Positions 1 through 64,000 of a stretch of DNA of 64,000 nt are shown piece after piece. The notes beneath the pieces are model-generated. The model did not search any database. It was given only the letters and a program-made list of their open reading frames with translations, and was not told the DNA's origin. The position numbers and the translations under genes were made by a program. Position 1 is the first letter of the stretch, and every line of letters starts with the position of its first letter. This DNA is from Tachypleus tridentatus (lineage: Eukaryota; Arthropoda; Merostomata; Xiphosura; Limulidae): contig NC_134825.1 in the NCBI RefSeq assembly GCF_004210375.1, positions 40,852,348 to 40,916,347 of the forward strand, written 5' to 3'.

Positions 1-116
1 AAAAACAACAACACATCAAGTTAGAGCCTTTCTACGAGTCGCTATGCCATTGCTAAAGTTTTGCAGTTGGTCGAAAATAATTACAGGGACAAATTCTGGG
101 TCACAAGAAATTGTTG

Positions 117-392
117 TTTGGCCCAGCACGGCCAAGTAGGTTATGGCGTTCGACTCGTAATCTGAGGGTGGCGGGTTCGAATCTCCGTCGCATCAAACAT
201 GCTCTCCCTTTCAGCCGTGTGGGGCGTTATAACGTGACGGTTAATCCCACTATTCGTTGGTAAAAGAGTATCCCAAGAGTTGGCGGTGGGTGGTGATGGC
301 TAGCTGCCTTCCCTTTAGCCTTACACTGCTAAATAGGAACGACTAGCGCAGATAGCCCTCATGTAGCTTTGCGCGATATTCAAAAACAAACA
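117..392 (+). repeat. SINE-A (tRNA-Thr-like head), full length
   Basis: The head is tRNA-like: a box A region near GGCCAAGTAGG, an anticodon-loop CTCGTAA (anticodon CGT, Thr) and box B GGTTCGAATC, followed by the family's roughly 190-bp body and a CAAAAACAAACAAA tail. The 12-bp direct repeat AAGAAATTGTTG flanks it at 105-116 and 393-404. It is a target-site duplication and shows LINE-type retroposition. This is the reference copy for the family in this window. Confidence 0.93.
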
Positions 393-466
393 AAGAAATT
401 GTTGAGCCAAAGAGGTTAACGAAAACTGACCCTCCTGGGTAGATAAACATCAATACTCAAATACCC

Positions 467-506
<40 letters not shown>
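467..506. repeat. (AT)n(AG)n microsatellite
   Basis: About 11 AT dinucleotides run directly into about 9 AG dinucleotides. Simple sequence with no gene content. Confidence 0.95.
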
Positions 507-727
507 TTGAGCCAAACTCTATGACAGAAGTGATGTTGTTAAGGTAGATAGCCGTTTTCATCCTTATCTTCATTACCACTCTTGACCTTTGACCTATTCC
601 CTTCATCTTTGCTTTACATCTTCGTCGTTCTTCTGGTGCATATTTTAGTGCCAATGATATTTTTATTGCGTTTTGTCCATACTGTAAACTAGTAGTTTAG
701 TATGTCGACGAATACTACACTAGTCTC

Positions 728-840
728 CCAGTGGATCAGCGATAGATTCACGGACTTATAACGTTAAAACTTGAGGTTCGATTCTTCTAGGTAGCCTAGG
801 TGCAGATATTCCATTGCACTAAAAATTCAACTATAACTAT
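728..840 (+). repeat. SINE-C, degenerate copy
   Basis: It matches the second SINE group in the window: a CTCCCAGTGG..CAGCG start, a TTATAACG anticodon-loop region, box B-like GAGGTTCGATTC and a body that begins GTGCAGATA. It has many substitutions and no clean tail. An old insertion. Confidence 0.7.
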
Positions 841-3239
841 AAAGGAAGACCGAGAAAAATCCTGTAAACTAAGATTATGAGTTTAATATAAGGCAAAATT
901 GCAAATGAGTCATCAAACGTTTCACGTGTTTACCATGTTTAGTATTTCAAGTATTAGACATCACTTTGCTATTGGAAACTGTAAGTCCCACTTTTAGATG
1001 AATCATTATGATTATCTCTGCAGTTCTATTTATGTGCTTGATTTTTCGTTGTGTAATCTGTCCGTTAAAAATGACATTACGTATAAAGTAGTTTTATTTT
1101 AACCATTTAAGTAATTTTAAACTTAATGTTCAAAAGTTCTACTACTATTCAGTATGAGGTTCATCATAAATGTGCTGATATATTTTTATACACATTGGTA
1201 TCTTGAAAAACGTGGTGCAAGATACGAAACACGTGCTTGTACTCACGTATGATGAACTAACATTCCACAAAAGTGTTTTTACCATTTCAAATTATTATTG
1301 CTGACGTATGACTTTCTTCTCAAGTGTTTTTGCATAAAAACAGCCAAATCCTCAAAACCGTATAGATAAAAATCTGTATTTTTTATTTAAAGTTCCGTAT
1401 TTCAACGGGAAGTGTTTTAAAGTAGTTCTTTAAAATACTTAATGTTTATTGAATTTTCTAAAAATTGCGGAAATATTTCCTTTATCAGTGAAGTTCTTTA
1501 TCTTATTTTCTTTTAGAATCGGAATTTTGTAAAAATCTTTCCTAAAAATGTACATCCGAACTCTTTTCATTTTTACGGATTTCTTATTCTCTTACAGTGT
1601 AACTGCTTTTGCTTTTTGTAACGTTTAAGTAGTTACGTCTGTATGAACAAAATTGTAACATTATATTATGTTTGGGTACACTGACTGAGAGAAATTTCGG
1701 CTTAACTTTAGAATCCCGTAATGTCAATAACTACATAAATACACCCACACATTTTCTACTATTTATAACACACGTGCTTTGTACACGCTTGCTTTGCCTT
1801 TTGTTGTCCTGGAGGTTGTCACCCTGGAAAAGAACTAAGCGTCACGTGTGTTTCGCTTAGATTATTGGGCAACGGTGAACAACCCAACAGCTGGGCCGCA
1901 GGTAACATACAGATCAACTGACTGAGCTTTGTGTAAAGTTTTACGAGTTGAACAACTTCTAACTCCATAAGAATGAGGTTATTCAATTAAAAGAATTATC
2001 GAGGTAACGCTTTAGCATTTAGTGATTGCATTAAAGGCTGAATGCCGTACTTTTGAAAACAAAAATAAATAGCTTCAGAAGGACACATTAAAATATATTA
2101 TGGGATAGTAATGACTTTTTAGTTTGGTGATAAAATTGATGAGGTTCTTTTGAAATCCCATAATTATTAATTGAATATAAATTATTAAGAATATTTCTTA
2201 TTTCATTTTATTATGTGATGATATAATAGTTTTAATTTCACAAACTCATAAAATATTTAGGCTTTGATGTTTTTTTTTATTGCAAGAATAAGACATTAAT
2301 AGATAACATTTTGGATTTTTGAGACTTGTCCTTCTCATTTTAATTATATTGGAACGTAATCACTCTGTAGTGCAATGATAAATTGAGTTAACAATATAAA
2401 ACTCAATTAAAGGCTGAGTACAAAATAGCACTTGACGAAGCAATTTGATTCATGAACTAACATTAAATATTTTATCATCATAAAGTGTTCCGTGAACTGT
2501 GACTACACTGTGTTATTGCAGAATAATGTAACGACGTACTTGTGTTGGCAAGTCTTATAATTTATTACAGTTGTGTGTAGCAGAACGAAGCTTCAGACGT
2601 TTTCGAAACTTGTTTACTGTTAAGTCTGGTACTCAGTCTTCTCACTAGCCAGTCTGAATATATGAAACTGGGGGAGAAATATTAATCATAAACTACAAAT
2701 GACACAGCGTATGCTGACAAGAACAGGGTTCTGGTTCCCAAATAATTGGATGTGTTTTATTATATTTGGTTTTGGTCTGCCTTTAGAATCGCCCTTTTAT
2801 GATTCCAGGGAGAATGAGCAAGGTGCTTTGCTCAAAAGCGGGACTCTGAAGTTGGTATGTGTTTTCTTATCATGCCTGTCTATCTTACAGTTTAATGTTT
2901 TAAGTTTTAATTTATGATGTAGCGTAAAATATACAGGTTATAAAGAAATTCAGAAATAAAACAGATATATTTATATATTATAACTTCAAAAATGGAAGTA
3001 AAATAAAAGGTGTAATTTCGCGAAACTACTACAATAAAATATATTTGTTCGTATAGGTTACTAAAAGATTATTTTCGTATCAAACGAAGGCACGAAGATT
3101 AGTTCAAATAAAATTATTGATAAAGGAGTTAAAACGACAGTTGTGTAAAACGTTTATTTATAATTAAAACAAATAGAATACGAAAACCATTGTACAATAA
3201 ATAATTATTAAAAACAATGATTTAACTTTTAAAAAATAC
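841..3239. other. Unassigned intergenic DNA
   Basis: AT-rich single-copy-like sequence. The short open frames here (for example 1672-1860 and 2699-2917) have no recognisable domain, no repeated codon pattern and no convincing splice context. No gene, RNA or element recognised. Confidence 0.6.
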
Positions 3240-3781
3240 ATATGTTTTGGTGTCCTATAACACCATCTTCAGAAATAACAGTAAAGGCATGCTTAGGAAT
3301 TACACACCCACATAATGACTTTCATTTCAATAACGCCATCTACATTTAAACTGTCTAGAGTTACAAAACATCTGTCCCTACGTTATTTCTATACCTGGGG
3401 CAGCTTCCTTGTTTAATACTATATCTTTGCTTTTTTTTTTTTTCTAATGTCGTACTTTCTCTGATGTATAATTCAATTTAAAATTCTGTTTTATCAACGT
3501 AATTTTACTACAGTCTATCACACAAGAGTTTCCGCTAGATGTTCTGCTATTACCGGTTTAAAGACATTGTTTTCTAATGCTACTTTTTAACGTCCCTTGG
3601 TTCTAATTTTTGAATTTCTACACGTTTCTGCAACATAAGCTCGACCACAGATACAAGAAATTTTGTAAGTCACACTTTTATCAATTATTTCTATTTTAAC
3701 TTTTGTTCTCGTGAGTCTATTTAATTTACAACGCGTAGAAAATGTTATACTGTATTCTACGTATTTTTCATTACATAACAT
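3240..3781 (-). mobile_element. PLE-2 inverted arm: GIY-YIG end of a Penelope-like element
   Basis: On the minus strand an open frame (3587-3781) contains YKISCICGRAYVAETCR, which resembles the Penelope GIY-YIG core (usual form YxIxC..C...YVGETxR). The sequence after it, to about 3,240, matches the plus-strand segment at 6,270-6,800 in reverse complement. Shared blocks include CTTGTATCTGTGGTCGAG/CTTTGTATCTGTGGTCGAG, ATTATGTGGGTGT and GAAGATGGTGT. It is therefore an inverted partial copy of the same element, now decayed: the frame stops soon after the catalytic-like region. See 4,150-4,510 for the reverse transcriptase part. Confidence 0.75.
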
Positions 3782-4149
3782 GTTAGTGTAGATAAGCCTT
3801 AAACATATTATAAAGAAACTTTAATGTATCCCACATTGCATATTTTCTCTAACAATATACATGTTAACATTCTTAGTTTATCGATATGTTTATGAGTCAA
3901 TGTGTGGATAATTTCAGGTGTATATCTTCTATCTCTGGTTATATGTTTTAAGAAACTTAAGCCTATTTCTATATAGTAATAATAAATGCATATTTTTAGG
4001 GGATGCGGTATCTTCTTTCTTGTGGTGTCAAAATATCACAGTTTTTAACTGCCATTTTTTAATCTCTTATGAGTCACAGAGGTGAATTCCTTTCTTTACT
4101 TGTTCATAAGAACCATCCTCTAACAGTTCTTCGTTTATGTTTTCATAAA

Positions 4150-4510
4150 TATGTTTATTCAATATTACTATTTGGCTTTAAGGTTTATTTTACCAAGATT
4201 TTTTACATCTACAAAATTGGTTTACCCCTTCCGTCCAGTTGGGGACAACATAGGTTCATCATTTTATCCTCCATCAAAATTTATTTGTCGGGAATATTCG
4301 TTCTTAACGAACGCTCATGAATATACAGAAGAAAATTTATTTGATTTTGTTAAGAAAAACTGATTAACTGATAGATTAATCTCTTTAGACATTGTGTCAT
4401 TATTTACCAATGTTCCAATTAAAGAAGTTCTTGATTGCTTGGAAAATAAATTACGGGAGAGTAAGAAATTTTCTTCCTTTGATGTGAAAAAATGTAAAGT
4501 TTACCCGTGA
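4150..4510 (+). pseudogene. PLE-2 reverse transcriptase fragment
   Basis: The plus-strand translation gives FRPVGDNIGSSF, the usual Penelope LRPIVSSIGSP region. After one in-frame stop (about 4,361) comes LISLDIVSLFTNVPIKE, the RT motif A block (S-L-D-V-V-S-L-F-T-N-V-P) typical of Penelope-like elements. The open frame then ends where a LINE fragment begins near 4,511. It is the 5'/middle part of the element whose GIY-YIG ends lie at 3,240-3,781 (inverted) and 6,270-6,800 (direct). Not functional. Confidence 0.75.
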
Positions 4511-5940
4511 GATAGACTCTTCACATACTTGGAAATAACCTCTAAATTGCCTGAAGAACAAACCGGCTTCAGAAAATTTATACAAACAACTGACCACTTA
4601 GTTAGATTAACTGAAAATATGATAGATAACTTCAATAAAAAACAATGCACTGTCGCCTGCTTTTTTGACATTGAGAAAACATTTTACATTGTATGGGCTA
4701 CGGTTCCGTATGCATGAAATGGAACTACCGCGTGGAATTATTCGATGGTTATCTAACTTTATGGAAAAGAAAAATTGTAGAGGGAACCTTTTCTGAGTAC
4801 TTCACTCCAGAGGCTGGCGTCCATCAGAGGGGGGTGGTTAGTCCTATACTCTTCATCACATATGTAAACAATATGCCACTGAAGGATCCTGATCATAGAT
4901 TCTCCTCACAGTTCGCTGATGATATGGCAATCTGGAAAAGTGCTCCAACACCAGCAATAGCAGCCACAAACATACAACAACAATTAAATAGAATAAGTAA
5001 ATAGTAAGTGAATACTGCAAAAAAAATATAGAACAAAAATAAATACAGCAAAAACACAACTAGTCGTATTTACCAAACTAGCAAAGCATAAAAAGTACAG
5101 CCTAAAATACATATGAATGGAACATTACTTCAGACTGCCACATCGGAAAAATTTCTTGGTCTAACCTATGACTCAAAATTAACATAGAGTAACCACTTAA
5201 ATGAAATTAAAAGAAAAGTCTGGCGTTATTGTACTATGCTGGAAGTCTAAATAGAGTAACCACTTAAATTAAATTAAAAGTAAAGTCTGGCGTTATTGTT
5301 CTATGCTGGGAGTCTAACCGGCAAGTACAGTGAAGCATCAACAGATAATACACTAAAGGTTTACAAAACATACATTAGACCAATAATTGACTACTCAGCT
5401 CCAGTTTGAATTACTGTACATGACAAAATAATTAAAACCAAGCTACAAACAATGCAAAACACACTCCTCACAACAGTATATCCAGAACCACATCATCTAA
5501 ATTCATACACAAATATTCAAACATGCCAATCCTACCAGATAGACTCCTACATAGTACAATAACGTATTTTTATAAAAATTGGATAAAAAATGAATTATTA
5601 TACAAACTAGATAGGTATCGCATACATGATGAAGATAGCCCTAAAAATCTCTCCCCGAGCAACATATATTTTAAACATAAAAATAAATAGAAAATATACA
5701 TACGTGTATGTATATATAAAAAACGGAAGATAAAAAAAAAGGCCACCATCAAACTAGACTTCCTACTGATAGGGCAAATAAATTGGTAAATGTACGAAAC
5801 TAGTACATGGACATTGCTCTGGAAGGGGTCGGAGTAAACTCAGACCGCTCTAACTCTAAGGCAGCAGCCATACCAACCTACACTGCATGATCGTGAAAGT
5901 GAAAGAAGGAGAAAGGGGTCAAAGCATATCTGACCCTCCA
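4511..5940 (+). pseudogene. Jockey-like non-LTR retrotransposon fragment (RT), nested in PLE-2
   Basis: Two overlapping plus-strand frames (4529-4717 and 4693-5004) give a reverse transcriptase of the jockey/CR1 kind. LPEEQTGFRKF and FDIEKTF (motif A region, usually FDIEKAFD) are followed by a frameshift, then EYFTPEAGVHQRGVVSPILF (motif B), QFADDMAIW (motif C, FADD catalytic aspartates) and KINTAKTQLVVF. Further down, KFLGLTYDSKL and YIRPIIDYSAP, seen in broken frames to about 5,560, are C-terminal landmarks of jockey ORF2. The 5' end (endonuclease, ORF1) is missing, as in most truncated LINEs. Stops and frameshifts make it inactive. It sits between the RT fragment and 3' part of PLE-2. Confidence 0.88.
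5184..5317 (+). repeat. 67-bp tandem duplication inside the LINE
   Basis: The block beginning ATAGAGTAACCACTTAAAT and ending GAAGTCTAA occurs twice back to back (5184-5250 and 5251-5317), with five or so differences. 67 is not a multiple of 3, so it shifts the RT frame. It arose after the LINE coding sequence was no longer constrained. Confidence 0.9.
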
Positions 5941-6269
5941 AGGTACATAAGATCACCCAAATCCCAAAGGAGAGAAAAAAAACTATCCACTTTTTCCACA
6001 TTCATGTTTAGATACTTAAAATACGCACTTATGATTGTGTTGTGAAAGCAGAGTTGACAAACCGAATAATAAACACAGCAATAAATTAAGAATGTTAGAA
6101 TGTACATGGTAAGAGGAAAATGTAAAGTAGATAACACGAGAGTTTGTTTACCATATGTTTAAGGCTTACCTATAATTAAAAATAGGTAATATAATTGAAA
6201 AAATACATATAATTTAATGCAAAATTATCTCTGTGTTGTAAATTAAATAATCTCACTTGTAGAAAACCC
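5941..6269. other. Unassigned segment between LINE and PLE-2 end
   Basis: By position this should be LINE 3' tail or internal PLE-2 sequence (between RT motif A and the GIY-YIG end), but I recognise no motif. The minus-strand open frame 5919-6137 has no recognisable domain. Confidence 0.45.
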
Positions 6270-6800
6270 CCCAACAAAATCATAAGCGTAGGATTAACAA
6301 AATTCTTTGTATCTGTGGTCGAGTTTGTATTTGCCAAACGTGTAGAAATTTAAAATTCAGAATGAAGAAACATAAAAACACAGTAGAAAAATACAGAGTA
6401 AATTAACCAGTATTACCAGAGCATCTGGTGGATGCAGCTCCTGTTATATATAGACTGTAGTGACGCTAACTTGATAAAACAGTTAGAATTTGAAATTGAA
6501 TTAAATGTTACAGAAACTGATGAAGTCGAAAAAACAAAACAAAAACAAATATATCATATTAATTAACGAAGATGGTCCAGGTCAAGAAATAATAAAGTTT
6601 GAAACAGAATTTTTTGTAACTCTGTAACTCTGGATAGCTTATACGTAGGTGGAGTTACTGGAATATAGATAATTATGTGGGTGTATTAAGTCCAAACCAT
6701 GCCTCTATCGTCACTTTTGAAGATGGTGTCACAGAAGACTGAAATATACGCAAAGCATTTTTCAGGGCAAATCTATGTTTTTAATAACTATTTATTGTAC
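6270..6800 (+). mobile_element. PLE-2 3' part, GIY-YIG remnant, direct orientation
   Basis: Plus-strand translation around 6,300-6,400 shows ILCICGRVCICQTCRNLKFRMKKH in short pieces, a degenerate GIY-YIG core. It matches the minus-strand arm at 3,587-3,700. The match continues through the 3' untranslated part to about 6,800 (ATTATGTGGGTGT, GAAGATGGTGTCACAG, TTTATTGTACA). Together with 3,240-3,781 this forms inverted ends around the PLE-2 RT fragment. Divergence between the arms is clearly higher than between the PLE-1 copies at 32-36 kb, so this insertion is older. Confidence 0.75.
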
Positions 6801-8502
6801 ACTCAATTTAGCGTTGTTTTCTGTTTAATTGTATAAAAAACTATTGACTATTAAGAAAGTTAAAACAAGGTAAAGAGCTGAAAAAATGGGTTCATTCAAG
6901 CGATTGATTAATTAAGAATGATTTTTACAATTATGTTTTTTCCTGATCAAGGTACTTGTATAAGTCTCTTAACTCTTAACAGCGGGAATATTGAAGGTAG
7001 CAACATCAGTTGATTACGGTCGAAGTTTAAGGGTTAAAGCTATAAATAGTTTTAGTAAGAATGTGTTAGAAGATTATTTGGTTTTTAAAACAACAACAAA
7101 AACAAAATACGTTGCCACTGTTAGTGTATTAGTTATTTGTAAAACGTTGTATATTTATAATAAATTTTTCGTTGTTCAAACCGTTTTGAAACATTTATTT
7201 TCTGAAAAGTAGGTTACTCGGTAAATTTCAAAGTCAAATTTTTTATGTATCTATTTTAACTTCTAGACACATACACAAAGAAATAATGTAGGAATCTTTA
7301 AAGTATTTTAATAATACTGTCTTCAGTCCTGTAATAAAAATGTTGAAATACATTCTCAGAAATTCTAACTTTTTAACAGCCTGTAAAAATGAAACATTTT
7401 CAGTCACGAAACTTCACTGTTAAAGCTTTTTAAGGATAGACTACATCACATTATAAAAGATTGACGCTAATGAAACATTGGAATCTTCAAGTTGCATCAT
7501 TTATCCGAAAGAAAAACTTAATTGTTTTCAGTTTGTCTCTTTTCAACTGGCGAGATTTTCCTTAAATTGCACTTACTAGTGACAAAGACAAAATTCTCTT
7601 GCCCAGAGAGGGAATCTCACTGTTAATGGGTTTCTTTGTTCCATTTCACCTTCCCAAAGGGATAACCAGAAAAGAAAAACATTACAAGTTTTAAAGGATA
7701 TAAAGTTTCGCAACTACACCTAAGATTGTTAGAACAACCTTCTTTTATTTCAAATAACTTACACTCAATAAGTCGGTGTTCTATTAATGTTAGTGAAGTA
7801 AAATATTATTTTCAGTTAAACTAGCAAGCTGCATGAGATATTATTGGGATTATGGATAAGAACGTCGATAACAGGGAGGGCTCTTTAACAATGAATTAGT
7901 ACATCCTAGTCATTATGAGTGCTGTTATAGTTTGTTTTGTCTTTTTATAGCAATAGGTTATGATCCTAGTTATATAGTTATATTAATTATTATTAATTTT
8001 GGTTTATACCGGTTTCTTGCCTTGGTCAAAAGAAAATGGTAGAAGGTAGAAACTTAAATTCAGAATAATTTTCTCACTCTTTCTTTTTTTCAGGGATAAA
8101 AATTTTAAATGTAAATACTCTTGTCTGTAATACTAGATGAACTAATGTTTCGTGAGTAGTTTCGATGTTTAAACAATATCACATACACATGTACATGTGT
8201 GAATAAAGTTTGTGAACGTCAGAATCGTTTACATTTGAAATTATGTGTATTGTAGACTTATAAGGTGTCTGCAGAGAAGCCATCAGAGTAACATGTATAA
8301 ATAGCTAAAAGGATCTCTGACACCAAGTACTGAAGTATGTGATATTTAGATGTTAGAGATAGGCACAAAATATGAGACATTGGGGTGTTAGGTGAAAAAC
8401 GTTATATTTAGACCAGCTAGCTGAAATTGGATATCAAATAATTTTTATGTATCAGAGGAAAACAAGTTGTTAAAATATTAGAGCAAAAAATTAAACGAAT
8501 GT
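6801..8502. other. Unassigned intergenic DNA
   Basis: AT-rich, no domain-bearing frame, no recognised repeat. The 73-codon frame at 6991-7212 is low-complexity and lacks family features. Confidence 0.6.
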
Positions 8503-8632
8503 CCCCCTCCCAGTGGCACAGCGGCATGTCTGTGAACTCGCACCGCAAGAAATCGGGTTTGATACCCGTGGTTAGCAGAGCACAGGTAGCCCATTGTGTA
8601 GATTTATACTTACTTCTGAACAAAAGACTAAA
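8503..8632 (+). repeat. SINE-C copy
   Basis: CTCCCAGTGGCACAGCGGC begins a tRNA-like head with box B GGTTTGATACCCGTGG. The family body follows (GCAGAGCACAGGTAGCCCAT, TGTGTAGATTTATACTT). One of about nine copies or fragments in the window. Confidence 0.85.
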
Positions 8633-10639
8633 CTAGTGATGTCAAGATACGAGTAATTGTAGCAGAAAGTTTAAAGTGGAAACTTGTTGTGTCACAGTAT
8701 CACATTAAAGGGTAAAACGTTTATAAATGAATGAATGTTAAATAAATATTTCAATATTGAATATGAACTTTCTTGGAAGAAAGTCTACAATTTTGTCTGT
8801 TGCTAAACAGCCAAACAGTAGGTAGTTGAGACAGGGTCACCGCCTCGTGGGTACCTACAAAAACCTAAAATAAACCATAAATAGCTAAAATCGATGCCAT
8901 TGATTTCAACGTCGACTGTAAAAAGGATACATTATAGTTCTATCTGTCGTAATTCGTGACAGAAATGAACACACGCGCCTACAAGTTTTTGTGATTGAAA
9001 AAGAGAGGTTTAAATGGTATTTTATGACTGTACCTAAACATGAAAGTTCCTAAAGGACTTCACATAAACTCTTTGATATAATAACACTATCAACTCATGA
9101 TTTATAGGATGCCACAATTGACCGCTGTTTTTTAAACTTCTTAAAACAGATAAAGGTAAAAATATTTTTATTCAATTTGAAAACTTTAAAGAATTTGCTA
9201 AACTATATTATTTGGATGATTCTCAAGGCTATAATGAGTTAGTGACATAAGAAACTTCCTATGCTGGGATTTAATGTATGAAAATATAGCTTTATTGGCT
9301 CAAACGACATAAAGAGTTAATTGTCTGTTGCGAGTTTCTGTCAATCATTTCACTATCGTCTGCCTTATAAACATTGCTTCGTACTCAGTGATGTTGAGAA
9401 AAAAAAAATGTAAAAACGGCATACATTTATATTATTGCTTCGTACTAGTCAATATACACTTTATTCAGAAATGAGAAATTAGTGAAAAGAAAACGTTATT
9501 ATTAGTAAAGCTGCTTTATACGTATAGAAGACAGAAAATTATATATCGTGTTATCGTAAAGTAATAAACATTTAGATTAGCATTTGATTCCACTTAATTT
9601 GTATGGTTAGTTTGTAAATGTATTACAGCTTACTTGCTGTAAATATTTAAAGTGAAGATAAATTCTCATTCAAGATCATTTTCCCTACATCAAAATCTTC
9701 ATTTGCTAAGCTTCGTAAACTATATTTAGTTTCAACAATGCTTTACTGAATAATTGGCTGTACGTTTATGAAGCCTAAGATGATAATTGTTGTCAAGTAA
9801 TTCTTCAATGACGTCTATCTGACCTAAACGGCCAGGTTAGTATTCATTTGTTTCACTTGTCTGTCCTAATTAAATATTGATTGAGTTTTATAATTCCACC
9901 TAGACTATAAATTTGTGAAAAACAAGTAACAAAATAACTTATCTGGGCTTAGAGTAAGTGCTGCCACCTTTTGGATATTTGTTAATTTGTTTTTGTTGTT
10001 ATGGTAAAATAAAGCATATATTCTGTAATAAATGATTCTTAAAAATGCAGGTAATCTTTGTGCAATTCGTAGGAAACGTATTTATTAAAAAGTCAAAATA
10101 AATACTGGACGAGTTTTAAAAATCATTTTCAAGTGTGTCACAATTTTCATATCAAATTTCACTGAGTTTTAGTTTCACAGTTTCAAACATCTGAAATAGA
10201 TAGAATGCTGTGTTACGACATCATAAAGACCAGTGGAGTATTGTTTATCGTGTTTGGCTAATATGTAAATAAAATGCCACAAAACGTGTAAGCTTTCGCA
10301 CCGTTTCAAATTTAAATATCATAGACATAACGTAGGTTTCACATTTTAGTAAGTTTGTGTATCTATCTGCAGAAAAAATGAAACGGAAGAAAGTGTAATA
10401 TTTGTACTGTAGAGAGAAATCTGGCGTATAATGTAAAATACTTTATATCATTATCGATTATAACGTTCAACGTGCGTGTACCACAAAAACCCAATTCTGC
10501 TTACGACTGCCTACACGTGTCAACATGTGCTTTGTCATCGATCGTTCAGTTGTCTATATAAAACTAACCCTGTACATACAGCTAATATTTACCAGTTTCT
10601 AATTTAAGGATTACGTAGGTCCGATTATTTCTCACTCTG
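8633..10639. other. Unassigned intergenic DNA
   Basis: No open frame of note on either strand, no recognised element. Sequence is AT-rich throughout. Confidence 0.6.
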
Positions 10640-10898
10640 ATGTGACTAGGTGGTTAAAGCACTCGATTCGTAATCGGAGGATCGCGGGTTCGAATCCACG
10701 TCATACCAAAATGCTCCCTCTTTCAACCATGGGAGTGTTGTAATGTGACGGTCAATCTCACTATTCGTTGGTAAAAGTATAGGCCAAGAGGTGGCGATGG
10801 GTGGTGATGAATAGCTGTCTTCTCCCTAGTTTTACACTGCTAACTTAGGAACGGCTAGCGTAGACAGCCCTCGTGTGGCTTTGCGCAAAATTCGAAAC
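10640..10898 (+). repeat. SINE-A copy
   Basis: tRNA-like head (TAGGTGGTTAAAGCACTCG, anticodon loop TTCGTAA, box B GGTTCGAATCC), body with GACGGTCAATCTCACTATTC and an end at GCGCAAAATTCGAAAC. Nearly full length, moderately diverged. Confidence 0.92.
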
Positions 10899-13523
10899 AA
10901 GACCTAGCCTGCTGTAAAGTTTGTAATACTTGTCTTTATAGAACAACTTTCTTTGAAGGAACAGTCATTCTCACGTGTTTACATTATTATTCAGCTCGTG
11001 AATATAAATAAACGTCAAGGCGCCACTTCATTGTGTTTTTACCAGAAAAAACCGTGTACTAATTACTTATAAATATGCTCGTGACTGCAAACATGAGACA
11101 AACTGTTTCTCGAATTGCTACGTCATTGGTTTGATACTCCGTCATATAAAGAAGTGTGAAGTCAAGTGTTTTTGTTTTTTTTTACAAAGTTCATATACAA
11201 CCGTGGGGAAATTCGCAGAAGTAAGATGTTTAGAACGAAATGGTTAACAGTAAAATATACTAATCTGAAGGAATATAAGTAATATCTGTGAAATATAATA
11301 ATGAACATCAGATCCTGATATAAGTAACCAACGTTACTGACAATACCACGTTTCTACTTTGGTTAGATCAACATAAATTTCATGAAAATAAAAAACCATG
11401 CATTACGTTTACCTCTCCAGCTTTTATCAAATTCATTTTGTAGTACAGTGTGACGTATAAACTTAAAGACTTCATCTGGCTCAGTCCATCGTGAATATCC
11501 AGATATGACTGGCATATTCGATTTTCTTAACCCTTATTGACAACGGTATGAATTTAACGAAGACATTGATCTAGCTTGAATCATACACCATTCCACTACG
11601 CGTATATTCGATACAACGAATAGCCTTATTCATCTCTATTATTAACACAGGTTTCATTCTGATGTCTTAAGATTCAAACTCGTGTAGGTTTATCTTCTTA
11701 TTCAACACTATATTAACGTTTATTATGACTTTCCAAATAAAGATATCACCAAACGTCTGTCACACTGGCTGTTACTTGCTTTTACTTGTCTAATCGACTG
11801 GTCTTAAACAGGTACTTGGCTTGCAACTAAATGTCATTCCTGATAAAAGTTGCCAGAAACCCTAATTTCAGAGTATGCTAACACAGTGATTGGTAGAGTG
11901 ATATCGTTTTGGTGCAATAGATATCCAGAGAATTGTAATTATTTGATAGACATGGTTCTTGAGATCATAAGCATGGATAAAAGAAAGCGTTCAACGGCTT
12001 CATAAAATCTGGAAGGTGTGTTAGCTACAAGAATACAATTGCTAACCATACCTATGATCTGACACATAACGCCTTGAACTTCTTTTGTGGAATATCTCCA
12101 ATATGCAACATCTCTTATAATAAAATACATCTGTACGGTTGACTTAAGATCACTGTTATGAAAAACGTTTTTTTTTTATCATCAAAGCATATAAAATTGA
12201 AAAAAAAGAGTATTTTAGAAAATACCGTGACTCCAAAAATGTTCAAATATCCCGGAACTGTTACTGCTTCATCTTATCCAAACACAAACATGTGAAAAAA
12301 AAACAAACCCAGATAGTTTGCTTATATTCCTCTCTCGCTTTTTTGTGAGGTAATTCAGTGATATTTTACATTGAAATCTCCAACATAAGTAATACGTACG
12401 AGCCTGTATGTTCAGAATTTATAAACTGTACGATGCTAACAAACACAGCTTGATTTAAATGTTTATTTTAAATAGATCTCTTAAGGGCTTATGTTCCACA
12501 TGGTTCAAGAATGTCACAAGACGCGTTGCATATTATTTATGAGGGTTCTCTACGCCATCTGCCGGAAATCTCGCCATAGCCACACGCAGTCAGTCATCCA
12601 TAACACATATTAATGATTAGGAACTTATTCTTTTTTCACTTTTAAATAAGACTAAGTCTCTTTGTAGTATGAGGTGTCATACACGTGTTCGTGAAAGTAA
12701 TATCATATAAGAGAAGAAATGATACAAATCATTAGCTGGTTGTTGTTGTTTTTTATCTAAAGTAAATGTACACCACAAGTGAAACGGTTTATACTGCTTT
12801 AAATATTTACATATGTTTATATAATTTAATGCCTTGAAAACGTTAAGCCTGAAATTGAAACACTGCGTTTGTCTGGTGCACATATTTCTTTTACTGAGTT
12901 AAGTAAAACTTTCTGAGATTAAACATAACACAATTTTTGTTTCAGAATTTTACACAAAACTACACAAACGCTATCCATGTTTACAGATTAAAGGTGAGGT
13001 AGCTATTAAATTACAGTCGCTGTTAATTCCTGAGCAACTATTGTCTGGTCGACGTATTTGACTGCCACTCTTATAGCGCACCTGAAGTGCAGAAGCTATC
13101 TTTTGGATTAATTGTCTAGTATGCTAGTTTCTAGGCTACGCTGGATCATAGATTACAGTCTACTTTTTTTAATGGAAAACACAAATTTAATTACAAAGCG
13201 GATTTCAAATAAAAGAAACGACTTCACAAAACTTATATACTAAGAATGAATGTGTTTCTGTTAGACTGAATCTCACAGCTGTTTGACTTTCAGAGAGGAT
13301 TTTATACTTTAAGTCGATTGAAGACGTGCATTGACGTAAAATATAATACAAGTATTAAACAACCACTTTGGCTGTATTAGAAGAACAACTTTTTTTTTTA
13401 CAGATTTAATGATTTTATGCTTTATTCAATAATGGGCTGTCTTCTTTTATACGGACATGCTTCTCGTAGTGTTGTTAAAGTAACGTAAAGAAGCAATAAG
13501 AAGAAATAGTTAAAGTACACTGA
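10899..13523. other. Unassigned intergenic DNA
   Basis: No supported gene. Open frames at 11939-12130 and 12677-12883 (minus) are short, lack domains and look like chance frames. Confidence 0.6.
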
Positions 13524-13802
13524 GGACCAAGCATGGCCAGGTGGTTACGGCACTGGACTCGTAATCTAAGGGTCGCGGGTTCGAACCTCCGTCACACAAT
13601 ATATGCTCGCCCTTTCAGCCGTGGGGGCATTATAAAGTGTCGGTCAATCCCACTATCCATTGGTAGAAAGAGTAGCCCAAGTGTTGGCGGTGGGTAGTGA
13701 TGAGCAGCTGCCTTTCCTCTACTCTTACATTGCTAAATTAGAGACGACTAACGCAGATGACCATCGTGTAGATTTGCGCGAAATTCAAAAACAAACAAAC
13801 AA
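13524..13802 (+). repeat. SINE-A copy
   Basis: Complete head (GGCCAGGTGGTTACGGCAC, loop CTCGTAA, box B GGTTCGAACC), body and an AAAAACAAACAAAC tail. Confidence 0.92.
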
Positions 13803-14177
13803 TTAGTCTTTTTAACTTAATGATTTAAGTATTATGAAATCCAACATCGCAGTTTGTTACTTAACATATCAGGAAATTAGTTACCCTTTAAGTAGCAAAT
13901 AAGGTATCTGTTAAAAACATAAAACAGTTTATGCACATATAACTTGTTTTATCTCTTTACCAAAAGCAGCTCGTATGACGAAAAATAAATCAGTTTGTTC
14001 CACATATTTATTTTTCATTTTCTATTCTGTCTTATTCATAACAAATTGGAATTACGATTAACAGTTTTGTTATTTAAATCAGTTACAAAGAAAGCTGTAA
14101 CTGCTGAGTTTACATTTAAAATATTAGTTATGGATGAACAACGTATTGTCATTTTTAAAATCTGAAACCAGATCATT
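13803..14177. other. Unassigned intergenic DNA
   Basis: About 375 bp of AT-rich sequence between a SINE and the Tc1 element. No feature seen. Confidence 0.55.
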
Positions 14178-14179
14178 TA

Positions 14180-14396
14180 CAGTTACGACAGAAAGTGTTC
14201 GTACCCCTGCGTCCCGAGTGGTTTTTTTGCTCATAACTTAAAACGTATCACGATTAGGCTAATAGAAGTATAATATATTATAAATACTATGCTAACACAC
14301 ATCTACATAAATTGTTATGTAAATTAAACGACAAATAAACTGTTTATAAACAAATAACTAAAAATAGGAGGAGCAGAAAGTGTTCGTACAGTTCAG
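14180..14396 (+). repeat. Tc1 left inverted repeat with two transposase-site repeats
   Basis: It starts CAGTTACGACAGAAAGTG and ends near GCAGAAAGTGTTCGTACAG. Internal blocks (ATCACGATTAGG, ACACACATCTACATA, ACTGTTTATAAACAAATAAC) are matched in reverse complement at 15,600-15,808. Confidence 0.9.
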
Positions 14397-14568
14397 AACG
14401 TGTGAAGAACCTGATATTCCCGTAAAAATTTTGTTTAGTTTGACGAATAAACTACATTATACCATTCCAAAACTAGACACTGGATTCATAATTATTGGAA
14501 TTTAGCTAGCAAAAAAAAATGTACTTCCGGCAATTAGCGCCGTTTCCGTCATTATCTGCTTGATCATC

Positions 14569-15592
<1,024 letters not shown>

Positions 15593-15596
15593 AGTA

Positions 15597-15808
15597 GACG
15601 CACGAACACTTTCTGCCCCTCCTATGTTTGGTTATTTGTTTATAAACAGTTTATTTGTCATTCAATTTACACAAAAAATGTATGTAGATGTGTGTTAGAA
15701 TAATATTTATAATATGGTATACTTTCATTATCCTAATCGTGATACTTTTTTATGTTATGAGGGAAACTACTCACGACGGAGGCGTACAAACACTTTCTGT
15801 CATAACTG
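15597..15808 (-). repeat. Tc1 right inverted repeat
   Basis: Reverse complement of 14180-14396. The inner site is ACGAACACTTTCTGCCCCTC near 15,602 and the outer site ACAAACACTTTCTGTCAT ends at 15,808. Confidence 0.9.
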
Positions 15809-15810
15809 TA

Positions 15811-16261
15811 TAATTACCAAAAGGAACAAAAAACACCTTATAATAATTTTAAAAATCATATACACATTTGATATTAGTTGATTATTAACGTAACTCTAGT
15901 TAGTTTTAAGAAAAACGTATCAGACATTAAGTTTAATTATTTATTCTCTTTTATTAAGAACACCATTTGACAAAACAATTAGTCTAAACCAGTATTTTTC
16001 AACCAAATTTCTGTGTATTAGGACCAGTCTGTCATAACCACTTACCAGTACGAAAAATTTTGCGAAAACATACAGACGAAAAACATAATATTTATTTGCA
16101 AATCATAACGGGTTTCGTTGTGTTTATATTTATTCCTCGACAGTTTAAGGAGGCAGCGATCTGGTTGCTGATTTCGAAAGGTTTGAGAAACGCTGCTCTA
16201 GAGTGTGTTCCATAAAAAGTAACTAAACATAAATTTTGTAATTCCAACTAAGCAAAATTAA
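15811..16261. other. Unassigned intergenic DNA
   Basis: About 450 bp, AT-rich. No feature recognised. Confidence 0.55.
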
Positions 16262-16455
16262 GCGATTCACCCTTTCAGCCGTGGGGGCGTTAAAACGTGA
16301 CGGTCAATCCCACTATTCATTGGTAAAAGAGTAGCCCAAGAGTTGGCGGGGGGTGGTCATGATTAGCTGCCTTCCCTCTAGTTTTACACTGCTAAATTAG
16401 GGACGGCTAACGTATATGGCCCTCGTGTAGCTTTGCGCGAAATTCAAAGCAAACC
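16262..16455 (+). repeat. SINE-A, 5'-truncated
   Basis: It begins inside the family body at CCCTTTCAGCCGTGGGGGCG and runs to the tail, lacking the tRNA-like head. 5' truncation is normal for retroposition by a LINE reverse transcriptase. Confidence 0.9.
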
Positions 16456-16617
16456 AAGAACAAAAGATTTACATAATTTGCTCAATATTTAGATTTTAAA
16501 ATTCTATCTACTTGATAATTTTAATACTTGTGTTTAAAATTGCCTTTAAGATGTTCAGTTTTATACAAGCTTTATGAAATTCATATTTATTAATATGAAA
16601 TAATTTGGGTAAATTGT

Positions 16618-16720
16618 TAAATTGTGAACCTGACGATGACCGAAGAAGGTCGAAACGTTGTTCGCTCTTCTACGTAAAATATTTTGTCAACCCAAACGAG
16701 CCGTTTATGCATATAAATTG
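16618..16720 (+). mobile_element. Stray PLE-1 terminal-repeat fragment
   Basis: About 100 bp match the 3' third of the PLE-1 pLTR (compare 33,247-33,345 and 36,080-36,178). It has scattered substitutions (for example CTACGTAAAATATTTTGTCAACC against CTATGTAAAGTGTTTTCTC, given here in part). No coding part is attached. It includes the hammerhead-like motif annotated separately. Confidence 0.88.
16624..16665 (+). ncRNA. Hammerhead-ribozyme-like motif, diverged stray copy
   Basis: In order: stem I 5' strand GTGAAC, core CTGACGA, one extra T, stem II GACC/GGTC around the loop GAAGAA, core GAAA, minimal stem III C/G with AACGTT, cleavage-type triplet GTT, stem I 3' strand GTTCGC. All blocks are unchanged here although the flanking pLTR sequence has diverged. 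Hammerhead motifs are known in the pLTRs of Penelope-like elements. Activity of this one is not shown. The unpaired T before stem II and the loop-less stem III argue for weak or dimer-dependent activity. Confidence 0.55.
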
Positions 16721-19700
16721 ATAAATAATTTATTGTAAGCTATTTTACTGAAAAGAGAGTCATAAATTTATGTTTCATATTCTCTTTCTTTAACATTTAA
16801 ATTACACCCAATATCCATAAACAGTAATAATTATTGGTCCCTAAACTGTAATATATAAAAGGCAGTGTAGTATACAACGAGCGAACGTATGATTCAAGTG
16901 CTGTATGTAATTTAGCACAGAACGGTTGTTAGTGATACGCTTGGGTGGGCCTTTTGGCATTGCGAAATACGTCTTGTGTATCGCTTGGTTGTCATCTTCC
17001 TGCGATCTTAAATTAAACGTAAGATTTTCCCCAGACATTCTGAGTGAGTAATTCGTGACGTAATCTAGACAACTTGTTAAAACTACAAGAAAGAACATTC
17101 TAAAGATTGCGTTTTGGTTATTTTTTTTCACGAAAAGATGAGTAACTTAATGAACAACTATATAAATTTCTATATTAGCTTTGTTTTAAATTATCCATTT
17201 ATATTTGTTCCGTTTGACTTAATATTCACTAATTTAGCATATGTATTGTTCGCGGTAGAATGCCTTAATAGATTGTATGTTAAACCAAATATTACTTGTG
17301 ACTAAAACATCTATTTGCCATTACAATGCAGAAGGTTTTTGAAGCCTAATTAGCTTGGTACTGGTCTGCTGGCTAACAAAGTTCGATTTTTTGAATGAAA
17401 AATGTATACGTAAAGAAAGTGAACTTTTTAAGTTAACATAATTGGTAATCTAAAATAGCTAGACTAGTTACAAAATTACCCACAATTCATCATTTTCAGA
17501 TTAAAGAACTTTCTTATAATAACAACAATATCGTGACGACTTAAAGAATTAGTATTAGGGTTAAATCAAGGTAAATGGCACGTTGACGATAAAAAATAAA
17601 GAAAATTAAGGGTTATGATCTAAATTAAACATTTGGAATGCAAAGACTTGTTTGTATGTTACGAAACTCCGTATAGGTTTAGGGTTACAACGGAATTGCA
17701 ACTGACTTGAGATATACAAACATTTCTTTGAGATCTCACTCTTAAAGTGAAAAAAAAATGTTTCCTTTTTTTTCTTCTTCAAACAATAATGCACACCCTG
17801 TTCATTAACCTGTATTTATACTAGCTTTGTGCGAATGTATTGGTGTCTATCAGTTTATTTTAAAGTTTTAAGTGTTTTCTAATGTTAAGCTTATTATTAG
17901 ATTTCTTGGCTACGAGTTATTATTTCAGATAAGGAAAACAGCATGAAGCGACTGATGGTGTTATTATGTTTGTGTTTATTTAGAAGTTTCGTTTGAGTTT
18001 GAGATCTAGAAAAGGTGGGTTCTAAGAGGAAGCAGTCAGACAATGACGGCAAAAGTTGTACACTCATGTTTATTGAGGACCAAATTTTGATTACTGGTTA
18101 ATCTAAGCGCAAATAACGTAAAACGTGCTGAATAGACTTTGTTAATTTTTAATGGTTTGTTTTCATCTTAAAATTTCACCTAACCCCATTTTAGACACGT
18201 GTATCTAAATTCGAACTTACAGACTTACAGCAGGTAACTTTTCATCATCATTCAGTGCAAGTTCTTGAGCTGCTCTTGTAGAAACTAATAGTGGGAGTTA
18301 ACTATTACTTTTGTGATGCACCCACAGTCGTATAGGGCAGAGTGTGTTTTTAAGAGAATGAAATGAGAACCATGAACGCTTGGATTCACAGCTCTTGTAC
18401 GTGATTAATTTTGATGCGTGATTAATTTTGAACTAAAAATGGAATAAGTAATCAAATTTAATGACCTCTAATGAACTTCAAAGTCACAATTAAACTTAAA
18501 ACCTGAACTCTGTCTTACCCTCCTTCTCGGAGGGCATTTGTCATTAAAATATTGTCAATCTTTCAGTGAAAAGCATGTTTACTCTCGAATCAAATAATGG
18601 TACAGGTAATTTCTATTGTATTTTAATGACATAATTAATTACATATTTTTTTGTCTTATATAGATAAATTAAGTAGAGGAACCAATTAATTAATTTGTGG
18701 TAAAAGCACGTTACTGCTTCTTAGAAATTCGATACCATGTTTGATGTGTTTGCTGAGAAAAGCATTTTATAAAGGCAATACCTGAAAGAGAAATTTGCTA
18801 TGCTGCGAGTACTGCCTCCTATTCACGTGGTGTCTAAAAAGAGTTAAGTAAAAATGTGCAGTCATTTTGAAGACACACATTTCAAAGTGTTTACGTTTGT
18901 TCCGGCATATTAAACTTCACGTCCAAAGACACAGGCCTTGTATAGTTTTATAGTGGATTTATCATGTTAACATATTTCAATAAATCATGTTAGTATGTAG
19001 AATGATGAACGTTCGTGAACATCAAGTGACATATTACGTCATCAGAGTCCCATAACTCAACAGTTCGTGTTTTAGCTCAACTACACCAACGTTTCATTTA
19101 AATACAAATCATCTTGTGTATTTTCTACCTTTGTATCTTACTGCTGATATACATCAACATGCTTATTTATATATAATTGTATACATAATTAATATACACT
19201 CTTTTTACTCTAATGCACACTCACACTTTTTTCTATCTGTATTTGTGCATAATTTGTGTATTCTACTCATGTATTCGTCTACATATAATTTTATAACTAG
19301 AAGAGAGCTATTTCTACCCATCGTTGTTTTCTACTTTACGGTATCCGATACGTGGTCTTTCTTCAACGTTTTAAACGCATTTTGTAGGACTCAACGGAGT
19401 GTTCTGTCTCAACCTTTACAGCGCATTTGGCTAAACCATTCAGGCAACAGTTGATTCTGTGTCCATGAAGGTGTTAGTTACAGAATTTTAATAACTTATA
19501 AGAAAAAAAAAGAGGTAATCCATCAATGTAACAAAGAATCATATGAATTACTGATAATGTTTTCTAAGTATTTTACCTAGAAACAACAACAGAGAAAACA
19601 AACCAATTTTGGGCCAGACATCTCATGTAGAGGTAAAGGACAACAAGAACTATTAAATATGTTTTTAATTTTTCAATAATTTGTTTGTTTGTTGTTAAGC

Positions 19701-20386
19701 ACTAAACTACACAGCTGATTATCTATACTTAGTAATAATGTATTAGGTGAGAAAAATTGCGATTGTAATTAAAATAGATTGTTTCAAAATAATGAAAACA
19801 AACAATTTGAAATTTACCAGATGCCACATTATTTAGAAGTCATTGCATAACTTCCCTCTGCATGAATATACGTTTGTGAGTATTACATGTTAGATACTTT
19901 ATTAATACGAAAATTTTCCCTTTAACATTTCTAGAAAGTTATTATTATCTAGCATTATATTAGTACAGTTAAAATGTGCCAATATAAAATGTGAGTTAAA
20001 CAATTTGATCTTATACAGATTTATGTAAAACCTTTCTCAACGTCTTTTAACCACAAAATATACATGATACGTTTGCAGAAATACTTGTACTGATTTAAAA
20101 GCTGAAGTGAATAGGATAGGATAGCTTTTTATCAGCTCGATAACAAGAGTCTTTGTTCGGTATGAATTACTAATATAATTGATAAACAAGTCTTATCTTC
20201 ACAGTTCAGTGTTCAAACATTTGGCTTATTAAAGCAAAGTAACAGGACTGGCTATAGTTTTGTAATTATTGATGTGGTTTCCGTTTGTTTTTTTCGGTTG
20301 TCATGTAATATTTCAGTAACCTCTAAACAGTTTTAGTAACGTTGTTAACGTTATCATCTCCAATATTACGTACATTCTTAACATTT
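16721..20386. other. Unassigned intergenic DNA
   Basis: The longest frames are 16841-17131 (minus, 96 codons, hydrophobic start) and 19116-19454 (plus, 112 codons, rich in I, Y, F and begun by a non-ATG codon). Neither shows a known domain or a reliable splice or promoter context. No repeat family recognised over 3.6 kb. Confidence 0.5.
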
Positions 20387-21090
20387 GTGTTGTATAACTA
20401 GTTCAGACAAATACTTAATACCATTTGTGTTGTAGAACTAGTTCAGACAAATACTCAATACTATTATTTGTGTTGTAGAACTAGTTCAGACAAATACTTA
20501 ATACTAATTGTGTTGTATAACTAGTTCAGAACAAGACAAATACTTAATACCATTTGTGTTGTAGAACTGGTTCAGACAAATACTTAATACTATTATTTGT
20601 GTTGTAGAACTAGTTCAGACAAATACTTAATACTATTTGTGTTGTAGAACTAGTTCAGACAAATACTTAATACCAATTGTGTTGTAGAACTAGTTCAGAC
20701 AAATACTTAATACTATTTGTGTTGTAGAACTAGTTCAGACAAATACTTAATACTATTTATGTTGTATAACTAGTTCAGACAAATACTTAATACTATTTGA
20801 GTTGTAGAACTAGTTCAGACAAATACTTAATACTATTTGTGTTGTAGAACTAGTTCAGAACAAGACAAATACTTAGTACTATTTGTGTTGTATAACTAGT
20901 TCAGACAAATACTTAATACTATTTGTGTTGTAGAACTAGTTCAGACAAATACTTAATACTATTTGTGTTGTAGAACCAGTTCAGAACAAGACAAATACTT
21001 AGTACTATTTGTGTTGTATAACTAGTTCAGACAAATACTTAATACTATTTGTGGTGTATAACTAGTTCAGACAAATACTTAATACTATTC
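20387..21090. repeat. 40-bp minisatellite, 17 copies
   Basis: Unit of about 40 bp containing GTTGTAGAACTAGTTCAGAC followed by AAATACTTAATACTATTT. The ACTAGTTC-type core occurs 17 times. Variants: TATAAC for TAGAAC, and a 6-bp AACAAG insertion after GTTCAG in copies 4, 12 and 15. Copies 12-14 and 15-17 share the same series of variants, so the array has partly grown by three-unit blocks. 40 is not a multiple of 3 and stops occur in every frame, so it is non-coding. Confidence 0.95.
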
Positions 21091-21497
21091 TTCAATTCTT
21101 AATTTTCTGTAGATTTTCAATGTTAACAAGTTTAGTGTTAGTTATTATATGCTAATCAATTTTATGTTAGCGAAATTCGTATTCGTAACAACTTCAATTT
21201 TAGATGCGTTTTTATATTAATTATCATTCCTGATATAAACTCTTTCTCGAAGCCTGTAATAAACCAAAGACTAAGTTCGAGTTCTTAGTCATTGCTTTCG
21301 TCATAATTTCATGAAAATAAAATTACTTCATTTTCATGGTTTGTTGCTTGCTTCATCAACCATAAATAACGATTTCTGTAAAGTTTAAATTCCATTTTAA
21401 ACTTCAATTACTTTATTAACTTTAAAGATTCTCTAACTGTCTCTCTAGTACACGTTTTACAATCATATCACCAAAAACCATATTAACTTTCTTTGTG
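21091..21497. other. Unassigned intergenic DNA
   Basis: About 400 bp between the minisatellite and a SINE. Nothing recognised. Confidence 0.55.
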
Positions 21498-21778
21498 TTT
21501 TTCGTTTTTTTTTCTTTAATTTCGCGCAAAGCTACTCGAGGGCTATCTGCGCTAACCGTCCCTAATTTAGCAGTGTAAGACTAGAAGGAAGGCAGCTAGT
21601 CATCACCACCCACCGCCAACTCTTGGGCTATTCTTTTACTGACGAATAGTGGGATTGACCGTCACATAATAATGCCCCCACGGCTGAAAGGGCAAGCATG
21701 TTTGGTGCGACCGGGATTCGAACCCGCGACCCTCGGATTACGAGTCGAACGCCTTAACACGCTTGGCCATGCCGGGCC
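21498..21778 (-). repeat. SINE-A, full length
   Basis: The minus strand reads GGCCCGGCATGGCCAAGCG at the head, loop CTCGTAA, box B GGTTCGAATCC, body and tail. Flanking 11-bp target duplication CTTTCTTTGTG at 21487-21497 and 21779-21789. Close to the family consensus, so young. Confidence 0.95.
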
Positions 21779-21789
21779 CTTTCTTTGTG

Positions 21790-23110
21790 ATAGCTTATTT
21801 TAAAATGCTGATATGGGTGTTTTTGTGTTTTTTCCATCTCACATTTATTATATGTTCTATACTTAAAAGTGTGCAATAGGCTACTTTGTTTGGCTTTTAA
21901 CCTCATCCTTTATTTCTCTAAATACGTTGTGCCTAGTCAAATGTATTAAAGGCCATACTTGTAAATAGTCCATGCCAATATGAAGCCACGTGATAGCGAC
22001 TAAAGAACCGCCATTTCTGTTACGCAATTTCTCGCGCCCTATAAAGCAATAATTTCTGTTCATAGAAGAATCACTAGAAATAGATTAATGCCACAGAACT
22101 GCTCTGAGAGGACGAGATTTCGTTAACTTCAATATATTAGATCAGCGTGTTCTATAGAAGTAGATAAAGCATACAATCTGTAGCGTGTCAAATAGATTAT
22201 TAGTTTTAATAGATTAACAAACATTATATGAGAAGATTACAATATAGATGTCATGTATTTAGGGTGAAAAGTGAAAGAATACAGAAATGTAAAACCATCG
22301 GAGAATGAAATAGGTACAGTTTGACTAATGACCAATTTGGGCCTTTACTAGATATTTTAATGACAATAACTGCATTTTGTCAAGCTCACATATCGTTGTA
22401 AAACTGTCATTCCTTACTGTGATATGATTCACTTTACTATTGATACATTACTGAACGTTGCTTTTAAAAATAATAAGGATCCCTAGTTCACATTCTTTCT
22501 GTGTATATAATTGAGATTATGTTTACGTACGTAGTGTCAACACAAAGGATTTGGAAACTATTGAGAATGTACAAAATCCAATCGAGAGCTTCGACTCGGA
22601 AAATAAAATTTCGAGCATAGTAATTTGAAATGGAAGTTTTCAATAAATTACTGACAGATTGTTTTCGATTCAAGAGCGACAGGAAATCTGGATCCTCCCC
22701 ATCCTGAATATAAACACGTTTCCACGAACCTAAATTATACTCGAGTTGTTTACCGCTGCACTAACCAGGGAGAAATCGATAGAATGCTTTTACCGTTTAC
22801 AGAGACCTATTTTGGTTATGGACACGCTGTTTGTTAGAGTAGGTGTCTTGTTTTGCAGGTTGTTGACTGGCTGGTGCTGTTTACGTACAGGTAATGAATT
22901 GATAACTGATTCGATGAAGATTTCCACAACGTTCGCCGAAAACTCTTGTTTATATTCTTTGCAGTCAGCGAGCTTGAGATGGAAACAATTACCTTAAATT
23001 TTAAAATTTAACATCAGTTTTGTAATCAGGCAAAAGCAGAAAACTGAAGGATTTCTTTGAGTTTAATTCATCGTTCATAAGCTATTACGGATTTAAATGT
23101 CACTATTTTA
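21790..23110. other. Unassigned intergenic DNA
   Basis: Short open frames at 21881-22063, 22488-22673 (minus) and 22746-22997 (plus) show no domain or splice support. Nothing else recognised. Confidence 0.55.
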
Positions 23111-23373
23111 AGTTTGTTTTGAATTTCGCGCAAAACTACTCGAGAGATATCTGTACTAGCCGTCCCTAATTTAATAGTGTAAGTGAAAGCAGCTAGTCAT
23201 CATCACCCATCGCCAACTCTAGGCTACTCTTTTACCAACGCATAGTGGGATTGGCCGTACATTATATGCCCCCACGGCTGGGAGGGCGAGCATGTTTGGC
23301 ACGACTCGGGCGCGAACCCGCGACCCTCAGATTACGAAGCGCACGCTTTAACGCGCTTGGCCATGCCAGGCCA
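23111..23373 (-). repeat. SINE-A copy
   Basis: Minus-strand head GGCCTGGCATGGCCAAGCG, box B region GGGTTCGCGCCCGAG, body complete, tail missing or short. Moderately diverged. Confidence 0.92.
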
Positions 23374-23871
23374 CGAGAGTTTTAATTGATTCCATAAGCT
23401 CATTATCACAATGATTGGGGTGTGAACAGTGCTGGTCCTTTCCACCAATAAATTAGTAGTTGGTTTTATGTTGGAGTTGAAAACGGATTAAAAAAAACAA
23501 CTAATACACGTATTGTTATTACTTTCAAAACGTCTTCAAACCATTAATGACAAATATATCAAGCTCACATATAGAGTACATTCCGCGATTAATATTTGAC
23601 ATACAACTAGTCAACTTCAAAATACAAACCTCCTCACGGGTGTGAAGGTATTACCAGTTTGAGCATGGGATCAAATGACCTTTTTGTTCAAGCGAACTAA
23701 ATAACACAAATATACATATTTAAATAAAATGGTATGTTGATTTCATGTTATTATAGTCGGTACACGAGATAAAAACAGTTATATTAATAATCTAGCAAGG
23801 GTTACTAGATGTAGCTAAAATTAATAGCTTATTTAAAGTAACAATGTGTTATCAAGATATGTTTACAGATT

Positions 23872-23975
23872 TAGAACACTAAAGCTAAAGGTTTGATTCT
23901 CCATGGTAGACAAAGCCCAAGTTGCCTACTGTGTAAATTTGCGCTTTAACCAACAAATAACTATAATTGACGTGT
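23872..23975 (+). repeat. SINE-C, degenerate, 5'-truncated
   Basis: AAAGGTTTGATTCTCCATGG (box B region) is followed by GACAAAGCCCAAGTTGCCTA and TGTGTAAATTTGCGCTTTAA, the diverged body of the SINE-C group. Confidence 0.65.
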
Positions 23976-26900
23976 ATTATCATTCCTTATTTTATATTTT
24001 TATTTGCTGATCATGCCATGTTCTTAAACATGACATTATTATTATTAACAGTGTTATATATTCTGCGAAACAGTTTTCGCTGAAAGGTTTCCTGATTATT
24101 TATATCAGATATTACGCGAAGTCTAAAAATAGATTTATGAAGGCGGGAAAGGTCGCATTTAATCGATTTTGCTCTGTAGCCTTTCTTAATTGACTAATGG
24201 CTTATTTTATACTTAAGTTGATAAGATAACTTTTTTCTTTACATGAAGGTTTTCTTCACTTCTGTTTTTGTTAACTCTCTAGAGGAGCTTGCTAATTTGA
24301 TGGAGATTGAAACAAACGAGTCTTTATAACGAATGTAATATACTTGGAAGTATCAACACCAGTCCTTGACGATATTAACGGAGTTCAAGTTAATGTAAAT
24401 ATACATTTTTAAAACGTTGTTCCATCTTGTATCTTTATTAATTTATGACACGGGAAAAGGATAGAATCATTTAAGCAGGAAACAAAACATTATTATCAAT
24501 TACTTATTAATAACTATTTCAAAACAATACAAGAAAATATTTCTTTTAATACTCTTCACCAATAAGTAAACACCCTTGTCACTGTTTATGAAAAACAGAA
24601 CACAAAAATATTAAAATTTTCCTCTAAAATTTACTGTACATCATGGTGTTAATTTAACTACAATTTTGAATGATCGGTGTGATTAAAACAAACGAACATG
24701 AACAAAGCAGACACCTGCCCTTGTTTACTGTATCACATCCGACAAGACTTATTTATTTCTCGTTTTAACACTCTTATGGTGAACGCTGAGGTGCTCTAGC
24801 CACGTGTATGATACTTTGGCTTCAGAACATGATCTGCCTACCAAGAAATGGAGAACAACCTTGGCCCATCTACCCACGTGACTTGAACTCCATTACTTTT
24901 GTGTAAGCTACAAGGATTGCAGTGATATTTTCCTCTAACAATATTGTTAATAGCTTGATTTCTACACTACTGGATTTGTTCTGAACTGTAAACAACAGCT
25001 ACTTATTAAGATTTTAAAGTACATTTGAATGAACTTGCTGCTTATCTGTACATTAAGATCGCTGGGATAACCGCGATATGAAAATTAATGAAGCTTAAAG
25101 TGCTTAAGTATCGTTTATAATTTTTTTCCCCATTTTTGTGAACGTACAAAACGTCTTCTAAAGGGAGGAGTTCATGCATGCTTTTCGAAAAATCGAAAGG
25201 ACCTCATTTGCTGTCCATAAATAAGTTGGAAAAGTACAGACCAATAGCAACGTCAGCAAATTTCAGAAGCTAAAACTTATTTTTTCTATTTTTTCACTAT
25301 TATATTCTTTGTGATTAATGTCTAATAATATCTTTATAAAAAACACTTCATTTTATCTTCATGCTTTTCAGGAGGGTGTGGTATGAAGAAAAAAGTGTAT
25401 ACTTTGTGAAAATAGGGAAAATTGTGAACGACCCTCACTTGGAAGAATTCCAGCTCTGGATATTTATATGTTCACGTTCCTTCCTAAAGTCAATTTTAAC
25501 TCTGTTAAAAATAAAATAGTTGGGCATTAGACGTATTACCGCGGTGACCTGTTCTTAAGGTATTAAACTAATTCCATAAAATCAAAATAGATGGCATTCT
25601 GGTGACGACAAAAATATACAAGTGTTGCTTTCGTTTTTTAAGTTAGTATTATAATATGTTTTTCGGAATATGTTCCGAGCGACAAGCTTACAGGCAGTAT
25701 GATAACTAATAAATATTATCTTAGGATCGCTAAATATTTATACAAATTTATAGAAATATTAAGGTTAAACATGCCCACGTATGCCTTAAAGTCATGAATA
25801 GCTTTATCATTAAAATTCCTACCAGTTAAACGAGAGACTGAAGTCAAAATGAAGTTATTTTATTTGGCTTTAGAACTCTTTAAATCCTGGATGATTTATA
25901 CAATAGTTATAATAATTAATTATGAATTCAAAAACAATTTATACGAGTACAAGATTTAGCGCATTCAAAACATATTGCAGCTTTAACAATCATAATGTGT
26001 TTCATATTGTTTTTAATGTTTTGAAGGTGGAGTATGGTAATACCAGCTTATGAGTGATAACAAATAAGAACGTATAATCCCACTAAGAACGTATGTCAAT
26101 CACACTATATTTCTTACTTTTTTGCTGATGAGGTTTTTCGGTCAATACCAGAGCTCTTCAGGCTGGCTGGGATACGGCAGAGATACTGCTGTTATTAAGA
26201 CGCTATTTATATTAGCAAATTACTTGACCTAACTAACCATGTAGTCATATTTTAAATCGTGACCATGCTCGTCGTTTTAGTTGAGAATGCGCTTATGTAA
26301 ACTGGGTCATATAATTTAACCATAATTAAAGGTAAACAAAGTCTCAAAACTTACCACATTTATTGATGAATGTGATGAAAGGAAACCTTTGTTACCTTAC
26401 TTGCTGTTTACCCTATGTATTTCATTACTCACTCATAACACTTCATTTAACAAAATAACTTCGATCAATTAAAGTATCTGCTATTTTCGTACAAGTTCGA
26501 ATTAAAACTGGAGAATTTTTAACCTAACTTAAGTGCATGCGTGCTAAATGCCAGGTACAAACCCGTTGGGTTCAAACATATCCCTTCCTACCGATCAGAG
26601 GAAAAACAGACTGATTGCAACCCTTATTACTTGTCCACAAGTCCACAGCTGAATGTCAGCAGCGTATTCAGAGACACCACGTTTTAAACCCAGAACAGTT
26701 CGATCCCAACCCCAAACGTTGACCACTTCGCAACAATTGCCCCATTTTGAAGTAAAAATAAAACGAGGAGACTCAAGATATTTTAAAAAACATGTTGATC
26801 CTTCATATACTAAACAACTCACACGAAAAGATATATGCATTCGCAGTTTCAGTTCAGATTTTTAAAATCCAAGAATGAAGAGAATTAGGGTTATTAATGT

Positions 26901-26980
26901 CATTGTGGAAATATGTATTTCACGTTCGTAATTTTTATTAAATCTTAATGGTGTAGGTAATACTGGAATTCGGGTGTGTG
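23976..26980. other. Unassigned intergenic DNA
   Basis: 3 kb without a supported feature. Overlapping frames at 26595-26865 on both strands are short and lack motifs. Confidence 0.55.
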
Positions 26981-27093
26981 CTTTTCTTATAACAAAGCCA
27001 TATCGGGATATCTGCTGAATCTACCGATAGGAATCGAACTCGTGATTTTACCGTTGTAATTCCGTAAACTGATCGCTTTACCAGCGGAGGACT
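26981..27093 (-). repeat. SINE-B copy
   Basis: The minus strand reads a tRNA-like head with GGTAAAGCGATCAG, loop region TTACAACGG and box B GAGTTCGATTCCTATCGG. The short body follows (CAGCAGATATCCCGATATGG, CTTTGTTATAAGAAAA). It is the same family as 60764-60893 and 29895-30018. Confidence 0.85.
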
Positions 27094-27166
27094 GCTGGAA
27101 GTAAAGAAAATTTGTACGTTTCCCATTTTCATGAAATCTTAACAGTGTAGACAATTCAGGAAGATG

Positions 27167-27433
27167 GAGGGCATGGCCAAATGGATAAGGCACTGGATTC
27201 GTAATATGAGGGTCGCGGATTCGAATCCCCGTCACATCAAACATGTTCATCCTTTTATCTGTGGGTGTGCTACAATGTGACGGTCAATCCCACTATTCGT
27301 TGGTAAAAGAGTAGCCCAAGAGTTGGCGGTTGGTGGTGATGACTAGCTGTCTTCCCTCTAGTCTTACACTGCTAAATTAGGGACGGCTAGAGCAGATAGC
27401 CCTCGTGTAGCTTTGCACGAAATTCAAAACAAA
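27167..27433 (+). repeat. SINE-A copy
   Basis: Head GGCATGGCCAAATGG, loop TTCGTAA, box B GGATTCGAATCCC, complete body, AAACAAACAAAA tail. AATTCAGGA repeats just before the head and after the tail, a likely target duplication of about 9 bp. Confidence 0.93.
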
Positions 27434-27439
27434 CAAAAT

Positions 27440-28304
27440 TCAGGACGAAGTTTTCTCCCTAGAAACCGTAATAAGAACGACAACGTCGAATAGACGACAG
27501 AATATCTAGAGAAGATCGAAAAGGTAAAAAAAACAATAATAAACAAATTCGAGGAAAATCTTTATATCCTGAATCTAAAGGTTTCATAACATCGAATTCT
27601 AAGTATTTCCTGCACATAATTCAGTGCATTCAAATCCGTTCTTTTCAAGAACTTATGTATTCATTACATATTCAGAGCGTGTTAAGGGAAAACATTCTTC
27701 GCTGTAGATCTAATTCGAATTTGATGGTGAAACAGATGGGATAGAAACTACACACGTTTCTCTGACTCCCATAAACAAGCACTGCTCACGTCAGCTGAAA
27801 TAGACCTTACTTTACTAACAATTTTATTTCAAATGTCTAATTTATTTTGATACTTTCAATGCAGATTAATTTGCACATTACTTGTATTTCTAGCCATAAA
27901 TTATAGATATAGAACAAATGTTTCACATTCAATTTAATATCTTTACTTGGAAAATAAATCACTTCTACGAACCCCCGTTTTCGATTGTTAATAAAATGTA
28001 TGCGCATTATAATCCTAAAAACATTAACTAAGTGTCACTTCAAGATGTGGAAAAATATTTTGATCGTAATAAATTGGATGATTAAAAACTACCAGTTTTT
28101 TATTATTTTCTACAAGTAACATATGTTGTTTATTGGATTTATCTAAGTTAATTAGTTTGTAGATCAAACGTGTCATCATAACTAAGTTTTTTTTTTCTTA
28201 TGTTTACACATGAACAACTCCTAAAATGCAAATATTTGTTTTTTATAAGACAAACAAGTAGCTGACGTACAATAACTTAACAAGTTTTGGGAATCTTATA
28301 TTTG
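27440..28304. other. Unassigned intergenic DNA
   Basis: AT-rich, no open frame of interest, no recognised repeat. Confidence 0.55.
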
Positions 28305-28497
28305 TTTGGAGTTTCACCTAAAGTTATGCGAGGGGTATCTGCGCTATCCTTCCCTAATTTAGCAGTGAAAGACTATAGGGAAAGCAGCTAGTCATCACCC
28401 ACCGCAAGCTCTTGAGATATTCTTTAGTCAACAAATAGTTGGATTTACTGTAGAATATAACGCCCTGCGGCTGAAATGGGCGAGCATGTTTGGTGTG
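28305..28497 (-). repeat. SINE-A, body only
   Basis: The minus strand carries the body and 3' end of SINE-A. The match stops at CCAAACATGCTCGCCC, so the tRNA-like head is missing. Confidence 0.88.
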
Positions 28498-29245
28498 TTA
28501 GGTATAACATTTTATCTCGGACGAGTTTCTACTTTGTTAGGCTACGTATTACGATTTAAATAGCTGGAAATTTTAATTTTAATTTAAAAGTTAATTCAGT
28601 GTCAATATGTGTCAAATTTATGATAATTGCCGAGAATACTAATATATATAGTTTTCTTTCTTAACATAACTATATTTTTAATATAGAAACAACAATACAA
28701 GTTATAATAACGGTTACCAAAAAGAAACATGTATATGTAAACGTTTTACCTGTTTATAAACAATACTGAGTCTTTCTTCTATGTAACTTGGAATTGAATG
28801 TTTTATCGACGGTTCACGATGAGCGAAGGAATTTCGAGTTGATATAGGTAAACTTCTCTTAACAGCTAGCTGCTTCAACTGAACACACGTAAGTTTTTCA
28901 TCAACAAAAATATCTAATATCTTCATAGAAATACTAACGCACAAAGTAAATTCTCTAAGCTAAACGGCTTATAATGTTCGAAATATACAAACGTGACTGG
29001 TCAAAGATCTGTAATTTCCCTATTTGGTAAACGTTTGTCACAGTTATAACTTCTGAGGATTATAACACACTAACTGTAGCACACCAACAATATAAAATTG
29101 CTCTTTGCGTTCCTTTGGTTACGTTTTACGAGCTTGAGAGGAGAGTTTCAAGAAATTTTAGTTGGCAACATTACCGGCAACCAATAATATTGGGAGTCAA
29201 GTGCCCTAACAACCGGGACATGTAGAACTTTAAAACAACGCTAGT
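28498..29245. other. Unassigned intergenic DNA
   Basis: The minus frame 28714-28944 has no recognised domain. Nothing else seen. Confidence 0.5.
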
Positions 29246-29540
29246 TTCGGAATGTCACCCTAGAGATATTGACTCAAATTATGGTGAGATAATTTTTGAT
29301 CCGGTACAACTTCAATGTCGGTAGGTGTTAAAAGTCGCCTAAACCAAATGCAGGTAACGTAATAACCGATGTAGTGTCGGACATGATAATTTAAAAATGT
29401 CGCCCTGTCGAGCCAAGTAACAGTGAAATAATGTTTGATCCGGTTTAATTTTGGGCTTGTAGATGTTAGGTTAATTATGCACTCTCGTGATATCAAACCA
29501 AATAACAGTGAGATAGTGTTTAATGTTAGACGTTGTTTCC
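29246..29540. repeat. Diverged tandem repeat, about three units
   Basis: Related blocks recur: GTCACCCTAGAGATATTGAC..GTGAGATAATTTTTGATCCG, GTCGCCCTGTCGAGCCAAG..GTGAAATAATGTTTGATCCG and TCGTGATATCAAACCAAATA..GTGAGATAGTGTTTAATG. Spacing is uneven (about 100-140 bp). An old, decayed tandem array. Confidence 0.65.
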
Positions 29541-29894
29541 CAAACAACCGAAGATCAAAATACCGTCATTATTTCTTTTGAGCTGACATCATACAAAAAA
29601 GAAACAAAATATTATTTTTAACTGTTTCGTTTTCTTCACTTTGACTCTTCTACACAATATTTCTGTCTTTGTTTTTTCCGTTAGCAGCTAAGTACTGTAC
29701 AACAAAATTACGATTATTTGAAAAAAAACTGTAAAGATTTTTTTTAAATAACAGCGTTTAGTAAGAAGGTTTGCATTCTGAAAAGAATTATCAAAACATA
29801 TACATCAATGTCCACTTTTAAAATATGCACTTAGAAACATAATAGAAATAAAGAAATGTGCATTTTACCTCCAGAATTTTTTCCACTGGTTTCA

Positions 29895-30018
29895 AAGGAA
29901 GTGTGTGTTTTCATATAGTAAAGCCACATCGGGCTATCTACTGAGCCCACCAAGGGGAATCGAACCCCTTATTTTAGTGTTGTAAATACAGAGACATACC
30001 GCTGTACTAGCGTGGGGT
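29895..30018 (-). repeat. SINE-B copy
   Basis: The minus strand reads CCCCACGCTAGTACAGCGG, loop TTTACAA (anticodon TAC, Val-like), box B GGGGTTCGATTCCCC, GGTGGGCTCAGTAGATAGCC and an end at AAAACACACAC. Well preserved. Confidence 0.9.
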
Positions 30019-31284
30019 ATTCAAAGAAAGAAAAATTGAAAGAAAAAGATAGCTAGCAATACGCGAATTATTGGAACATTTCTTTAAAAAATAGGTAATC
30101 GCATGTCACTACGTCTTTGAACGAAACATAAGCCTACTAAGGTACTAAGTTTTCTCTGATTGAAAGCATCAGTGAATCAATAATATAGACTGCAGTGCGC
30201 CTCGTGTATCTCTTGTTTTTCACTTTCACCGCGGGGGCTTGCTATACACAAACAGGAACCTCTACGTTGCTTCAGAGTGCTACTTTATGTCATAAAAGAC
30301 GTATTAACAAAACATTTGGAAAAGCATTGAGTAATGGGATATCCGCTTTTATGGCATGCAAAATTTACGATACTAAGAGTGAAGCGATGATATAGTGTAT
30401 TTCTACATGAAAAATTAACTTGTTCTTTCTTTCTCTATCTGTAAACTAGCTTATCGATTCAGCCCTACGCCCTGCTGTTGTGTGAAAATTGTACGTTTTT
30501 CTTTATAGAACGCTCACTATTATGAAAATAAATGTGCGATCTTTACAGAATGTATTTTTTTATAATTCTTAACGAGTATTCACGACAACCAATAGTGTGA
30601 AATAACAAACATATAACTATTAAAATACTCATATCCTTTAACATTATCCTAATGTGTGAGAGGATATACTTGTTAATAAAACCTCTCCTGTGAAAGAGTG
30701 TGAACATTAACATTATCCTGGTGTAAGTGATAAGATTCTTAACACGTTCTATCTTTTGTCATTGAGCGTGCATATTGATTTATGATATGGAGCGATATTC
30801 TGTTTATTAACATACTTATTGTATTGTGAAATAGTGTTCGTATAATAATTATTTTGCTGTGAGGGAAAGTGCATATTAGCATATCGTTATGCTGTTATAA
30901 AGCTTGTACATCAGCAAAGTTTTCTTGCAGGAGAACGCGCAGCTTAACATAATCTTGTAACGGTAATAGAGCGTACATAAAACTATACGTTTTATGATCT
31001 TAAGTATGATTTCTTTCCTAGTAAGTATTGAAATCTGGTGACTCAACTGTTAAAATGGTTAAAATCCTTTATTTATTTATAAAGCATTACATTAAACATA
31101 GTAAGTTGCGCAGGAACCTGTAAAGCGACTGGAAAAAACATTTATATTTATATTTATGAAAAGTCATTTCTAACTATAATTATGCTTTGTTCTGAGTTCA
31201 TGATATATTTAACAAATTATGCTTGGTGAAATAATTTATCTATGAAATAAGAAGGCTTGTTTTTATTTCATTGTTCAAATTCAG
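30019..31284. other. Sequence upstream of the first recognised PRKX exon (probably intron)
   Basis: Because the exon at 31285 begins inside a codon, this stretch should be intron of the kinase gene. No earlier kinase exon is recognisable here. From about 30,600 to 30,990, motifs such as AACATTATCCT and GAGCGT(G/A)CATA recur irregularly, perhaps a very old tandem array. A frame at 30,196-30,395 follows a CTGCAG and starts with a hydrophobic stretch, but has no ATG. Confidence 0.5.
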
Positions 31285-44638
<13,354 letters not shown>

Positions 44639-46224
44639 GTAAGCTAAAGATACCAAGTACCCTTATACCCTTACACTTTTATTATATTTATAATTAATGA
44701 GAATTAATAACAATTTCTAATATATTTAGAGCGCAATGGTAACAAAGCATAAAATATCTTTCTTTCTGTATTATTTTCTCTTCATTTTCCTTTATATGGA
44801 TAGCTGGTGCGTACTGTACTTAATGCATATTTTATGGCGGGCTATAAATAGTCGACCAAAATAAACCTGAGTTGGAAATTTTAGATAAAACTAGGTTTTA
44901 AGTTTATGTAACCTAGCACTGTGGGATGGAAACTTAACATAGTCAAATAACCATTCACATTAGGTCTTTAATAATAAAAGTTTTCGGTTTCTCCATGTCC
45001 GGCAGACAATCAGACTTTGTTGTCTGATTACAGATTGGAAAACATACCGAAATTTATTCAACAGGGAACAGAGTGTAAAAGTGAGTTGTATTATCACACT
45101 TGGGGATATATTATTGAGGTTAAGTAGAAACACTAAATACCTAAGAATTACTATTATAATTAGTAAAATAGTAGCTACCAGACTTTCATCCTTAAATGAG
45201 GTTCATTCGAACCTTTAAGTGTTCAGGTACACTTCTTCGAGTGGATTACACTATGTAACACAAATTTTGTTCCTAGATAGTATGTATTATTTCTTAATTG
45301 CTTATGTTGTAAAAGTACAGAAAATGGCCATTATTCCCTTCAAACTTTGCTTTTTGTGACCTGGATAATGAAATTTATAAATTAACCTATTTTCTATGTA
45401 AAAACAGGCAAATTTGCACATTTTCATTAACATAAGGTCTGAATAAAACAACATATGAATCAAAATTTACATGTATTTATACTAAAGTTATACAAAAATG
45501 AAAAAAAATGTTTAGAAGTGAGTAGTTTATCGAAATTTGCGACTGCAATGTAAATAACTTTCACATATCAGCTCTCAAATATAGTCTCCCATCATATTTC
45601 CGTTATACGCTCCCAGGTCACGAAAGTAAAGTCTGAGAGAAAATAGGTCTTTTCCGTCTCCTTTAGGCATAAGCAATTGGGGAAAAAACACTTTCTGCCT
45701 AGGAACAAGAAAAAGTAAAAATTTTGTTACATAGTGTTATTTAAGCCAAATTACAAAAGCTTGTATTAAAATATCAGAAGGAAAACAAAACCTACGAAAA
45801 GTACTCGATTGAACGAGCAATAATATTGTAGAAACATTAACTATGGTAAATAAAATTGTAAACATTTAATTTATAGCAAGTGACTGAATGAGTACACATC
45901 AACAGTTTAAATTAAAATGTATAAATGTTCCATAAATTGAAATAATTAGAAAGTACATATTAACAAATTACATATAATACAAAATATGTATACTAACAGA
46001 GTTAAGGTTGAGAAATTAATGTAGTGTTATCAATAATTTCTGCTGTAAAATTATTGAAACTAATTTAAAAAATAGTGATAAAAATAATAGATTAAAGCAT
46101 GAAAATGTTTCTTTTATAAATTACAATGAGATTTACAATAAATAAATAAAATAGTTAGAAATGTTTGGTAATCAATCATAAGACAAAATTTGTTATTCTT
46201 TAAAGTTTTACTTGTAAGACATTT
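44639..46224. other. Unassigned, probably PRKX intron
   Basis: Follows a good splice donor. No terminal PRKX exon, other domain or repeat recognised. Confidence 0.5.
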
Positions 46225-46488
46225 TTTTTGTTGTAGCGAGAGCGCTCGATTCTCAGTCTGTGAGACAAGCGCTTGAGCTCTCGTCCTACCAAACATGCTT
46301 GATCTTTTAGCCTCGGAGGCGTTATAACGTGATGATTAATTCCACTATTCGTTGATAAAAGGGTAGCCCAAGAGTTAGTAGCGGGTGGTGTTGACTAGCT
46401 GCATAATTTCTGGTCTTTCACTGCTAATTTAGGAACGGCTACAGGAGATAGAACTTATGTAGCTTTGTACAAAATTCCACACAAAGGA
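46225..46488 (+). repeat. SINE-A, diverged copy
   Basis: The head is altered (AGAGCGCTCGATTCTCAGTC, box B region GAGCTCTCGTCC) but the body is clear from ACCAAACATGCTTGATC to TGTAGCTTTGTACAAAATTC. One of the older copies. Confidence 0.85.
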
Positions 46489-47375
46489 AAACAAACTATT
46501 TTTATGTAATAATGTTTTCTGTCAAAAGAAAAACGAAGCAGAAATTTTGCATTGTTCCAACAATTCTTGTGAGCGTAGTATGTTGGATTTTAAGAGGAAA
46601 ACCAAAGATGGATTGCAATCTGACACTATGACGTTTTATAAAGATAGTTTATCTAAATTATTTGTAGCTCCTATTTATTTTGTTTTCCACAGTTTTGAAG
46701 TATAACATAGTGATCTTTGTGTAAAGCTGTTTTAATGTTCACACCCTCTTGGTCTCTATTTTAACCAACAGAGGGAGGCCCATTACTACAACATAGAGGT
46801 AACCTGGTGGTGGATTTCCACCTCAGTTCAAAATCTCGAAACTGACTTTTTCTAACTTATTATCTTGCTCGATAAACAAACTACGCCCCTAAGCCATACA
46901 CTGTAAAATATTACTGGTTGTGGCATTGCCACAATGATGGTTCAGTAGTTACCAATTGCCTGTTTCCATGGTCATGAGAGTAAATTTGTTTGAAGAACTT
47001 TCTTATAATTCTAGAATGTTGAGTCTTTAGTCCAATTCTCATTTCAAAATATTGAAATCGTGGACGAGGACTGTAATGAGAGGACGAAAGAGACTTTTTT
47101 TTTAAAAATCTTCATAAACCGTTCTGGTCTTCCAAATTTTTTTCTCTAAAAATATTGTGTATTAGTAGAATAAAGATATCCTTTCCTGATTGTTTAACAA
47201 CAGCAACATTTAAAGTTCTTAACTTAATTTTTCACACAATAGAAATACCATCAAAACTTCACATAAAATGCTCAGAACTCTATTTATTAGTTCCTTAAAT
47301 TTCTAAGAAAATGAAAACTTTTCTTCTGATAGCAGGCGTAAAGTGCAAGAACGACTTCATAAGCAAGGTTATAGT
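46489..47375. other. Unassigned
   Basis: No feature recognised before the assembly gap. Confidence 0.5.
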
Positions 47376-47875
47376 NNNNNNNNNNNNNNNNNNNNNNNNN
47401 NNNNNNNNNNNNNNNNNNNNNNNNNNNNNNNNNNNNNNNNNNNNNNNNNNNNNNNNNNNNNNNNNNNNNNNNNNNNNNNNNNNNNNNNNNNNNNNNNNNN
47501 NNNNNNNNNNNNNNNNNNNNNNNNNNNNNNNNNNNNNNNNNNNNNNNNNNNNNNNNNNNNNNNNNNNNNNNNNNNNNNNNNNNNNNNNNNNNNNNNNNNN
47601 NNNNNNNNNNNNNNNNNNNNNNNNNNNNNNNNNNNNNNNNNNNNNNNNNNNNNNNNNNNNNNNNNNNNNNNNNNNNNNNNNNNNNNNNNNNNNNNNNNNN
47701 NNNNNNNNNNNNNNNNNNNNNNNNNNNNNNNNNNNNNNNNNNNNNNNNNNNNNNNNNNNNNNNNNNNNNNNNNNNNNNNNNNNNNNNNNNNNNNNNNNNN
47801 NNNNNNNNNNNNNNNNNNNNNNNNNNNNNNNNNNNNNNNNNNNNNNNNNNNNNNNNNNNNNNNNNNNNNNNNNNN
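47376..47875. other. Assembly gap, 500 N
   Basis: Exactly 500 unknown bases, probably a fixed-size placeholder. It may hide the final PRKX exon. Open frames that run through it are not real. Confidence 0.99.
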
Positions 47876-47982
47876 CCTCACAGTTTGTGCCATACCTGCG
47901 AAAAAACACATCAGGGATTTTGGACATCAAAGCACCAACACTAAAACAGTTATGTTAACAATTATCTGCCTACACAAACATG

Positions 47983-48006
47983 CTTCCCAGTGGCACAGCG
48001 GTATGT
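47983..48006 (+). repeat. SINE-C head fragment
   Basis: TTCCCAGTGGCACAGCGGTA is followed by TGTC, the exact SINE-C start, cut after about 24 bp. Confidence 0.7.
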
Positions 48007-48777
48007 CAAAAAGGACCTCCACATACACCCAGAAAAACAACAGAGAACACAGACCACTCAGTGAAGTCTTTTCATTCTTTAATCTAACGAGATAGTCATA
48101 TATTTAAAAATCATGCGGTTTATCAAAGGCATTAAATAACCTAATTATTCGGTCATATTTGGAAACTGATTAATAATCATCTTTCACACATGTAAAGTTT
48201 CTTAACACTTTCGGTAATGTTTAGCCTAACCAACAAACTCCGTTCGATCACTCCTGAACAAAATTATACATTCGTTTAATTAAAACGAATGCATTGTTAT
48301 CTGTATACTTTGCTAGGTTGGTATTGTTTGGTAATACAGGTTCACAATCACGTATCTGAAGTTCCGAAATTCGAAAATCTCCAAAAAAACGAAGTTTTTT
48401 TTTCGTGGAATGTGAAGCGTCAGTATAACACCCAACTCCACACCTACTTGACCCACGTCACTCAGGTGTGACGTGGCCCAGCCGCCCAGTAGTCTAACAG
48501 GCATGTCAGTTGTGTCTCAGCGCTCCTACTGGTCATACGTGTGTCTGCTGTTTGCTTATATTTTTTCTTGCTTTTTATTTTGTGACTTTGTGTTTAATTT
48601 CAATGTGAAAATGATTATGGAGTGTTGCCCTGGATCCTACTGGGGTGATACCTTTGTTCTAAAATCCGAAAACTTCCGAAACACAACTGACCCCCAAGGT
48701 TTCGAAAAAAGGGATTGTGGACCTGTATCAATTCGATAATAATTACCTTGTATCTGTTTTACGTTATCTTTTACTGT
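48007..48777. other. Unassigned, with an 88-codon open frame
   Basis: The plus frame 48473-48739 (88 codons) has a hydrophobic middle and no known domain. Local GC is slightly higher than around it. Could be a chance frame or an old element. Confidence 0.4.
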
Positions 48778-49051
48778 TTGTTTGTTTTGAATTTCGCGCA
48801 GAACTACTCGAGGGCTATCTGCGCTAGCCGTCCCTAATTTAGCAGTGTAAGACTAGAGGAAAGACAACTAGTCATCACCACCCACCGCCAATTCTTGGTC
48901 TACTTTTTTACCAACGAATAGTGGGATTGATCTTAACATTATAACGCTCTCACGGCTGAAAGGGAAGGCATATTTGGTGAGATGGGGATTCGAACCCGCA
49001 AACCACGGATTACGAGTCGAACACCTTAACACGCTTGGCCATGCCGGGCCA
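48778..49051 (-). repeat. SINE-A, full length
   Basis: Minus-strand head GGCCCGGCATGGCCAAGCG, box B GGTTCGAATCCCC, body and tail complete. Target duplication ATCTTTTACTGT at 48766-48777 and 49053-49064. Confidence 0.95.
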
Positions 49052-49064
49052 AATCTTTTACTGT

Positions 49065-50964
49065 GTTTAAACTTTCACTAGTTATGTCAGAGAAAGTTTT
49101 ATTAACTGGTAAAACATTTCTTAGTTTTATTGTTTTGAGTATTAAATTCTCTTTAAATACACTTCCAATGGTAACTCAAACAAGATAAAACCAGATCTTT
49201 TTCATTTATTAGGACTAACTTTTCAGTTATATTGTAAACTTTGTATTAACGTACATTATATACAAACTGTTGAGGAATCTTGTATTTTCAATCAGCAAAC
49301 AATTACCAAGTTTTGTAAGTTAAGTAATTCATAAAAACATTGTTACAGAAAAATATTTTATTATACTTTATGAACTTCTTATTCTACGTAGAAAACGAAA
49401 ATTTTAAAGCCTGTTATACTGAAATTATTCAGGCGAACAAATTAATAAGCTAATGCGCTTAGATTTAGAACATAGTGCATATCTTAGAACACTCTTCATA
49501 TTGCGCGTTCACTATGAAGGAGTTATCGTGGTAAGTGTTCAAAGAGCAGCTCTTTCACTTTTCGTGTGGATTCAAGTAGTTTCTGAAATGATAAAAAATC
49601 TTTAAAAATACATTGTATGTTAAGTAACATGATATCTATAAATAGAATGTAAACACCAACCAATGATTATTTCTAACACAGAAATCCTTAATCGGGTTTA
49701 AATATTCCACTGCTAGTGAGAACAGTTTTCTGAATTTATCTTGCTTTATAATAGATCACTACGGCGAACAACATATTTATTAATCGCGTCTTAATAACCT
49801 AGATTTGTACGTCAGGTAACTTAACTAACACTATATTAAATATTTTTTTAACATTCTAGGTTATCGTCTTTTCTGACCATGTTAAACCAATTTTACATAG
49901 TACGTTTATTTGTTCGTCCTATGTATAATTTGTTACAAGTAATAGGTTTACGAATTTTTTAGACAGTGTTAACTGCTTAAATGTATTATGCAATATAATT
50001 TTTTGATCTGTAGTTTTAAAAAAAATATTTTAAAGCACACGATTTCTAAAAAAATGGTTTCGGTTTTTGTCTAATACCAGTTTCGACTACTATTGAGTTT
50101 TGAATATTATTTTTAAATAAAATATGTTTTATAGTTTGAAACTCAAAATTAATATATATTTAAAACGGTTTAAATGTTTTATTTGCTTTTTAAATTTTAT
50201 TTCAAAATGAAATTGAAATATCATGAAAGTAAATTTTCTCCCAGGTTTTAACAACAATATGGTTGGCTAGTAGCTTTGCTCCAAATATTTTCAACAATAA
50301 AGTTTAATCTTTTCATTTTGATCTAAAACCTAAGCTTATTTACTGTTTTCCAGTAGGAACGATTCGAAATTTTCTGATATTTTTTAAAGAATTCAATACT
50401 TTACAAATGGTATCTTAATAAGAATTAATTCGTAAAATATATTAATTAAGTAGCATGTACTTGGATTTAACCATTGCACAATGTTGTTGCATATACTTTT
50501 ATATGAATTAATCAATGAAAAGATATTAAAATATTTTTCCATTTTCAAAACAATTAAATTGCAAAACTTGCTGTGTTAAGATAATATGCTTACAAAATGG
50601 GTAAATCTGTAGATTTTCTATCTTTCAAATTTGAAACAAACAAACAAACTTTTATTACATTCTTAGAGTTTCAAAAAGTGAAATACAATTCTGCTACTAG
50701 AATGTTTAAAAAAAAAAACAAGCTGTTTTCTGACGTTTTCATGTAAATATTGTAATAAAGTTTTAAACAGATACTTAAAAAACACTGATTAATTTGACAA
50801 CAGCCCAACTCTGTTTTCCGGATTTTATTTTTTTAACAGACACTTAATATTAGTATATGACGGAGAGGAGCAATAAATATTCTACTTATTGACTCGAGAA
50901 AAAAATTGCTGTTACTAACATACACACATTAGTACCAATTTATTAAATGTTATAATACAAATGC
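49065..50964. other. Unassigned intergenic DNA
   Basis: Very AT-rich, no long frame. An ATGAAG followed by a GTAAGT donor at 49,513-49,537 is the only exon-1-like site, with no matching second exon seen. Confidence 0.5.
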
Positions 50965-51160
50965 CAGATTCATATAAACTTAGATATACTGTCATGATTT
51001 GCTAGAGTCATATAAACGTATAACAAATGTAATGTTGTGATTTGCCAGTAATATAGACTTATAATTGATATACTTTCATGATTTGCCAGAGTCACATTGA
51101 CGTATAACAAACATACTGTCATGATTTGTGAAAGCCATATAGACTTATTTTTGAGGTAAA
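50965..51160. repeat. Diverged tandem repeat of about 50-60 bp, 3-4 copies
   Basis: Words such as CATGATTTGCTAGAGTCATA, GTGATTTGCCAGTAATATAG, CATGATTTGCCAGAGTCACA and CATGATTTGTGAAAGCCATA recur with ACGTATAACAAA between them. Confidence 0.8.
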
Positions 51161-51419
51161 CTATATATATTTTCATGAAAATTCACTCCCTCAGACCTAT
51201 CACTATTTAATCTGTCTAGAAGAAACTAAAAAGATATACATATTAGAAGTTCTTGAATATAAGCTCAAGTTAACATTTTCCACGTATCGCTCTAACAGAA
51301 TTCTTTCCAACGTAATTTTCATACTTAAATTTATACATCTGCCAGTGAATATTATATACTTACAATATAAGAGTAATTTTTCTTGAGAAACATAGTTGTT
51401 CATGTGCTTGGAAAAAATA

Positions 51420-51601
51420 TTAATGACCATAATACGGTAATGAAGAAGTTCGATAGTAGTGAGGAATATATCTATGGTTGTGAGGTCACTGTGACAACAA
51501 GAATAACAAGTGTAGTGTCCAGTATAGTAATGACCTCCATTAATAATGAACCAGGTACCAATTACTGCGACAGTGAGAAATGCCGAAAACATGTTGGTAA
51601 G
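51420..51601 (-). pseudogene. Gly/Tyr-rich secreted peptide paralogue, exon 2, frameshifted
   Basis: Minus-strand homologue of exon 2 of the gene at 55503-56097, aligned from the acceptor (CTTACTATAG before 51601) to the stop (TAA, 51420-51422). The signal-like start reads LTNMFSAFLTVAVIGTW, then GGHYYTGHYTCYSCCHS. After a net one-base loss near 51,490 the other frame continues as HNHRYIPHYYRTSSLPYYGH and stops at the position equivalent to the intact gene. It is 182 nt long against 186 nt in the intact exon. No first exon (an MKTV-like ATG with donor) was found upstream, where a SINE-A lies 11 bp from the acceptor. Probably a dead tandem duplicate. An undetected exon or a sequencing error at the frameshift could still rescue it. 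Confidence 0.75.
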
Positions 51602-51612
51602 CTATAGTAAGA

Positions 51613-51882
51613 AAATTTGTTTGTTTTTGGATTTCGCTCAAAGCTACACGAGAGCTATATACCCTAGACTTCCCTGATTTAGCAGTGTAAGATAAAGGGA
51701 AGGCAGCTAGTCATCACTACCCACCGCCAACTCTTGGGCCACTCTTTTAACCAACGAAAAGTAGGTTGACCGTAACATTATAAAGCCTTCACGGCCTAAA
51801 TGTCGAATATGTTTGGTGTGACGAGAATTCGAACCTCAAATTACGAGGCGGGCGCCCTAACCACGTAGACATGCCGGGTCGT
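51613..51882 (-). repeat. SINE-A beside the paralogue's splice acceptor
   Basis: Minus-strand head GACCCGGCATGTCTACGTGG, loop CTCGTAA, box B region GGTTCGAATTC, body complete; somewhat diverged. Same strand as the peptide pseudogene; its tail end is about 11 bp upstream of exon 2. Confidence 0.92.
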
Positions 51883-52183
51883 AGAAAGAAAGAAAAAAAT
51901 AAAGAGACAAAATCCGTTTACTTATTAATGAAAAGTGTTATTATCAAATCTTACTTTTAATTTTCGTTTCGAAAATACGCATGTAATATTACTCTGTGTT
52001 CTATGTTTTCAATCACTGACATTGTTTTCTAAAAACAAACTACAATTAACTAAATATTTGCCCTTTTTTAGTTTATTTTAAAAGTAGACCTTGCATAAAA
52101 AACGGTCTAACTGTGTTTCATATCTTGATTTTTAGATAAGAAGACTTCGTTTGTAGTTAAACACAAGGAGCTTTCTGTATTAA

Positions 52184-52260
52184 CCTCACCACGGGTATCG
52201 AAACAGGGTTTTTAGCGTTGTAAATATGAAGACTTACCGCTATGCACTCTGGGGCTATGC
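52184..52260 (-). repeat. SINE-C fragment
   Basis: Minus strand CAGAGTGCATAGCGGTAAGT head, TTTACAACGCTAAAAACC and box B TGTTTCGATACCCGTGG. The body is truncated. Confidence 0.75.
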
Positions 52261-52268
52261 ACTCTTTT

Positions 52269-52530
52269 GATGCCAACAAGCGTACACAAAGGTGTATCAA
52301 CACAATTTATTTTGAACAAACAGTATGTTTTACGAAGAAAGAAGATAACAAAGGTTGCTTTTGATGCCAACAAGCATACACAAAGGTTTATCAACACAAT
52401 TTATTTTGAACAAACAGTATGTTTTACGAAGAAAGAAGATAACAAAGGTTGCTTTTGATGCCAACAAGGACACACAAAGGTTTATCAATAGAATTTATTT
52501 TGAACAAACAGTGTGTTTTACAAATAGAGT
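52269..52530. repeat. 94-bp tandem repeat, about 2.8 copies
   Basis: Units start GATGCCAACAAG at 52269, 52363 and 52457 and run through TATCAACACAATTTATTTTG and ACGAAGAAAGAAGATAACAA. The 94-bp period shifts frame each unit, so the open frames across it are not a repeat protein. Confidence 0.93.
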
Positions 52531-53295
52531 CTATTGGGATCAGGAACAGTTGTGCGTACAAGTAAAAAGTAATGAAGATATCTCAATAAATTAAAAATTA
52601 AAACAATGTGTTATTGGAATTTCTGTTTATCACATATTCTGAAGACAGATTTTTTTCTGTTTCGTTCAAAAGTGCAAAATTTAAATTCTAAATTGTGATA
52701 TTTTTCATGGTTTTATTTGGGAAATAATAAACCAAGTAAATATGTTTGCATTAAATTCGTCATTGATAAAAATGCTAACACTTGCTGCATTAATAAAATT
52801 GTTTGGGAAATGTCTCTTCCTCTCCTGGCCGAACTACATCACCGTAAGTAATCTAAGACAAATAACGCTCAGAAGCTACTTTACACCTAAAGTAAATACC
52901 TGGATTTAACTAAATCGCTCTGAAATGTTTACTCATGTCGCCACAAGGAAATAAGTGATGCATTCAGAAATCTGAATCTATCTACTTGTAGCTGCTTTTG
53001 CAAAAAGAGTATAAGTTTATTCCAACAAATGCAGAGCACTGACTGCTAGAAAATATATTAACAGGAACATGGGTGAGATAACACCAACAGTGGTCTTTTT
53101 AGTAATACAATGAGCTACAGTAGCGAAACACAACCCCAACCCCTCTTAAGATGTGATGTTCTAATATTTTTTGACGTCGTGACATAACGGTACAGTAACA
53201 AAGCAGAATAACATTAATGAATTTTGCGAAACATATTCGATAATGTTACACTTAGTAAGATGTTTGTTTAGAATTAAACATAAAACAATACAATG
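52531..53295. other. Unassigned
   Basis: No feature recognised. Confidence 0.5.
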
Positions 53296-53388
53296 GAATA
53301 TCTGTGCTCTGCCCAACACCGGTATCGAAACTCGGTTTTTAGCAGTGAATCTCCAGACATTCCGCTGCGCCACTGGAGGGATTAGTAA
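53296..53388 (-). repeat. SINE-C copy
   Basis: Minus strand CTCCAGTGGCGCAGCGGAAT, box B region GAGTTTCGATACCGGTG, GGGCAGAGCACAGATATT. The body ends early. Confidence 0.85.
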
Positions 53389-54672
53389 AGTGAAGAGATG
53401 TATACGAATCATACATAAAAAATAATTCACATCCAATAGAGTGTGTGTTTTATTTTATTGGAACGTTAAGATAAATGAATATTTACAATATCAGTTGTCA
53501 AACCTACAAACTTAACTACATAACTGTAAGTTTGTTGCTATTTTTCTGAAACCGAAGTCTTTTTCAATAATATTCTCATTTATAGAGGAGTTTTAATTTT
53601 TCATTTCATAAATTTCAAATGTTTTCCTTGTCGAATGTTTGGCCTAAAAAAGTGAATTATATAAATTGTTTACTTCAAATAATCTGATTATTTCACATCT
53701 CGTGCTGATCTGCACACGGATTTAACTGTCCAAAATCATCCTGACAAACACTCATTGTTAACTTGTTTTTTTTGTCGGACAGTAAGATTAGGTTGTTATT
53801 CTTTTAGTGGAACCACGACTTCGAAGTGTGGAATAATTTTTTAGTGGCAACAGGTTACGAACCATGAATTCTTCAAAATCCTGGAAGACTATTTCCTATG
53901 TATATTGTGCAGTTAATATAACATTTTTCCTAATGTTTTAGTAAGGTGATTTAAGGCTTTCATTAATATTTAGGAAACTTGCAGGAAATCGTATGAACAC
54001 TTAAAAAAAACATTCCAAAAGTTTCATTCGACTGATAAAAATAAATGTCACACCAATATGTTTGTCATGGTTTACCTTAAAAATGAAGATTTATACGATA
54101 CATCAGTTATACTCACAAACATTAAAAATCACTTTTTTTTCAGGTACCATTCCAAGTACTTTTTTGATACTAAAACTGTTAGTATACAAATCACTATAAG
54201 TCAGTAAATTTCTTAAAATGTTTCTGGTTCACGTTAATAAATTATTCTCGTTTATACCCTGGTGTGCAATAAATATTACGTCTCAAATGACAGATTTCAA
54301 AAACAGTCAAATATGTTTCTGTTGAATTGGGAGGAAACTTGTAACCCATTTTTAAGTAACTCTGAAACATAAGTTTGTTGTGCTAGATTAATATGTTATG
54401 AAACACGAGTTTAGAACAAATCTAATCAATGTTTGATATTTAGGTACGTTAATTAATTCTGAGTACGTTAATTAGCTTTTTCTGATATCAGTTACAATTA
54501 TTTTTGATTACCAATTCGTTATTATTTTAGTTCAAAGGAATACACTAAAGTTTTAACTAAATACATGTATGAGACCTGCATAAGAACAAAACTCGGATAA
54601 TTATCTTTCTAAATCTATGTTGTAGTTTTCTTAAACAGTTTTTGTTAGGTACATGCTTTCTAGTGTGCACCG
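53389..54672. other. Unassigned
   Basis: No feature recognised over about 1.3 kb. Confidence 0.5.
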
Positions 54673-54676
54673 TTAA

Positions 54677-54848
54677 TACATTGGCTCCCACACGACCCGC
54701 CGGTGAGTCGTGCTCTATTTTCTTTTTAAAGGGCCACTTATTGGCTGGAATACAACGGCTAAATGTACACTCTTCCTAAAAAAAATAGGTGTAAATGACT
54801 AGTGGAACTCCGGAAAGTACCGGAAAAATAGGCTTAGAGTCCAACGTG
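54677..54848. mobile_element. piggyBac-like MITE (172 bp), candidate
   Basis: TTAA flanks both sides (54673-54676 and 54849-54852), the piggyBac target site. The ends are inverted and similar: TACATTGGCTCC on the left and CACGTTGGACTC on the right (minus strand). Next to the left end lies the palindrome CACGAC..GTCGTG with CCGCCGGTGA as its loop, a sub-terminal feature I associate with piggyBac-derived short elements. No coding capacity. The imperfect ends leave some doubt. Confidence 0.55.
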
Positions 54849-55164
54849 TTAAAAAAATCGATTTCTCCATTTATCATATTTTATCTCAAATTGTACTTTC
54901 CATTTCACTTGACATTAAAGAATGTATTTGGTAAATATCTATTTATTAATTTAAAATAAGAAGTAATCACACATTTATAGATTTTTTTTTAAATTTTATT
55001 ATCATCATTTACAAGGATTTAGAAATCGTAGGGAAATATATATATGTATGTGTAAAGAGGACGTTATGGATAAGAGGAATATAGGATAATCTCTGATGAT
55101 GTTTTTCAGGGTAACAACATCAGCACTTTGCATCTAGCAAAATAAGAAAAAAGGAAGAATTAGA

Positions 55165-55250
55165 ACACAAACCTAGATATATATATACATATTAGAACAC
55201 AAACCTAGACATATATATATGTATATTAGAACACAAACCTAGATATATAT
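55165..55250. repeat. Three copies of a 30-bp unit
   Basis: TTAGAACACAAACCTAGA followed by a variable (TA)n tract, three times. It lies downstream of the peptide gene. Confidence 0.9.
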
Positions 55251-55502
55251 AACATCACTGAAACAATTTTAATATTAATTTTATTCTTGTAGTAAACTTC
55301 AGCCTCTTTATTGAGGGAAACATAAACTGCAGTTCATAAAATTTAGCTCAGTTTATAGTAAAATAATTCTTAAAACCTTATTTAAATATATATATATATA
55401 TTCACTTGTACAAGAGATAGATAAATACTGACATTGTTCTGAAAGACAAAAATATAAAAGCACTGTATTACTATGTTATTTTCGGTATAGTTACCTGTAA
55501 GT

Positions 55503-56097
55503 TTAGAAATAATATGGATAGCCATAGTGACGAAGTCCGAAATAGGTGGGAGCGTATTTATAGTTGTAACTGTAGCTGTGACCATAAGGATAACCCCCGT
55601 AGTATCCACCGTAGTAATGGCCAATATGGTAAGGATGGCGGTAACCGGCCAAAGCGGTTGCGACCAGTGCCAAAAACAAGATTGCAAACTGTAATAAAGC
55701 AAAATAAACAGTATCTAAATCAAAAGCTTATTTCATGAGAATATAACGTTTTTATTCAGTGTAGCCATTTTTTTTTTGAAAATGTGAGTCCATATTCAAA
55801 CAGTTTTCTGTTATCCAGAGCTTTTAATCTCATTCTGTTGTAGCATTGTAGCAAGTTAACTTAATGTTACATTTATAATAGCTCATTTTAAGTGCTTGCT
55901 TTCTAACATCACAAACTTAGAGTAAATATTTATTTTGTAAATCCATCTAAATTGATTTTAATACGTTTAACAAATAAAATACAGATGATAAAACGAAACA
56001 TTTATGTTGGTTGGTTGGAATATACTAGGACTAAAAAAGGTTCAATAGGCTTAACTTTTATTGAAACGTTGACTAATAAACTTACCACAGTCTTCAT
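55503..56097 (-). CDS. Gly/Tyr-rich small secreted peptide, two exons, 65 aa
   Basis: Exon 1 (56097-56086) is ATG AAG ACT GTG, followed by the donor GTAAGT. Exon 2 (55688-55503) follows the acceptor TTTGCTTTATTACAG and ends in TAA. The joined product has 65 residues. It begins with a signal peptide, MKTVFAILFLALVATALAG, with likely cleavage after A-L-A or A-L-A-G. The mature chain of about 46 residues is almost only Y, G, H and P with a few R/K/S (HYYGGYYGGYPYGHSYSYNY, closing YGYPYYF) and has no Cys. Intron of 397 bp. A TATA box lies 71 bp upstream of the ATG. The composition and the MK-signal-intron layout fit small Gly/Tyr-rich cuticle proteins of arthropods, where Tyr can be cross-linked. 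Some Gly-rich antimicrobial peptides look similar, so the role is open. A decayed tandem paralogue lies at 51420-51601. Confidence 0.85.
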
Positions 56098-56167
56098 GAT
56101 GATGAAAATTTGCTTGTGGAATTGTTTGTTCAAGAAGCGAAAGATAAAAATGCAAGATCCTCTCCGA

Positions 56168-56176
56168 CTTTTATAC
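56168..56176 (-). promoter_or_regulatory. TATA box of the peptide gene
   Basis: The minus strand reads GTATAAAAG. A start site about 30 bp downstream would fall near 56,140-56,150, giving a 5' leader of roughly 45-55 nt before the ATG. This spacing supports the exon-1 call and suggests strong, regulated expression. Confidence 0.7.
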
Positions 56177-56179
56177 TCT

Positions 56180-59100
56180 GCAACAAAACAAAAAAACTAC
56201 GATAACAAAGAATTTTTAAGGTCGTCTCTGAAAAATAGAGTTTTCTTTTTGAAGGTCTGCTTTTGGGAGTGGTCAGTTTATAGCTGATCATTCTTCTCAC
56301 GCTAAATGTCCGCACCCTCTAATTTAACCAATCAAGAAAGATTCTTTCTCACAAAAAAAAAGGTCTCTCTCGTCACATTCTGGAACATTCTTCCCCAACA
56401 TTAGACTCCTATAATAAATAGTGAATGGATTATATAGGTTAACATCACGGATATAAAATATCACAATTCAACCCTTTCAAAACTACTGTTCGAAATAAAT
56501 AAATGCACAAAGGGAAGTATGAAAAAATGGCTTTCCTCAGAAATAGGAGGTTGTATCTACTCGAAATGAAGAATTTCATAGATTACAAGATTATGTCTGT
56601 AAATATAAGTTTCGTTCTCATTCGTACTCATGTTTCTTATGAAGTTTGTTTCCATATTCTTTTATTCTGGAATTCTCTCATATTAACGGTATAATACTAA
56701 AGGTTTGTTACTTATTGTTTCAGTAAAATAATTCAAGGTATTGTAACTTTACTTTGATATGCTCTCACTTATTGTTGAGCTTATGCGAAATAAAAAAAAA
56801 AAGATATAAATTTGTATATAATGAGAAGCAGGACACGATATTTTGTCTGAGTAACAAAACTAAAGCCATCAACACCCAGAGAAAAATATCTAACCTTAAC
56901 CTATTGATATTTTCAATTATCTAGTTTTCGGCCAATATAAATATTGTGAAATTGAACAGAAATGTGCTTTTTATATTCTGTTTCGGTATTGTAAAGTATT
57001 TTTATCTGTAAATGAATATTAAGTTACCTTAAGACAAATTTGCAATTTTAAAATGACGATGTCACAAAATCTCTGTACATAAAAATGTAATTTTGACATC
57101 TAAGACATAGTCAGTGTGGTACTTACTGGTATCCACAGGAGTATATTCTGCAGAATAGTAAGATTTTGAAATGTTTAAAAAATAAATAGATAAATGTTTA
57201 ATAACTGACTACAGTGCAGTTTTCACGAGGAAACGAAATAATGTTTTTTTCTTTGTCACAAATACATTCAAATAAATATTTTAAAATTATGTATATATAT
57301 ATATATATCTGTGTGTGTGTGCATGAGTTTATATTTATCTCTAAGTGATGTAGCCCTTTTATTTGCATTATGAATTGATGTTTGCAACTATTACGTGTTT
57401 ATGTATTTATTGTATCTTTATACATTTGTTAACATTGTTTCAAATACCATTTATAGATGGGTAGTGAAGTCGCCTTACATTTAATTTCTTGACAGACTAA
57501 AATTATCTCATTAGCTTCTGTATGAAGAGAATTAACGTTATGTACTTGCCCTTAATTGTGACCAATAAGATAAAGCGTGAACAGCTTAATCCCGCCGCGT
57601 TGAATGTACGTCATATACGTGCCCCTAATTTTGACCAATAGAGTAAAAGGTGATAAACATCGTCCTCCCTTATGTTCTGAATTCCACATGTTTATCAGAT
57701 ACTTAGGTTCTCAAGCCTTTCGTAAATTGCATTTAAGAATGTTTTGACTGTGGTAAATTCAAAAATCACTAATTCTAATTAATAAAATAGGCATTAAATA
57801 TGCCAAAATTAATAATGAAAACTTGGACTACGGTTCTTTAGATAGACAAAGCATTTCTCACTTTAACATTTAAATTCGATGATAAATTGAATATAAACGT
57901 TTATCTTACATTGGGCTCTGAATTCGTCATATGTAATTTAATGTTATTCTCTGCATTGCTGGATTTTATATGCTATATATCTTATTACACATTGTAATTC
58001 GAGGATTATTACAATAAATAACACGGGTCTGCGAATTCAAATATCATAAAAATTGTTTCTTAATAACTAATTTCCCTTAATTCAGCCAAACAGATTTCGA
58101 AAAAAATTTTTTCTCCCTAACATAAGAATTTCTTTTATTTTTTACAAATCGGGAAAAACTCTTACTTTGGTCAAATTATTATTTCCTTTACCACAATAAA
58201 CATTTTTTATTATTGTGTTTGGGTTCTAGAACGATCAATAAAATTCTCACGTCGTGATTGGTCTAGAGAAACCTATAACCAATGGTTGTCAACGTTTTAA
58301 GCATAACAAAATATGACCCGATTTCAATGAAACTGAATCACTTATGTAAAAGTAATATGATGTCTTGTCAAAAGTCTGTACGTGATGGAGAAAAATGGAG
58401 ATTATTTTCATAATCCATGGAGTTAATGTAGAGCATGTTAAAATCTCAAGACATGAAAACAATCACAAGTCTGCGTCATTAATAAATCAACTAAAGTAAA
58501 CATTCCAACTCGGAAGTTCTTTATTTGGTTGTTGTTAAGTGCCATTCACGCTACTGGTGTTTCTAAAGCTGTCATTTTATCTCATATTGTGTTAGAGTTT
58601 AAAGCATTTGACCTCAAGCCTGTGTAAGATTTGTAGATTTTAACTCTATAGCAACATAGCAATTCATAAACTCTTCTCTAATACCTAACTAGATCAATAA
58701 GGTTCAATAAAAGTATTAAAGATTACACCATGAGATAAATAATTCGGTAAAGCATCACCTTAACTGCTAATAACCGAGACTGTTAAAATTCGTGTATCAA
58801 ACATAACTACAACTGTTAAAACACGCATAACAAAGCTCATTAAAAACACGTGCAGATTTATATAAATATACAAAAATCAGCATTTTTGTTGCTCGAAAGA
58901 AAACCCGAGTAAGAAAATAATGTCTTTGCAATACTTTGCAGTATGTAGTTAACATCTTCCTTCAGCGACATGTAATTATTTATGTCTTATTCTTATTCTT
59001 TAAAGTTTCCTGAATTTTTGTGTGACAAAAATAAAGAAAATACCAGACACAAAATTATCTTTCATAGACGTATTTTGCATACTTTCTCTGTTAGTCCTTA

Positions 59101-60648
59101 ATTAATCAAAAGTATGGCAACTCCAAAAACGAGTTTCTCTCAGACCTAGTAACCAGTAGTTAGTCATTAGTTAAATTGCAGTAGCTAACGAGTTTGAGCT
59201 ACCTGATACAAACTGTGATATCTAAAATTCGTCATCAGAACGTTGTGAATCTGACCTCGCATCTGCTGCAAAGCTCTACAGTCAAATATCTCGTAGATCT
59301 AAAATAATCAGGAAGCTGTTCAAGGTAACGTGAGTGTCCTCGTTATAAGATTGCTGTACTAAAACAATGTCTTTGTGACAGCATTTAATTACGAGTGCTC
59401 TATTTATTTACGTTTAACATTATTTGTAGAAATATTATGTGTTCCAAGCTTTCTTCAAGGTAATTATTACATTGTGATTTTCAACAGCACATTAGAGTTT
59501 AGAAGAAAAAAAATATTATAAAGTTAGTAATATATTATGTTAGAATTTAGAATTACATATATTTAATCGGTATAATTCAATAACACACTAATTGAACTTA
59601 AGAACAGGAACTGAAGGAGATTATAATTCTAATCAACATTTAGTACCAAGCCTTAAAATCTAGGGTTATCTATAGTGGATTAGGAATTTTCCTGCTATCT
59701 TGCAGATTTAATGTTGTATGTTTGCTCTTTCTTCATAACAACTGATCTATAATGTTTCATGTACACGTCAACTGGATTCGATTTTCATCAACTTGATACT
59801 GATAGCGTTCTATGATTTCACATAATCTGACATACTTTGTTTAAGTTTATCTGCTTATTTAGACACAAAATTACCAAGGAAACAGAATAAGAGACGTGAC
59901 AGTTTCAGATGTTACCTAAACACAGAAGGGCAATTCGGGTTAAGGTAAGTAACATTTTTATTTTTTGCCAATACTTAAGGGGAAAAGTCCATCAAAGTAT
60001 CACAGCTGTACTGGAGAACTCTTCACAGTGATTCAGTTTGTTCTTGTTTTCTTTATGATTCGCATTCAGTAAACCAGTCAATAGTAAGAAGGATGCCGAC
60101 TTGGTTTTTCCGACATTTCTCTCTCTCTTAGCTGTTCTTTTGAACTCATATATCTTGTCTCTTTAATGAAAAGCATATTCGAATATTAACGTTATATAAT
60201 ATGTCACAAGGCACATAGTTATGAAGGTACATAAAATACATTCGAATTACTAATAATGCAGAAGCAATAGGACGTGAAGGATTGAACCATATGTACATGT
60301 GAGCATGCGACATCAAAGACTGAACCATGTACATGTGTGCATGCATCTGTGTGTGTTAATATGAAATAATTTTTAAACGAATTTTGTCTATTATCTTCGT
60401 ATAAATGTGTGTTTTATAGGTTCAAACATATATATATATATATATCTAGCATACATCCCGATTAGTTTTGTGCTAGCCACTTATATGGTACTTCTCATAA
60501 GATATAATTATCCTAATCTTTTAATCTTATAAACGAAATATGTAAATTACAATCATGAGCTGGTGTCAATATATCAGTTATAACGCGTAGTCTTAAAAAT
60601 CATTTTATGTCACGTGTTAACCATTAAAAATGGGTTGCGTCTTCTCAG
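56180..60648. other. Unassigned intergenic DNA
   Basis: 4.4 kb without a supported gene. Contents worth naming: a (TA)n(TG)n microsatellite at 57,292-57,322, a diverged direct duplication with CCAAT words at about 57,540-57,650, and a (TA)n tract at 60,427-60,445. No further Gly/Tyr-rich exon found on either strand. Confidence 0.55.
57292..57322. repeat. (TA)n(TG)n microsatellite
   Basis: TA repeats continue into GTGTGTGTGTG. Confidence 0.92.
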
Positions 60649-60893
60649 GGCCCGGAATGGCTAGGTGGTTAAGGCACTCGACTCGTAATCTGAGGGTCAC
60701 GGGTTCAAATCCCCGTCATACCAAACAATTCAAAACAGACCAAAACCTTAGTGAGACCAAATTTTGCCCCCCGCTAGTACAGCAGTATGTCTCCGAATTT
60801 ACAACGCTAAAATCAGGGGTTCGATTCCCCTCGGTGGGCTGAGCAGATAGCCCTTTGTGGCTTTGCTATAAGAAAACATACACACACGCGTCT
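60649..60893 (+). repeat. Composite: SINE-A head followed by SINE-B
   Basis: 60649-60728 is the SINE-A tRNA-Thr-like head only (GGCCCGGAATGGCTAGGTGG, loop CTCGTAA, box B GGTTCAAATCC), ending CATACCAAACAATTC. After an AAAACAGACCAAAACC stretch, 60764-60893 is a full SINE-B (CCCGCTAGTACAGCAGTATG, loop TTTACAA, box B GGTTCGATTCCCC, GGCTTTGCTATAAGAAAAC). Either a nested insertion or a dimeric element. Confidence 0.9.
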
Positions 60894-62108
60894 TCTTATT
60901 GTTTAACGAACATAGTAAACACGCCCAAAATGTCATGTAATAGGAAGGTGTTTTAATTTAACTCAATACGTGGAAAAAATGTCAAAAACAGACAATAATA
61001 TGTCAGGCAGTTTATTCATTCTACACCAAGGATGCTGAGAAAAATAAACTTAGACAAAATTATATTTTTATGAAACTGATAATCTGCGAAGCTTATTAGC
61101 CTCAAATTCGATGTTTTGTATCTGTGGAAAGTGGCCTTCACAACTTGTTTTCATTGTGATGGCCTTTCCATTGAATTTTAATGAGTCAGAATTACTAACA
61201 ACTTAATCCATTTCATGGAAAGGTCTTAACTTATCAGCTATATTTTTAACTGTCTTGCTCGCCCCACAAAAATGTCCCTAGAAATACAAGAAATATTTAA
61301 TAATTTTTAAAGAATTATATGTTTAATTGAGCTACATATAGTTTTGCAAAACAGTTTCTGCAATTTCTGTTTTGTTTAGGGTTTTATTTACCTTCAGCAC
61401 ATAGATATTTTTTTTAATATTGAACTTAAGAATATACATTTTGATATCTCGATTTTCCCTATTTACCTCGTTACTAACTTTGAATGTGGTTCTATGATAG
61501 TAATAAATAATTTTAGAGTTAGTGTTACTCACACTTTGACTAACCATTTTATGCGCATGAATGTTCTACTAGACATCCGATATTTATAACATGTATTTAA
61601 AATTAAGGAGATACTAAAATACAATGCAACCTGTGCGAAGTTTATATAAACTTAATATATAAGTTTATATAAACGTATTTTAGAAAATACGTTTTGCTTT
61701 TAAATTTCAAAATTATGTCATCCTGCGTTATAAAGACACGACCTGGATGTCTTGTTAAACACATCAGGCTATTTGTGCTCTGAACCATCACTGGTGTTGA
61801 AACCTAATTTATAACCAACGAGGGTTTAATGATACAAAGTCACTGTTATGTTTCTGACACAGTTTACCTGTGTGGTGTGTAAGATACAGAAGTATCTTTA
61901 ACAGAAGGTTGTATCTACTGTCAAACAAAAATTCCATAAATTCTCTATTTATTTTCAAAAGAAATAGAATAAAAATAACGAAATATTAATGACAATATTT
62001 ATTTCTTAGATCTTCAGAAGTAAATATTTTTATTATAGGAGTCGCTAGACATTGGCACACGGGATTGATATCATATTCGAAAGGCCAAAAATTCTCGCAC
62101 CTATGGAC
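60894..62108. other. Unassigned, with a very degenerate SINE-C near 61,760
   Basis: Minus-strand traces of SINE-C at about 61,755-61,820 (GGTTTCAACACCAGTGATGG, AGAGCACAAATAGCC). The minus frame 61332-61547 has no known domain. Confidence 0.5.
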
Positions 62109-62384
62109 ACAGGCCTGGCAAGGCAAGGTGATTAAGGTACTCGACTCGTAATCTGAGGGTCGGGGGTTCGAATCCCCATCACACCAAACATTCTTTCCCT
62201 TTCAGCCGTGGGGGACTTTATAATGTGACAGTCAGTCCCACTATTCTTTGGTAAAAAGAGTAGCCAAAGAGTTGGCAGTAGATGGTAATGACTAGCTGCC
62301 TTCCCTCTAGTCTTACGCTGCTAAATAAGGGACGGCTAATGCAGATAGCCCTCGTGTAGTCTTGCGCGAAATTCAGACAAATTA
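62109..62384 (+). repeat. SINE-A copy
   Basis: Head GGCCTGGCAAGGCAAGGTGA, loop CTCGTAA, box B GGTTCGAATCCCC, complete body to TGCGCGAAATTC. Confidence 0.93.
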
Positions 62385-63529
62385 ACCAATGGACCCCTGA
62401 GTTCCACTTCTCTTAAGCACCTAACGGCGTCTATGGTTTCTATTAATAAATTCAAATCCTACACTTAAAAAAATAATTATTCAACGTTTCATTATATATA
62501 TATATTGATCTGCACTTACACTTTAACGTTTCTGTACAAAGATTTATTAAAAGAAGAAAACACTAAAAACTGTGTATTTTATAGATAGAAAATTGAAAGA
62601 GAGCATTCTTAGCGACAGTTAATATCTATTAGATCCGTTAGAAGGATAAAAACATTAGAAACTTTAAGAATGTGTTTGCTTATATCACTGTGTTATTGGT
62701 CTCTCTGTTAACACATGTTTTGAAAAGCATGTATATCTTTCAGGAAGAAACTGATTTTTCTTTATAGCCTGATCAGTGTTTGAACCATAATCTCGTGTTG
62801 TAATTTGTATAGCATTTTAACAGAAAATACATTTACTGCCAAGGAAGAAGGAAAAGGTATTGATATCACCTGACCTTCCCACGTCGCAACAAACATGATC
62901 AAAAACCAATAAATCGACTAAGGCTGACTGTTTACTTAAATGGCCTTTTTTAAGCATAACAGATCACTGAACCAGAAGGTTGGTTCACATCCCGTTCTCA
63001 CAAAAAAATGTTCCAGTATTTTGAGGTGGAAACAGTGACGAAAAACAAGATTTACAATCAAATCATTTTATTCAGTCAGCCAAGAGTTGGATGTGGCTAT
63101 GCTTGTGTGTAAATACCCCTTGCGTAGCTTTGCGCGAAAATTCTGAGTAAAGTACTTAAAAGCTATCTTCGTACAGCCAGGTGTCCAGGAGAAACTAATA
63201 CAATCAAACACTAATGTACAGGAACGAATATTCACTATAATATACCATACTAATGTCAAACAGGAATTCAGAATAGCAGATACAATTAATCAACCCATTA
63301 GTCAATAAGATCATTCTTTAAATGAAAATTATTTTAACGTGTCATTCACTTCATTTCTTTACTAGCATACCAAGTCTTTTGAAAGAAAGCAATAGCTTAG
63401 ATTAGTTTTAGTAAATTGAGCATTAAGTTTCAATAACTGAACACCAATCAATTTACTGAAATCAATTTTACAGCTAAGTTGGCTATTATGTTTCTTGTAC
63501 AATTTGTTGAGGCTCTTTAAAAATTTAGA
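62385..63529. other. Unassigned, with a SINE-A scrap
   Basis: At 63,076-63,150 pieces of SINE-A body (CCAAGAGTTGG, CCTTGCGTAGCTTTGCGCGA) survive with an internal deletion. Nothing else recognised. Confidence 0.55.
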
Positions 63530-63880
63530 ACGTTACTGATTATTAATTAGGTTTCAAGAACCTTCATAACTAAAGCATGTTACTAATTATTTACTAGGTT
63601 TCAAGAACATAACTAAAGCACGTTAATGATTACTAACTATATTTCAAGAACCTTTATAACTAAAGCACGTTACTGATTATTAACTAGATTTCAAGAACCT
63701 TCATAACTAAAGCACTTTACTGTTTATTAACTAGGTTTCAAGAATCTTTATAACTAAAGCACTTTACTGATTATTAACTAGGTTTCAAGAACCTTCATAA
63801 CTAAAGCACTTTACTGTTTATTAACTAGGTTTCAAGAACCTTCATAACTAAAGCACGTTACTGTTTATTAACTAGGTTTT
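63530..63880. repeat. Minisatellite of about 47-50 bp, seven or more copies
   Basis: Units contain TTACTGATTATTAACTAGGT, TTCAAGAACCTTCATAACTA and AAGCAC. Copies vary in CACGTTACTG against CACTTTACTG and in GATTATTAAC against GTTTATTAAC; the last three alternate regularly. The array ends at ACTAGGTTTTACGGACC. Confidence 0.93.
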
Positions 63881-64000
63881 ACGGACCTTTTTTGTTGAAC
63901 TCCTCTTAGCACATTTGTCTTAGTTTATAGAGAGATTTCTTCGTAGTAAACAAGTAAAATTACGGATTTAATGACAATGTTAGACTTAAAAATGATCATA

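Follow-up and report, generated by a model that had tools for sequence, protein, structure and literature searches.

Does the minus strand at 55503..56097 of this DNA hold a functional gene that searches for open reading frames pass over, and what would its product do? The locus lies in a window of 64,000 nucleotides, by which we mean the whole stretch of DNA that was analysed, itself part of a 2.17-Gb assembly. The original prediction, made from the letters alone, had proposed a hidden two-exon gene with a TATA box and a 397-bp intron, encoding a Cys-free, Tyr/Gly/His-rich secreted peptide of structural or metal-binding character and of no recognised family. Here we report that the two-exon gene is almost certainly real, as judged from sequence comparison, and that its reality and its secreted type are well supported: paralogues share its exon structure, and exactly the predicted frame appears to be under purifying selection.

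Gene model and predicted product

The coding part of exon 1 (56086..56097, minus strand) comprises the four codons ATG AAG ACT GTG at 56097-56086, encoding MKTV. It is followed by a phase-0 intron of 397 nt (55689..56085, minus strand; GTAAGT...TTACAG), with the donor GTG|GTAAGT from 56085 and the acceptor TTTATTTTGCTTTATTACAG, and by exon 2 (55503..55688, minus strand), whose 61 codons plus TAA supply the rest of the signal peptide and the mature chain. A TATA box, TATAAAA, is located at 56175-56169 (56169..56175, minus strand) and starts 78 nt upstream of the ATG. Both exons, the donor, the intron and the acceptor were found by reading the sequence and by a script, which rebuilt the model with the identical 397-nt intron and a 65-aa product. 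The claim that other frames in the same DNA are longer also held, with overlapping stop-to-stop frames of 110 aa (minus) and 105 aa (plus). Annotation readily misses a gene of this kind, whose frame is opened by splicing alone and is overlapped by longer ones.

In addition to the elements first described, an intron may interrupt the 3' untranslated region (55134..55494, minus strand), with the donor ACAG|GTAACT 8 nt past the stop and the acceptor TTTTGCTAG, leading to a possible noncoding exon 3 (54980..55133, minus strand, lower end approximate) with AATAAA at 55000-54995. In the nine models a donor-like site follows the stop by 8-51 nt, and the nearest paralogue has it at exactly the offset of the window gene; the donor pattern applied was loose enough to give several hits per gene. 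The 3' intron is unproven and stays a proposal, because the search for third-exon homology between the C1 and C7 genes gave short chance-level matches only; if it is unused, the AATAAA at 55312-55307 could serve instead.

The rarity of the architecture was assessed with a scan that asks for ATG-AAR plus two codons, a GTRAG donor, an upstream TATA-like box, an acceptor, a hydrophobic core and no fewer than 45 codons. The window, searched on both strands, yielded a single model, whereas 60 second-order Markov sequences modelled on it without its 500 N, each 63,500 bases long, yielded none; as the scan's criteria were chosen after the gene had been seen, this is a check of rarity and not an independent discovery.

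If the signal sequence is cut after Ala18 (...ATALA|GYRHPY), the mature chain would comprise 47 residues (55506..55646, minus strand), with 17 Tyr (36%), 9 Gly (19%), 5 His, 3 Lys+Arg and neither Asp+Glu nor Cys, in agreement with the predicted composition; it has no Gln and one Lys. The signal peptide is recognisable by its Kyte-Doolittle hydrophobic core, a predicted helix and the A|G cleavage pattern, which is found in 9/9 family models. AlphaFold2, run on exon 2 alone as a single sequence and therefore weak evidence, placed a helix at residues 2-16 (pLDDT about 91) and nothing ordered beyond it (mean pLDDT 61), consistent with a biased, disordered mature chain that has no catalytic domain. 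Hmmscan against Pfam returned 0 families for the 65-aa product up to E 10; for three paralogues it returned none over the cut-off and one chance-level match (E 0.4) to a family other than PF00379. The single PDB match, to a putative transmembrane protein chain (E 0.43), was rejected as composition, and a search of a phage collection gave no match, as expected.

Paralogues and selection on the reading frame

The full architecture, a 12-nt first coding exon, a phase-0 intron, an exon 2 that completes the signal peptide and a Tyr-rich, Cys-free tail, was found at nine distinct places in the genome. A search with exon 2 listed four matches, namely itself, two further places on C1 and one weak match on C7 (E 1.8). 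When the protein of this C7 match served as query, twelve matches were listed. Nine of them fall into seven places of a cluster on C7 (139.49-139.69 Mb), two are genes on C1, and the last, on C4, is at chance level. Besides the window gene, the complete models are a 98% copy at C1 39.67 Mb, a neighbour paralogue 10 kb away at C1 40.918 Mb (MKIV, intron 399 nt), a His/Tyr-rich relative at C1 39.69 Mb (MKIL, intron 324 nt, 150 aa) and five C7 genes (MKTF or MKTL, introns 1020-1329 nt). At the other two C7 places (L035/L038 and L036) the model finder completed no model in the stretches examined. All nine models carry the intron after codon 4 in phase 0, and the introns of the other eight measure 324-1329 nt. 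The finder required a 12-nt exon starting with MK and so in part presupposed the common exon-1 feature; plain blastn, which makes no such requirement, also detected the neighbour's exon-1 region (85% over 41 bases). In the nine complete models a TATA-like box precedes the ATG by 78-108 nt; that of the neighbour is altered to TGTAAAA, and a further TATAAA occurs in this paralogue just 30 nt ahead of the ATG.

The His/Tyr-rich relative (C1 39,691,330-39,692,106; L018:7331-8107) has the TATA box, 12-nt exon 1 and split signal peptide of the window gene, and its 131-aa tail (23% Tyr, 20% His) consists largely of PHHHDTHKYY-like repeats of about 10 residues. A second such exon 2 (C1 39,684,516-39,684,761; L018:517-762) contains two in-frame TAG and looks like a dead copy. 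Other His/Tyr-repeat matches, on C11, C2, C5, C6, C9 and elsewhere among the matches listed (169), were set aside as composition-like, many of them with stops. The Gly/Tyr-rich paralogues at C7 139.49-139.69 Mb lie on both strands, and some are nearly identical (139.491 and 139.682 Mb). Because the cluster also adjoins a 500-N gap (L021), some of these copies may be assembly duplicates.

No family had been recognised when the gene was first described, and yet one does exist within this genome: the gene almost certainly belongs, on the evidence of these alignments and models, to a small horseshoe-crab family for short Tyr/Gly-rich secreted peptides. We did not find the family named in the titles and opening abstract lines surveyed on horseshoe-crab Tyr/Gly-rich or cuticle proteins, and a 2005 FEBS J paper on horseshoe-crab cuticular proteins may already describe relatives.

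Between the window gene and its neighbour, exon 2 is 74% identical and the intron 49%. Across 59 ungapped codons the two differ at 46 nucleotides, third positions accounting for 22, which gives dN 0.194 and dS 1.069 for exon 2 (0.188 and 0.955 with exon 1 included) and an omega of 0.18-0.20. Of the other five frames, one gave an omega of 0.37 and contains 31 stops; two free of stops gave 0.93 and 1.39, and the remaining two gave 1.61 (one stop) and 3.40 (three stops). When the changes were relocated at random, 17 or fewer amino acid differences occurred in 0/20,000 trials (1/10,000 with another seed), and about three quarters of such neutral rearrangements contained a stop. The mature part alone has 14 amino acid differences, as few as which arose in 8/10,000 neutral rearrangements; the signal part stands out less (343/10,000). 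The C7a-C7c pair has diverged too little for a verdict (995/10,000), and one recent C7 pair has dN 0.035 against dS 0.019, an omega of 1.85 on few changes. Most C1-C7 pairs were saturated at synonymous sites and gave no dS. These comparisons indicate that purifying selection acts on the stated frame, the mature part included, although pairwise averages cannot exclude brief positive selection.

That the frame arose by chance or belongs to a dead gene is extremely improbable: an exon-2 relative at C1 39.684 Mb (L041) does bear its two stops, but the window frame is open, has its splice sites and is kept against a paralogue at dS about 1, and the simulated sequences yielded no such model.

Proposed role in the cuticle and rival readings

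Composition, gene architecture and analogy suggest that the product is most likely a cuticle protein, small and unfolded, whose Tyr and His residues would serve in cross-linking. That a member of this family would be secreted and cross-linked in the cuticle matrix, or in some other hardened secretion, we consider probable, with appreciable room for doubt. The TATA promoter would drive transcription in secretory cells of epidermal type; once the 397-nt intron is spliced out, the peptide would be secreted and its signal sequence cut after about residue 18. The remaining chain of roughly 47 residues, over a third Tyr, with His and without Cys or acidic residues, would stay unfolded as a filler of the cuticle matrix or of a different hardened secretion, where oxidative cross-linking would fix it, with dityrosine or catechol-quinone adducts on Tyr and His as insect cuticle chemistry suggests.

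The structural role first suggested is plausible and fits the 12-nt first exon of cuticle-protein genes (PMC2259329). Among Anopheles CPR genes with introns, 86% have one in the signal-peptide region and the first coding exon has a median and mode of 12 nt, although, as the same paper notes, genes other than those for cuticle proteins can also have a short first exon. CPR genes further resemble the present family in their TATA box and in arrays of very similar genes (PMC2259329); unlike them, the 65-aa product lacks by hmmscan the R&R chitin-binding consensus (PF00379), and it thus falls outside the CPR family. No R&R cluster was found near the family: among the 150 matches listed (of 299 candidates) the nearest on C1 is 4.8 Mb from the family and the nearest on C7 about 1.8 Mb, and the short-first-exon architecture was not demonstrated in the flanks examined of five R&R loci.

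Low-complexity insect cuticle proteins, such as TcCP30 of Tribolium or the glycine-rich CPG proteins, share with the window product a signal peptide, a strongly biased chain thought to be disordered and the lack of an R&R domain. TcCP30 itself is Glu/His/Arg/Gly-rich, 171 aa long and encoded by a single exon (PMC4440208), whereas the window chain is Tyr-dominated and much shorter. Laccase2 cross-links TcCP30 in vivo (PMC4440208), a cuticle protein with 45% His has been cross-linked in vitro (PMC8062583), and conserved tyrosines recur in motifs of several families of cuticle proteins (PMC2932725); according to PMC2932725, how well low-complexity repeats predict a cuticle role has not been evaluated. 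Transglutaminase is reported to cross-link horseshoe-crab cuticle proteins (PMC2956697); because the chain has no Gln and one Lys, oxidative Tyr/His coupling seems the likelier route here.

The main rival to the cuticle reading is an antimicrobial role in epidermis or haemocytes, like that of the nematode nlp-29 cluster or of chelicerate glycine-rich peptides, which we regard as unlikely. The nlp-29 peptides resemble the window peptide in composition. They are likewise short, secreted and encoded by clustered genes, and the window peptide is Tyr/Gly/His-rich and weakly basic, though its net charge is small; a glycine-rich bioactive peptide has been reported from scorpion haemolymph (PMC6784228). 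Positive selection has been reported for the nematode cluster (PMC2453101), whereas the main pair here is under apparent purifying selection.

Slightly less likely still is a component of an adhesive, egg-envelope or silk-like secretion outside the cuticle. Other animals use Tyr/Gly-rich disordered secreted chains in just such secretions, but no sequence feature separates a protein of this kind from a cuticle protein. Tick glycine-rich proteins, which are chelicerate, cuticle-like and associated with cement, carry GGY/GYG repeats that seem to resemble the C7 members especially (PMC11772090). By the definition of a glycine-rich protein as one with at least 20% Gly (PMC11772090), the window chain (9/47, 19%) lies just below the line, the neighbour (10/48, 21%) just above it and C7a (19/55, 35%) well above; in contrast to the tick proteins, the window member is dominated by Tyr.

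A related and comparably doubtful idea is that one secretion module, the promoter with the split signal peptide, has been reused with varying Tyr/Gly/His tails to build an unusual catechol- or metal-hardened shell or adhesive matrix. The tails range from 47-residue Tyr/Gly chains up to the 131-residue His/Tyr repeat chain.

Metal binding, the other function first suggested, is very improbable for the peptide. The window copy has HxxHxxH, and the diverged relative at 39.69 Mb carries its His in repeats along the long tail; judged by eye, the spacing is not conserved, being HxxH in the neighbour and absent from the five complete C7 genes, and the window, neighbour and C7a chains have neither Cys nor acidic ligands.

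On the preferred reading, that of a cross-linked cuticle protein, the gene is of a kind already common in arthropods, and it adds a family of Tyr-dominated secreted chains to the horseshoe crabs; if confirmed, these short chains could be synthesized for tests of Tyr/His cross-linking.

Assembly context and other features of the window

A 500-N assembly gap occupies 47376..47875 of the window, and the contig that carries the gene starts at 47876. This contig is about 42.5 kb long and runs to C1 40,942,706, where a second 500-N gap follows (C1 40,942,707-40,943,206). Over most of the length compared, the contig matches C1 39.66-39.68 Mb as an inverted copy at 97-99%; the whole-genome comparison leaves out the last part of the contig (L015 from 5001, L020). 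Exceptions are a tandem array near the right end of the window (84-91%), a 0.9-kb piece that matches in the opposite orientation to the rest, and a 9.4-kb segment holding the neighbour gene, for which no counterpart was found at C1 39.66-39.68 Mb. The window copy may represent an alternative haplotype of the locus lying 1.2 Mb from it; alternatively, the two may result from a true duplication. This question affects the copy count; the reality of the gene is unaffected, because it rests on the neighbour and the C7 genes.

Elsewhere in the window, a protein kinase exon was found at 37053-37388 (plus strand; Pfam Pkinase, E 3.1e-28), which by eye is cAMP-dependent kinase-like. Frames at 14732-15220 (plus strand) and 32499-35371 resemble, by eye, a Tc1-type transposase and a retroelement reverse transcriptase, and a 40-bp unit is repeated in tandem about 17 times at 20383-21089.

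Among 14 control genomes the coagulogen family was found in 0/14 and the R&R family also in 0/14; there is probably no arthropod among them, and the control says little. In the assembly itself the Pfam coagulogen family has 19 places over the cut-off. Together with the alignments of two coagulogen exons, these identify the genome as that of a horseshoe crab, most probably Tachypleus tridentatus, in keeping with the original prediction's advice to search chelicerate proteomes. One coagulogen exon aligns at 48/48 residues to PDB 1AOC, which comes from Tachypleus tridentatus. A second aligns at 48/51; all three mismatches fall within its first five residues, probably because the query extends into an intron there.
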